From NCBI GenBank assembly GCA_963971425.1, contig OZ020518.1, positions 6,551,989-6,615,988 of the forward strand: 64,000 nucleotides of DNA, read 5' to 3'. Of the stretch, positions 1 through 64,000 are shown in pieces. Made by a program: the position numbers and the translations under genes. The stretch comes from Bryoerythrophyllum caledonicum. Its lineage: Eukaryota > Streptophyta > Bryopsida > Pottiales > Pottiaceae. Every line of letters starts with the position of its first letter. Within the stretch, counting starts at the first letter, position 1. The notes under the pieces are model-generated. The model was not told the origin of the DNA and made no database searches. It worked only from the letters and a program-made list of their open reading frames with translations.

Positions 1-2460
1 CTCATTCTCAATCTGGATTCTCCGTTGACATATTTTCGCTTCCACGACAGCCAGGTGATGGTCCTTCTGCCTGAGCTCGACCTCATAGTCCTCCATCACT
101 TTCAACAGATCCTTTTGGTGCTCAACTTCGATCACCTCAAGCTTTTTCCTGGATAACCAGAAGAAAGTCATTAAATTACTGGTCTCTACCATACCATCCA
201 AAAAAAGCCAAGAATTGAAGATCATCACTTTAGCAGGTTCAAAACACTACATATTATCTCCAGAGGGGACTTCCTAAACTGCAAAATTTAGGAGAAACTT
301 AGCTACATATTAGAGTTATTTGTTAAGTCACCCAAAGTTTCAATAGGATACCTCTTCTTTTTATCTAGATACTACACTTCCCTCACTCTGAATAGTTATT
401 AGATTGATGATGAAAACTCGAGTTAGAGCTAGTTTTCGAAGGAGAGATCATGTTGTAGCATGAATCTTCGCCACCTTTTCCCTTGTTGGAACTGATCACT
501 TAGAGCTATTTAGGGCTGATTAAAGTAAGAAAAGAGGTCGAAACTCTTGGTATCTTTGCGACACTATGAATTCACCCACAAATAACGTACTTGGCATCGT
601 TGAGCTCTTTCTGCAACGACGTGAGGGCGCGGTGCTGCGCTTCATGATTGGGAATTTTCATGAGCTCCTTGACGGCTCTCTCCGCCCTGCACTTCTCGTC
701 CACCGCTATCGCCAGGCGGCTCTTCTGCATCTCAAGCTCCGACTTCATCTTGCTGAACTCCGACTCCATGCTCAGCAGCTGCCACCGGAACGACTCCAGG
801 CGCTCGTCCTTGAGCCGTATCTGCCGCTCGAACGCGTCCAGCTCCCGCCAGTGCCGCTGCTCCTGATGCGCCTTCACGGCGTTCAGCCACCGCTGCAGCC
901 ACTCCTTCACCGCTCCAGCGCTCGTCGGAACCTCTGCAAGACAGGCGCAAACTGTAAGATCGGAGGGTGGCCGCTGCGAACTCAGTTCTTGGATGTCATT
1001 ATGTATCTAACAATGGTTCTGCTGTGCAGACGCAACATGGCGCGTCAAATTCATCGCATTAGTCGAGATTAACAATATAAAAGCACGGCGAGATTCTCAC
1101 CTTGAATCTCCATGACATCCACATCCGGCGCAACAGACTCCAGAAGCGCCACCAGCTCCTCACACTTGACGCAGTCAGTACCTCTCATGTCCTCCGAAAT
1201 TCTCCGCTTCGACTCCTCAAAGCTCTTCACCTGCACTTGCAACTCCTCGATCCTCGACTTCAGACACTGCACTTCCTCGCTGTGAATCCGTTGCATCTCC
1301 GACGCCTTGTCCACGTCCACACGACTTCCCAGGCTCCGGCGCAATTTCGGCAAAACTGGAGAGTTGCGAGCGCGCTCCTCCGCGAGGCGCTTCCACCGAT
1401 CTTTCTCCGTCTCCGCGCACTTTCGCTTCGCCTTCGCGTGCTGGAGCTGCTGCAACAACTCCTCGCGCTCCTGCCGGTGCCGCTTCATCAGCACAGCGAT
1501 CACCTCCTCCTTGTCTTGCGCATCCGCCTGCGAGGAGGAGACTTCGTCAAGCAGCTCCTCAATCATAGCGTTCTGGTTCATCTTCTCAGCATTCAGGGCG
1601 TCAACCTCACGCTTCGCGCTCTCAAGCGAGGCAGTTAGCTCCTCACCCAAAGCGTTCTGGTTCATCTTCTCAGCGTTCAGGGCGTCAACCTCACGCTTCG
1701 CGTTCTCAAGCGAGGCAGATAGCTCCTCGTGCTGCCGATTGAGGTGCTGGAGCGCGGCGCTCTCATTCGAGAGCTTGTCTTTCGTGTCCAAGAGCGAGAG
1801 CTCCGTGACCGCGAGCTTCCCGGCCAACTGGTTGCGCTCGTGCTGATCCGAGCGCGCTTCGTCCATCGCTGCCGCCATGAGGAACTCCTTCTCGCAGAGG
1901 CTCTCTTCTAGGTTCTCGATCTCTCGGACCTTCGCCTTGCAGTCCTCGCATGATCCCACGCCGCTGCGGACGCGGTGCTTTCTTGAATTGACAACCTCGT
2001 TCTTGAGCGTTTCGATCTCGCGCTGCAGTTTGCGCTTCTCGCTCTTCCAGCTCTGCTCATATGACGCAAAGATGGCGACGACCTTCTCGTTCGCTTTTCC
2101 GTCTTCTTGCCGGCGATGAAGGAGGCTGGCGAGCGAGTCCTCGGACGCGGCGAGCTTCTGCTCCAGCGCGTGCGCGTTCCGCGCCAGGAGCTGTAACCTG
2201 TCCAATGCGTTCTTCAGCATAATTTGCAGGCCGAGTCGCTGGCTCAGCTTCATGGTGGATTTGCTTCCCCGGATCAGCGCACCGAGCGCGGCGAACGCGA
2301 GCGCCACGGAGAAATACTCCGCTAGGATCGGGAGGTGCACGGCGTTCGCGTGGCGGAGGAGCTGCACCATTTCATCGCTGCGCTTCGGAAGAGCGAAGAG
2401 TGAGCCGGCTATGGCATCTCTGTCCGGCGACGACGAGGTTTCACCTCCGCCGGGGCACAT
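1..2460 (-). CDS. Plant coiled-coil protein with N-terminal hydrophobic segment (3' end outside window)
   Basis: Three exons read on the minus strand: 2460-1101, 933-591 and 148 to the window edge. The junctions are GT-AG and the phases agree across both joins (1360 and 343 bases, then an open 148-base exon), giving at least 617 residues. Residues about 40-65 are hydrophobic (a possible membrane segment). The rest is long charged heptad-rich coiled coil. In exon 1 a block of about 28 residues containing KREVDALNAEKMNQNA occurs twice in tandem. Exon 2 carries a Trp-rich stretch (ESFRWQLLSMESEF) that reminds me of plant-specific coiled-coil families, but I cannot name the family. Function is unknown; a scaffold or tether role is only inference. 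The start is the first ATG of the open frame. The protein continues beyond base 1. Confidence 0.8.
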
Positions 2461-3197
2461 CTTTCTTGTCTGTTGTGAAAACTACAAACGAGAGAAATTG
2501 TCACTGCATTACATCGCTGGAGCTCGGAATAGAAAAGAACACCTCAGCAACCTGCATTGCACGTAATCTGGAGCATTAACAATCCTCGGAGGAAGCTCAA
2601 AATAAAAACGACCGGCACTTGTTTCATCATCACATTACAAACTCCCTTCAGGAAGCAAGAATTTCGAGAGAGGAATGCTGATTGAATGCAAGAGTTACCT
2701 CGACAGGAATCAGCCGTGATCTCAGTAGTTGCAGCATATTCTTTGACGCAGAATGATTAACCTGCTTCCCGAAGCGACACCATAACTGGAACAGCATCGA
2801 CTAGCCATGGCCTGAGACCAGGAGTACAACGGATCACAAAAGCCCTGTCGCGCCCCTACCAATGGTCTGAAGATGCATCGGTAACTTCATTCCCGCTTAA
2901 TCCTTAGCAACAACTCACTCTGCAAGACGTAGCAGGCTTACAAGGACATGGAAAAACACCCTCTCAACTACGCAGAAAACCTGTCGGAGGCTTCAGAATT
3001 CCACAGTCAACCAAGCACAGGGAAGCCGTTGCCGAACACAGACGATGCCATAGCCGGCTCACTCACTCTTCGGATGCGTTGTGCTTAATGAACTGTGAGA
3101 TTCGGGAGCTTCGTAATTGAATGGTAATCACAACGGTCGCAATGTAATCCAACACATAAACGGAATCTAAAAGTCTACGGAGATGACGGTTGAGCAG
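2461..3197. other. 5' flank of the coiled-coil gene
   Basis: No open frame with coding character. This is probably the 5' untranslated region and promoter of the minus-strand coiled-coil gene. I see no clear TATA box at a convincing distance. Confidence 0.4.
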
Positions 3198-3232
3198 TTA
3201 GGGTTTGGCCGTTTCGCGCCATCCAACGGCTA
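3198..3232. promoter_or_regulatory. Telo-box, E2F-like and MSA-like motifs clustered in 35 bp
   Basis: TTAGGGTTT (telo-box) at 3198-3206, TTTCGCGCC (E2F consensus) at 3212-3220, and TCCAACGGCTA (MSA, Myb3R-type G2/M element) at 3222-3232 lie next to each other. In plants these three motifs are associated with promoters active in dividing cells. The nearest gene is the minus-strand coiled-coil gene about 740 bases away, so they may belong to its promoter. Motifs are seen; use is inferred. Confidence 0.5.
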
Positions 3233-3355
3233 TGTTTAAATTTCGCCGGGCAGGAGGTCGTGCGGGCCGTTGATTGGCCTCTGTTCTTGGGCTTTTGAAA
3301 GCAGCGGGAGTTAATGCTGCCTAGTGGCTTGTTTAATGTTTAATGTTTTGCTTTT

Positions 3356-3390
3356 GGGGAACAGTGGGAACTTATGGGAACGTTGGGGTT
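3356..3390 (+). repeat. Short GGGAAC repeat run
   Basis: Three GGGAAC words at 10-14 base spacing, followed by CGTTGGGG. A longer run of the same words is found at 41389-41487. Confidence 0.5.
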
Positions 3391-3392
3391 TT

Positions 3393-4714
3393 TCTAGTCT
3401 CCAACAGCTACACGTGAAAAAAAAGAAGTGAGGAGAGCTGTTTTTTTTGTAGTGGTATTAAGGTAAGCCTCCCCATAAGCAACAAAAACCCATAGCCAAC
3501 GCCTATAAAATTGGGGTATATCCAACCCTCTTCCATCCCATTACCACCAACTCAGCTCCAAATGGAGGTTTTCTATTAGTCAAGACCCTTACTTTTGGTC
3601 GTTGGTTATGGGGGTACCTACTGCTAGCCACCCACTAAACATGGCCACATAGTTTGAAAATTCATAACTAATTTAGTTTTCATCGAAAAAATATGAAATC
3701 ACTTGGGTTAGAATCGTAATTCTATTGGCTATTAGTGAAAAATAATAGTATAATTATCTTCTCTCTCCATATATGCACATTCCTGAACTTGTCGGTTTTA
3801 GGGGGCTTATCTTAACCCTTGAATGTCAGAAGGTGCCATTGGTCTGCTTTTGCAATTTTCAATTATGTTATACCTTACGCAGTGGTCAGTTTTGTACATG
3901 ATTCATTCAAAATGGAGAATGCCCAAAAATTTTGGAACTTTCAAGAGATTTGTCTAGGTGATACCCATGTAATGCCAAGGTGATACCCATACAATGCATA
4001 CATGATACCCATTGTGTCTTAACCACTACAATCTAGAAAAATAGTTAGTCCAAAAGTGACCACCTTGTACTACAATATAATATCTAATATTGGAAATATT
4101 ATATATTTTTATTATACAGATTTTTACTATGATAATAGTATATTCACTCGGTAATATTTTATAAAAAGAATTGTGATTTTCCAAGGTGTCTGATTGGGGG
4201 GAATGGAAAACGACAAGGACACACTCCCCAACCCTCAAATGCAGCCATTCCATAATGAAGGCGAGATAGAAAATAGTTCAATTTTTTTTAATGTGGAGAC
4301 AAGACTATTTATAACACCCCACACAATATTGAATGCCAGCTCAGCCACGAAAGCGGAAAAAAAGTGAAAAGGTCCGAAGGAAAAGCAAAAGTTGCGGAGC
4401 AATAAATGTGCAACGAAAATAGATGTCTGCGAATTTACGACCGTAACGTACGATCAGAATTCGTAGGGAAAGTAAGGAACAGAATCCGTATAATGTCTAT
4501 CAAGGAGAACGTTAGGTTTAAATTTGTAACACCTACGGGGATTATTTTATGTTTAAATTTGAGCGTTTGCAGCTCAAATGTCAATGATTCCAGACAAAAA
4601 GCTCTTTGTGACTGTATAGGAAATTGCAGTTGCGTTTTCAAATGTTTGATAGGGTTTTCCTCTGCAGTAAAGGTTCTCTTTACTTGTGCCAAAAAAATAA
4701 AAATAAATGTTTGA
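3393..4714. other. Gene-free AT-rich intergenic DNA
   Basis: Only short spurious frames. Around 3802 there is a weak TTAACCCTTGAA start resembling the TTAA element family. Bases 3960-4012 repeat the words TGATACCCATG/TACAATG three times. Confidence 0.5.
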
Positions 4715-4737
4715 TAGGGTTTAGGGTTTAGGGTTTA
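4715..4737 (+). repeat. Interstitial telomeric repeat (TTTAGGG)
   Basis: About three consecutive TTTAGGG units, the Arabidopsis-type plant telomere repeat, within ordinary intergenic sequence. It is too short to be a telomere and is probably a relic or a repaired break. Confidence 0.75.
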
Positions 4738-4776
4738 CTTTTACTTTATTTACAAATATTTTGCAAAGTGCGGTAA

Positions 4777-5058
4777 GGGGCCAGGGCAAATTGACCCCCT
4801 CGCTGGGACTTACCCGAGGTGGGCCCCGTCTTAATTGCATGGGGTCATTATTCTGGCCCTCTTATTTCGGGGGGTCTAGAGGCTTTTTTGGGATTTTTTG
4901 GACAAATTTGGGGCCTACGGCTATTGTTTATCATACAGGATCCTCCCTTGCTGTAAATAGGGTCCCATCCAAAAACAAAATAGAGGTCAGGTTTGGCCCC
5001 ACCACCTCATGGCCCCCTTGGGTTAGTCCTAGCGAGGGGGTCAATTCGCCCTAGCCGA
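4777..5058. mobile_element. Small foldback element (MITE) with ~45-bp inverted ends
   Basis: The left end (GGGGCCAGGGCAAATTGACC, then CCCTCGCTGGGACTTACCC) is matched in inverted orientation by the right end (the complement reads TCGGCTAGGGCGAATTGACC and so on), with a few mismatches over roughly 45 bases. GGTAA flanks both sides (4772-4776 and 5059-5063), a likely 5-bp target duplication. There is no coding capacity. Superfamily is not assigned. Confidence 0.7.
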
Positions 5059-5578
5059 GGTAAAGATACTGATAATTTTAACCTCTTTTGATTTAATTGA
5101 AGTAGTTGTACATATCTATTATCAACTTAGAGAGGAAAGAGGCGGTCGATATTCATGGTTTACCCCTAAAAGCATTGGGCCTTATGGTTCACCAAAACCA
5201 CCTTGAAACTGCCACTTTGACAAGAGATATTATTAAACTAGTGCGCTCGGACATGGCTAGCGTACTTTGACTCAAGATAATGGCATACTTTCCACTACAC
5301 GTTGTGTCAATCAATTGATCTATGTTCTACCTTGTGTTAGTTCATTGCACGCCAAAAGTCACAAGTAATGGAGATGTTTACAATAAGAAAAATGGACCTC
5401 CAGTGACTAGGGGTATAGAAAGTGGCCCTTTACTTAGGAAAGCAATTTTGTTTTTTAAATAGAGAAATAATTGTTGGATCTAAAACCGAACAATGAATAG
5501 CATTATCGTGAGTTATTCTAACAGCAGAAAGATTTTTATTTCAAAGAATGTAAAATCCTTAATTTCTATGAGTTTTAA

Positions 5579-6505
5579 CCCCTAAAGGACCACGACCTAA
5601 TTTGCTCTAAAACCAGTCCAAAACTGCCACTGTCAAAAAGAGACATAAAAATCACATTTTAAAGTGAATTTTTGATTTTCAACCGTAAGATCTTAAAAAA
5701 GACTTCCATATTAAAATTCCATGAAATTTTGGTTGCAATCCACTGCACGGATTGATGGATTTTAGTGTTTAAAGTCAAAACAATGGTTCATTTTCTTCCC
5801 TGCGTAGAGTAGATCAGCTGACTTTGACTTCATTTTGCATCAAATTTTTGCATTGTACAAGGTCTAAATCTTTTACCATTGTCTTCAGCATGATGTTATT
5901 TTCCAACACACCAATTTTTAGAGGTAAAAAAGGGATGTAGCATATTCAAAACAAGTGTGCAAGGAGTGGAGGTTCAAAAATTGCCATTTCACGTTTTATT
6001 TTTTTGTGAACTACGTATGTATTCAAATGATAATCCGAACGGTCAATAAGAAGGTTTTCACCATATATTGTTGTTGAAAAAAAAAAAGTGAAAAATATGA
6101 AGATCTCTAGGTTTTATGTAGAAAAGATGAAGTTTTTTTCCCCCGTTGCCCGACAATGTGTGAAAATGTTTGACTTGGAATAAAATGCCTTTTTACACTA
6201 AAGACAAGAATTTTTTTTTGAAAATTTCTAAATAAGGAAATATTTTTTATATGTGTGAAAAATCTCAATGTCAATAGAAACTTTTGTCAAAATTTTTAGA
6301 GGTGCCCGAAGTCCCACTTTTGGCTTTAAGTGGTACTAACTTTCAAACCACAAATCCAAAAAAAAATATATATATATATCTCCACGAAGCTCTTATCAAA
6401 TTCTATCTTGAAAAAAAAATTCAATTAAAAAGGATTTTTTTTCGAATTGTAGGTACATGCCCAAAATCCAAAATGACCCCGGGGGGACGTTTGGTCCTTT
6501 AGGGG
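5579..6505 (+). mobile_element. TTAA-type element P2 nested in P1
   Basis: 927 bases running from CCCCTAAAGGACCACG to GGTCCTTTAGGGG, flanked by TTAA at 5575-5578 and 6506-6509. The uninterrupted site is visible in the related copy P4, where the same flanks are joined at one TTAA (about 8725-8728). It shares internal sequence with P7 and P8. Non-coding. Confidence 0.82.
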
Positions 6506-6770
6506 TTAAAGTCAAAACAATGAAGGTTGCCAAAAATTTCTTTCACCACTACCCGCCTAAAAAAAGTGCAATTATCACCTCTATAGTAGCACTATTCATT
6601 TCTATAGTACTGTGCCCAACTACCAAAAGAAACATGCTTCTTAAGTTTAAAGCACCACAGTTTTTTCCTTATAAGTCCAGAAATAGAAATAAATTGTTTC
6701 CCACAAAAATAATCCATATTCCTATTCGCACTAAAAATTTCAAGAAGTTATCTTCAAAAATGGATTTTAA

Positions 6771-7907
6771 CCCCTAAAAGCCCAGGCATTTTCCCTCATG
6801 AAATACTCCAAAACTGCCATCATCAACAAGTGGCAACAAAATCTAACATTAAAGTCTAATTTTAGACTTTTAACCGTACAATCTTAAAATAGACATGTAT
6901 ATGAACTTACAGTACAAATTTGGTTGCAATCCACCACACGGATGTGAAGATTATAGCGTTTGAAGTGCAAAGAAAAGTATTTTTCCCCCCTTGCCCGGAA
7001 AGGTCAGCCTACTTTGACTAGGTATATCTTCTAGTTTTTACATTGTCATGTGATCAAATCTTTTACCAATATGACTTATATGTTGTTAGCTATTTGTGTG
7101 CAAAATTTGAGGTCAATTCGAGGGGTAATAGATGTAGAAATATACACTTTAGTGAAAGGGGGTACAAAATGTTGACAATTACAACATAAGTGATATGAAA
7201 TTGTTTGTATCATACAAGTTGTTGCATTTGAGAATCCCAATGGTGGAGACTTTCAATTTATTTTTCCACTAATTTTAGAGAAAGAAACGACTAAAAATAG
7301 TAAAATCCATAATTTTCATGAATATATGGAATAAATAAAGCATTATGGGAAAGGGCAGTGCTTGAAATTGGGTGGGCAATTTGTCCCGTTGTTGACCGCC
7401 CCCGCAGCTGGACGGGGCCCGCCAAAATAAATAAAATAAATAAATAAATAAAATAAAGTAAAATAAAATAATTTTTTTTTTGGCGGGCCCGCTTCTGGCG
7501 TGCGATGCTGGCAGGCCAGCTAACGGCTGATTGTTTGCTGTTTTTTTAAAAAATTATTTCAACAACTCTTTTAACAATTTTCAATGCTTTTTCTACTTGG
7601 ACTTCGTGCATAGAAGTCCGGATTCCTTTCCTCGCCCTTTCTGTCCCAAAATTCTGCCCCTTTTTTCTCCTCAAATTGCATTGGTTGACATGGCTGCCCC
7701 TACAGTCCAGAGTCCCCATTTTGACCTTTGAAGGCTAATAACTTTTGAACCAAAAGTCCAAAATCATATTTGAAAAATTCCCCATATAGATTTCATCAAG
7801 GACAATGTAGTGTAAAATTTTCATAAGAATCGGAGTATTTTTTCCACTCAAAAGTACATGCCCAAAATCCCAAACGTACGTGGTACGTACACTTGGGCTT
7901 TTAGGGG
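6771..7907 (+). mobile_element. TTAA-type element P3 nested in P1
   Basis: 1137 bases from CCCCTAAAAGCCCAGGC to TGGGCTTTTAGGGG, flanked by TTAA at 6767-6770 and 7908-7911. P4 shows the uninterrupted flanks at a TTAG. The 14-base ends differ from the P2 type (AAGCCCA rather than AGGACCA). It contains a TAAA-rich microsatellite near 7428-7480, bracketed by GGCGGGCCC-type inverted words that may mark a further small insertion. Confidence 0.8.
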
Positions 7908-8327
7908 TTAAGGAACCTGCCCATAATTGATTTGTACCCCACAAGTACAGATGGTCCTTTAGGGGTTTAGATACACCACTTTGACTTTGATCAAGGTACG
8001 CCCTCTAATTCATGTTACAATAACGTCGTCTCTCCACCAGTTTTATGTAATGGTACTATTAATCAAGATATTTCTAGAGCATGATCACTACACATGGAGG
8101 GAAATTGAAACATGGCCAATGATTGAGGCCTTTAGCAATTGAGTAAAATCTGGATTGAAACCCCAAAACAGGGGCTGTATATTGCTCCCTATAACTTCCA
8201 GGGAATTTTGTGCCTGAAAATCTAACCTATCTTTAGACATAGACACCCAAAAATCTGAATGCATTATCACTTTCCTGAAAATCCTTCCTGAAGAGGAAAG
8301 AATTGAAAAAGCCAAGGTGAGATTCAA

Positions 8328-9983
8328 CCGGTAAAGGACCAAGACTAAGGACACCAAAACCACCCCAAAATGGCCTCTCTAAGATGAGACATAGCAAGAG
8401 TAATTTAATCCCTAAAGGACCATTTGTACTTGTGGGGTACAAATTGATTTTGGGCATGTTCCTAAAAATCCATTTTTGAAGATAACTTCTAGAAATTTTT
8501 AGTAAGAATTAGAATACAGGTTATCTTTGTGTGGAATCTTTTCTTTCTTTTTTTGGACTTATAGGGAAAAAAATATTGTGCTTCAAATATAAAAAGCTCG
8601 ACTCTTTTGGGAGTTGGGCAAGGTACTATAGAGATGAATAGTGCTACTTTAGAGTTGACAATTGCACTTTTCCAAGGCGGGTAGTAGTGAAGGAAAGTTC
8701 TTGGCAACCTTCTTTGTTTTCACTTTAAAACGCATAGAAATTTAGGGTTTTACTTTTTTGAAAATTTTCCTTTTCAATTGTTAGAATAAGTCATGATAAT
8801 TCTATTCACCGTTTAGATTTTAGATCCAACAATTATTTCTCTATTTAAAAAACAAAATTGCTTTCCTAAGTAAAGGGCCACTTTCTATACCCCTAGTAAT
8901 TGTAGGTCCATATTTCTTATCATAAACACCTCTATTACTTGTGATTTTTGGTGTGCAATGACCTAACACAAGGTAGAACATGGATCCATTGAGTTTATGC
9001 GATGTGTAATGGAAAAATATGCCATTATCTTGAGTCAAGGTACGCTAGACCTATCTAGGCAGAGTGGAAAAAAACAATTTTGCACTCTTCAAATGCATAT
9101 ATCTTTCAATTTGTATGGTCAAAGTTTACTTAAAGTTAAGAGCGTCTTTTCGTAGTAGTTAGCTTGATGATCCAACCATTGAAAATAGTAATTTTTTTAA
9201 AGAAGTCTAACAATATTGCATCTCAAAGTGGGAGTTTTGGGGTGGTTTTGGTGAAGCATAAGGCCCGGTCCTTTAGGGGTTAAACGTTTTTTTTTAACTA
9301 TTTTCAATAATAGGACCTTCAAGTTCACTACTAAAAAGACACAATCAAAACATATTGTAATCTTTGACCACATGGACTCTAAGATACATGCATTTCAAGA
9401 GTGCAATGTAGTTTTTTTCTTCCCTGCACGAACATGATCAACGTATTTTGACTCAAGATAATGGCATATTCTTATACTACACATTGCATAAATCTTATAG
9501 ATCCATGTTCTACCTTGTGTTACATCATTGCACATCAAAAATCACAAGTAATGGAGGTGTTTAGGATAAGAAAAATGGACTTGCAATGACCAAGGATAAA
9601 GATGAATGGTGGATAGAGTAATTATTATTATTTATTATTCTAACAATAGAAGAAAAAAAAGAAAAATCGTGAATTTCTATGTGTTTATAAGTGAAAACAA
9701 TAAAGTTTGCCAAGAACTTTCCTTCACTACTACTTGCCTAAAAAAAGTGCAATAGTATCTCTACAATACTACTATTCATCTCTATAGTACCATGTCGAGT
9801 TGCCCCAAAATTGAGCTTTTTATGTTTGAAGCACCATAAAAAATTCCCTATAAATCCAAAAAAAAAACATTCCCGCAAAGATATTAACACTAGTTCATGT
9901 CCAAAGTTATTTTCAAAATTGGATTTTTTGGAACCTGCCCAAAATCAATCTAGACCCAGTAGGTACAAATTGTCTTTTAAGGA
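8328..9983 (+). mobile_element. TTAA-type element P5 hosting P4
   Basis: A degraded start (CCGGTAAAGGACCAAGAC after TCAA) is followed by the family word ACCAAAACCACCCC. The far end (TACAAATTGTCTTTTAAGGA) lies before TTAA at 9984-9987. P4 is inserted at the TTAA at 8405-8408. The part after P4 aligns with the P1/P4 interior in the same order. Non-coding. Confidence 0.65.
8409..9279 (-). mobile_element. TTAA-type element P4, most complete copy
   Basis: 871 bases running from TCCCTAAAGGACCATTTG to GGTCCTTTAGGGG, flanked by TTAA at 8405-8408 and 9280-9283. It is in the opposite orientation to P1. Because it is uninterrupted, it serves as the empty-site reference for both insertions in P1. No open frame longer than about 70 codons. 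Confidence 0.8.
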
Positions 9984-11536
9984 TTAAATTTGGGATGAAA
10001 GAGAGCATAAGGAATTTCATGCTTCCTTATTTGGCACCAACAAAATGCATGGCAATCAATGCTCTTAGACCCTACCCGATATACGCTGAAGCTCCCCCAT
10101 AGTCCCTAAGTATTTGGTGAGTTGACCAATAATACCCCTGCATCTTTCTCAAACCAAGTCATTGTTTCTATGTGGTCCCAGTTACTAACATAATAGACCA
10201 TAAAGTACAGGTGACAGTCAAGGGTGACCGAGTTTCACTTTCATAATAACTCTATTATGCTTCCAAAAAGCATAATAATATTGCCAGAAGTAATATAATA
10301 GCTAAATCCATTAAACTCAAAAAGAAGTTTGTACTTCCTTTGTTCACGGTGATGTTGTACTCTATTGTCTTTCAATGAAAATAAAACATCCATTTGGTTT
10401 AATCCTCAAACGACAGGTGGGAACCATAAATACAGGCACATATTTTATTCTATAAAATACAAAAAATGTACTAAAGTTTAGAAAGACTTACACCTTTGGC
10501 TAAGATATTATTCACCTAACATCTTTCATTTGGAATTAATTTCAATATTTGACCTCATTATGTTCAAATACAAAAGTGGGACCTTCTGACGTTTAACGGT
10601 TAAATTACTAAACAATTATGATACACACTTCATGTGTTAGTAGATCGTAAAGGGCCACGATGGAATGACCTCCCGGCTCGTTGAGATGGACAGAGATGGA
10701 TGGGACCATCTCCCTCCCTATTTGCCTAGTCATGTTCTCTGCCCCTTCCCATAGCCTCATTGAAATTCTAACCCTTAAATCCACTACATCGTTCACTAAA
10801 TATAGTGTGGATTCATTATCATTGTGGATCACCCACACTAATTTACATCAAGCACGTGAATGAAAATGCACAAGAATAGAGTTTTCCGGAAAGTGCTTCC
10901 CAAAGAGGCAAGCCAGGAGGAATATGGTGCCAGACAGTATAGGATTTAAAAATGGATAGAAAGAGAGCATGAGGAAATTCATATGCCTATTTTTTTAGCT
11001 CCAATGAAATGCTTGGTAGTCAATGCTCTTGGGCCCTACCCCATGTAAGCTAAAGCTCCCCCAAAGTACCCCAACTTCCCAAAAAGTTGACCAGTGGTTC
11101 TCTCACACCTTTCCCAAGCCAAGTCACCAATTGCATGTGGTCCGAGTTTCTAACATTATATCCTAAGATTTGGGGTGAAAGATTATTTACTTTCAAGAAA
11201 AATCTATTATCCGTGGTTAAAAGATTTCAACCTAGCATTGGGCCACGAGTGGTTGAGTTTAGTCAATTGAGTTTATTGTTTTAGAGTTAACTAGCAAATG
11301 GCACTTGCTTTGCAACACATTAGTCCAACCATTTTGATATAGTTTTTATATTACAAACTAGAAGAAAAAAAAAGTAACATGATTCACTACACGGTTGACT
11401 GCACAATTAACTGCACGGTTGACTGCAGCGTTTTTATAGTTCACTGCACGGTTGACTGTGTGGTAGATGATGATTTTAGTAGTATGATGAGATATAATCC
11501 TCTTTTATTGCTTTCCATTCCAAACAGATGTCAAGG
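9984..11536. repeat. Gene-free stretch with a ~230-bp direct repeat pair
   Basis: Bases ~9988-10212 and ~10948-11178 are direct repeats, roughly three-quarters identical by eye. Both start near GAGAGCAT(A/G)AGGAA and share TCAATGCTCTT and AAGCTCCCCCA. They could be the decayed ends of a small retroelement, but I see no primer site or coding region between them. From ~11388 to 11462 the words TGCACGGTTGACTG recur three times. Confidence 0.5.
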
Positions 11537-11545
11537 CACGGTAGC
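11537..11545 (+). repeat. 9-bp target duplication of the MULE, left copy
   Basis: CACGGTAGC immediately outside the left inverted repeat. The identical nonamer is at 35774-35782. Nine bases is the usual MULE duplication length. Confidence 0.9.
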
Positions 11546-11805
11546 GGAGAAGGCTAAATCCCCTATTGTGAAGCCAAGCTGGCATTGCCGCCCGACGTGG
11601 GCCCCGCCACGGCGCTGCCGCGCGTTTCACCTTGCCGCCGCCGCCGAGTAATTACTCACGATGTAACTTACACTGCCCCCTTGAACACTGGCCAGTGTTC
11701 CACCCCGCAATGTTACAAAACCGTCCAATGAAACACTACCATGCCATGGACGCCATGGCCATGCCGATATTGGACGCTGGTGGATCCCACCACAACTTCG
11801 AGGTG
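11546..11805 (+). repeat. MULE left terminal inverted repeat
   Basis: 260 bases, GC-rich in the middle, matching the reverse complement of 35517-35773 at roughly nine in ten positions by eye. It contains the palindrome-like word AACACTGGCCAGTGTT. Confidence 0.9.
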
Positions 11806-11829
11806 ACACCTCCGACTTGCTTCGTTGAC

Positions 11830-12290
11830 AATCTAGGGTTTTCGGCGCCCGCAGTGTTCCATTCTTTTCCACATAGTGTCTCGGTCAACATCTTGCGTAC
11901 TCTCTGCCCTCGTTTGTCAATGCTGCTCCGCCATGCGTGTGACCGGCTCGTTGCGATTCAGCCCTTTATGCGGATTAGGGTTTTCAGTGTGTTTAGGGTT
12001 TAGATCTGCAGTTACTTTGTTCAAATCTGGTTTACGCTTAACCGCTTGGATTTAGGGTTTCAGGTGTTTCTGTAGAACCTAAACATGTAACACTATCCTC
12101 TCGTCTTCGACGTTCGTTCCAAGTAGACTTTAAGGTCTCTAATCAGACAAGGAAGTATTGGAAGTCAGTTATAGGGTTTAGGGTGGCTTCTCTGCCACAT
12201 ATTTGTCACCGACATGCCTCCGTAACTCGTGAGTGAAACACCCAAGATGGATGAATTTGATGTGCAGGTTTTAGGGTGTATTGAATGGTA
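11830..12290 (+). promoter_or_regulatory. Telo-box-rich subterminal promoter of the MURA-type gene
   Basis: TAGGGTTT or TTAGGGTTT words occur near 11834, 11977, 11993, 12051 and 12173. Telo-boxes occur in plant promoters active in dividing cells. The opposite MULE end has the same kind of motifs (see 34790-35440). Confidence 0.4.
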
Positions 12291-15200
12291 TGTTCAACAT
12301 CCTCCTACACGGTCCTTTGCGATGAAGGATCTCACTTGGGCGCTGAATTACAGAGCACGACGTGGAAAATTTGCTCGCAGTCAGGTGATCCAATAGTGTT
12401 ACATCCCAACAATGCGTGTCCGGGACTTCCTTAATGGGATGCAATGTGGGAAGGATGGAACTCAATGTCTGTTCCGAGAGACAAAGGAGAACCACAAGCG
12501 ACCCGAAGAGGCGAGGCAAGGACCTCAAACGGCGCTAGATTTCGCAAGGTTAGTACTCCGAGTCCTCTCTTTTTTGCCCAACAATCACCTTCCTCTTTCC
12601 CTTGTCCAGTCATGACTAATTCAACTATGGTTTTCGGTAGATGGCATTGCGAATACGGCCCGGAAGATCATTCTGGAATTGTCAAAAAAATAACTGCAGA
12701 TCTTCTGCCCAGAGAGAGGAAGAAGCTGACCACTGTCAAAATAGCCGCAGAAGAGGGTACAAGTATGAAGTTGCATGTTAAATGACAAGCCGCATCAAAG
12801 AGGAAAGCGCCACAAAAATTTCAGCCAAAGCCATTTATTCCACTTGATTTGAATGAAAATCCTGAAGTCGAGGTTGAGGTCGAGGTCGTCCCTACGAAGC
12901 CGGTGTGCAAGAGAGCCCCCTGGAAGAAGACTGCAACCTTGGCAAATCATGCCGAATGTCCCCAGGTCTCTGATTCGGATGGAGGCCTTCTCTCTACGGC
13001 TACCCAGTGTCTCGAGGTCCTTAATTTTGATGGAGGCCTTCTTTCTTCAGGTCCAAACGTAGTGACCCAACAACTCTCTCCGAAAGTGGGCTGCATACGA
13101 GCCCCACACAATAATGGGATTGGAGCTGAAATTCTTTGTCACTATACAGAAACTGTGGATATGGGTATTGATCTCAGTTTCACTCCTGCTTATTCCCCTA
13201 CTTATTTGGTTGCCCAGTGTTACCATACTGTAGCAAACTCAGTTAATGGAAATGCATGTCCCTCCTGCAATAAAGACCCGGTCAGAAAATCCAAGCCAAC
13301 TTGTAAACGTGGTCCGAGAAAGAAAAAGATCCCAGGTTTGAATGAAACCCCTGTGTCACAGATCTTCCCCATCAAACGTTCCCCGAGGAAGTATGTGCGG
13401 AAGACTACGAGGAAACAAAACTCTACGAAGAAAGGCGACTCTCCAGTCCAAGGTATGGGCCCCTTACGCACTGCTCTTTGTAAAAATGCAATTGAGCATG
13501 ATACACATGTTGAGAGCGTCAAACTATTAAGTAGTCAGTCTCCTACTTTTCTCCTAGATCAGGGTACGGTTAGTGCAAGTATTTTGGCTACTATGGGGGG
13601 GTGTGGTACTAGTCCCAAAACTAATGTGGAGTGTAACAGTGTTACAGAGTCTTCTCAAGTGTCACTACAATCGTTTTGCGACCAGGTAGACATTACCGGG
13701 TCTAAAACAAACAACCCTAGCAATGTTAGTGCGGGGAGTGTTGTGTCAGATGTGAACACAGTAGGTCCAATAGTGGTAAAGCACAAAGATTCTAGGAAAA
13801 AAAGGGCTCTCAATAAAGCGAGGGTGTATTGCTCGCTTTACCGTAAAGACTCTTTTACACGCACCTCACATTACAGAGGTGTGTGCATGAATCCCGACAT
13901 GTGAACAAGGACGGGCTAGTGGTTCATGGAGGATTTCGATTTCGTGACCGTGGAGCCTTCTCTGCCCATCTATCTCCAGTTATAAAGAACTTTGTGGATG
14001 ACTTTCTGCGTGAGAATTATATTGTACAACAGATAATGAAGAAACACCTGAGACTCTTGCGGAAGTCGGAGGCTGATGGTAAGGTTATTACTCGAGACCT
14101 GCTTCTCACTCCAAAAGACATTCGGAATATCTCACAAAAGCTGGCTAGGGAGACTTGGATGTTGCATCCTAATGATGCTCAAAGTGTACGAATGTGGGTT
14201 CAGAAGAACCCTGATAAGGTATTTCACTACACCGAGACAAACCTTGCAAAACTTGTACAAGTGCAAGGCCAGTTGACCACTGACAATATCTCGTTTACCA
14301 TTGGGATCCAGACCAAGTGGCAAAGAGAGATGATGGCAAAGTACGGACATGGAGGTGGAATCTCCATTGACGCCACTTTTGGAACCAACGACAAGAAGGT
14401 AGTTGTTGTGTCTTGTCAATTCTTAAATACCCTCTCCAACTTTGGACAAAGTGGATGTGTGTGGTTGTCTGTAGAATAGAGTTATAATTATATTTGATAC
14501 TAACCAGGAGGGACTTGTGACACTATTTGTTGTTGTGTAGTTCCCTTTGTACACTGTTATGGTGTTCGATGAGTGGCACCAGGGCATACCAATTGCTTGG
14601 ATCCTGACATCCCAATGCACTGAAGATGACCTTACTCCGTGGATGGAAGCTCTAAACCGTCGAGTGAAACAAGAAATGCCGGATTGGAAACCGTCAGCTT
14701 GTATTGTGGATTGTGCCCAGGGAGAGATCAATGCACTTATGTAAGTTCTTTCCAACATCTTCTGTTTATTATCAATGTAATGGTGATACTATTCCTTAAT
14801 CTTCTGGTACTACATATATCAATTTGAATGGCATTGTAACTCTTGTTTATTTTATAGAACATGTAACCTATGTAACAATAATATCCGAATATGAAATAGG
14901 AGTTTGTGCTTTTCGCAGAAAAATTTGGCCTGACACTCCAATCTTCCTACGCCTTTGGCATGTTCGGCGTGCTTAGCAGAAACATTCTTGCTACAAGATA
15001 AACGACCCTCTGCGGAGAGGTGAGGTTCTTCGAGAATTAGGACTTATGATGTATGACAAGAGCTCGCCGTCTGGCAATGAATCAAAGACTTGGGCAAAAG
15101 ATAGGATTGAGAAACTCAGTAAACAATATCCTAAAGAGGGGGAATTTTGGAAATACATGGAGAAGCAGTGGTTGGGTAAGGTACATATGTGGGTTGTAGG

Positions 15201-16092
15201 TTATCGGAACTTACCTTACGCAGGACAAGACACAAACACAACCATTGAAGGGTATCATGGATTCCTGAAGGCTATTCTAAAGTCGGAGAGGTGTCGCATG
15301 ATTGGACGACGTGTGGATTGGAGCATCACTGCTCTTACTGAAGACGTTCACGATTATTTCTGGTACAAAGGGCTGCGTAAAAAAAAGGGTTTTCAGGATA
15401 ACAAGAAAATGCAGGACTTGACTGTCTCCGCGTTGATGAAGGCGCGTGACATTCCAGATTCGGATGTGACACTGCATGTAATGCCAGGGGACTGCGCCCT
15501 GGTTACTTCAGCGCGTCACCGACATATTCAATATGTGGTTCATAATCCCGGTGAAGAATGGGCAAGTTGCAATTGTGTTTGGACACAACGAGGAAACATT
15601 TGCAAGCATGTTCTAAAGGTTCTTTTGATAATGCCGCCAGATATTGTTGAGGGCACCATTGCCCGTGTCTGCGGTAGACAGGCAGGGAACGTGTTAGGAG
15701 GCATGAGGCAGTTGCTAAGTCCTACAAGGGTTCAACTCGGGCCAAAGGTGGAGGATATCTCAATTTCAACTCTACACCAAACTCCAACTCGGAAGACCGT
15801 TCTTACAAAAGACGTTGCAGAAACTCTGCGAAATCTTATGATTGACTTGCGAGATGAAATTTCTGGGTAGCCTGTCCTCATGGACCACCTTCTAGCGGAT
15901 CTAAACCAGGTAATAGGACAAATCCGAGCTTTAAAGGTAGAACTTCGTTCTGGAACATTGCATCTGTTTGCGGCGTCACCAGTGTTACGGACAGTTGATG
16001 ATGGACGAGGTTTTAGCCTTCTCAGAGGTAAAGACTTCTTAGAACGGGGGAGAAAGTCTGCTGCAAGACAGTTGAGAATGGTTGGTTGCTGA
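12247..16092 (+). pseudogene. MURA-type MULE transposase, decayed (DDE plus SWIM zinc finger)
   Basis: Exons run 12247-12548, 12641 to ~13890, ~13890-14398, 14541-14740 and 14919-16092, with GT-AG introns and consistent phases. Catalytic D motifs are visible in SIDATFGTN (~14368) and IVDCAQGE (~14707). The probable E is in NTTIEGYHGFLK (~15240). A SWIM-type CNC...ICKH zinc finger lies at ~15571-15610. Lesions: in-frame TAG 12394, TGA 12783, a frameshift near 13883-13904, TAG 14974 (at the Trp normally found after WHVRRA) and TAG 15868. After the last stop the same frame continues to KDFLERGRKSAARQL and a stop at 16092. The ORF would otherwise exceed 1000 residues. Nuclear transposase of Mutator elements by family knowledge. 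Confidence 0.9.
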
Positions 16093-16480
16093 CTATAATT
16101 TTCTATACCGTATTATAGATGCGTTAAAGAAGTTATGATGTACCTAAAGAGTTTGCAGTCATTGTGCTGCAAGCGTTAAAAGAACTTAAATTTGTGATCC
16201 GCCATCTTCTGTTCCGGTGTCGTGGTATGCGTTGTTTCCATTTATAGTGTTACAGACCCTTTAGAATACAAGCACACTTGCTCAATTTTTAAGCAACAAC
16301 ATAAGCAAATCCAGGTGAAACCTTAGATACAATCAGTGGCACTTTCATTGGACCGTGAAGTACGATTTACCAAGATATTTATCTATTTACAATGGAGATC
16401 CCGAATAATCAGTGTCACAATCACTACAATCTTCATCATGATGCTTTCTTATCATTTTTAGCTTATAATCCTCTGTTGTA
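16093..16480. other. Probable 3' region of the MURA-type gene
   Basis: No gene seen; AT-rich spacer between the transposase and the small ORF at 16481. Confidence 0.4.
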
Positions 16481-16954
16481 ATGCCTTCACCATCTTACGT
16501 GCAATTCATCTGCCATTCTCTCTCTACTACTCCTCACGTCATTCTCTGTCAGCATCGTATGGAGTCATTTTCTGCCGTATTGGTGATTGTTGCGTCGTTG
16601 ATAATAGTCACAATGGCGTTATCAGCTTCATTGGTAGTTCCTCAGTTGTTGGCTCGTCTTTTGAGGTCCAATCTTGACATGAATGATGTTCCAACACCTA
16701 AAGAGGCACATTTCTCTCCAGAACGCAGAACCGGGGAGATGACTTCTCTCGCCGTGTCAATGTCGTTGGACGCAGATCCGACCTGGCCTATTCGAGGCAT
16801 AACCCTGGTACATCCATGTCACGAAGACGCCCTTGACTGTGCTTCTCCTACCCAACAATGGAGCATTGACAATGTCCAGAGCATATGGAACGAATTTTAT
16901 AAAGGCCAATGCGAAGAACAACTCGACAATTTGAGCAATTACAATCCTAGGTAG
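16481..16954 (+). CDS. Hypothetical 157-residue ORF with one membrane segment, inside the MULE
   Basis: An uninterrupted frame in an otherwise damaged element. Residues ~31-55 (SAVLVIVASLIIVTMALSASLVV) form a strong single membrane segment. The C-terminal half is polar and mildly acidic, with no motif I recognise. It lies between the convergent transposase and Ulp1-type genes on the transposase strand and stops six bases before the MITE's first base. It could be a small captured gene fragment, part of a longer spliced gene, or chance. A second ATG (residue 27, MESFSAV) could be the true start. Confidence 0.35.
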   Translation: MPSPSYVQFICHSLSTTPHVILCQHRMESFSAVLVIVASLIIVTMALSASLVVPQLLARLLRSNLDMNDVPTPKEAHFSPERRTGEMTSLAVSMSLDADPTWPIRGITLVHPCHEDALDCASPTQQWSIDNVQSIWNEFYKGQCEEQLDNLSNYNPR

Positions 16955-16960
16955 GACTTA

Positions 16961-17498
16961 GGGCCGCTTCACACTATGCCCAAGTTAGGAGGCCGACCGT
17001 CAAAATGAGTGGCCAAACTATGGCAAGAGGCCAAACTTTTTTGCCAAAAAAATACATTAAATAATATAGATTGAAGGTTTGGCCGGTCGTGGTGTGAAGC
17101 CCCAAAGGCCAAGTCCAAAGTCCAAACCCCATATCATTACGCCAAAAAAAATCAGCCCAAAAAAATCAGCCAATCAAAATCAGCCAAAAAAATCAGCCTA
17201 AAAGTTCGGTCTCTTTCATCTAACGGTCTAGATCTTGTCACTTTTTGATTATTCTAATATAAAAAATCGACGGACTCTCGATTGTAGTTTGGGTCGAGCA
17301 AAATGGGCGACCCAAGTTTTGCTCGAGAGGCCGTCGCTTTGGCGCCAAAACTACCCAAAAGTGTTGCCATGTAGGACGACGGCCTTTGGAGTTTGGGCAC
17401 AAGTGTGAAGGCCCAAAATCCGGACTTTGGCCATTCTAACAATCTCATTGGTGGAAATCGACGGCCTCTCGACTTGGCCACCAAGTGTGATGCGGCCC
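16961..17498. mobile_element. Harbinger-type MITE (TTA target duplication) inside the MULE
   Basis: 538 bases, ends GGGCCGCTTCACAC and (complement) GGGCCGCATCACAC, flanked by TTA at 16958-16960 and 17499-17501. GGG ends with TTA duplications are typical of PIF/Harbinger. Internal inverted words near 17085-17100 (GTGTGAAGCCCC) and 17411-17425 (GTGTGAAGGCCC) suggest a smaller copy nested or fused inside. It shares the 12-mer GCCTCTCGACTT near its right end with the Harbinger element at 55583-58992. Non-coding. Confidence 0.82.
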
Positions 17499-18176
17499 TT
17501 AGTGTCACTGATGTTTTAACCTAGTGTCACTAATGCTTTGACATAGTATTGTGTGCGAATTGACTTAGTGTCATGCACAAATTTATAAAGCATTTATGTC
17601 TTCAAGTTTGTATTGAGAAGCACTATAGGATGGATACCTTAACTATAGGATGTCCATGTAGGTGCATATGATATCAAGTACTCGTTGCCCCATTTGTGAG
17701 CTACGTATATAAATCATAATGTATACTATATATAATCTACAATTTCCATATCATTTTTTGTAACCTGGTCCTCGTAATGGATTGTATATATTGTTTAGCC
17801 AAGGATGTGTTTAGCATCTACTTTATTTATATATGCATAATTGAATTATACATCGGGTTGCTACTACGAAAACACTATTGCCTAAAACTGTGAGTTTGTA
17901 TGTATTGTGCTTGTAAACTAAAAATCATGATAACAAATCATTATGATATTAATAAAATAAACGCTAAGATGGCCTAAAGTATGTGTAAATCTTGTAAATA
18001 GGAAAGTAGCACATAATAACTGAATGAAAAATAAATACATCAATAAATAAACCACAAGGGATGCAATGGTTATATTATATATTGAATGTTGGTCCCTATA
18101 TCCCAAAAAATTGGGGCATGTGATGATAATTAATTTTAAGAACCGTAAATAAAACATACATAGTACTCTATAGTAA

Positions 18177-18384
18177 CCCCTAAGGGATTAAAGGAAAAAT
18201 ATTAATCCTTTAAGATTCAAATGTTCCAGGAGAGGGCCTTTTGACCAATTCGATAAGTTCTTCAATATCAAGTTTGATATGACTGCTTCGGGAAAAAATC
18301 ATCAAGTATAAGTCTTTGGTATTGGGATTTTGAATGGTAATTTTAGAATGTGATTTTTAAAACCATAGTCGTGGTCCTTAGGGG
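18177..18384. mobile_element. TTAA-type miniature element P9
   Basis: 208 bases bounded by CCCCTAAGGGATTAAAGG and GTGGTCCTTAGGGG, followed by TTAA (18385-18388) and preceded by GTAA. It has the same end words as the family at 5-10 kb, in the spacer of the MULE. Confidence 0.6.
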
Positions 18385-18427
18385 TTAAAGTTGTTTCAAA
18401 TGCTATAATCTTCTAACTAATTACAAT

Positions 18428-18533
18428 CGACACTTTTTCTTCTTATTCTTCTTATTCTTCCTCTTCTGCTTATTCTTCTTCTTCTTCCTTTAGTACTTCT
18501 TCTCCTCCTTCTCCTCTTCTATGTTTTGCCTCC
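18428..18533 (+). repeat. Pyrimidine (TTC)n tract
   Basis: About 100 bases of almost pure C/T with TTCTTCTTA-type units; a simple sequence repeat. Confidence 0.75.
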
Positions 18534-19220
18534 TTTTTTACCCTTTTTCCCTTTATTTTTTCTTCCCTATTTAAAATTTTTATTTTTTTTACTCCTCCCA
18601 GTATAATCTCCTTTCTTGTTTTAATAAAAAAACAACATATGTTCTTAAGGTAATTTGGAATAAAGTTAGAAGTGCAAATAAATTATTACATGTGAGTGTT
18701 TCATACTAGCTTTACTAATGGTTGTTTTAATGTGTATTATTCAAAAACGTAGTCCTTGTGATGCCTAAGATTGCAATACAAGTGTAATGGGCATCCATTG
18801 TTTGCATAAAGGATCCGTGACATCCAAACTTTACAAGTACTCCCATTCAAACACTGATATGAAGTAATTGTAATATGTCAACGCTAGCACATAGAAAACT
18901 GAATTTATGAGCATCGTCCGTTGTTTTTTTGTGACAGAGGTTTCCTAGGTGATAGTCGGATGTAGTTCACTAGTTTCATGATACAATTACTCACACTGAA
19001 ACTGTACATCACCGCAATGGATACACAATATCCCGAGAATATATACAAGCTAAACCTACATTTTGCAACCATTACACTGTCATCAAGCTTGTCACCTTGG
19101 CCGTCCAGTCTACAAAGCCTTTTGAGATGCACGAGTGCAGGGCTTCTTCGGAAGAGAAGGTGGTGCTCCATCTATCAACAACATGTCGTCCTCAACTCGT
19201 GATGCATTAGGAGTCCGAAG

Positions 19221-21786
19221 CTAACAAAAAGGGGCTCGGTATCTGACATCTCTACGTTTTGGGTTTAACTCCTTTGCCAGAAGCACCAATATTTCTTTGT
19301 TCATCTCCTTTGCAGTGTGTTTTAAATACTCCACGTACAACTACACTTCTTTTGTAGATGCTCTGTTACCTCGAAACTGTAGTGTCACACAGTGCAAAGT
19401 CAATACGTTGTAAGAACAAAAATATAATGTCACAAGTCCAGCCAACCAAATTGAGATCATAAAATCAAATTACGAAATGATAACATATAGATTACCTTTA
19501 GGTATAACATGATGTTGCGAATGCATAGATGACCACACTCGTTGACTCCAAGTTGTTGAAACACCTCAATGGGTAGGACATTGTCCACTTGATACTCTTC
19601 TATTCCTCTGAGACACTACCAGGCCGAGCATAGCCACCTAACGAGTTCTCCATGCCTTCCTCTGGGAAAATGCACTACGTCGGAGCAGGAGTCTAAGTGA
19701 AACACTCGTTGAGGTTGCAAGACCAACACGGACCAGTGTCCATCGCTAACCCATGGAACAATCAATTCCTTCACTTTGTGAACCTGCACTCCTTGAGGGG
19801 AATGTTAATTGACAAAACATCCCATTCTCATGTAAAAATAGAATCCTGAGTACTAAAATTAAGGGGGGAGGTTTCTTTCATTGAACGCGGTGATGAAGTA
19901 GCCTTCCTCGAACAATTTGGGATTCACTGACTGCAATGAACACGGATGGAAGATGAGATCATTTGGTTATTTTTAAAACAAATGTCGGATCGGTAAATAA
20001 CAAGCAAGAAGAAGGAACTCAATGTTATAGAATAAACAAATCATTACTAAAATTTGGGATAAAAGACAATTAACAAACGGACTTACTGTCGTGGCTCCAT
20101 GGTAGGGGGGTAGCTTGGCAAAAACCCCCTCATTGGCTGATAGAACGCGCCAAAGTGGACACCAATTCCACAGGATTTTTTCTCGAAGCATCGCATTTTT
20201 CTCTCGAAACTCGATCCAAGCCCTCTGTACCATTGCATACTTTCATCCTTCTTTCTCTGCATGTAGCCCTTGCTCTCTTCTTTGAACCGGGAATAATCAA
20301 ATGTCCATTGCAAATATGCACACAACTGATCGAGCTCAGGGTAAGGTTCATTTGCACATCTACTGGCCACAAGCTGGTCCATGGACGCCGAAATGTCTTC
20401 CCGAATTCCTTTAAGGTCGTTCGCCAAGTTCTTGTCAAACTGTGGAAGGTTGTCCAACACTCTGGTTAGCACATACTAACGTAAAATCCACGTTTCCAAC
20501 GTAATGTTATGTAGAAGTAGTTCTAAAACCCAAAATCCAAAACAATGAAGCCGTTGTTCACCTTTTTTTATGTCCACCACCAAAGACACTCCATGAGTTT
20601 CTCTTGGAACTCTCAAGTTGGAAAAGACTCCTCCCAAGCACAACGGAATGCTTCACCACTACTGTGATCCAAAGACCACAGCAGTCTTACAGACTCTTGA
20701 AATGCCATCAAGTGAAATAGTCCCGGCATCTTTGGCTTCTCCGGCGTAGAGGGGGGTGATATAGCACTCATCATGTCATCTGCCTTTCTCTGTGCTCATG
20801 CTACATGAATCCTCTCCTGGCATTGCAATACTTCTTGTCGAGCATTAAATTGTCCTTCCATGTGAGGGTTAAACCTAAACGGCTTTGGAGACCCTTTGCC
20901 CTCTGCCCAGTACTGTAGCAGCTGGACGTTAGCCTCCCAGTTCTTATCCCACACCGGCATCCGTGACACAACCTCGTCTAATCCACCCTCGTCATTATCT
21001 AGCGACTCTAAATCTGGGCTCGCAAGATTCTTGCGAGGTGACATAGCATCCATCACTGGCTCCACGTCAGGGTCGCTTTGATCACCCAGGGTCAGAGTAG
21101 TCTCATGGTCCGTAGTATTTAAGGGATCCCTTGATCTGTTAGCCGTGGTTACAACAATAGCCGTTCCAATAACTGCAGTCGCCACTTGTTGATCCTATTG
21201 AGGTTGTACGGAGCCCAGAAGAGAGGTAGATGTTAGTCAAATCATATACAACTCCTCTAACGCCCATGTTGGGCCCTCTCCAATTAGTAATTGCAAGTAT
21301 CCTCTAATATCATCTAGAACATACTACAAAGCTTGTTGTAGTAACTTACCGAGGAGTTCGTCTTTGAGGGAAGTTTGAGTTGCCTTCCCAATTTTGTCTC
21401 TGTTGACGCCATCCTCAAGATACGGAGTCTTTGTTGCACAATCCCTTGTGCATGACCCGCCTTTGGTACAGTCTCCAATTCAGGTCCAACCAGTGTTATA
21501 GGGACCGCCTGGGAAGGCATTGACACCAAAGATGTTGGTGCAGGCTGTGTCACACCATGCATGAAAGCCGGCCCTAAAGGTTCTGGATGAGAATCCAGAA
21601 CGATCTTATCACGCCCCCGTTTTCTCTTACCATTTTGGTTGACGCCAGAACTTGGATCAACATGTTGACCACCATCGTTGCACAATACGTGTCCCGCAGG
21701 CTTGTTCGGCTCCCTCCTTTGTCGCTCTTGTTGGTTTGTGCGAGGGACCACTGCTGTAACCTTCATTGATGCTCGTCCACTCTCAC
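19221..21786 (-). pseudogene. 3' half of the MULE minus-strand gene, with Ulp1-type cysteine protease domain
   Basis: Recognisable exons: ~21766-21350, ~21185-20630, ~20472-20087, ~19936-19860, 19783-19496 and 19340-19221. The 19783-19496 exon (96 codons) has Ulp1/C48 protease motifs: His in DGHWSVLV (codon 16), Asp in FHLDS (31), Gln in FQQLGV (77) and Cys in NECGHLC (83), with Gln-Cys spacing as in Ulp1. Ulp1 proteases cut SUMO-like proteins. Damage: TAG at 19616-19618 lies between the Asp and Cys, TGA at 20796-20798 interrupts an otherwise open exon, and a frame change precedes the protease exon (~19790-19840). The 5' half lies beyond the CACTA element, and the frame is continuous across the insertion point. 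Confidence 0.8.
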
Positions 21787-21789
21787 GCG
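21787..21789 (+). repeat. CACTA target duplication GCG, left copy (right copy 33671-33673)
   Basis: The three bases outside each CACTA end are GCG. Confidence 0.85.
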
Positions 21790-21807
21790 CACTATAAGAA
21801 AACCCTG

Positions 21808-22020
21808 TTTTTTCTGATGTCTAAATTAGACATCTTGAAGATTTTTGGATGTCTTCGTGTCTTAGATGATGTCTTAGAGGACATCCCGATGTCTTGGATG
21901 TCTAATAAGATCAGTTGGAATTGGCGAGGCATGGAGACGGGGATGTCTGCCAGATGTTTGTCGAGACGTCAGAGTTTTTTAGATGTCTTACGAAACATCT
22001 CCGATGACATCAAATTGCCA
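21808..22020. repeat. Left subterminal GATGTCT repeats of the CACTA element
   Basis: About ten GATGTCT or AGACATC words in both orientations within 210 bases of the left end, including inverted pairs such as GATGTCTAAATTAGACATC. Subterminal repeats of this kind bind TNPA-type protein in En/Spm. Binding here is inferred. Confidence 0.75.
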
Positions 22021-22761
22021 CGCTGGCAAGGGATTTTGGTCCAACGAGGTCAAAACGTGTAAAAGTTACTGGTATGCGAGGTAAAAAGCATTTCTACTGT
22101 TCTAAAAGTAGCTTAATGGCAGCGGTTTTCAAGAGTGAAAAAAAAAGACATCACACTTTTCAAAAGTGTTTATTTTTTTCCTATTAAAATTTTTATTTTG
22201 TAACATGGCAATATTGGAAATATTAAATTCAGAATATTCTCACTGATTTGTCATTGGTCCAGTTTTTGAATAATATAAAAATATAATTTTATATTTTAGT
22301 AAAAATATAATAAGTAATTTTTTAATATATTTAAGTAAATTATGATATTAAAATAATGTATTTAAATAAAAATATTATTCTTTATTAATATAAAATTATT
22401 AAAATAATTAAATAATATTATATAAATAATTAAATATCAATAAAATATTATTGGTGACAAAAAATAGATTTTCAAAGTATAAGTAATTTCATTGATATTT
22501 AATCCTCAAAATACACATGGACATACATGAAAAAGGTAATTTACAGCGCTTTCGTTGTTGGCAAGAAAAACTCCACGTCGGACGACTTGACAAGTCATAC
22601 TACATCTAGGCGGATGTCTCTGTGGACATCCGGCTTACTATGACTACAGTAACGCATAAACCTCACCGTAGACATCCACTGGGATGTCCGTAAAAATGTC
22701 CTGCACGACATCCTACTATACGTCCTTTACCCCAAAGCGGCAGTACCAACTTCTTCTGTTA
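22021..22761. other. Non-coding left arm of the CACTA element
   Basis: Very AT-rich from ~22140 to 22480 (mostly A/T words), then a second GATGTCT cluster at ~22600-22715, just downstream of the transposase stop. No gene seen. Confidence 0.55.
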
Positions 22762-23691
22762 CTACTCATCCTGCATTTTACCATCACTGTCTGAATTTGT
22801 TGTGGCTGTAACATAGGACCCTCCAGTCGGCGCCGGTCTCTGAATAGGCTCTATCTCCAAGATCTGCGGTTGTAAGCCTTGGAAGTTCGCGTCGTCACCA
22901 ATTGCGATTCCATTCGCCACAAGTTGCCGATGATGTAATGTTGTACGCCGACCGCGGACGTCTGTTCGGCAGATGATCTTCCATCCGCGTCTTGTCGGGT
23001 CATCGGAGAAAAAAACTTGTTGACAGTGCAAGGGGAATGCAAATGAATCCGGATGCACTCTATTGTCGATGTGGTTGAAGTTTGCCATGCTGAATCCGTA
23101 CTTGTCACGCTCAATACTCGGCACTCGCACGTCCGGTGAGGCTCTTACCCATTCGCATAGCAAAACCGTGGTGCAGTGATTACGGTAATCCAGCTCCACT
23201 ATCTCCTGGATATATCCCACATGCTCTGCGGTATGCTCAATGGGCCTCCCATTGCGAATCCCCCAACGCAACTGCTGTGTATAAGTGGCCACTACACATG
23301 AGTCTCGAGTAACAAGGCCCGCCTCCGACGTCCGCACCCGCAAATGCATCCCGAATGCATTCATATGCCGATGAGAGGTTGCGAACCGCTCCGGAGGACA
23401 GGAATAATGTACGACGTCCTCGTCAAGACGATCACCGGCCGCTTCTGCTTGCAGCACTCGTGCCTTTAGCCAATCTGCAAAGCATGGCAGATCCCTCAGC
23501 TCGGGGGGGTACGTCACAGGTCTAGAGGATCGATGACGTCTTGACTGTACTCGAAATGCTTCTCGCTCTTCCCATCGGCGTCCCTTCGCAATGATGTATT
23601 CCCTGTGCACCACTCCCACCTCTGTTATTAGACTATTCAATTCCATGCTTAACACACACAACACATGTGTCAACTGCTGAAATGTCCTCGA

Positions 23692-23835
23692 AGATGTCTG
23701 TATAGACATCCTAGCGTCCGTGCTAACAACGCCTACTACATCTACATTGACGTTTGCAAGACATTTCTAAGGACTCATGAATGTTAGAAGGGATGTCCTA
23801 CTAGACATCTTCCTTGACATCCATGTCTATCAGAC
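23692..23835. repeat. GATGTCT/AGACATC cluster in TNPD intron 3
   Basis: Seven or so words in both orientations inside the intron 23648-23929. Confidence 0.7.
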
Positions 23836-24625
23836 TTCGATTCGATCATTCATGTTACCAAGGCCCATTTCTACAGGTGCCAACCACAGGGACGGCCTGA
23901 CATGCCCAAGTACTGGTACAGGAACTCACTCTGGCAAAGGTTCCAAGCACGTTGCGTTGTCGATGACGAATGCATGTACGTAGCCCCGTACCTCATCAGA
24001 CATTCGGCGCTTTGTTGTTTCATTGCACCCCAAGATCTCATCATTCATGGTAGCATCTTCGTTTGCGTCCCATACTCGGAAATTTGTTGCTCTATGGCGT
24101 TTCATGTACTCTGTACAGAATCCAAGTGTTTCGTCGAGATGGTACCCTTCTGCTATGCTCCCTTCGGGATGTGTGTACGTCCTTACGTAATCTTTGAGCG
24201 TCTTCATGTATCTCTCGATTGGATACATCCATCTACAGTGGACCGGTCCACATATGAAGAGTTGTTCCACAAGATGTACAGGAAGATGCGCCATCACGTT
24301 TAAGAACGTCGGTGGGAATTCCTTCTCCAACACGCATGTTGCCATTACCACATCGTGCATGAGACTATCGCGGGAGTCTTCTCGTACCTCCTTCTCGCAT
24401 ATGCGCTGGAAAACCCTGCACATTTTGATGATCGCAACCCGCACCTCTTCGCCAAAGACGTTGCGAATGGCCACCGCAAGTATCTGCAACCCCCCATACA
24501 ATCATCATGTGCAAGTAAGAAACTACTGATCCTCTGACATTGAGTTATGCGTGCCTGTAAGAACGGATTGCCAGTTCCATCTACCTCAAAAGAGGTGTAC
24601 AAAAACATCAACCGTGTCTGCATGG

Positions 24626-24662
24626 ACATAAGGATGTCCTTCTGGACATCCTTCTAGACATG
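24626..24662. repeat. GATGTCC/GGACATCC cluster in TNPD intron 2
   Basis: Four spaced words inside the intron 24484-24784, of the form AGGATGTCC...GGACATCC...AGACATG. Confidence 0.7.
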
Positions 24663-25228
24663 CGGACGTTTGAAATGATGTCTCAAAGTGATGCGGGTTC
24701 CTACTATATTCAGTTCTTTTTAGCACCTCAACTCTTCTATGTACTTTAGTTTTTTCAGAACTCATTTCCAATTCAACTTCGTACCTGTTGCATAAGGACA
24801 TGGTAGTCGTGCGTCTTCATATATTGTAGTTTCCCGTCCTGCAACCGCTTGTGAATTGCCCCCACGTACTTTGTTGGAGTTCGCATACTTGAAACTATAT
24901 GAACGAACTGTTGTTTCTCCTCTAGCTTCAGAATGTATGGGGCCTGCGGCATGTAGTACTCATGACCTCGACAACGTGGGGACTGCAACCAAATCTCCTC
25001 ACGTATGTTCAAGTCCTGCAGATCTTGGCGACTTCCAGGGCTGTCGTTCATTCCAAACAACGTCTTCAGAATGTTCTCGCATAGATTTTTTTCACAGTGC
25101 ATGACATCCAAGATGTGTCGAACCTTCAGATGCTGTTTCATAATAACCATTCATGTGATTAGATCCATATTCCTCGTGCTCAATATGCCGTGATTGAACG
25201 GTTCACTATCGTCCACGTCTAGCTGTTG

Positions 25229-25285
25229 TAATTGATGTCTACGAAGACGTCTACGAAGACATCTGTCAAGTCTCAGAAGACATCC
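25229..25285. repeat. 12-base GATGTCTACGAA array in TNPD intron 1
   Basis: GATGTCTACGAA, GACGTCTACGAA and GACATCTGTCAA are consecutive 12-base units, followed by AGACATCC, inside the intron 25133-25364. Confidence 0.75.
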
Positions 25286-27150
25286 GTGTGGAGTACCGTG
25301 ACGATTATATGCCTGTAAAGTGCGAACGACAGCTGTTACAACAGAAGATGAACGACTTGTTTACCTGCCAGTACGGTAGCTCGAAGAATGCACTGAGACG
25401 CTTGACTCCCGTGCTGTGAACAGGGTCACCGGGAGCCCCTTCCCGCCCACCAAGATCCAAGTATGATTGCCGCCATGCAGCGTACCGGATAACGTCTAAC
25501 CCTGAGACGGTTGGTGGCGCCGTTCGAGTCTCACGGTGGCCATTGAACCTAGTGTACCTCCGATATGGATGCTGACGACCGAGATATCGACGTATTCCCC
25601 CATACACTATCTTCGAGCCTCTTGCCGTACGGTCAGGGCGCAGATCCCCAGTCTTCGCCATACGAGCATCCGTTTGTGGGCCACAGCAAGGACAACCTTT
25701 ATACCCCTTACATGATAGACCAGAGATCAGGCCGTACGCCGGGAAATCCGAAATAGTCCACATGAGCAACCCGCGTAGGTTGAAGCGTCGAGACCCCACG
25801 GGTTGGCTGAAATCCTGTACTGGTACACCTCGCCAAAGTTGCTGTAGCTCGTTCAACAATGGGCGCAGGTATACATCAATGTTTGTCGCCGTGGGCGACC
25901 GCTTCCCCGAAATCAATATGCACAATGATATGAAGAACTTCTTCGTAACAAACCACGGCTCCAAGTTATAAATCAATACCAGCACTGGCCACGTCGACCA
26001 GTTTGTGTTGCTCAACTTGAAGGGATTTACACCGTCAAGTGCTAAAGCAAGTCGCATGTTTCGGTCCTCACATCCGAAGATGTCAAACGCAGCGTCCGTG
26101 TTGATGTGCTTCCACGCGGGACTGTCAACTACAGATCGCATAACTCCATCGTCACTAACATGTTTTTTGTAACCGGTCAACATGCTTGCAATCTCTGGCG
26201 ATCTCCACATTCGTTGAAGCCGCGGAATGAGAGGGAAGTGTCTTATCACCTTTGCTGGGATGGAAGTTGTGCCCTCCAACCATCTAGACTTCGAACACTG
26301 TGGGCATGTCACCAACTCTGCATGATCATTCTCATACAATACACAGCCATCTGGACAAGCATGGATGTTGTTGTAGTCCAACCCCAATCTCCGAATTGTC
26401 TTTGCGGCGGCATAATGAGTGTTGGGCAGCTTGTTGTCCTTCGGTTAGTAAATCCTGTGCCAAGTACCTGAACAATTCGGTTCTGAAAGTGTTGCTGACC
26501 CCAAACACAACACACATGTTCATCAGAACGATTGTAGCAGAGACAACGCTGGTTTTTGCTCCTGGATACACTGGTGTCGTGGCTTCCGCATACAAGTTCT
26601 GCAGTTCATCAACTGTGTCGCTATCGAACTCATCATTGTCTACCACATTGGGTTCGCCTCCTGCATCCCTGTGTAGTGCATCACCACCATCCAAAGCATC
26701 CATAACCTGGCGCTGGACGTCGTGAAACTCATCGAGTAGTATGGCGTCTGCGTTGACATCATCCCTTCTAGGGACATCGTGAACAACATCGTCGGGGACA
26801 TCATCAGCGTCAGCTGTGCCACCATCATGTACAACGTCGTCATCGTATGCAACATCCTCCACCCATATACCCTCCGGTGGATACCCATGAGGCGGGTCAC
26901 CCCCGATGATGGACTTAGTCAAAAATGGGTCTCTGCCAATGGCTGCGAGGTGCTCTCGGATGACGGCGATTCTCTGGCGTTGACCCCCATGGCAGGTTTG
27001 GCAAGGGCAGTAAAATGATGATATGTTTTGCGTCGTTGCCACTCGTAGCTCTGTCTGGAGGATAAGGTCCGCAAGCGGGATGTGACGCATTGTCCGCCCA
27101 TCAGCATCAATTCGAATCGTTGCGCCATGGCGGCACCGCTGTGTACTCAT

Positions 27151-28545
27151 TGCCGCAACTTCGCTGCGAAGTATAGAAAAATATATTATACCATGTTAGA
27201 AATCATACTGATCGTAAGGAACACGGAAGAAATGACTTGTACACGACTGCGCATTGTTCAAATTTGGCATCATTTACTGCAGAATGTGTACGAGGATGTC
27301 CATTTAAACGCAGAGACGTCTATGATAGCATCCGTAATGATGTCTCCTAAGACATCGTACGTGGTTGGTATATCTACGTCAGAGACCACAACGTATTATC
27401 CCTGTTCTCTACAGCCATGCACATCATTATAGATGGATGATTATAGGTGTTCTGCCATAGGTGATGGTAGTATACATCCACTGCATTGATCGTACGTGTA
27501 CATGCGCATGCATACATTGCTGATAATAAAAAATAACCATCTTAAGAGTACTTAGTGCAATACAGAAAAGACAATCTTCACATAACCATACATAGAACGT
27601 GAACATGCAATTGTAAGACTGTGTCTTGATCATTAAAGATGTCTATGAGAACATCCATGATGACATCACAGTAGACGTCCTCAAAGAACGAACCTTGAAC
27701 AGATTTCATTGTCCTTCAGCACTTACACATGGAGAATGGAAATGACGGCGTCTAGAAGTATATGCACAAATTCACATCATGAATATCGAATATGTGGATC
27801 GAAACTTTCTTACACGATAGTATGAAGTAAATGAAGTATTGTACTCAAAATGCAGACGTTAATATAGCAATCGAATACATTGGGATTGTACCTTGGAAGT
27901 AAGTCTTCTACAAAATACGAATTGCGCAAAGTAACGTCCTCATATAGAATTATTATCCACTTGTACACTATAGGCATGAACAAAATTTTATACACAGATA
28001 ATGTGATTTTAATTTCCAATTTACTTCACTGTACAGTGCATTTCATAACATCAATGTGCATGGAGTGCGAAAAAACATCGCAAGCTTCTAGTCTCTTCAA
28101 TTTTCCTTATGTTCAAATAGTAATTCTTCATACAATGAAAGAAAATACATTCCTATTGATTTCCAAACTCCAAACTTGGTTGTTCTATGTCAGCTGAAAG
28201 AATGTTCTGAATACTTCCCATGATGCTTAACTTCTGCCAACGTAAAGTATGAAATAACTTCTTCACCTGCAGATGTCTCCTGGGATGTCTACGTAGATGT
28301 CTAACGAGATGTCTAAGTAGATGTCTAACGAGATGTCTAGACGTCAAAATGACAGTAGGAATAAATTATAAGCAACCCTAATCCACGTGTCCAACCTACC
28401 TAATCCACGTGTCCAACCTACTTAGCATCGGCTGCGCATACTGTCAAACAGCTACGGCAATTGTGATAAGCTACGACTCCTACTTTTCATGCAACCAAGG
28501 TCCTCAATATTCCTACCTTAGTGCATACCATAGCATTCTGAAAAC
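27151..28545. promoter_or_regulatory. Divergent intergenic region between the two CACTA genes
   Basis: No coding frame of note. It holds GATGTCT clusters at ~27295-27355 and ~27636-27680 and a strict array at 28273-28345 (listed separately). Both genes are transcribed away from it, so it should contain both promoters. No clear TATA box chosen. Confidence 0.5.
28273..28345 (+). repeat. Six-unit 12-base GATGTCT array
   Basis: Six consecutive units GATGTCT plus five variable bases (CCTGG, ACGTA, AACGA, AAGTA, AACGA, AGACG), strictly 12-base period. It lies upstream of the plus-strand CACTA gene. Confidence 0.85.
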
Positions 28546-28848
28546 ATGGAGGGAACTAGAGGATTTCATGTGCGTTATAGACATGGTGGATGTGGAGACA
28601 CCGTACCAGAGAAGTTGCGAGCGTCCGTGGTTACAAACGCAGCTCTCGACGTCTTCAATAACTTTGTCGATACCCTTGCAAGAGTCACACCGCCTACAAC
28701 AACAATGAAAGAGCAATGTCAAAATCCCGGAACAGAAGTGCGGCGGAGCGCGCGATTCAAGGAAGCCATGGAAGCAAATCGGCGACCGCAATTACCTCCT
28801 CCTACACCAATCTCCGTACGAAGTATTGCGAAAACGATGGATCAGAAG
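28546..28848 (+). CDS. Possible 5' exon of the plus-strand CACTA gene
   Basis: An open 101-codon frame from ATG (MEGTRGFHV) to ATGGATCAGAAG followed by GTATGT, a good donor. I could not find an acceptor that joins it in frame to the exon at 29736, so it may be a separate small gene or use an exon I missed in 28849-29735. No motif recognised. Confidence 0.4.
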
Positions 28849-29643
28849 GTATGTAGCAACTGGAACCCTAAGCTCCACCTCAAATTTCGTCACTTCCTCC
28901 ACATGCGATGTGGACCTCCACTTTGCTCTTGGGATTGAGGTCGCACGAGCAGATTGATGCCTGCAAAAGGGGAGGAAGTTGGAATCGGGGCATGGAGACA
29001 AGATTTTCAACAGCGCTGCGCCGATCAACCAGCGCTGGAGAGGGTTTCTGAAATCGCACGGCCATAGGGCCTGCACGGTGATAGGGCGAGGGGCACGGTG
29101 ATAAGTCCGGAGGTCGGTGATGGGTGACCGCGGACCGAGCCTTTAAGGCTGCCGCCTTTCCTGCATCGTCTCGCACCTCTGCACTGTGTAGACGTCTCCT
29201 GCGAGGTCACCTCCCCTCCTCCGAGCGCTCTACCGCTCCGCTTCTGCAGCTTGATCCTCGCTGATGAGCCCGCTCTCTCCCTTCTTGAAGATGTGAAGCT
29301 CCGATCCCCGTCGAACGTTTTTGTTTCTGGTTTTGGAATTGTCTGCTTCCGTCAATTTGTGGTTCTTCTCCTTACCTCCACATCTGTTCTGCAATTGATT
29401 TTCAGCTTCTTCATTCGTGATTTCGTGGCTGTGAAATTTGGTGAGGGAAAAGTTCGGTTTCGTACGGTTGGTGTGCTGCAGGACGTCTGTTTGTCCATTT
29501 CATGACTCCCGAACAACAGTCGTAGCAGTAGTACGACGAGGTGGTGTATGTGCTTGTGCTCATGTTCATGATCTTCTGAATGATGTGGTTTGATCCGCAT
29601 TGTGAATACCGTGATTGTGCTGCATGTTTACTTCGAAGTATGA

Positions 29644-29690
29644 GACGTTGTCCGCGAAGATGTCTGACTGGATGTCTAGTAAAATGTCTA
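29644..29690 (+). repeat. Four-unit 12-base GATGTCT array
   Basis: GTTGTCCGCGAA, GATGTCTGACTG, GATGTCTAGTAA and AATGTCTAATTT in strict 12-base succession, just upstream of the ATG at 29736. Confidence 0.75.
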
Positions 29691-30420
29691 ATTTTGTGCT
29701 TCTGTTCACTAAAAGTGTGTTTTCATGTCTGTGGCATGGCTGCGAAGTACGAGGCGTTTGTTGAGTGGCCAGCCAGGCGCGTCATGATGACGAGGAAGGG
29801 CCAGAAGAAGCGGCCGCCATCGCCACGCAGAGAAGACAGCCACACTAGAGAGTTGTGGACGAAGAATCGCGAAGACGTGCAGGCAGGACCCAGCAACAAG
29901 CAGAAACGGTCCGTGGCAACTGAGGCACAAACCCGGACAAAGCGGATGAAAGACCTTGAACTGCAACAAGATTTCCGGTGAGTGCACCAAAAGATTGAAA
30001 ACATGTGATTACTTTGTGGTTTTATGTTGTATTGTTTTATCAGCCAAGGTTTCTTGTTGTACAGTCGGGGGTTTGAAGACCGAGAATATGAGGAGGAGGC
30101 AAACGACACAGAGGATGAGGAAATCGAGGACGATGACATCGCTGAAGAGGCAACACCCGAGGAGACCCCTCTGCAGCGTGGATCAGCACGGCAGTTGAAG
30201 AGGGAAGCGGTGAAGAAAGTCTTGACCGTGGACGAGAAGGGCTTCCCTTATGGGAACTTGAAGAAAGCATACGAGGAAGATTTGCGCTTGATCTCAAAGG
30301 AGTTAGATCCAAACTACAACTTCAAAGAGCAGACTCAGGCGATGAGGGAGAGATTCTTCAATCGCTTGGCAGGAGGTAAGAGAATTGTGCTTCTGTTGGA
30401 GGGGATGACGGTTTTCTGTC

Positions 30421-30491
30421 TAAGAAGATGTCTATTAGGATGTCTTCAGGGCTGTCCGGCAGGATGTCTACGAAGATGTCTGCAGGGATGT
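30421..30491 (+). repeat. Six-unit 12-base GATGTCT array in an intron
   Basis: GATGTCTATTAG, GATGTCTTCAGG, GCTGTCCGGCAG, GATGTCTACGAA, GATGTCTGCAGG, GATGTCTCAC: strict 12-base period within the intron 30376-30522. Read in frame it would encode repeats of (R/G)-Cys-Leu. Confidence 0.85.
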
Positions 30492-31357
30492 CTCACAGCG
30501 TCGATTGAAATATGTTTTGTAGGGTGGGACGTGAGGGGGGACGGCGTTGACGACGAAGTGGACTCACCATGGATCGCTACGAAGGTAAACAAGGCGTTAA
30601 CAAACCGACGCTATGCACTGAACCAGCTGATCGATAGAGGACATCGGAAACCACCAGAGGTGACAGATCAGCAATGGAACAAGCTCGTGAAGAGAAGGAG
30701 CACCTCAGAGGCCAAGGTGCAGTCTGAGAGAATGGCATATGTCTCGAAGGGGAAGGGCAGCAAGCGACCAAGGCCCGCAGCGCTCAGGGAGGCGGCGGTA
30801 GTGAAGCTGGTAAGCATCTTCGAAGTTGTTGGGGACATCCTGAGACGTCTGTGCAAATGTTATCTTTGTTGTCTTTGTTAAAATCTGTGCCTCCAATTCT
30901 GTGAATACTTTACTGTAGTGTTGCCGGCTTCACCGCTCACCGTACGAATCAGAGATTAACGAGGAGATGGAGGCGTAGTACAATGAAATGCAGGAGGATA
31001 GGGACATCGATGACGACGATGACGATGTGCAGGAAGTCGAAAACAAGCTGCAAGAGCTCGAGCAAAAAATGGAGGCATCAAACAAGCGTTTGGAGGGGAG
31101 GATTTATGCCTCCAGCACGCGCTTGGAGGCCAAGATTGATGACTCTCATTAGCGCTTAGAAATGATGATCCGCCAGCTTTTGGACTCCCAGACTTCCTCG
31201 ACCCCGCAACCTCACATGGAGCTGCCAGTACCTACAACACCCGTGTTATTGCACGTTACTTTGGAATACTTCTCCTTCTTATCTTCAAAATTATATCCAC
31301 ACAAATTCTACAGTTTCTACACTTACAGAATCTCCTTAAATGATCAGTTTATGATAA

Positions 31358-31425
31358 GATGTCTACGAAGATGTCCACAAAGATGTCTTAAGGGATGTCT
31401 AAGAGGATGTCGAAAAACATGTCGA
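31358..31425 (+). repeat. Five-unit 12-base GATGTCT array in an intron
   Basis: GATGTCTACGAA, GATGTCCACAAA, GATGTCTTAAGG, GATGTCTAAGAG, GATGTCGAAAAA, then CATGTCG, inside the intron ~31255-31459. Confidence 0.85.
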
Positions 31426-31817
31426 ATGGGCTAACCTGCAGCGCGTTTCGTTATTGCAGGTTACTCCTACACCAACAACCACTATGGACAAGACGCGGCC
31501 AGCATCTCCAAACCATGGCACATCGGGCGTGTCTGAGCGCATGATTGGGCAGGATGCCAACATGGGAGCTGCGACGGACAAGAAAGAAGGCACGTCCATG
31601 GAGGTTGCAGAAGGAGGGGGATCAGAAGAAGGAGACACTGTGGTAGGCACGAGTACGGTGGCTGAACTTGTAGAGGAGGTTGAGGAGGCCATTACACCGG
31701 TGCTTGCAGCAGAGACGGTAGAAACGGAGGAGATTGCAAAGGTAAACTTAGATTAGACATGCAGTGACCATGTTTGGGACTGTGCACGTCACCATGTTCG
31801 GAATGCCTTTTGCAGCG

Positions 31818-31888
31818 ACATCTGGTGGACGCACAGACGTCTTTGGAGACATCCTTGCGTCAGTAGAGACATCCAGCAGACATCTTTG
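31818..31888. repeat. GACATC/GACGTC cluster in an intron
   Basis: GCGACATCTGG, CAGACGTC, GAGACATCC, GAGACATCC and CAGACATC in the intron 31742-32039, mostly 12-14 bases apart. Confidence 0.65.
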
Positions 31889-32498
31889 CAAACACTGTTA
31901 TGTTTTAAGCATGTGTCTGAATGTCATGGTGGAAAGCCAGTGCACATAGTTTTCAGTGTTTTATGGTAGCTACATGTTCATGTCACACATTTTGCTTGTT
32001 TGTGCATAATATTTCATGTTTGAAATATGTTAGAATCAGGAGGCAGTCAAAAAACAAGATGAGTCCTTGGGATATTTTGTAAGGTGCAATGCGAAGGCAG
32101 GTACCGAAACAAAGGCTCCGGTGAAGATGCCCAAGCCTGCAGGATTGTCAAAACCGGGAAAGTCTGTCACACCAAAGGCAACGGGACAATCTCAACCGAA
32201 GAAGGCACATGAAGAGAAGCAAGGAAGCCAGTCAAAACCTAAGAAGGTGGTTGATAAGGTACAGAAGAAATGACTATGATATTATGTTTGGACTTGGTTA
32301 CTTGCATGTATGCACATTTTTTTCTGAAATGGACCCGTATGGTGGTAAGGAAAGCATAGAAAACACATGAAGATAGAAGAAATAAGCCCTGCTTTGTAGT
32401 ACAGAATGAAATTGCATACGCAGAGTAAGTGAGCTGTTGTTTTTTCGCAATTCCAGAGAGGCAGCGAAACAAGATCAGAGGCCGCGAAGAGAAAATGA

Positions 32499-33275
32499 CG
32501 GCAGAGGCGTGCACGTAGGTGAGTGGAACATGACATCCAGAAGATGTCTTCATAGACATCCAGTAAAACATGTCGAAGATGTCTGCTTTGACGTTTGTGT
32601 GGACATCTTATGACATGATTCACCTTGTAATCTACTATGCTGACCGTTCGTATAGTACAAGAAGTAGGGTTATCAATTTCTTGATGTTAGGAAGTCAACC
32701 ATGTGTAGGTAGGTAGTGCAAGTAAATGAAATTAAATCAAAATTCTTCGCCTTTGGAAACCCTTTTTTAAGTGCATTCGTTGTTGGCTTATTGAACATGT
32801 GCAGCGGCGGTCATGCGCACGACCGTAGGGGGGTATCGACAGCAAGGGATGATAGTAGAGGGGCTTGAGGTTGTGGGTGCGTAGTATCTCGCAGTTGTTG
32901 ACTGGTGTATTACTGAACATGCTAGTTTTGTGCTATGTGAGCAAAGCACATGCTGATGTTATGTAAGACGTCTGTGGTTTACGGTTCTGATGTCTATATA
33001 AACATCTACAAATGTCATCCCAGATGTCCTTTAATATGCCCAAAAGACATTAATCGTCACATCGTCGCAAACATCACCAAAACAGAAAACGTTTACTTCG
33101 ATGTCCCACGAGATGTCACAACAGACATCCGTGTAAACATCACAAATATAACGGAGACATCAATCTTGACATCGTTCTAGGCACTGGAGACATCAAGCAA
33201 GACACGAAGATGTCTTACATGATGTCTAACAGAAACATCATTTGACCCTAAAACCCCCGAAAACTTTGCTGACGT
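32499..33275. repeat. Right arm of CACTA element, GATGTCT/GACATC-rich
   Basis: Non-coding. Dense words at ~32531-32610 and ~32990-33240, partly in 12-base register (GATGTCCCACGA, GATGTCACAACA, GACATCCGTGTA). Together with 33530-33660 this forms the right subterminal binding region by analogy with En/Spm. Confidence 0.7.
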
Positions 33276-33297
33276 GGCATGCAACATCATTTTCCCG

Positions 33298-33400
33298 GGT
33301 CCACGTCAGATTATCCCGGGTGCCACGTCGGATTTCCTGTGTGCCACGTCGGATTTTCCCGGGTCCACGTCAGATTTTGGCGCCGCCACATCAGATTCTA
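33298..33400 (+). repeat. Tandem CCACGTC(A/G)GATT repeats
   Basis: Four copies of CCACGTCRGATT at ~20-27 base spacing, most followed by or preceded by TCCCGGGT, plus a diverged fifth (CCACATCAGATT). It contains several ACGT cores (CACGTC), a bZIP-type word. It lies inside the right arm and has no obvious partner in the left arm. Confidence 0.7.
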
Positions 33401-33673
33401 CGGGACCACCGAAAAGTCCACATCATGATGAAATTCATTGCCATGTGGCACTGCCCGTCGACATGGCGCTGATGTGTCACCTACGTGGCACAAGTTTTAC
33501 CCTCCCAAAGTTACCTCAAGACACCCTGAAAATGAGGATGTCTTTAGATAATTTTGGATGTCCGATTAGACATCCTCGTGTCTAGGATGTCTTCCTGTCT
33601 AACAAGACATTTTTTTTTATGTCTCTGCGTCAGATTTAGACATCAGAAAAAACAGGGTTTTCTTATAGTGGCG

Positions 33674-34667
33674 GTTGCATCACCTTCTTTGTAGGTGAGT
33701 GCTCCTCCTCATGGTCCCGTTCGCCATCCAGCAGGGTCGTAGAAGCGAGAACCTTTTTACTCTTGATCTCTCTTGGAACCGACTTCTCTCCTTCTCCAGG
33801 TGCTGCCCCAAAGAATAAATCAGAGACGGGGTTGACCTTCTCTACCAAATCGGATGCTTCACCGTTGACGGCTTTGCTTCTCCGTTTCTTTGATGGAGGC
33901 GACCCAACAAAGTCAGCACCCCAGTCCTCTTCGTCGACGGTGGTATGTTCTTCTCCACATCCGACGTTTTCAATGTCGGATGTTGCCTTTTTCTTACCCT
34001 TCCTACTTCCACACTTCCCCATGCCCTCCACCATCTTCCCTTGCCCAGGAAGAAAGTGAGGATAAGGAAGTAAGAGGGCTTTGCTTCCATCCGGATACTT
34101 CGCTTGGTCACAGCCTTTCTCAAATTTGTGTTGGTTAAGCATGAGCTTGTTCGAGAATGTAGACTTCCCACAATGAATGTAGATGAAAAATCTGCGTCCT
34201 CCTGTGGGCTTCAGGTGACCTTTGCATTGAGTGGCGAACTCCAGCATAAGATCCTTCATCCGTTGCTCGCTGAGATATGTAACATTGTAGGCTCAATCAT
34301 AAATCTTGACTTGCACTGTCACAGGTTCGGCGGCCATCATTTCAGGCGTGTAGGGGCAAGTTTGGGGATAGCAATCTGCACAACCAGCGTGATCAAATGA
34401 GATATATTTGAACTTGTTCACCAATCCAGCCAAATTAGTGCAGCCTTTGCCCTCACAATACACAGGCTCGTAAAACCAGTGCTCCTCAGGAATGTCAACG
34501 TGGTCTCTGCACAATGTCAAGACATAAGCATAGTTAGATTCATAATAGAAATCCGAAGTAATCAACCACAACTTGTAGAGATAATTCTGAGAGTTTCGGA
34601 AATGGACAAGACATAAATGACCGTGAATTTTAGAGAGTTTCGGTGGATTAAGTTTGTGTAGAACCAA
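33674..34667 (-). pseudogene. 5' half of the MULE minus-strand (Ulp1-type) gene
   Basis: Open frames 34667-34293 and 34291-33674 are in the same phase, separated by one TGA (34293-34295). A likely 3' splice site lies at ~34514. The first block is Cys-rich (VYCEGKGC ... HAGCADCYPQTC). The second has FIYIHCGKSTFSNKLMLNQH ending in EKGC, a C2H2/C2HC-like finger in which the expected first Cys is Tyr, then an acidic/basic linker with KKRRSK, a possible nuclear signal. The frame runs into the CACTA element at 33673 and resumes in phase at 21786. Exons further upstream (to ~35.4 kb) are likely but not resolved. Confidence 0.65.
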
Positions 34668-34789
34668 GTCAGTGTTTCAGCAGGGGCTACCTAAACAGTG
34701 AATTACAAATAGCATGCCATGGAATAGAGAACCGTGAAGTCAGTGAAGACTAAGTGCGACGCGTACACCCTGAAGTTCGAGAGCAATGG

Positions 34790-35440
34790 ATACCCTAAAC
34801 CGGTGCAAAAAACTCCTGTAACACTATGTGAAACCCTAAATGAAGAAGCAAAAAACAGTCACGATTCAATGACCTAAATTCTACAAAGACCATATTCTGA
34901 GCTTCAGTTTTTGTGAACTCAGAAGCGCCCTAAAACTACATTTAGAGGAGTAGGACTTTACGAGTGTCAAACCTCGGGATTGACCAATATGGAGACGGAT
35001 CCTTTGAAGATTTAGTACTCTGGTATCGTGCGACCAAGACTGTATTTTGCAACAATTTAGCGGTAGACGCACATTCTAATTCCTGCACAGCCCGAGAAGC
35101 CCACGACATCGCAGGGAAAGAGAGAAAACATACCTCGTGGAAAACGGCGACTGGTTTGCTTGGTTCAAAACTCTCCTGTCCTCCTAGTACGAACTCCCAC
35201 TACAATATGCTCCTCCGCAGCAAGATGTCGCTTCGACGGAACGTGTATTGAATGCACTACATGTAATCATTGTGGCGAACCTTAACCCTAGTGGAGAAAA
35301 CGAAGGAGCCACGAAACCCTGAATCCACGAAAATCCTAAAAACCATGTGCAATCTCTGAGAACCAAGAACGATGTTCGAAGAGGACTAACATCACAAGAG
35401 CGGATTTCACCCTAAACCTGGTCGATCCCACCCAAACCCT
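34790..35440 (-). promoter_or_regulatory. Telo-box-rich subterminal region, right MULE end
   Basis: AAACCCTA, ACCCTAAA or close variants occur near 34792, 34831, 35283, 35410 and 35432. It mirrors the left subterminal region and probably holds the promoter and 5' region of the minus-strand gene. Confidence 0.4.
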
Positions 35441-35516
35441 AAGGGCGAACATGATTGCAAACTCCCTGGACATCGAAGTCGGCTACTGTAGTTGTGACAC
35501 AAGCCCAATGATGACG

Positions 35517-35773
35517 CACCTCGAAGTTGATGTGGGACCCACCAGCGTCCAATATAGGCATGGTCATGGCGTCCATGGCATGGTAGTGTTTCATTGGACA
35601 GTTTTGTAACATTGCAGGGTGGAACACTGGCCAGTGTTCCAGGGGGCAGTGTAAGTTACATCGTAAGTAATTACTCGGCGACGGCAGGGTGAAATGCGCG
35701 GCAGCGCCGCGGCGGGGCCACGTCGGGCAGCAGTGCCAGCTGGGCTTCACAACAAGGGGATTTAGCCTTCTCC
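35517..35773 (-). repeat. MULE right terminal inverted repeat
   Basis: 257 bases matching 11546-11805 in inverse orientation; outer end GGAGAAGGC on the complement, followed by the target duplication CACGGTAGC (35774-35782). Confidence 0.9.
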
Positions 35774-35782
35774 CACGGTAGC
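35774..35782 (+). repeat. 9-bp target duplication of the MULE, right copy
   Basis: CACGGTAGC, identical to 11537-11545. Confidence 0.9.
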
Positions 35783-36384
35783 TGCAAAGTCAGTGGCGTG
35801 GAGAATTGTACAGACGATTGTTTGACTTGGTACAAACTTTCTCCAATCAAAATCCACTAACTTGCTGATAGGCGAACCGATGTCTCTATCAACATCCTCA
35901 AATACTTAAAGTAACAATTTCTCAAGAAGAACCGGTTATACACGAATGAAATGACAAGTGGAGGAATCATTAGAGATATATCTAAAGGTAAGGTGTTAGA
36001 TGGCAAGAATCAAGCGAAAATCAGGCAACAGAACACACCACTTTATGGATATCTCTTATCAGCTACGAAGTCAGATCAAGCGACAATCAAGCAGCCGAAC
36101 TCACATCACTTTACGGATACATCTCTATTAGCTACAAAGATGTCAGCCTAAAAGTACACTGGACTCTCCGACAATAGCCACAGGAGCCGAGTTCACACCA
36201 AAGAGGGCGTTTTCCTCTCACGACCAGACCATGACGATCAAGAAGCTACTTTATTTCATCTAAGCTTTCAAGCAGAGGCTTGTGGAAGAAGAATCGTAAA
36301 TCTCGCTGAAGGCAGGGCCATACACTCGGGAAAATCAGCTCACGCTAGAATGAACTACTCTGTACACATATGATACACTCGCAC
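35783..36384 (-). other. 3' flank of the IST1-like gene
   Basis: No gene. Bases ~36008-36150 hold two imperfect ~70-base direct repeats (ATCAAGCGA, ACTTTA(T/C)GGATA and TCAGCTAC-type words). Probably the 3' UTR and downstream DNA of the gene at 36385. Confidence 0.45.
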
Positions 36385-39300
36385 TCACTTCCACTTCCCA
36401 GCCCTGTCGCCAAATATACCAAGGAAGACGTCCAGGTCAGGAGGTTTTATAAAAGTGGGTTTGGATGGGGGCTGTGTTACCGGCTCTGTTGCCGAGGCCG
36501 ACTGAGACTTCCGGTGCTCCGGGACTTTGGGCGTTTTGGGCAGCTCCGGGTCAGTCTTGTGGCTCTGCAGAGTGGTACCCTGCCGAGTAGATCTCGGAGT
36601 ACTACTCGTCGAAGGCTTCAACGATTCCTGAACATCCTGCTTTCCAACATTAATGTGACGAGGGGGCGGTTTGTTATCGTCATACTCCGGAAGTGCCTTC
36701 GTCCGTGGCCGCTCAGGTCTCTCTCGTCTAGGCGAGTGCTCAAAATCCACCTTCGGGTTGAGAAAACGAGGAGGCCTGACGTCGTCGTGTCCTGAAGGCC
36801 TGTCTCTCTGCGAAGCATAACTTGATGATTGACGCCCCTCCACGGCATCGTCCTTAGGTGAATGTGCAGATTGTCTCCTGTCTGAATGTTTCTGCTTTTC
36901 CCTCCTGGGAAGAAAGTCTTCAGATTCTCTAGCTCCACGGGTTATTTCCGCAGGCCCCATTGTGGCTCGCCGCCCAGTGTCGTCGTACGCATCACTAGAT
37001 CGATACTTGGGCTTTTCTCCCGGCAAGCTCTTCCGCATCTCTGTCCTGGAGGTCGTGGTGAGAGGTTCATCGTTGTCGGATGGTGCAGGATCTTCCCTCC
37101 CGGGTCGCCTGCCTTTAGAAGAGCCCTCTTGAGCGTCCTTCCTCCGCTCATCCACGCTAGGTAATCTCGGAGTCCTCTGCCTGCTCCGAGACGAGCCCTC
37201 CTCTCCCGACTCCGAGGACCTGTCTGTGTGGAAATTATTCTTTCTTGAGCCACCCCCCCGGCCTCGGGGATCATCCTCGTACTCACTAGAGTCATGATGA
37301 AGTGTCTCAGACGTAGATCGCTCGTTCTCCTTTCTCCTACCAGATAGATTGCTTCTCTTTGTGTCATCCGCATAAGGCCTCCTCACAGTATCATGGGCTC
37401 GAGGTGAGTAATCACCTCCTGGCGGAACCCCTGCTTTCCAGTTTCCAGATTCACGCCGCGTGCCTCTTGGAGAGTCACGATTCGCGTCCTCTGAAACCCC
37501 TGCTTTCCAGTTTCCTGATTCACGCCGCGTGCCTCTTGGAGAGTCACGATTCTCCTCCTCTGAAACCCCTGTTTTCCAGTTTCCTGATTCACGCCGCGTG
37601 CCTCTTGGAGACTCACGATACTCGTCCTCTGGGTTCCTGGGCGTCCTTGTGGTGACAGATTTCTTAAAGTGCTCACTATCCCAGTCAGGGTCATGGACAT
37701 CGTCGTCTAAAAATTTAGGCACAGCATTTTTCCTAGAGTCTCTTTGGCGTGGCGGCTCTGGGACAGGGTCAGCATCTTCATCAGAAGAGTCGTGCCTCTG
37801 ATACTTCCCTGCGTATTGTGAACCCTCCTTGCTCCTGCGACCTTCCTCACCCGAAGAATAAGGTATTTTACCCACAGAGCCTTCCTTACTAGAAGCTCTC
37901 CTGAGGTTCGGCTCGTCAAAATACTGGTCTTCATGGTGCACCTTTCCCTTTCCGGATCCTTCCCTGCTAGAAGCCTTCCTGAGAATCTGCTCGTCAGCGC
38001 ACTGGACTTCATGATGCGTCCTTCCCTTTCTTGACCCTTCCCGGCTAGGAGGCTTCCTGAGACCCGGCTCACCCGGCTCTTGATCCCTTGCCTTCTCCCT
38101 ACTAGAAACCCTTCTATAATAGCCTTCATCACGATCTGGATCTTGTTTGTGTGACCTTGGCTTCCCAGACCCTGAAACCGTTTCCTCCTGATTTCTCCTG
38201 CCTGCGTCAGCTCCGGGCCTAGAATTTGCAAAGCCTCCATGCTCGTCCTCAGAAGAGCTATGCTTCTTGCCGTCGTACTTCTGGCTCTGCCTACGTTCTG
38301 CCCTGTGGCTACCATCGAACTCATCTATCGACCCTCTTCGGTTATGTTGGCTGTATTCCTGCGGCGGAGAGAGATCTCCTTCGTCTATGCCTCCGATAAC
38401 AGTGTTGACCCGACCAGGCTTCTCTCTGGGCACACCAATGGAATTCCGCCTCGACTCCTCTTCCTGACGCCTTGACAGAGCAGCGAAACTATCTGACTCG
38501 CGCCTGGAGCTCTTTGCAGGCAGGGTTTCCCTTGCCCCTGGATTCATATCAGAATCAAACGGCGGGTCCTCTGCCGATAGTCCAGGGGGTTTCCTTGCAG
38601 GAGGTCCAGTTCTGCCATTTTGTGAACTTGTCCGAAAATCACCATCTGGGCGTGGAGAGTTTTTCCGCTCCACTTTCTCTTCCATAAACCGTCCCGAAGT
38701 TGAATTCGCGAAATTATCAGACTGAGTTAATATCGGCTTCTGGCTCGGAACGGTGGGAAACTCGTCGATGTCCTCAACGCTAATGATCTTGGATGGTCCT
38801 TCCTGCAATTCCAACGAGTTAAGATAAGAACTGCGTATGATAGGTTACACTTAGCATGATACAGTGGCTGACAAATCCAGAGAACTACATTGCCATCCCT
38901 GTGCAAGTAAACAAATGCTTACAAGAAGATCTTGTGGGCCCGCCCGAAGCTCCTTCTCGAAAGGAGCTGCATCCCACTCTACTTTATGCTCTGCAGCTAT
39001 ATTCTTCATCAACTGAAGCTTCGCTTCTCCTGAAGCGCGGCTCGCAGACAGCTTCTCAATAACCTGGGGACACCATCATGGCGTTTGGTTGGAGCCAGTA
39101 TGTAAACGAGTACATTTTCAAACTCAAACCCCAGAAATCCTCTCACAGTCACTTGGAAAACAACAAGACTTCAAGAGAATGATTCAAGAGAAATAGCTGA
39201 AACCAACCACATACTTTTGCAAGATATCTAACAAAGATCATTGCACCTGAAGAAAGAGTATGAACTTACCCTCCCATTCACCCCGCATCCAGGCCGCAAT

Positions 39301-40525
39301 TCATCAATTGTTGCAACGAACTCTTTTCCATATTTGGCGATAAACATAGGACGAATCTGGGCAAAATCGGGTAGTTCTGCACATCTCGAGGATGCATAGA
39401 GCAGGGATGATATGTCTTCCTTGAGGTCTGGAGGGCAGGTCCTGCAGGGGGGAAAAACAGGCAAGCCACCAAAATAAGCGCCGGTCCAAATGAAGAGAGG
39501 AGGATGATGCTTGAGAAACAACTTCATTAATCCAAATGAAGATAAACAGGAGGTAAATGAAGGCTAAGATACTTACTTTTGAGAATCAATAACCGGGACC
39601 TGGGCTGCTATTCGTTCAGCATAGAGATAAAGTAGATCGTACGCTTCTATAAGATTCTGCTCCCTTATAATGTGCTCTACCTGAAACCACCGGATACAGA
39701 CATGGGAACAAAATTAAACTTCCCAGGCCATCCACTTGAGACCAGAAAAAAAATGATTGACAAGCTGAAGATGTTCATATCCCTCCCTGATGAGGAGAGC
39801 GAGGACGCACCTGTAATCGAGCATTGCTCTCTTGGCCGTTCCTCAAAAGATCCGCAACTACTTTTCTATCTGCTGCGATCTGAATACTTTTTTTGTTGCG
39901 CAACAACTTGATTCGAGCTGACCCTAAGCGAAGTTGCGTTTTGCTGCAAAAGAGAGGAATAGAAGAAAAACAAAAAAACGTATTCGACGCGTCAATACGC
40001 TACAGAACAAAGGTTATTAATCTCACATCCTCAAAGCACAGCAGACAATGTTTTTCCGAATCCACTTTACACCTGAGAACCCGGGCGTCCTAAAACCCGC
40101 GTAAATTCTCCTTCCCGAGAGCGTACTCAACACTAATATGCCAATCCAGACGAACTCTAAAACCCTAGTAACCTCCAAAAAATTTCCAACAAACAACAAA
40201 ACATGATACCCTTCAAAGACAGCCTATATCGACACCTCCGTCAAACGCAACCCTAATTACGCTAAAATCCGCACTAAACCAAAAAAAAAAAAAAAACACT
40301 GCCAAAATCATCCTGAAAACCGAGTCTGCGACAGAAACGAACTACCAAACAATGCCGCTCTAAAAACGAAAAAATCCACAAAACGCTCTCATAACAAACG
40401 AAAAACTTCCACGATTCAAAAGCAGGTCACGGTCTTAAAAAACCAGCACCATCACTGTCTCCGCATCGTGAGAGAGATCCTTACCACTTAGACGGCTGGA
40501 AGCCTTTCCCGACAAGAGAAGCCAT
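36385..40525 (-). CDS. IST1-like protein (ESCRT-III regulator), complete, 1002 residues
   Basis: Six exons: 40525-40485, 39943-39811, 39680-39577, 39441-39270, 39063-38923 and 38802-36385. All have GT-AG introns and matching phases (3009 bases including the stop). Exons 1-5 encode a ~197-residue IST1 (Regulator of Vps4) domain: MASLVGKGFQPSK, LRLGSARIKLLRNKKSIQ, RVEHIIRE-like VEHIIREQN, ICPLDLKE-like TCPPDLKEDISSLLY, and FIAKYGKEFVA. IST1 works with CHMP1, LIP5 and the Vps4 ATPase on multivesicular bodies. Exon 6 encodes ~805 residues that are charged and probably disordered, with three tandem 23-residue units containing SPRGTRRESGNWK and longer units with KASSREGS. Long-tailed IST1 homologues occur in plants. 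Start chosen as the first ATG giving the conserved N-terminus. Confidence 0.93.
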
Positions 40526-41388
40526 CTTATTCATTCCTCCGTCCTCTCCAGCAATTCAGATCTACAAACACGCGCACGGAGCGGAGAACTCTTCCTCTCC
40601 TCACGGCCTACCAAAAAACGAGCTCAAGAACACGGCGATCTACCACCTAACTTACAACCACTCCCGCAGCGTCACCATTGCCAGAGCTCGAGCACAAAAG
40701 GCCGAGGTCGGGTTCACGTCAAGCAGACATAGCAGACGTAGCTCCGCCAAAAAGCAAAAGCAGACAGACTACCGTGCCGGGAAAGTGATCCGACGCCCCG
40801 TCACGCCCAGCGGGCTTCGCCGGTCCGGGTACCGGCCCATGCCCGTCGTGCGGTTATTTCTGCGTTCCTGAGGGAGACGAAAACCAGATCAGTGGACGAG
40901 AAGTGTGTCAGGGGGACGGAACGAGAAGTCAGTGTCTGCCGGCGGTGTCGACGAATATTCCGGAGTATCAGACCGGAGGCGCCTCACGTCCCACGACCAC
41001 CCGCGTATCAGAAGTGTAAGACCTAGGTATCTCTCGAGTCACGAAGCCGACACCCTCTCGGTATCGAAGTGGTAGCAGGATAGTATCATAGTGGTATCAC
41101 CTAGGTATCACCTAGGTCATTCTGGAAGACTACGTATGTAGGGTCGGGGTTCGGACGTGGCAGGTACCCCGTGTCGGCTGTGGGCACCGGGGACGCGGTG
41201 TGAACGGGGACACGATGAGCGTGCGCAACACCCCCCAAGAAGGCGACAGGAAGACGACGGGCTTTTGGGCGGTAGTTTGACGCGTGGGGTGCGAGACCAA
41301 CGGTCACCGGTACGCATCCCGCTGGGGCCCTCTTTGAGATTCCATGGTTTTACTGAGCCTAGTTCCATCAGGTGGGTTTGCTTGGTAA
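40526..41388. other. 5' flank and probable promoter of the IST1-like gene
   Basis: GC-richer than its surroundings, no coding frame with homology. Near 41020-41125 GGTATC(A/T)-words recur (ACCTAGGTATCAC twice in tandem). TATA box not identified. Confidence 0.4.
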
Positions 41389-41487
41389 ACGCATTGGGAA
41401 CTCTTTGGGAACATGGGGAACGTGTTGGGAACACTATGGGGAACTTTGGGGAACAACATGGGAACGCAATGGGAACGTTGTGGGAAT
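41389..41487 (+). repeat. GGGAAC repeat array
   Basis: About nine GGGAAC/GGGGAAC words, spaced 9-15 bases, many in the form TTGGGAACNNNATGGGGAAC. Related to the shorter run at 3356-3390. Confidence 0.7.
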
Positions 41488-41812
41488 AATGTGGTTAAAA
41501 AGGTAAATCAGAAGAGGGTAACCAAATGGTTGGGTTAGGAACCACATCGGATTTTACGGTGAAATTGGTGTGGGCATGAGGAGCCCAACCCGGACTTTTA
41601 GGGACCATATTTGGGAGATGAAGCCACGTATGGTCGTCATGTGCGTCTGTTTACTAAAACGATGCCTGTTGACAAGAGTTTCAGGGCTTTTTTTTTTGGC
41701 GACAGTCTGACAGATTCGCTTTGCTGTGAGATGTGGGTTGGGTTAAATTTTGGAAGGAAGATATCTCACTAGCCGAAAGAGAATCTGGCGAACGAAAAAA
41801 AAAGCCCTCAAG

Positions 41813-42240
41813 AGTTTAGTAGTATGGAACTACTCCCCCCTCTTAAGAATAGTCACTATAGAATAAGAAACAAGCCACCATAGTATGGAACTACTCCTCC
41901 ATGTTAAGGGTAGTCACTACAAAATAAGAAACAAGCCACCAAGGAGGGGGGGTTAGTTCATGAGTTATATGGTTTGGGTAGGGGTTGGTTGTTTTCTAGT
42001 CTTCTCATACGGAGGAGAACAAACATGGCGTATTGAATAGCAATGGTGTTGATGTTTTCGAAAGTGCTTTGAGTAGAGGCTATTGGGATTTTACATGTGT
42101 CTTCAATTGATTTCATAGAGGGAATATATGTGGTAGCTCTAGCTCTAGCTATGATTTTTATTAGAAGATCCACTTTTTGGCCTATTGCACTAATTTCATT
42201 TCGAAGAGGTTGATATTTCTTTATGCCAAGCCCTAACTCT
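41813..42240 (-). mobile_element. Truncated retroelement fragment with LINE-like 3' end
   Basis: Read on the minus strand, ~41815-41940 (two copies of a stretch with TAGTTCCATACTA and TAGTGACTA) matches the 3' end of the LINE-like sequence near 60000-60060. A 71-codon frame (42173-41958) lies just before it and may be a coding remnant; I do not recognise its domain. Confidence 0.45.
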
Positions 42241-43546
42241 AAGTGGTGGGTGTAGATTAGTCACATATGAGAATCCACACTACTTCCCATGGTGCGGAGT
42301 ACAACATATTATATGGCCCATGGCCATATATGGGGCCAAACATATACATAGGCACTATTGCCGCATCGTGCCCTCCTGTCACGCATCTACCGCGCCCCCG
42401 GTATCTACCCCCTCATGTCGAATCCCTATTGACAAAGCTGCCATTCTTGGCAAGGTGTTCATCCATTCCCTCGCCCACTTGCCCACTATTACCAACAAAA
42501 AAAATTGTACATTGTATTGGTTATTGGTCATATATGTACAATACGTTTATTAAAGCCTTTTATTAAAGGCGTTTAAGAGAAGTTGTAATGGATAGAACTA
42601 TCCCAAAAGTCTCTACAAATGATGATCTTTGCCTTAGATTTATGAAAAAAAAATACTATATTTAAAAGGGGGTAATTAATCCCACTAATTTATCTTTACA
42701 ATCAATAAAGATATCCAACCACTCAATTCAAGGAATTTAACATTGAGAAATGCCTCAACATAGTTCATGCAAATAATGGAAAGTTGCAAAAAGATGGATG
42801 AATATTGTAAAAAATTAAGGAGACTTTTTCAATTATCCAAATTGTAATATAAGATCCGTTCTTAAGTATTCACAAAAAACAAGTACAAATTCACAAGTTA
42901 GACATGATAATATCCTAATTTCTAGTCCAAATAAGCACAAAGTTTAACCCGTAAAGGATGAAGTGTCTGTTAAAGGGACAAAGTTATTCACTTTTACTAC
43001 GATTATCTTCCAATCTACATGAACAAAATTCACAAATTTTTTACCTCATCATCTCATGTAAGTGTAGAAGATGATCCTATCGTTACATTCTCAAAAAGTT
43101 CATCTTGACAGATTTTAATCATTGGAATAGAGATTCCTTTAAAATACCTTTGTCCTTTTTACACCATTTAGGAAAAAGTGAGAACTAGTCATAGCATCAT
43201 TTGTCATAATCAAATGAAACAAGCACTGCAATGATACTATACGTGTTTCCAGTGCATGCCATACCATATTACCATATTTGTATTTATATGTTGTAAAAGG
43301 AATGAAGTGAACTTGGTCAAGTGGCACTACCATATAATATTAATTATATTATATGGCGAATAAAGTCAACTTGGGAAGTGGCTCTACTGTACCATACAGC
43401 ATAACATTTCTAAGTTTGGGTTTCTCTGATTGAGCAAAACAAATGGACAAGGTAATCTAAGGCAGATTGGGCACCTTCTTGGCAAATAATTTATTTAAAC
43501 AACGGTATTTGAAAATGGGCACCTCCGGGGGTAAAAAATAGTTTAA
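42241..43546. other. Gene-free AT-rich DNA
   Basis: No coding region. A degraded TTAA-family start (TTAACCCGTAAAGGATGAAG) is at ~42944. No complete element can be delimited. Confidence 0.45.
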
Positions 43547-43747
43547 CCCTTGAAGGACCAAGGCATTTTTAGAGGAATCTCTACTCCATTGACTAGAAAC
43601 TACAAAGATGAAACTTTTGGGCATGTAACCCTAGGATCTTCTTCTAAACTAATTGTATATGAGACGTGGTAAAAAATTTGTGAGTTTTGACTGTACAATT
43701 TGAAAAACAATTGTAGTCAAATATCCCCCAAATAGACACTTGCTAAT
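43547..43747 (+). mobile_element. TTAA-type fragment interrupted by P6
   Basis: Starts CCCTTGAAGGACCAAGGC after TTAA (43543-43546) and runs into P6, which is inserted at TTAA 43748-43751. Its far end is not clear. Confidence 0.5.
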
Positions 43748-43751
43748 TTAA

Positions 43752-44560
43752 CCCCTAAAGGACCAAGGCAATTTTTCCTCAAAAACACTCCAAAACTGTC
43801 ATTTTCAGCGCATTCAACACAATATGATACAAAATCATTTTTTTTGAAAATTTAACCGTAGGATCTTGTACTAGACTTGTATGAGAGTGTGTGGTGAAAT
43901 TTTTGGTAAGTTTGACAGCATGGATTGAAAGATATTAGCCTTTGAAGTGCAACATAATCTCTTTTTCAGGTCATATTATACACCTTCAACAAACTTCGAC
44001 CACCTTCTATGGCAACATTTTGCACTACGGGCCGTGATTTTATTGTCTTAACTTGAAAAGGATCATGTTAGGCACAAGTGCACCAAATTTTAGAAGTAGA
44101 AGAGGTGTAGAAGATGTCCTAAAAAATCCTGCAATGCACCTATGTGCCAAGAATCAACAATACACTTTATATTTTGCATATATCATATCCTTCTCAAATA
44201 TTTGAAATTCACAAATCCGTACGGTAGATGCAAAGATCTCAATTTCCTTTCCAAGAGGACATTCTCAGTCTTTTAAATGGACAAAAACTCGAATTTCTAT
44301 TGAATTTAGAAGTTATTAAAGTTTGGTGACAGTATTTGTGATATGTCACACTTAACTGCTGCACTATTTGTATATGTAAGTGAAAATAAATTGTAACTTT
44401 TGAACCGTAAGTCGGAATTCTACAAAATTTGTGTCTACGCAAAGCTAATCAAAAGTTGGTCATTCAGTAAAAAATCTCAGAAAATAATGCCTAGAATTGA
44501 GAACGTGGTACCTTACCCAAACTCAAAACGTCCCCCGAGGGGACATCGGTCCTTTAGGGG
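43752..44560 (+). mobile_element. TTAA-type element P6
   Basis: 809 bases from CCCCTAAAGGACCAAGGC to ATCGGTCCTTTAGGGG with TTAA at 43748-43751 and 44561-44564. A clean 12-base inverted end. Contains the family word TCCAAAACTG. No coding capacity. Confidence 0.82.
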
Positions 44561-44564
44561 TTAA

Positions 44565-45465
44565 GGGTTAATTCAGCATTCATTCATACAGTTGCTACAC
44601 TTTGCAACTTCTAATGTTGGAGTAAAAATCATTCATACAGGTAAAAACCATTGCTACACTTTCCAGCTTCTATATGCATGTTCATTACAACAAGTCTTTA
44701 CAAGCTATTTCATACACACTTCTTTATCTAATTAAGTGTGAATTAGTGAAATTCACCTACCTCCTTGTAACCTCCTCCTAACCTTAATTGACACTTGTTT
44801 TACCTCAAATTATTCCTAGTTTGGTTTTTACACTTACTTGAAAGTTACCATAGAATTCAACTTTAACTGAAAGTCACTTATTAATGACCACTTGATCCAT
44901 GGTTGCCTTCATCTAAGGGTCTAAAGTCGATTGGACTAACAAGACTCTTCACCTACAGATTGAACTAGCGAGGTTGTCCATTTCACAAATAAGTAAATTT
45001 CTACAAACTTCCTTTTGGGTATAAACTAAGGTGGTTTGTCTGCCATATGCACTACTTACTTGTCTTCTTTGTAAGTACGTCTAGTTTGCTACATGTGCAA
45101 GAAGTGACTTTAGGTTTGTGGTGGTGTGATGGTGGGCTTTTAAATCTAAGATAGGTGCTACATGGCTAAATCTTGTGGAACTTCAAATCAAATCATCTTA
45201 TTTTCAATGAATGGATTTCTCCCCTTGACTTGATTACATAAATGGTGTAGAGTCTAATTATTCTTGTGATTGCAATAACAAGCTGTAAAAGGCTATAGAC
45301 ACCTTGTCTACAAACATGGTTCTAACTTTGCTTTTGGTTGTGTCTATGGAGACATGTAAGGTCCTTTACCTCTAGAATTTTTAGACTATAGTACACGAGC
45401 ACTCATGGATTGAAGAGTACTTTCGGAGTTTCACTCTAACTTTTGGTATTGTATATCTTGCTTAA
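44565..45465. other. Gene-free AT-rich DNA
   Basis: Nothing recognised except short local duplications around 44570-44700 (CATTCATACAG twice, GCTACACTTT twice). Confidence 0.45.
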
Positions 45466-46401
45466 CCACTGAATTTCTTTGACAATTTCACATCAGAACA
45501 CTTCAAAATTGCTTGTTTTAGTGAAATGAGTAAGGATGAAACCAAAAACCTTTACTTCTAGTTTCAATCGTAAAATCCCAATTGAGAATTATTAAATAAC
45601 TTACATTAAAAATTTCATAAAACTTGACGGCAAGGATTGTGATATTATAGTGTTTGAAGTGGAGAAAAGGGTCCATTTTCTTCTCTGCGTTCAGTGGATC
45701 AACAGACTTTGACTTCACTTGGTGTCAAATTTTTGCACTACCAAAGGTCTAAATTTATTTCCATCCTGTTAGTCATGATATTGTTTCCTTGTACTCCAAT
45801 TTTTAGAGGTAGAAAATGGGTGTAGCATATTAAAAAAAATTGTCCAAGGAGTGGAGGTTCAAAAATTGTCAGTTTACATTATATTTTTTTGTGAACTTAG
45901 TATGTTTTAGAATGAGAATCCGAATGGTAATTAAGAAGGTTTACACCACATAATGTTGCAGACAAACAAAAAGTTAAAAATATGATGATCTCAAAGTTTT
46001 ATGTGGAAAAAGAAAAGTTGTTATGGTACATTGCCCGACAATGTGCGATAATGTGTGAAAATGTTTGACTTTGATTTGTATGCTTTTTTTCACTAATGAC
46101 AAGAGATTTTTTTTTACTGTATGAAAGGAATTCGTATTATTAGTTAGTGTAGACATTCCATAGAGTGTCCTAGCAAAAAAAATTGGAGTTGCCCAACGTG
46201 CCCACTATCCCCATTTAAACTTCAAAACCCTATAACTCTTTCATTAAATGTCGGATTTAGGAACAAATTGGACTCACACAAAGCTTTTAGTAATTTCCAT
46301 TTATATTAGAAACATCAAAGAAAAATATTAGAAAATAACACTGTAAGAGCCTACCCAAACCTCCTAGAGTCCCCTGAATGGGACTCTTGGAAATTTAGGG
46401 C
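45466..46401 (+). mobile_element. TTAA-type element P8, degraded
   Basis: Flanked by TTAA at 45462-45465 and 46402-46405. Interior words (GTGTAGCATATT, GTCCAAGGAGTGGAGGTTCAAAAATTG) match P2. End words are mutated (CCACTGAATTTC and TTTAGGGC). Confidence 0.6.
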
Positions 46402-46708
46402 TTAAACAAAATTGCCTTCTATGTTGGATTAATTTGTTATTATAAATATTATATGGTGATTGGACGCTTTTTGGTTTTGGGTACTATGTAATTGAATTGG
46501 TATTATTTAGATACTAGCGAATAGATAAACAAACCTTATTATACATTTTGATTGATTTATTACATATGATTACCAAAACTTTCTTGGTGTTAATGACCCT
46601 TTGATGGGTAATATAATGATACAAGAAAGTACATACGTATGATCAGTTTTGAGATTGGATTAATTTGGAATTAATTTTGGTAAGAAATCAAACAAAATTT
46701 GTCTTTAA

Positions 46709-48028
46709 TCTCTAAAGGACCAAGTGTCTCCTAGAAGAACGATTTTGATTTTGGGTAGGTTCCTAAAATTCGAATGAAAATCCTTTAATTTATTTTTATA
46801 TACTAGATTGTCCTTGATAAGAGCTTTGTGGAGGTATTTAATTATTATTTTTGGACTCATGGTTTGAAAGGTAGTACCACTCATAGTTAGAAATGGTGAC
46901 TCCGAGCTGTCACAAGACTTGGCGTCGAGAGCCTCTCCGCGTCGTAGTGTTTTAGCGTAGATTAGTTTGTTACTATTCAACGGGTTTAGGGACGTATGGC
47001 GGTGCAACACATTCATTCGTGGATGATTTCCGTCCATTTAGGGTTGTGTTGTGTGCTATAGCGCCGCACACGTCCTTCACTTGACGTCTTTATCAAGTCA
47101 AGTTTTGTAAGTGAGGTTAGAGAGTGATTAGTGAGTTTTTGCTTGTAAGTGATGGTTTATCATTGGTAAAGGCTCCGCATTCTCTACTTTAGTTGCACTT
47201 GTTGATTCTCTCCTTATGGAGTGCGTGTCGATTGACTTCTTGTGGAAAACACATGTATTTCGTTGAGGATGTACTGTATATACTTGTTTTAGTGTATGCT
47301 TTTTGTTAATTTAATGTTGGTTAAGATTCTCAATTTGTTGTGGTTATTGATCTTTCTTTACACGACAGAGCAGCTCCAAAATTTTGCTAGAAGTTTCTAT
47401 TGACATTGAGAATTTTTACTCAAGTCAAACATTTTTACACATTTCGGGCAAGGCAGGAAAATAACTTCAACTTTTCTACATAAAATCTAGAGATTTTCAT
47501 ATGTTTTCCTTTTTATTTTTTCAACATTAATATGTGGTAAAAACCTTCCTATTCAATGTTTGGATTATTATTCTTAAACATATTCAGTTCACAAAAAAAA
47601 TAAAATGTGAATTGGAAATTTTTGAATTTACACTCCTCGTACACTTGTTTTGAATATGCTACATGGTTACACCCCTTTTTACCTCTAAAAATTGGTGTAT
47701 AGGGAACTAATATCATGCATAAAAAAATGGTAAAAGATTTAGACCTTGTGTAGTGCAAAAATTTGATACCAAGTGAAGTCAAAGTCTGCTGATCCACTCA
47801 ACACAAGGAAGACAATGAACCATTTTCTTGACTTTAGACACTATTAATCTTCAAATCCGTGCAGTCAAAGTTTTTGAAATTTTGTGAGTATGTTACTTAG
47901 TAAGTTTCAATTGAGATCCTACGGTCAAAACTATAAATAAAAGGTTTTGTTCCCTTCCTTATTCATTGCACTAGAATCAACAATCTTGAAGTGTTTTTGG
48001 TGTGAAATTGTCACGGTCCTTTTAGGGG
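46709..48028 (-). mobile_element. TTAA-type element P7, split by a solo LTR
   Basis: Starts TCTCTAAAGGACCAAGTG after TTAA (46705-46708) and ends ACGGTCCTTTTAGGGG before TTAG. Opposite orientation to P2, whose interior it matches on both sides of the insertion at 46908-47367. Confidence 0.7.
46908..47367. mobile_element. Solo LTR of a retrotransposon
   Basis: 460 bases beginning TGTCACAAGAC and ending CACGACA (TG...CA with TGTC/GACA inverted tips), flanked by GAGC at 46904-46907 and 47368-47371. The interrupted P7 sequence aligns continuously with P2 once the insert and one GAGC are removed. No coding sequence, so a solo LTR rather than a full element. Confidence 0.72.
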
Positions 48029-48032
48029 TTAG

Positions 48033-48952
48033 AAGAGATGTCCCGCCCATTTGCCCTTAGAGATATGAAAGTTTTATGGATAGAATTAAATTTTCTTCAA
48101 CATTTGAGTTTAATTTTAATTTAAAAAATCAATACATATTATGTATTTTTCACTGCTATGGTTCACATAACAACAATTGTACCGGCATTCTAGAAAGTGG
48201 ACTAGAAGTATCTTTTTTGGGCCCAAGTTTGACAAACTGGGTCATCATTGAGCCGCCAATGATTGTATAGATGTTGGAAACGGATATTTAACTAAATGTA
48301 GACAAAACAATAAATTGTGGACAAAAAAAAACTGACCCTCAAAATTCATCTCCTATATGGTTAAAAACGCTCAAATGGGCAAATTTGAGTAGGATATACA
48401 ATTAAAATGCCTTCAACTTGTGGGCTACCCTCACAAAAATATTAAAAACATATATATATATATATATATCATCTAGCCATTAATATTTGCTTCAAAACCT
48501 ACATAATATATTTAGTACCGTTGGTGGGCAGCCAAAAAACCCTGAATATTCCCTCTAATAGGCTTGAAGATTATTCAACTTCATAAATATTCCTCTAGAT
48601 CCTAAAGATTCTCTTAGACCCAGATATTTGCAAATGTCTTGTATCACCTACGGCTAGCTAATAGTATATCATATAACTCTGCTTGATAAATGACATATCT
48701 TCTACTTATATAATTGTTGAAAAAATGAATGTTACAGTTCAAACACAATGATACAAAAATTAGACCTTGTCTGGTTAAAGAACCTTAGTGACATTGGCTG
48801 ACAGCCGATGAATTTAATGTCTAAAATCACATGATGCGAGATCACTTCTAAACCAAGATTAGAAGGTCTGTTAATTACTTGGCTATAAATAATGACAACC
48901 AACTGTATGACTCCTATTGTAAATAACAACACTACACAATTTGTTTGTTTTG
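48033..48952. other. Gene-free AT-rich DNA
   Basis: A (TA)n microsatellite lies at 48449-48469. No gene seen. Confidence 0.5.
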
Positions 48953-49315
48953 TCAGAGTAAAGGACTACTTTATAGAGAGTAGTGGATTCAGATCATGAG
49001 TCATAGTGGTGATGCATTAGAAATGATAGAACAAATATGTGATCTGAATGAAGTTGGTTATGATTTGAAAAAAGCTAGTTACAGTTTGAAGAGGCCATTG
49101 GCTCACATCCAATTGAAAAATGGTATTAAGTAGAATCTTGTGTTTGGTGTGTTAGAGTAAAGAACTACATTTCAGAGAGAATAGGATTCCGATCAAAGGT
49201 CAGAGAAGACATGCATTAGACAAGGTAGGAAAAATATATGAATCTCTGAATGAAGTTGGTCATACTTTGAGGAGGCCACCAAATGGCAACCAGTGGAAAA
49301 TTGGTATAAACTTGA
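48953..49315 (+). repeat. Tandem duplication of a ~180-bp unit
   Basis: Two adjacent copies, ~48953-49135 and ~49150-49315, share TCAGAGTAAAGGACTAC-type, ATGCATTAGA, GAATGAAGTTGGT and GAGGAGGCCA-type words. Roughly three-quarters identical by eye; no coding capacity. Confidence 0.65.
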
Positions 49316-50866
49316 TTCTCATTCAAAAATTCACATTGATGTGCACATTTTTTTATTAAGACAACAAAATTGAATCTGGCGTTCTCCATCGTGTCAACAA
49401 TATCAATAGCCCTTGCAAATTACCTCCAAAATGCCTGCAAACAAAACTTGATTACCTCATGTGAAGAGTCTCGACTAGGTCGTCTAGCCTAGCCATACTA
49501 TAATCTAGTGTAGCCATAGCCTAGTTGGATATGATTGATAGAAAGCGGGACACAAAGCAAAGAGCCCTCTTGTTGGTAGGAGACTGAAAAATCGACGAGT
49601 GAAGAGCAATTGCAGCGCTTGTGTCTCACACAACCATCCTCCAATCTCTCTACAGGTCCTTCTACAATGACGATGCATACATATTGGAGTCCACGTCTGA
49701 TCCGATCTGACATCCGGTTCCAAAAGCACCTCTACAGTTACTTGAAGCCATGTCCACGTCGTCTTCAAACGAAGGATCCTCCTCTTCCTCCTCAACGTGG
49801 ACCCTGACGTCTTTTGTATCTGAATATTCTCGGTCATCCCTAATGTCGTCAAGGCCGTCATCGTTGACCACCTCTGCAATGACAATGCATTCAAACTCGG
49901 GAGACATCGACTCTACCCTACTTTCAACCATCATTGGCTAAACATCAACAACTTTACTCGAAGGAATGCTACTCTTCTCACTCATCACCAAATTATCCTC
50001 ATTCCGTTTCTCTTCCTCCCTTGGTTGTCTGTCTGTCTCTCTCTCTTCTAACAATGGCCATTTGTAGTATCTCTACCATGACCCTCTCCTACGTGGTATC
50101 AGCAAAATCATACAATGAGCGGGATGAAATACGCGCAACACAAACCCTTTATATACTGATTTTCCTTCCACTTGAACATTAATTGGAGCGGTGGATTGTA
50201 CGAACTCATATGATTGTCATCATTGAATGAAGATCATAGAATGATAATCAATCAACTCTGAAACGTACCACACCTATTCGCACTTACTCACATTTATTAA
50301 TATATTTAATGATTATTCTACTGTAACATATGACTGAAATGTGTAACATGTAGATGTTGCCGCTACTCTAACATTAAATTGTCGTTTGACCAACTCACTT
50401 GCAATGGTTTGAATTTATACCTCCACATGCTCAAAGACTTTGACCACCAGTGCTCTATTGACCTCCCGCAATAAGATGAGGAGGTCGTCGGCTAACAGAC
50501 GACAAATCAATCTTGAATGTTATAGTATCTGATCATAAGACTTGGGTGACGCCTTATGTAGGCCTTTGAAGAAATTTGTAACACAATAGAATTAACAGGG
50601 CAATCTGATTGAGGTTCTATCCTAGACATCAATGTGACAGCTATCTGTTAGCTGGCAATGGACTACAAATACAATCAATTGTGACCAAAATAGATTGAGA
50701 TTCTATGAGCCTACATACAAGCAACTACAACGCTCGTTGCCTCTAGCAGAATATGGTCAGACTTGGGAAAGCTGCTCTTAGCGTGGGACGGGTAGCCGTG
50801 CCAGTACAAAATAATTCTGCAATTCGGTACGCCTACATCTAGATTTTCCCTTTTCCATCTCCTTTT
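49316..50866. other. Mostly gene-free stretch with one weak acidic ORF
   Basis: On the minus strand, 49934-49662 is a 90-codon acidic frame (MSPEFECIVIAEVVNDDG..., VHVEEEEEDPSFEDD). It may be a remnant of the 3' part of the pseudogene to its right or chance. No homology recognised. The rest shows nothing. Confidence 0.3.
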
Positions 50867-53800
50867 TCAACACTCCTTCGCGACAAGCTGATTGGTATCC
50901 TTCTTTTGTTTTATGGGTAACTACCATTTGACCTTAAAATGTTTGTAGCACTCCCTAGGAGTTAGGTCAACGCACTCAACATCTTGGCCCATCCACACGG
51001 GAAGGTAATGATCGATGCTCGGACCGTAGAGGACAAAAAGCAGTATGTAAAACTTCTTGAAATGGATTGAATGACAACTTTGGACAGCTCATTTGAGAAC
51101 CATAAAATGGATACGAGTCGAGGTCATCCTCATGGATAACGTCCAGATTGGCATTCAAGTCATCCGGCATTGCAGAGCCATGAGCATGGTTTTGGATCTA
51201 GTGTAATCTAGGGAAGAATCCTTCTTGGAGACACTCGGGGTTAGCTGGCATGGGACTAGAAATTAGATGATGTATTTGCTCCCAATATGTAATGTAATCG
51301 GCCATATCCTTGGCATATCCCTTGTCACGGGCCATGTCCGTCTTCTAGAACTCAATATATTTTGCAATCTTGTTTTTGATGAAGGACTGCTTCTCGTTGT
51401 TTCCAGTGGCCCTAGCAACCTCCTTTTCTTGTTTTTTTCTTCTTATTGATGCGAACGCCACCCTAGAGAGGCTTGAATGTAAGTGGCTTTGGATTTCCAA
51501 TAGGAAGACAAGGATTACCAAATTCAGTAGCAGCCCACATCTTCATAGGCTTGTCTGAATGATACTAAGGAGAGTAAGACGAAAATACTTAAGAGATGAT
51601 TTGGACATTCAGCAGAACAATTTCAAGTCAAACAATATAGTCTTTTGGCTGGCAGTCGACGGGAAGGACCAAGAGCAAAGGTAGAGGAAGTCAAGAGATC
51701 CAAAAAAGAGTGGTGATTGTAAGTGGCTTACGAGGAGGTAGCCAAAATGAATTGGTTGCATACCTTTTGTATCTCATGACAGGCCATTCAATGTCTTTAC
51801 CTTCTTCTTCAATGTAAAATTTGAAGAGGTGCATCTCTCCAAGACCAACAATCTTGTTACAACTATTGTGATGGAAGTCATCAATGTAACTCTTAAAATC
51901 CGCAACCTCGTGCACAAGTTTAGGTATGAACGCAACAGTCTTTGGCGAGTCTATGAAGGCTTTCATGAAGTCAACTAAACAGTAAATGTTCTTTCGTTTG
52001 ATGAATTTTGAAAGATAACTAAAATATGCATCAATGTCCTCATGAGTGTGGTCGACAATCAAGAATCCCACTATCACTTCCTTGAAAACTCACCTCGCTG
52101 TGAGAAGCAAGCAGAACGCTATGACAAACCAATTTTTGTTATCTTTAGCAAAGTTATCAAGCTGGAAATATAACTTTTGTAGAAGCTCGACATGTGGTCT
52201 ACCAAAAAGAGCATGTGATAATGGAATCCCTCTCGGAGATGGAGGAATTTTATCTAGACTTGCCATAAAATAGAGCTTCAAATAATGGAAGAAAAAAAAG
52301 AAGAACTCCGGTCTCCATGGGACGTGAATAGAGTGTCTGTTAATGGATTCTAGGGTGGACATGAAAAAGCTCCTTAGACTCTCGCATAGGGTGTTGTTCC
52401 AATGTTCTAAGAACATGACAAAGTGAGGAGATGGTAAAATTGGAGTCCCCCGACCATAACGACGTTGAGTAATGAGCTTAGGCACCGTCATTGTGCCCGT
52501 GAATATGCATGCCAGTACATGAAATCGGGATATGTCCGAGGCGAGTGGTGGCCTTGGTTATCCTCCGTATTCTTGGAATGGCCGTCTTCAATGTATCCAC
52601 CTTGTTGTGAATTATGCAAAGGAACTTGAACGTGTACGTAATTGGCTGAGAAGTCCAGCCAAAGTACACATTCTTGCAAATTGTTTGGTTGTTTAGGTGC
52701 CTTTGCCGGTCATTGTAGAGTGCGTGGTATTTGTCTGACCCGCGTGGATACTTCGTAAGAAATTGGACGAGGAAGTTGCACTTTGTGCACTTGGAGAAGG
52801 TGTTGCCCACAACCTTAACCTCGACATTTCTAAAGTACTTACTCTTCATGCAACTAACTACATATTGTAAAATCGGCTTGGTGTTGCATTTGACATTTAC
52901 CTGGATGAAATAATATTAGAGATCAGTACCAATGAAGGAGTACGGCGGTGGCGGCCAACCGATGGATTAGGAAGATAGGCACAGAGAAGAAATTCAATAA
53001 GTAACAAGAAGAATAGACAATACTTACAAAGTTGGGCATGTCACGTAGGTGATTCCAATTCATTGCCACGAGAGGAACCATCAGTGATGCAACCCTCTTA
53101 TTGCCTATGACACCAAATCCATTTTGCATGTGGTCTCCACTGTCGTTGATAATACTAGATATGGTTCCAGTGGCTTGTGAGGCCCTGGGATGCATAATGC
53201 ATGCGTTTTCATGGGCACCATTCGCATGACTATTCTTGGAATCGGATTTGTATTTGTAGTAAGCAGACTTGGATACTCTGTGAATGTTGTACCAGGAAAC
53301 TTTGCATGCATCAACATCGTAGAGGGTAATGGAGGGCTTGTAGAAACCAGGAACAACATGAAGTTGGCCCTAAACTGCGCATACTGATTTAAGTCGTTGC
53401 TCAAAGCTTGAGGCATAGTACTTCTCGCAGATCCTAACGGTGTCCGCCCAAAGAAATAACTAACAGCACCGTCTTGTATAATACCTTTTCAAACTAACGG
53501 ATTAGCACGCTATTGGATCCTGAAGGCGGCAGAACTTGCAGTTCATCATGTCGTCCTTGTGCTTTAGTTTACATCTAATACCTCTACAAGGATCCTTGGC
53601 CACACCCTCAAGGCCATCAACCTTGCTTGTTGCATGATTGTGCTCTAAACGGAATGTAAGGTATTTGGATAGCAGTGGACCACCTTCAAGCCGCATGTAT
53701 ATTAACATCTTGCGCATCGTAGTCATCTGGGGATCCTTGACCATACATACAAAGAGAACCCCTACGACAAAGTCCCTTAGAATGTTTGAATCAAAAGCCT

Positions 53801-54092
53801 CGTGCCACAAGCACACTTTGATCATTGCATGCCCAATTGTTGCAAAGGTGCCATCTAGAAGATGGGAGTATTGATGCCTCTATTGTGGTTGATATGGATA
53901 CCAGTATGGATCACATAAGACTTCCGGAGTAGCGGTGGCCACATTAGGTGGATGATCATTCTGCCATCGGCTGCCAGCCAAGGAGTTGTCCTCATCACTT
54001 CTTTTGCAAATTTTAGTGCATGAGCTGGATTCCCCACAATAACTATGCGGACTACAATTATGATTGTCATCATGAACCTTATCTAGTGCCAC
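50867..54092 (-). pseudogene. Decayed gene with DUF7869-like domain, probably transposon-derived
   Basis: Minus-strand blocks in order: 54092-53505 with NCSPHSYCGESSSCTKICK and a Cys-rich FC.LQDP end; 53416-53105; 52849-52478 with CTKCNFLVQF and PRIRRITK; 52491-52093 and 52077-51691, containing VGFLIVDHTHEDIDAYFSYL, a motif I associate with DUF7869 proteins; and 51170-50867 with DLDSYPFYGSQ and FVLYGPSIDHYLPVWMG. Lesions: TAG 53880-53882, TGA 52090-52092 within an otherwise continuous frame, a frameshift near 51030, and TAG 50921-50923. These proteins occur as high-copy families in several eukaryotes, which suggests mobile DNA; element ends were not found. Confidence 0.6.
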
Positions 54093-55582
54093 GGTGAAGT
54101 GAAGATGCTCTTACCAATCAAAAGGAATTATTATTTTTTGTAGGTTTTGTGAGAGATTTGCAGATTTTGGCATCGATTCTGGTGTTGTTGTCGCCGATTG
54201 CGTTTTCGGCCCTAATGAAGATCATGAGAACCTAGGGACCCCAATTGCACGATGTGCAAACCATCAATTTTTTTACTATAGAAGGTCTAAATTCATTACC
54301 ATCATGCTAAGCAAGATATTAGTTCCTTATACACCAATTTTTAAAGGTAGAGAAGGGGTGTAGCATATTCAAAACAATGTGCAAGGATTAGAGGTTTAGA
54401 AATTGCCAATCCACTTTTTTTGTTTGAGAATTTAATATGTTTTAGAATGATAATCGGAGTGGTCTATAAGAATTTAGGTTCACACCACATTTGTTTTGAG
54501 GAAAATAAAAAGTAAAAATTATGAAGATCTCTAAGTTTCTAGAGAAACAATTTTTTTTGGATACCTTGCCCGACAATGTATTACAATGTGTGGAAATGTT
54601 TGACTTGGGTTAATTTGCTATTTTTCATTAAAGACAAAAGAAATTAACAGGTGAAAAAAATTACTTGCTTGTATTGAAAGCTCACATTGCATAGTGTCCT
54701 AGCAAAAGTTTTGGAGTTGCCCAACATGCCCACTCTCAAAAAGTTTTTCTTTAAGATGGCATAACTTTTCATTAAATGTTGTATGAAGAAAAAAATGTAG
54801 TCATACACAGCTTTTAGTAATGTCCATCTTTAGTAAAAAATTGAGAGAAGAACCTTATAAATTGACACCATAGGAACATGCCCAAACCTTCAAAAGTCCT
54901 CCAAAGGGACTCTGAGAAATTTAGGGGTTGAGTTAGGCATTCATTCGTATAGTTGTTATCCTTCCATAGAAGTATGTTGCACTTTTCATCTACGATGGAT
55001 ACTTAAACCTTAACACTTTTTCACCCAACATAAAAAGCTTTGAAGAGTATATTTGTGTGTGTAATGCCAAGGCGATTATTCATTTATATCATTAGATTGT
55101 TGATTTTTTTTACAATTGTAGGTATTCTTTTGTTATAACTCTAATCTTTGAGATAGTTAGGAAAGACAGAAAAAAAACTAATTGTTTTTTGCTTGCTTGG
55201 AGGCAACGGTACAGTATCAAGTTTTGTTATCAACATTCACAAGCCTCATTGTTTTCCCACAACAGGAAGACAATTCCGTTCCTCGTGATTACAAAAACGT
55301 GAGGTGTTGACTGAAAATGTGCATAATAATTTCATGTTGTAGGCACCAGCGTGAAACTCCATGCAATATAAGTTAATACCATTCTTGAAAGTACCTTGTA
55401 AGCCACAGCACAATACAGTTAGCCTCTTTCTATCACTTTTAACAATATCACAACACCCCACATCTGAAACATATGATACTAATAAAGCTCATAAACATTC
55501 CTTACTGGTTTAAAAATTGGTTAGAATTGGTTATGTGTTATAACATCGTCTTGCTCCAAACATGTGATAGTGAAGTCTTTAA
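54093..55582. other. Gene-free DNA with a degraded TTAA-type copy (P10)
   Basis: ~54236-54927 resembles P2/P8 (GTGTAGCATATTCAAAACAATG, GTGCAAGGATTAGAGG) and ends TTTAGGGG before TTGA (54928-54931). The rest shows nothing recognisable. A 71-codon minus frame at 55461-55246 has no supporting features. Confidence 0.45.
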
Positions 55583-55970
55583 GGGCCTCTATATGTTGCA
55601 AACCAAGGTGAGAGGTAAAATCTCCAAAAGCCTAGTGAAGATCCCTCGCTTCAAACCCAAAGGATGGCCTTTGGTAGCCATGGCCTTGGGAAGTAGTATA
55701 AAGTGAGAAGAGGCCATCAAATGGACCAAATTATTTTATAAAATAAACTTAAATATGTCAGCCCATATCTTCATCCTTGTCGCTCTACTTTACCTCTCCA
55801 TTTTCAATGGACTCCCCCAACCTTCTTCTTCTACTCCTTTTCTTATTTTTCTACTATCTTTCTCGTTTCTGCTCTTTCCTAGAAGGCTACAAGTGCTGTA
55901 ATTTTCTAGAGTTACAATGTTATGGTGATATATTACTATAGAGAGGCCACAAGGTTTTACTAATCAATTT

Positions 55971-56990
55971 TTGTTAGGATCACATACCGAGAAGGTTTTC
56001 AAGGAGAAAACACGCGTTTCTCATGATACATGTAGACTTCTGTGTGAGAAATTGGGTCCATTTCTGAAAAAACAGCATACACAAGGAAAACCACTAATTT
56101 CTGTAGAAACCCGAGTAGCAATCTCTTTGAGTGGACTTGGTACTGGTGGTGGGTTGCATGGGGTAGGAGAATTATTTGGAATTGCGGAGTGCACAATTTC
56201 AGTGATTCTTAGAGAGTTTTACATATTGGTCAGATAACATTTGCAAAAGATTTTTATATTGGTTCCAAATGAGTCCAGATTTAGGGTTTTGACAAGGGGA
56301 TTTGAAGCTTTGCATCACATACCGTATGTTATAGGAGCCACCAATGGCTCACACATTTCCATATAAGTTGATTGGAGATGCTGCATATCCACTAAGAATT
56401 TGGATGTATAGCCCATTTAGAAGTTGAAGGTAAAGATTACAACCTTATAAGGAAAATTGGAATTTTACCCAATCTTCTACTCGTATGTGTGTTGAAAGGG
56501 CATTTGGCATTTAAAAAGGCAAGTAGAGGATAATTATGAAGCGTCTTAATGTACCTCTATACATGGTGCCGGATATTGTGGCAAGTTGTATTGTGCTCCA
56601 CAATTTGTGTCTCATTTCAAAGGACAAGTTTGACAACACTTCAATAGAAGATGCTGAAATGAATTAAAGAAGCAAATGGAGAGTGGTGCGCTGAAGAAAG
56701 GCCAAGAATTACAAGGTGAACCTGCTTCTATAGCTGAGGTAAAGACTAGAATTTTGAATTTAGATCCCAATAGAGTGTTGGAAGGTGGTGAAGATTTAAT
56801 TGCTGGAGACATTGATGATAAACGTGATGCATTTTTTATAAGAGAAGACAAAAGTGCTTAAGATTTATTGCAAGAGGCTACAAGAGCTCATGAAATCATT
56901 GCAAAAGGATTGTGGAAATACAAGCTTGCAATGGAATCTAGAATTGAATTTTTTGGTTCTGGTGATTCAGGTGCTATGGAAGAGTAGTTA
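55971..56990 (+). pseudogene. PIF/Harbinger transposase remnant (DDE_Tnp_4 type)
   Basis: Open to 56237: RVSHDTCRLLCEKLGPFLKK, then ETRVAISLSGLGTGGGLHGV and ELFGIAECTISVILREF fit the N-terminal part of Harbinger nucleases. After a stop the frame continues with RGFEALHHIPYVIGATNGSH; the usual first catalytic Asp (GxIDGSH) is Asn here. GDAAYPLRIWMYSPF and CVERAFGI (~56450-56510, other frames) are the later conserved blocks, broken by several stops and frameshifts. The tail at 56676-56861 is acidic. It cannot make an active enzyme as it stands. Confidence 0.75.
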
Positions 56991-57102
56991 TAACTTCTCT
57001 AGTACGGCTTCCATGTGACAATCCATATTTTTCAATAAAGCATTGCTCTCTTAAAAAGTCGTGAGAAATTAGAAGAATTTGCAACAACTTGTAGAATTCC
57101 TT

Positions 57103-58475
57103 CTAATTTGTCTTGAATTTTCTTCTTCCTCGATTCTTATTTTGGCTAAAGAAGTTATGCCGCATTACCTTGGTTTGGAGTACTTTGATCTTCACTTGAA
57201 ACACCTCATCCTTTGGATGCACAAGCTGGAATTTTATTCTTGATGGTGGCTTTTCCAGAATTCCAAAGGTCCATTTGATGAAACCACTTACAATGTTGAT
57301 GCCGTCCGGATCCTGAAATTTCATTGCGTCGCTTGCCATTCTTGTAATATGAATAAATAATCTTGTATTTTTTCCTGCACAACTCCCATGACCAATTAAA
57401 TCCACGCATTGCCGCCACTATCCTTGTTTGCAACTTCAACCATGTATTTACCCTTGAAAAAATACATGCATAGTATTTATATAAGCATTTGGTAGTAAAA
57501 TAGAGGTGAAATAACTCAAAAATAATCTTGAAGGCCTGAAAAATACATATTAAAAAAGTGGACAACAAAGATAGTTGAACTAAACAACGGTATAGGTAAG
57601 AATGAATGTAATTATAGAACACCAAATTGAAGTAGGCTCGTTGGTAGCCTAACCAAGGTAGAGCCTTTGGATGACATACTCGAGGTGTGGGGCTCGATCC
57701 CCGTTGGTGGCATGTTGCCCCCAATTGAGAGATCTATGGGGGGAAAGGGGGAGGCCTCATACTGGCCCATTCAAATCTTTCCGGCCTTTTGAAAATGCAC
57801 CATAGGTAATATCATTTTGCCAAAACTCTTCATAGAGGGGAATTTTTTTTTGAAAATTCTTCAACATATTACAAAAGAATATAGATATGAGGAAAATAAG
57901 GCATACCTTTTTTTTGCCTGACCTTGCAAATTCTTCATCCATTTCACCTCTATTGCAATAAGGTGCTCCACTTCATGATCTTTCCACTTGCCGGAAGTAG
58001 CACCTTCGCCGACTCCTTCATCTTCACCTTGAGAATTAGATTTGTGTACATCAATGACTTCTTTGGCTTGTTTGCTAGAGTTTTTGCCTTCTTCCCCTTT
58101 GATTGTCCTTTTGATCTTCCTTGTATAGTTGTTGGACAACCTCTCTTCTTTGATGCTTCTACTCCTTCATTGAATATGTCCTTTGCTAGACCATCCTCCA
58201 CATTTGTAAGAGACTTTGCAGTAGCAGCAATGGCTTCTTCTTCCTTCATTTGCAATAGTAAATACTGGGCAACATTTGCACTATACATCACTTGCTCTAA
58301 GTCTATTTGATTATGATGACCTTTCAACAGCAATAGATTGTAATACATTTTGTTTTTCAAAGCAATAGAAGCAGAATTTAACTTGGCCATAGAAGAAGAC
58401 ACTCCTTGCGGTTGTTGTAAACGAGTCATCCAAGCTGAATTTTGCCTCCAACCTTGTGAAAACTCCCCATTTTGA
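57103..58475 (-). pseudogene. Myb/SANT-like ORF of the Harbinger element, decayed
   Basis: 58429-57950 is an open 159-codon frame rich in Lys/Ala. It overlaps 58139-57864, whose frame gives SGKWKDHEVEHLIAIE, the first Trp-containing part of a Myb/SANT-like domain, and 57942-57907, which continues the likely protein (MDEEFARSGKKK) in yet another frame. The second half, WLKLQTRIVAAMRGFNW then SWELCRKKYKIIYSYYKNGK, is at ~57440-57340. Such ORFs help Harbinger transposases bind DNA and enter the nucleus by family knowledge. A tRNA-like insertion lies within the intron region. Confidence 0.6.
57632..57780 (+). mobile_element. tRNA-derived SINE-like sequence
   Basis: GGTAGCCTAACCAAGGTAGAGC resembles a Pol III A box region and GGGGCTCGATCCCCG a B box (GGTTCGANNCC) at tRNA-like spacing of about 35 bases. 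It is followed by non-tRNA sequence. It looks like a SINE head inserted in the Harbinger element. Folding into a full cloverleaf was not shown and the 3' border is approximate. Confidence 0.45.
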
Positions 58476-58995
58476 GAGCAACCACCTTACATGACACCGG
58501 CCTTGCAAAAAAAACGAAAAGACAAAAACAAAAAAAAACAAATCCACTCAAAATTGTAGAACAATCAAGCAATGCTGGAGAACAACAAAAAGATACAAGT
58601 CTCAAGGAGGGAGAGTTTTTCTTTTAAAGAAGAATTCTAGCAATGTATAGTACTAGTTCTTAATCAAGCCGTTTAAAAAAGACTTAAAAATATATATATA
58701 TATATCTTATTTTTTCATAGCTATTTTAGAACGGCTTCTCGCATTTTCCGTCACGCCCACCTCAAAGAGCTGGGTCGGACGGAAATTTTGGGGGACACAA
58801 AATTGAGGCACTTTTTTTGCCATGTAGGAAAAAAGTCCTCGCTACATCATTTTCCCATCCCTCCTCCTTTCAAGCTGATTTTTTCAACACAGAGCCAAAT
58901 TTGAGGGACTTCTCAATTTTGATCAATCACAACGTTTGAGAATGCTTCAACTTGCCGCTTCTTGCCTCTCGACTTGCAATGTAAAGAGGCCCTAA

Positions 58996-59918
58996 GTCTT
59001 GAAACGGTATTAGAAAAATGATTTCTATTGTACAGTCAGCTCGCTTTACAACAACCTTCTTGGTTTTGTCTGTTATCATATGTTTGTATAAAAAGAGCTA
59101 TATACTAAAACCTCATTATAATCACATATGCAAGATCCAAGGACTTCATTGTTGTCTATCTTTATCAAAAATCCTTTACTATTACCATCTCAAGATTAAA
59201 AGATTTCACTATCACATCTACGGAGTGAGAAGATGTTACAAGACATAACCAATTTTTTAAAAGCTAGTGAGGAATGTTCAATGCAACCTTTCTTAATTTA
59301 CCAATCTACAAGATATTTTTTAGATATGGGATGTTGTAATATATTATAGAAGGTGGTATAAAAGAAATTAATCCCTAGACAACTATAGCCATGTAGGGGG
59401 CTTTTTGGTAGCTAGGATAATGTGATGTCAGTTTTCAATGAATTTTTAAAAAAAATCTTGAGAACACAGGATAATGAGATCTTTGCAGAGATATAACTTG
59501 CTTTCTTGCAATGGACTCTAAAATAAATGGGATTTGATAATGGTTGAGCAGTTTGGATAGCTATGCCACATAACTCTATTTACCATGAGATATTTTAAAT
59601 AAGTACATTATATGGTGATCTTTGAACTTTCCAAAAAAAACTCATGCTAGTGCATAAAGTTCATTCTATAAAGATTCAAAGTTTTCTCACCTTGTTGGGC
59701 ACAATTCAAAAGAATCTTCTTCTTTTCTACGTGAAACATAGGAAAACTATTTTATTAAAAAAATTGGGTTTTAAGAAGGGGCATCAAAATTTATTTTCAC
59801 CCTTTGGATTGAGAATATTATGAAATATTGAGTTTGCCAAAAAAATCAAAACAAAAGAAAACAAAAACAAAAACAAAAACAAATGTGAGTTTGCTATGGA
59901 GGCCGCACTCGAGGAAGA
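58996..59918. other. Gene-free AT-rich DNA
   Basis: Short spurious frames only, with an A-rich AAAACAAAAACAAAAAC run at 59850-59882. Confidence 0.5.
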
Positions 59919-62424
59919 AGAAGAAGAAGAACTCCGGTCCCCGCGGGGGGAGGGCAGATTGAATAAGTGTCCACTAAATCAATGTCCACCAAACATAGAT
60001 TTAGTAGTATGGAACTATTCCCCCTTCTCAAGGGTAGACACTATGTAACCAAAAAACAGTAGCCAGTAACTGGTAACCAAGGACGGAGGACCAATTAGAG
60101 CCATAGGGCTCAATTCAAAGAGATGAAATGTAGAGGTTAAGTGTGACTTTGTCTTTGGAGGTAGTATGGGGTAGCGTGGACGTGTTCATGCGGGTGTTTG
60201 GCATTTCTAAGGGATTTACCTAGTCCTTTTTTGGCTAGTTTATCCATTTGTTCATTTCCTTCTTTATTGACATGTGCTCTAATATTATGAAGGGTTGTAG
60301 TTTGTGTACAATTTTGTAACATTTGAACCATAGATGTTAGTATGATTTGGTCAGAGTGACTATTATAGAAGGTAGAGAGTGTTATTCGGTTATTTTATAG
60401 ATACAAGACCTTTATAAGATGTCTGCGGATTCAATAGCGTACTGTGTAGTGATAATATGAAGGATTTTATGAAGGACCATCATTTTTGCTCTGAGAATAT
60501 TTTGAAGTCCATGTAGTCTTTTGGATATTCTTATTCCTCTGGTAGAGCTGAATATGCCATATCTTGATTTTTCTCTTTGCCAATGTCCGGGGCTTGCTTC
60601 TATTGGTTCTTTGAAGGATCCATCCTTGTAGTAACTATAGAGGGCATCAAATTTTCCGGGGATATGGTCACAATATGTAGGGAGGGGGAGGTGTAGTACC
60701 GTAGTGGATTTGTGTTGTGTTTGTATATTTAAGTCGGGACTATATTTTGTTTCGGTTTACCGGTGTTTGGTAAGGTGTAGGTGGGGCTATTATTGTGTAT
60801 AGCCGGCGTATGTTGAGGTTTTTTGAGATAGAGGTAAGTGTGGCAAGTTGTTCCATGGTACCAATAATATTGTTTTGGTGGTGTATGCATATTATTTCTA
60901 TAGTGGATGGCTCAAGTCTTGGTTTATTTCTTAGTTTAGGTGGTAATGTGGATTTTTTGTATGGTACCAAATCTGCTTCAAATAGTGCAATGATGTGACA
61001 ATTTGGGAATGGGCTTGAGTGTCGCTTGAAGTTTTGGTACCAATTATTGTCAGGTATGATGATGAGAGTGGAAGTGTATTTTTGGTCATTTTTGGCGGCA
61101 GTCTTGCCCAATGTATTACTTGTTGTGTTTCTTCTCTATTGTGGAGGTGTGCAATACCATTTCCAATCCATTTGTGGTTGAAGGTGTTTCCTTAGCAAAC
61201 CAATTTTTTTTGTCTCTTTCGTAAGGTGAATAGAACTCAGTGAGTTGGATGGAGCATGTTACTGGGGATGAGAAGTACATATGCTGAATTAAAAATGATG
61301 AGATTATTGAGTCTAGAATAGGCGTGGATAATGTGTAATGTGCGAGTTGGAGCGGTTCATTTTTTGGAATGCGGTATTTGTGACTTTGATTCAGCCAACC
61401 TATTTCACTTTTGAATAGTTGGGTTCTTGGCTCTATGTTTGCGGAAGTTTATAATTTGTTATGGTATTGGTTCCATAGCCATTGGAGTCTAGCGATAGGA
61501 ATAGTGATTAGATGCCTACCATTGCTTTTGCATATATGTGCGTGGTCTTCATTCATTTTTCTTGTATTGCTTCATGTGAGAATGTCTTTATTGGAGTTGC
61601 ATTCGGTTGTGTGTATATTGAAGAGGGGAGTGATAATTGGTGAAGTATCGGATCTTGAATCACAAAATTGTTCTTGAGGATGGTGTTCTTGAATGATTTC
61701 TAAGTAGAATTTGTTTTGGGTGCTTTGATAATATTGTGTTGATTGTGTGGAGTTACAAGTGGAGGTGTTTTGGTCATGCCATGGAAAACCGGTTTGTTAG
61801 GGTAGCCATTTGTTGTAGGTATTGTTATTGTGTTGCCTTTGGAATAAATATTTGGTATCATTCTTTATAATTTTGTTCGAGTCAAGATGCTTTCTATGTA
61901 TATGGTCAAGAATGAGATTTATGGGGTATGTAGATGGATTTTGAGGATGTGTGTTGAGGGGGGGGGAGGATGGAAAGCATGCGGTGGGTTGGGGGTGAAT
62001 TGGCAGGGGGTTGTTCCTGGGTTGGATGTTGTTGTTGAGAATGATATATGTGTCTTTGAGTGTGTAGGGGTTTGGGTATATAAGGCATGGTGAGGCACAT
62101 GCATTGGGGCACGAAAGGCAACAAAATAGTTGTTGGACAATATTAAGGGCGCTTCTGACTAATTTTGATGGTGTAGCATGAAATCTTTTCAAGTCTACCT
62201 TTGTTGTTGAGTGCATTTTGAAGTTGTTCCCCTATACATAGGAGATAGGATTTTTTAAGGGAAAAAGCTTCTAATCCAAATAAATTTTGTGGGAGTTGGG
62301 ATATAACATTGAACATGCATTCAAGGAGGCCACAAATTGATTTTTGTATGGCATTGATTTTTTGGTCTAGTTTTTTTATAAAAGGTGTTGCAAGTCGTAG
62401 AGTAGGTATTCCTCCGGATAGCAC
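59919..62424 (-). mobile_element. 5'-truncated non-LTR retrotransposon (LINE-like), decayed, with RNase H remnant
   Basis: Read on the minus strand from ~62424 to ~59919. The frame 60331-60137 contains NIRAHVNKEGNEQMDKLAKKG, which has the His and Asp spacing of a C-terminal RNase H domain (HxxxxGNExxDxLA). Frames at 62424-62143, 62216-61797 and 61111-60740 in different phases are likely decayed upstream coding. The 3' end has a TTC-rich tail (59919-59940, GAAGAAG on plus). The abrupt left-hand start, seen from the gene's 5' side at ~62424, fits 5' truncation. A related 3' end is at 41813-41940. Confidence 0.55.
60137..60331 (-). pseudogene. RNase H C-terminal fragment of the LINE-like element
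   Basis: 64 codons: conserved AHVNKEGNEQMDKLAKKG, then a His-rich tail (HPHEHVHATPYYLQ). It is preceded in frame by HSDQIILTSMVQML-type residues. Incomplete domain. Confidence 0.55.
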
Positions 62425-63645
62425 TCAGTTATAGCTAAATGTACCCAAAGTATCTGCTCTAAGTTCGTTCTCACAGAGACCTATTGTTCTTTCCCTAACT
62501 GATAGGTGAAAACTAACTAACTACCACACAATACCTCAGTGGTTAGCTTTCCTATTGAACATCCCTTGATCTACCAACCAGATCCTTTCGGATTCCGGAG
62601 TTCTTATAATCCGTTTCTAGATCCTCCGGGTCCCGGATAACTTCAAACAAAGTTTCTTCCGGAGTTTTTGAACGAGTGGCCAGGTGCCACTGATCCTGTT
62701 TTGTGTAAGTGGTTGGATTCCCCACTATCTTGTGACTTAAAGTGGCTAGACACCCACTGTCCCGAAATTAATAGTGGCTGGACACCCACTCTCCCTACTC
62801 CGCTAACCGGTGGTTGATTTGTTGCGCTAGACCCACACTCTTACACCATCCGGATGACCCTCCAGATGCGGTCACACAAAGGTTGATCCGGACTACAACG
62901 ACGTTCCGGTTGGTACTATGGTGGTTCTACTGAATGAGTGTTGCTGGTTTATAAATGGACTTCCTTCTAGACATACACATCGGGCTTTTTTCCTATCGCA
63001 AGGAAAAATTCTGGCCTCAACCAAAATCCGGGTTCACATGGGTATTCCGTGCCCTAGGAACTACCAGGCCCACCCCTGCAGTACATTCCTTCCCCCCTCC
63101 TAGCTACTTCCGGTCCCTACGGACTGTCATGTCTCTACCTAATCTGTCCTACAGCCCTTCCGGGTGATCTCCCAATACAAGCCCCAACCGGTCGCTCTAG
63201 ATTCAATCCCTCTAACACTCATACATCAGAACTTAAATCACAATATACCAACCACAATGGATCCGTCCCCTCACAGGAAAGAAAACTTAATCACCACAAG
63301 TTCAAGAAGAGAAAATGTGATAGATAGAAAATACTCTTCATGAGAGAAAACAAGATGATGAGCTCACTTAAACTCATCTATTAAGTATTAACAAAACTCT
63401 TGAATCTAAAGTCTACCTCATCCGCTCAAAATTTGGGAAATCTTATTCTAAAGGTAAAAAGATCTTATCCCTAAAAATCCGGAATTCAAATCTCAAATCC
63501 GGAATATATGGATCTGAGATCCGATTTTTCCGCTTCTAACTAGTAAACCAGTTTAGGGTTTTCTTTAGCCTAGGGTTTGGTAGCCGGGTGCAACCTTGAG
63601 CCCCATCGTTAATTGCTCCTAAACCTAGCTGACTGAAAATCCTAA
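62425..63645. other. Unassigned spacer, possible retrotransposon flank
   Basis: No coding frame. Words ...GTGGCTGGACACCCACT and ...GTGGCTAGACACCCACT recur at 62738-62795, and CTTCCGGA/TCCGGA words are common from 62590 to 63540. It could be the LTR or UTR of the element whose coding end is at 63646, but no TG...CA boundaries were found. Confidence 0.35.
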
Positions 63646-64000
63646 CTATGGAGTAATTTGGTTCTTCTTCCTAAGGCTCCTACGCCTAGGGGTTACCTCT
63701 TCTGCGGCCGTACTGGCCTCTAATTGTTCCGGAATGGAAGCTAGCGGTGCCGGCGTAGACTCAAGCTCCTTATCCTTCAGTCCGGAAGGCGTTTCCGGAT
63801 CTCCCGCTGTTTGTGTGGTGGTCTGTAGTACATGTGACTGGACTCGAAAAGTCGGGTAGGTCTCGAAAACTTCCGTTGGGGATGACATCCATGTCAATCA
63901 TTGCTTCGCTGCAAAGTGGAGGAGTCGTCCGCAGTTGAACTGGGGAGGGAGACTCCGACGGAATCCGGAAGGGTAGAGGGGATTCCTGCGAGAGGCCTCC
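63646..64000 (-). pseudogene. Unrecognised ORF at the right edge with one in-frame stop
   Basis: The frame runs from the window edge to TGA near 63898-63900, and continues in the same phase to a stop at 63646-63648. It is Pro/Thr/Glu-rich (TTTQTAGDPETPSG) and ends basic (TPRRRSLRKKNQITP). Perhaps a gag or pol tail, but no motif proves it. Only part of it is visible. Confidence 0.35.

Follow-up and report, generated by a model that had tools for sequence, protein, structure and literature searches.

VANDAL21 and VANDAL6 of Arabidopsis are Mutator-like transposons. For maize En/Spm, the element-encoded protein TNPA serves transposition and accompanies demethylation of Spm, and its sites are usually described at the ends of the element. 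An excerpt of PMC2613891 gives the motif of En-1 as 12 bp long, and an excerpt of PMC10398659 reports that activation of Spm by TnpA correlates with demethylation and that non-coding regions are the targets of RdDM as well as of VANC. In an excerpt of PMC5735166, VANC21 signal is found in introns, intergenic regions, and terminal non-coding regions by way of a short motif, and the targets are often tandem repeats. The CACTA element described here resembles this VANC/VANDAL arrangement as set out there, with a short motif, often in tandem arrays, in its introns, intergenic regions, and termini; the same excerpt reports weak VANC binding in coding DNA, and the element here has few exon sites. 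It differs from VANDAL in having a Transposase_21/CACTA transposase, another motif, and a 12-bp register with convergent pairs.

A CACTA element and its two genes

One complete CACTA element, at 21790..33670, was found in the window, the whole 64,000-nt stretch of DNA that was analysed. Its terminal inverted repeats (TIRs) are identical over 37 bp (CACTATAAG...), beginning with CACTA and finishing with TAGTG, and are flanked by a 3-bp target site duplication (TSD), GCG, at 21787-21789 and 33671-33673. The subterminal motifs are repeated in both direct and inverted orientation. Together with a Transposase_21 gene, these features place the element in the CACTA (En/Spm) superfamily, and the TIRs, the TSD, and the Transposase_21 match bear out a first, sequence-only reading of this DNA as an En/Spm-type element. 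When the flanks were rejoined by removing the element and one TSD, a single minus-strand open frame of 364 codons resulted. Two genes were modelled within the element:

22763..27150, minus strand: TNPD-like transposase gene, four exons modelled (27150-25365, 25150-24785, 24483-23928, and 23602-22763, the starts of exons 2 and 4 being uncertain)
29736..32502, plus strand: second gene, in the TNPA position and divergent from TNPD, modelled with exons a-g, of which f and g are weakly supported

TNPD matched the Pfam families Transposase_21 (8.8e-61) and DUF4218 (2.4e-34), with weaker matches under the Pfam cut-offs to DUF4216 (8.7e-6) and Transpos_assoc (0.0041), and its four modelled exons equal in number those of the ancestral CACTA transposase proposed in an excerpt of PMC4158355. 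For the second gene, the GT-AG borders and reading frames of exons a-d were read from the sequence. At E up to 1, the only Pfam family for exons a-d up to the first stop was LTI65_LTI78_N (0.07, far under its cut-off), searches of exons b, c, and f singly brought none, and a single-sequence fold of exon c was helical with low confidence (mean pLDDT 67, pTM 0.27). From its position and a resemblance, and with no meaningful Pfam match to Transposase_24 or any other family, we take this gene to be a candidate of the TNPA type; a portion of PMC8195511 describes tnpA as having diverged strongly between species. In the single copy examined, both genes look damaged, with an apparent frameshift in TNPD exon 1, where ORFs overlap in two frames, and two in-frame stops in exon d of the second gene, so this copy would depend on others. 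Despite this apparent damage, the empty site reads as an open frame, which suggests a recent insertion. A search of the whole window for tRNAs and for Rfam families at the gathering score gave no match, and in Pfam searches of ten ORFs in the flanks the sole match, a SWIM zinc finger (15046-15870), was sub-threshold. Searches for relatives found none, either in viral contigs (with a 360-aa TNPD piece or a 25-base TIR word) or in GTDB contigs (with the TNPD piece, none of whose 29 pattern matches there was confirmed).

The element has in common with maize En/Spm its CACTA ends, a TSD of 3 bp, a transposase of the TNPD type, a second gene placed as TNPA is, and a 12-bp repeat with direct and inverted motifs at the ends. 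Unlike En/Spm, it also has sites within introns, in both genes, and between the divergent genes; we take the En/Spm TNPA motif to differ in sequence from the motif found here. The two genes are divergent in this element, whereas the tnpA and tnpD transcripts of En/Spm share exons, as described in an excerpt of PMC2613891. The soybean Tgm elements (Tgmt*, TgmR*) are similar in their CACTA ends, 3-bp TSD, and subterminal repeats, direct and inverted, that can fold into stem-loops, according to excerpts of PMC2613891 and PMC4219821; unlike here, those excerpts describe repeats at the borders (159 bp left and 732 bp right in Tgmt*) with a motif of 17-20 bp.

The octamer and its 12-bp register

The repeat unit is the octamer RGAYRTCY on a 12-bp register, with GATGTC, GACATC, or GACGTC as its core. 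Strong enrichment in the non-coding DNA of the element relative to the flanks was found only for GATGTC (24-fold) and GACGTC (19-fold), while the remaining 17 single-mismatch words ranged from 0- to 3-fold; GATATC was unenriched, with zero occurrences in this DNA. The enrichment of GACGTC and the lack of GATATC form the pattern that single deamination would give. The arrays and sites are as follows, with strand given for those that have one:

21816..22712: left subterminal and 3′ TNPD non-coding sites, 17 cores
23693..23821: TNPD intron 3 array, 5 cores
24633..24682: TNPD intron 2 array, 3 cores
25234..25284: TNPD intron 1 array, 4 cores in the order TG, CG, CA, CA
26755..26802, minus strand: exon exception in TNPD exon 1, three cores where the product is acidic and DDV-rich
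27295..27679: two arrays between the divergent genes, adjoining the TNPD start, 7 cores
28272..28345, plus strand: six-unit 12-bp array and one abutting GACGTC
29659..29688, plus strand: array immediately upstream of exon a of the second gene, 2 cores and 1 one-mismatch core
30427..30492, plus strand: intron b-c array, second gene, 5/6 register positions perfect
30834..30849: intron c-d, second gene, two cores
31358..31411, plus strand: intron d-e array, second gene, five units
31817..31884, minus strand: intron e-f array, second gene, 5 cores (GACATC four times and GACGTC once)
32532..32607: array on the 3′ side of the second gene, with 5 cores
32967..33644: right subterminal sites, with 16 cores

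Site pairs exactly 12 bp apart numbered 31, compared to a mean of 3.4 and a maximum of 11 in 5000 jittered sets, and of the 140 site pairs within 60 bp, 65 fell at 0 mod 12 and 27 at 8 mod 12, a single array (28272-28340) accounting for part of the latter class. A minus word coming after a plus word keeps the same register, and in-register neighbours of mixed orientation were convergent in 14/15 cases. Minus-then-plus neighbours within 36 bp were off register in 7/8 cases, with spacings of 8 to 32, indicating that the lattice is not fully orientation-blind. The sequence-only reading had proposed the word GATGTCT and four strict plus-strand arrays of four to six units. The word clusters are real, but the word is too directional and misses both the convergent-pair rule and the CpG-containing third form. 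Three of the arrays are strict over five to six units, with 6/6 cores on the 12-bp period at 28272-28332, 5/5 at 31358-31406, and 5/6 at 30427-30487 (the sixth having one mismatch), but that at 29659 is shorter, with two perfect cores followed by AATGTC at 29683, so the proposed four was a slight overcount.

The cores are conserved over the spacers. Among 18 triples, some overlapping, that were chosen for perfect cores on both outer sides, the unselected core between them was perfect in 11, one off in 6, and two off in 1, amounting to mismatches at 8/108 core positions. The 4-bp spacers, which had been said to vary and do, are near random: among 17 adjacent pairs of the same form, agreement per position is 0.18-0.59, against a baseline of 0.25-0.30 for pairs more than 200 bp apart. 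One-mismatch cores occupied 19/104 of the positions 12 bp to either side that hold no perfect core; for eight other offsets the figure was 0-2 of 172 apiece. Some arrays also show recent local duplication, as in the 24-bp unit duplicated at 28284-28339 with a 96% match.

Sites in coding and non-coding DNA

Octamers were concentrated in introns (24 in 1900 bp, 12.6 per kb) and in other non-coding DNA of the element (36 in 4726 bp, 7.6 per kb), compared to 0.19 per kb in exons (1 in 5255 bp) and 0.12 per kb in the flanks (6 in 52119 bp). GATGTCT or its complement occurred 58 times in the window, 53 of them inside the element and 5 outside. The introns held 29 cores, where 1000 dinucleotide shuffles gave 1.9 ± 1.35 with a maximum of 6, and their 15.3 cores per kb come close to the density of the end segments (17 in 973 bp and 21 in 1168 bp). 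Clusters inside the element, away from its ends, had been claimed, and the clusters named are present, with cores in 7/9 modelled introns; those lacking them are the 87-bp intron at 29978-30064 and the weakly modelled 32259-32460. The cluster placed at 24626-24662 exists, but its words are GATGTCC/GACATCC, the intron's exact GATGTCT lying at 24677. A comparison of exons and introns against shuffled sequence had been suggested, and the intron excess and the exon octamer count, which was at chance (1 compared to 1.09 expected from 2000 synonymous shuffles over 4989 bp), agree with the proposed split. The claim that exons are largely free of sites thus holds for the octamer, but for the bare hexamer the exons show a mild excess (13 against 7.3 in synonymous shuffles, P = 0.012; 13 against 5.6 in dinucleotide shuffles, 0.002 of which reach 13), and TNPD exon 1 has one in-register cluster, with cores at 26773 and 26797 and a one-mismatch middle between them.

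Arrays in the introns of the second gene run plus, plus, then minus, and convergent pairs predominate in the TNPD introns. Orientation relative to transcription is therefore not fixed, which points to DNA rather than RNA. One listed ORF runs through intron b-c of the second gene.

Proposed protein loading along the element and its alternatives

We consider it the best explanation, with a probability of about 0.45, that these are putative sites for an element-encoded TNPA-like protein across the non-coding DNA, with an anti-silencing role like that of VANC on VANDAL. The end sites would serve transposition, as in En/Spm, and those in introns, the divergent intergenic region, and untranslated regions would bring the same protein onto the element over its full length, where it would remove or exclude silent chromatin and DNA methylation over non-coding DNA. 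Coding exons would be spared because the octamer would constrain the protein. We propose that the element works like the VANC-type system, without counting it as a member; the second gene gave no meaningful match in Pfam, and no VANC-like protein was recognised. The sequence-only reading had internal sites placed where coding is undisturbed, and the arrays are indeed mainly non-coding, but it did not draw the likeness to VANC/VANDAL. Its suggestions of autoregulation and of bridging between the ends may hold.

Autorepression would keep transposase low: bound to its own introns and to the intergenic region that the genes share, the protein would block transcription or processing, in the manner of the Suppressor effect of Spm. 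The sites near the start regions of both divergent genes and in the introns of both fit this, and an excerpt of PMC4219821 suggests that binding at subterminal repeats prevents splicing of a host-gene intron; however, promoter sites alone would suffice, and the similar density in 3′ regions and late introns is unexplained, making this an unlikely account. We are similarly sceptical that the internal copies are functionless, the motif having spread by local duplication and hairpin copying and been tolerated only outside protein-coding DNA. Stems of 8 bp with 4-nt loops can form from the convergent pairs, mixed neighbours in register number 14 convergent against 1, one 24-bp duplication is clear, and eight unrelated viral contigs also hold three-unit 12-bp repeats of the same word. 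Neutral copies should, however, decay at the core too, whereas here cores are conserved and spacers near random, and in 7/8 of the viral three-unit arrays the spacers are identical by eye, with some contigs looking like copies of one another. The pattern used detected no CACTA-type end at these eight loci, mostly parts of contigs or short contigs, and the number of octamers at each was 0-5.

That the internal sites serve transposition architecture only, helping to join the ends or keeping internally deleted derivatives mobile, is improbable: the ends and interior have the same motif, and the damaged-looking copy with an open-frame empty site suggests recent insertion, but internal sites should compete with the ends, and it is at the ends that the excerpts cited place such sites in En/Spm and in the soybean elements. 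RNA-level signals, as splicing elements or intronic hairpins, are very improbable even with arrays in most modelled introns and convergent pairs that can fold, since transcript orientation is inconsistent, terminal DNA is similarly dense, and direct arrays make no such hairpins. The earlier proposal of splicing control through RNA is disfavoured by the same lack of fixed orientation.

Introns as site-dense as the ends would separate two jobs of TNPA, and the internal sites could serve escape from silencing or self-regulation only. A further proposal, more doubtful than not, is that CACTA transposons may have independently evolved VANDAL-like whole-element anti-silencing, a TNPA-type protein coating the non-coding DNA by way of the 12-bp lattice and its sites having shifted from the CpG-centred palindrome GACGTC to the CpG-free, one-sided GATGTC/GACATC. 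If confirmed, two unrelated plant transposon superfamilies would converge on one non-coding strategy. The GATGTC/GACATC forms cannot carry CpG methylation at the core, and the central CpG is absent from 75/85 non-coding cores, as might be expected if the sites avoid CpG methylation. A simple CpG-deamination origin of all sites, as opposed to a history particular to the motif, which may apply, was rejected, as there is no general CpG decay, with observed/expected CpG in the element's non-coding DNA at 0.87 (0.99 with the motifs masked) compared to 0.68 in the flanks.

The CACTA element and its genes

A complete CACTA element lies at 21790-33670, with 37 bp identical at both ends and GCG flanking it on each side. 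When the element and one GCG were left out, a single minus-strand open frame of 364 codons spanned the join, indicating that the element borders are well supported and that the insertion is probably recent. Open reading frames around the element are as follows.

21314-21766 and 33674-34259, minus strand: the two ORF pieces of the interrupted frame, with no Pfam family match for either
12849-15870, plus strand: ORFs with a weak SWIM zinc-finger match at their end (under the Pfam cut-off), perhaps a Mutator-like transposase

The minus-strand TNPD gene matched Pfam Transposase_21 (8.8e-61) and DUF4218 (2.4e-34), with DUF4216 and Transpos_assoc matches under the Pfam cut-offs. Divergent to it, on the plus strand in the TNPA position, a second multi-exon gene was modelled (exons a-g), exons a-d of which join in phase at GT-AG sites, exon d carrying two in-frame stops. 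This gene had no meaningful family match in Pfam; exon c may resemble plant Transposase_24 proteins. Both genes were modelled from the sequence of this one copy. Four exons were assigned to TNPD; exon 1 spans two ORFs that overlap in different frames, apparently through a frameshift. An ancestral CACTA transposase with four exons has been proposed (PMC4158355).

Distribution of the word

Ranking of k-mers over-represented in the element relative to the rest of the window, with no word supplied in advance, returned forms of a single word as the best 6-, 7- and 8-mers (GACATC, AGACATC and GATGTCTA). Of the four forms of GAYRTC, three were strongly enriched in the whole element versus the rest of the window (GATGTC, 47 vs 12; GACATC, 36 vs 12; GACGTC, 16 vs 4), while GATATC was not (1 vs 6). 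In non-coding element DNA, GATGTC on either strand was enriched 24-fold over the flanks and GACGTC 19-fold, compared with 0- to 3-fold for the remaining 17 single-mismatch words. With its flanking bases the core forms the octamer RGAYRTCY. Its counts were 24 in the introns (1900 bp), 36 in the rest of the element's non-coding DNA (4726 bp, including the doubtful exon '0', 28546-28848), one in the exons (5255 bp) and six in the flanks (52,119 bp).

The sequence-only reading had described exons as largely free of the word, which holds for the octamer, whose single exonic occurrence equals the expectation from synonymous shuffling (1.09 in 4989 bp), but not for the bare hexamer, which is mildly raised (13 vs 7.3, P = 0.012; 5.6 in dinucleotide shuffles). 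Part of this excess comes from 26755-26802 in TNPD exon 1, which encodes an acidic segment rich in DDV and where a short in-register array seems to sit within coding sequence. In keeping with the arrays reported for introns of both genes, cores were present in all three TNPD introns and, of the six introns modelled for the second gene, in four; the two empty ones are intron a-b (87 bp) and intron f-g, whose model is weak. Cores also occur between the two divergent genes, just ahead of the second gene, 3′ of it and at both element ends, and their intron density (15.3 per kb) is close to the values for the end segments (17 cores in 973 bp and 21 in 1168 bp). Site orientation relative to transcription is not fixed, which argues for a role of the sites in DNA. 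The intron at 30376-30522, which holds a five-core array, is stop-free in frame with both adjoining exons (ORF 30024-30881), so that its retention would add a CLxx-repeat peptide; this frame was taken as chance.

Register and conservation of the cores

Among 86 non-coding cores (85 without exon '0'), 31 have another core exactly 12 bp on; 5000 jittered sets averaged 3.4 and never exceeded 11. Adjacent GATGTC/GACATC cores with a spacing of 12 or 24 bp were plus-plus in 16 cases, plus-minus in 14, minus-minus in two and minus-plus in one, a skew in pair order matched in none of 20,000 label shuffles (sign test, 0.001). At neighbour spacings of up to 36 bp, the register was held by 14 of the 15 plus-minus pairs versus one of the eight minus-plus pairs, the other seven being spaced at 8, 11, 17, 19, 20, 23 and 32 bp. 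Thus the order GATGTC-then-GACATC holds the register, as would be expected of a hexamer-centred unit, and the reverse order does not. TNPA of En/Spm also binds inverted tail-to-tail sites well.

Conservation was assessed in 18 triples picked by perfect outer cores with the middle core unselected (17 non-coding, one in TNPD exon 1), which overlap within long arrays. The middle core was perfect in 11, one base off in six and two off in one, giving mismatches at 8 of 108 positions. Agreement at the four spacer positions was 0.41, 0.59, 0.18 and 0.29 in 17 neighbouring same-form pairs, and 0.28, 0.28, 0.25 and 0.30 in 1717 same-form pairs more than 200 bp apart. In a newly formed tandem repeat the spacers would be retained as well, and in three-unit arrays of the same word on viral contigs, some of which resemble mutual copies, they were retained in seven of eight by eye. 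Thus the cores look maintained by selection, despite a recent duplication of a 24-bp unit at 28284-28339.

A central CpG is present in 10 of 85 non-coding cores and absent from 75, and GATATC does not occur in non-coding element DNA, a pattern that one-sided change of palindromic GACGTC would give. CpG is not depleted elsewhere in this DNA (0.87; 0.99 with motifs masked). Either the putative binding protein requires one intact GAC half-site, or methylation struck these sites specifically.

Possible role of the sites

The octamers are putative sites of an element-encoded DNA-binding protein, and those at the element ends would fit the textbook role of TNPA. Among the PMC papers listed, none described, in the portions covered, arrays of sites running through the introns of a CACTA element; much of the older En/Spm biochemistry was published in subscription journals, outside that library. 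By analogy with the VANC/VANDAL anti-silencing system of Arabidopsis, a CACTA element with sites throughout its non-coding DNA would be a parallel case. The non-coding regions that VANC targets are also attacked by RdDM, and TnpA activation of Spm correlates with demethylation (PMC10398659). Autorepression of the kind seen in the Suppressor effect of Spm is an unlikely explanation for the sites, and we likewise consider it improbable that they are a by-product.

Other repeats within the element are as follows.

22206-22448: short irregular repeats forming an AT-rich block near the left end
28377-28421: perfect 22-bp tandem duplication with CACGTG, between the six-unit array and the second gene
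33289-33397: ATTTTCCCGGGTGCCACGTCAG-like repeat of ~21 bp (four to five copies), separate from the 12-bp arrays, within the right subterminal region
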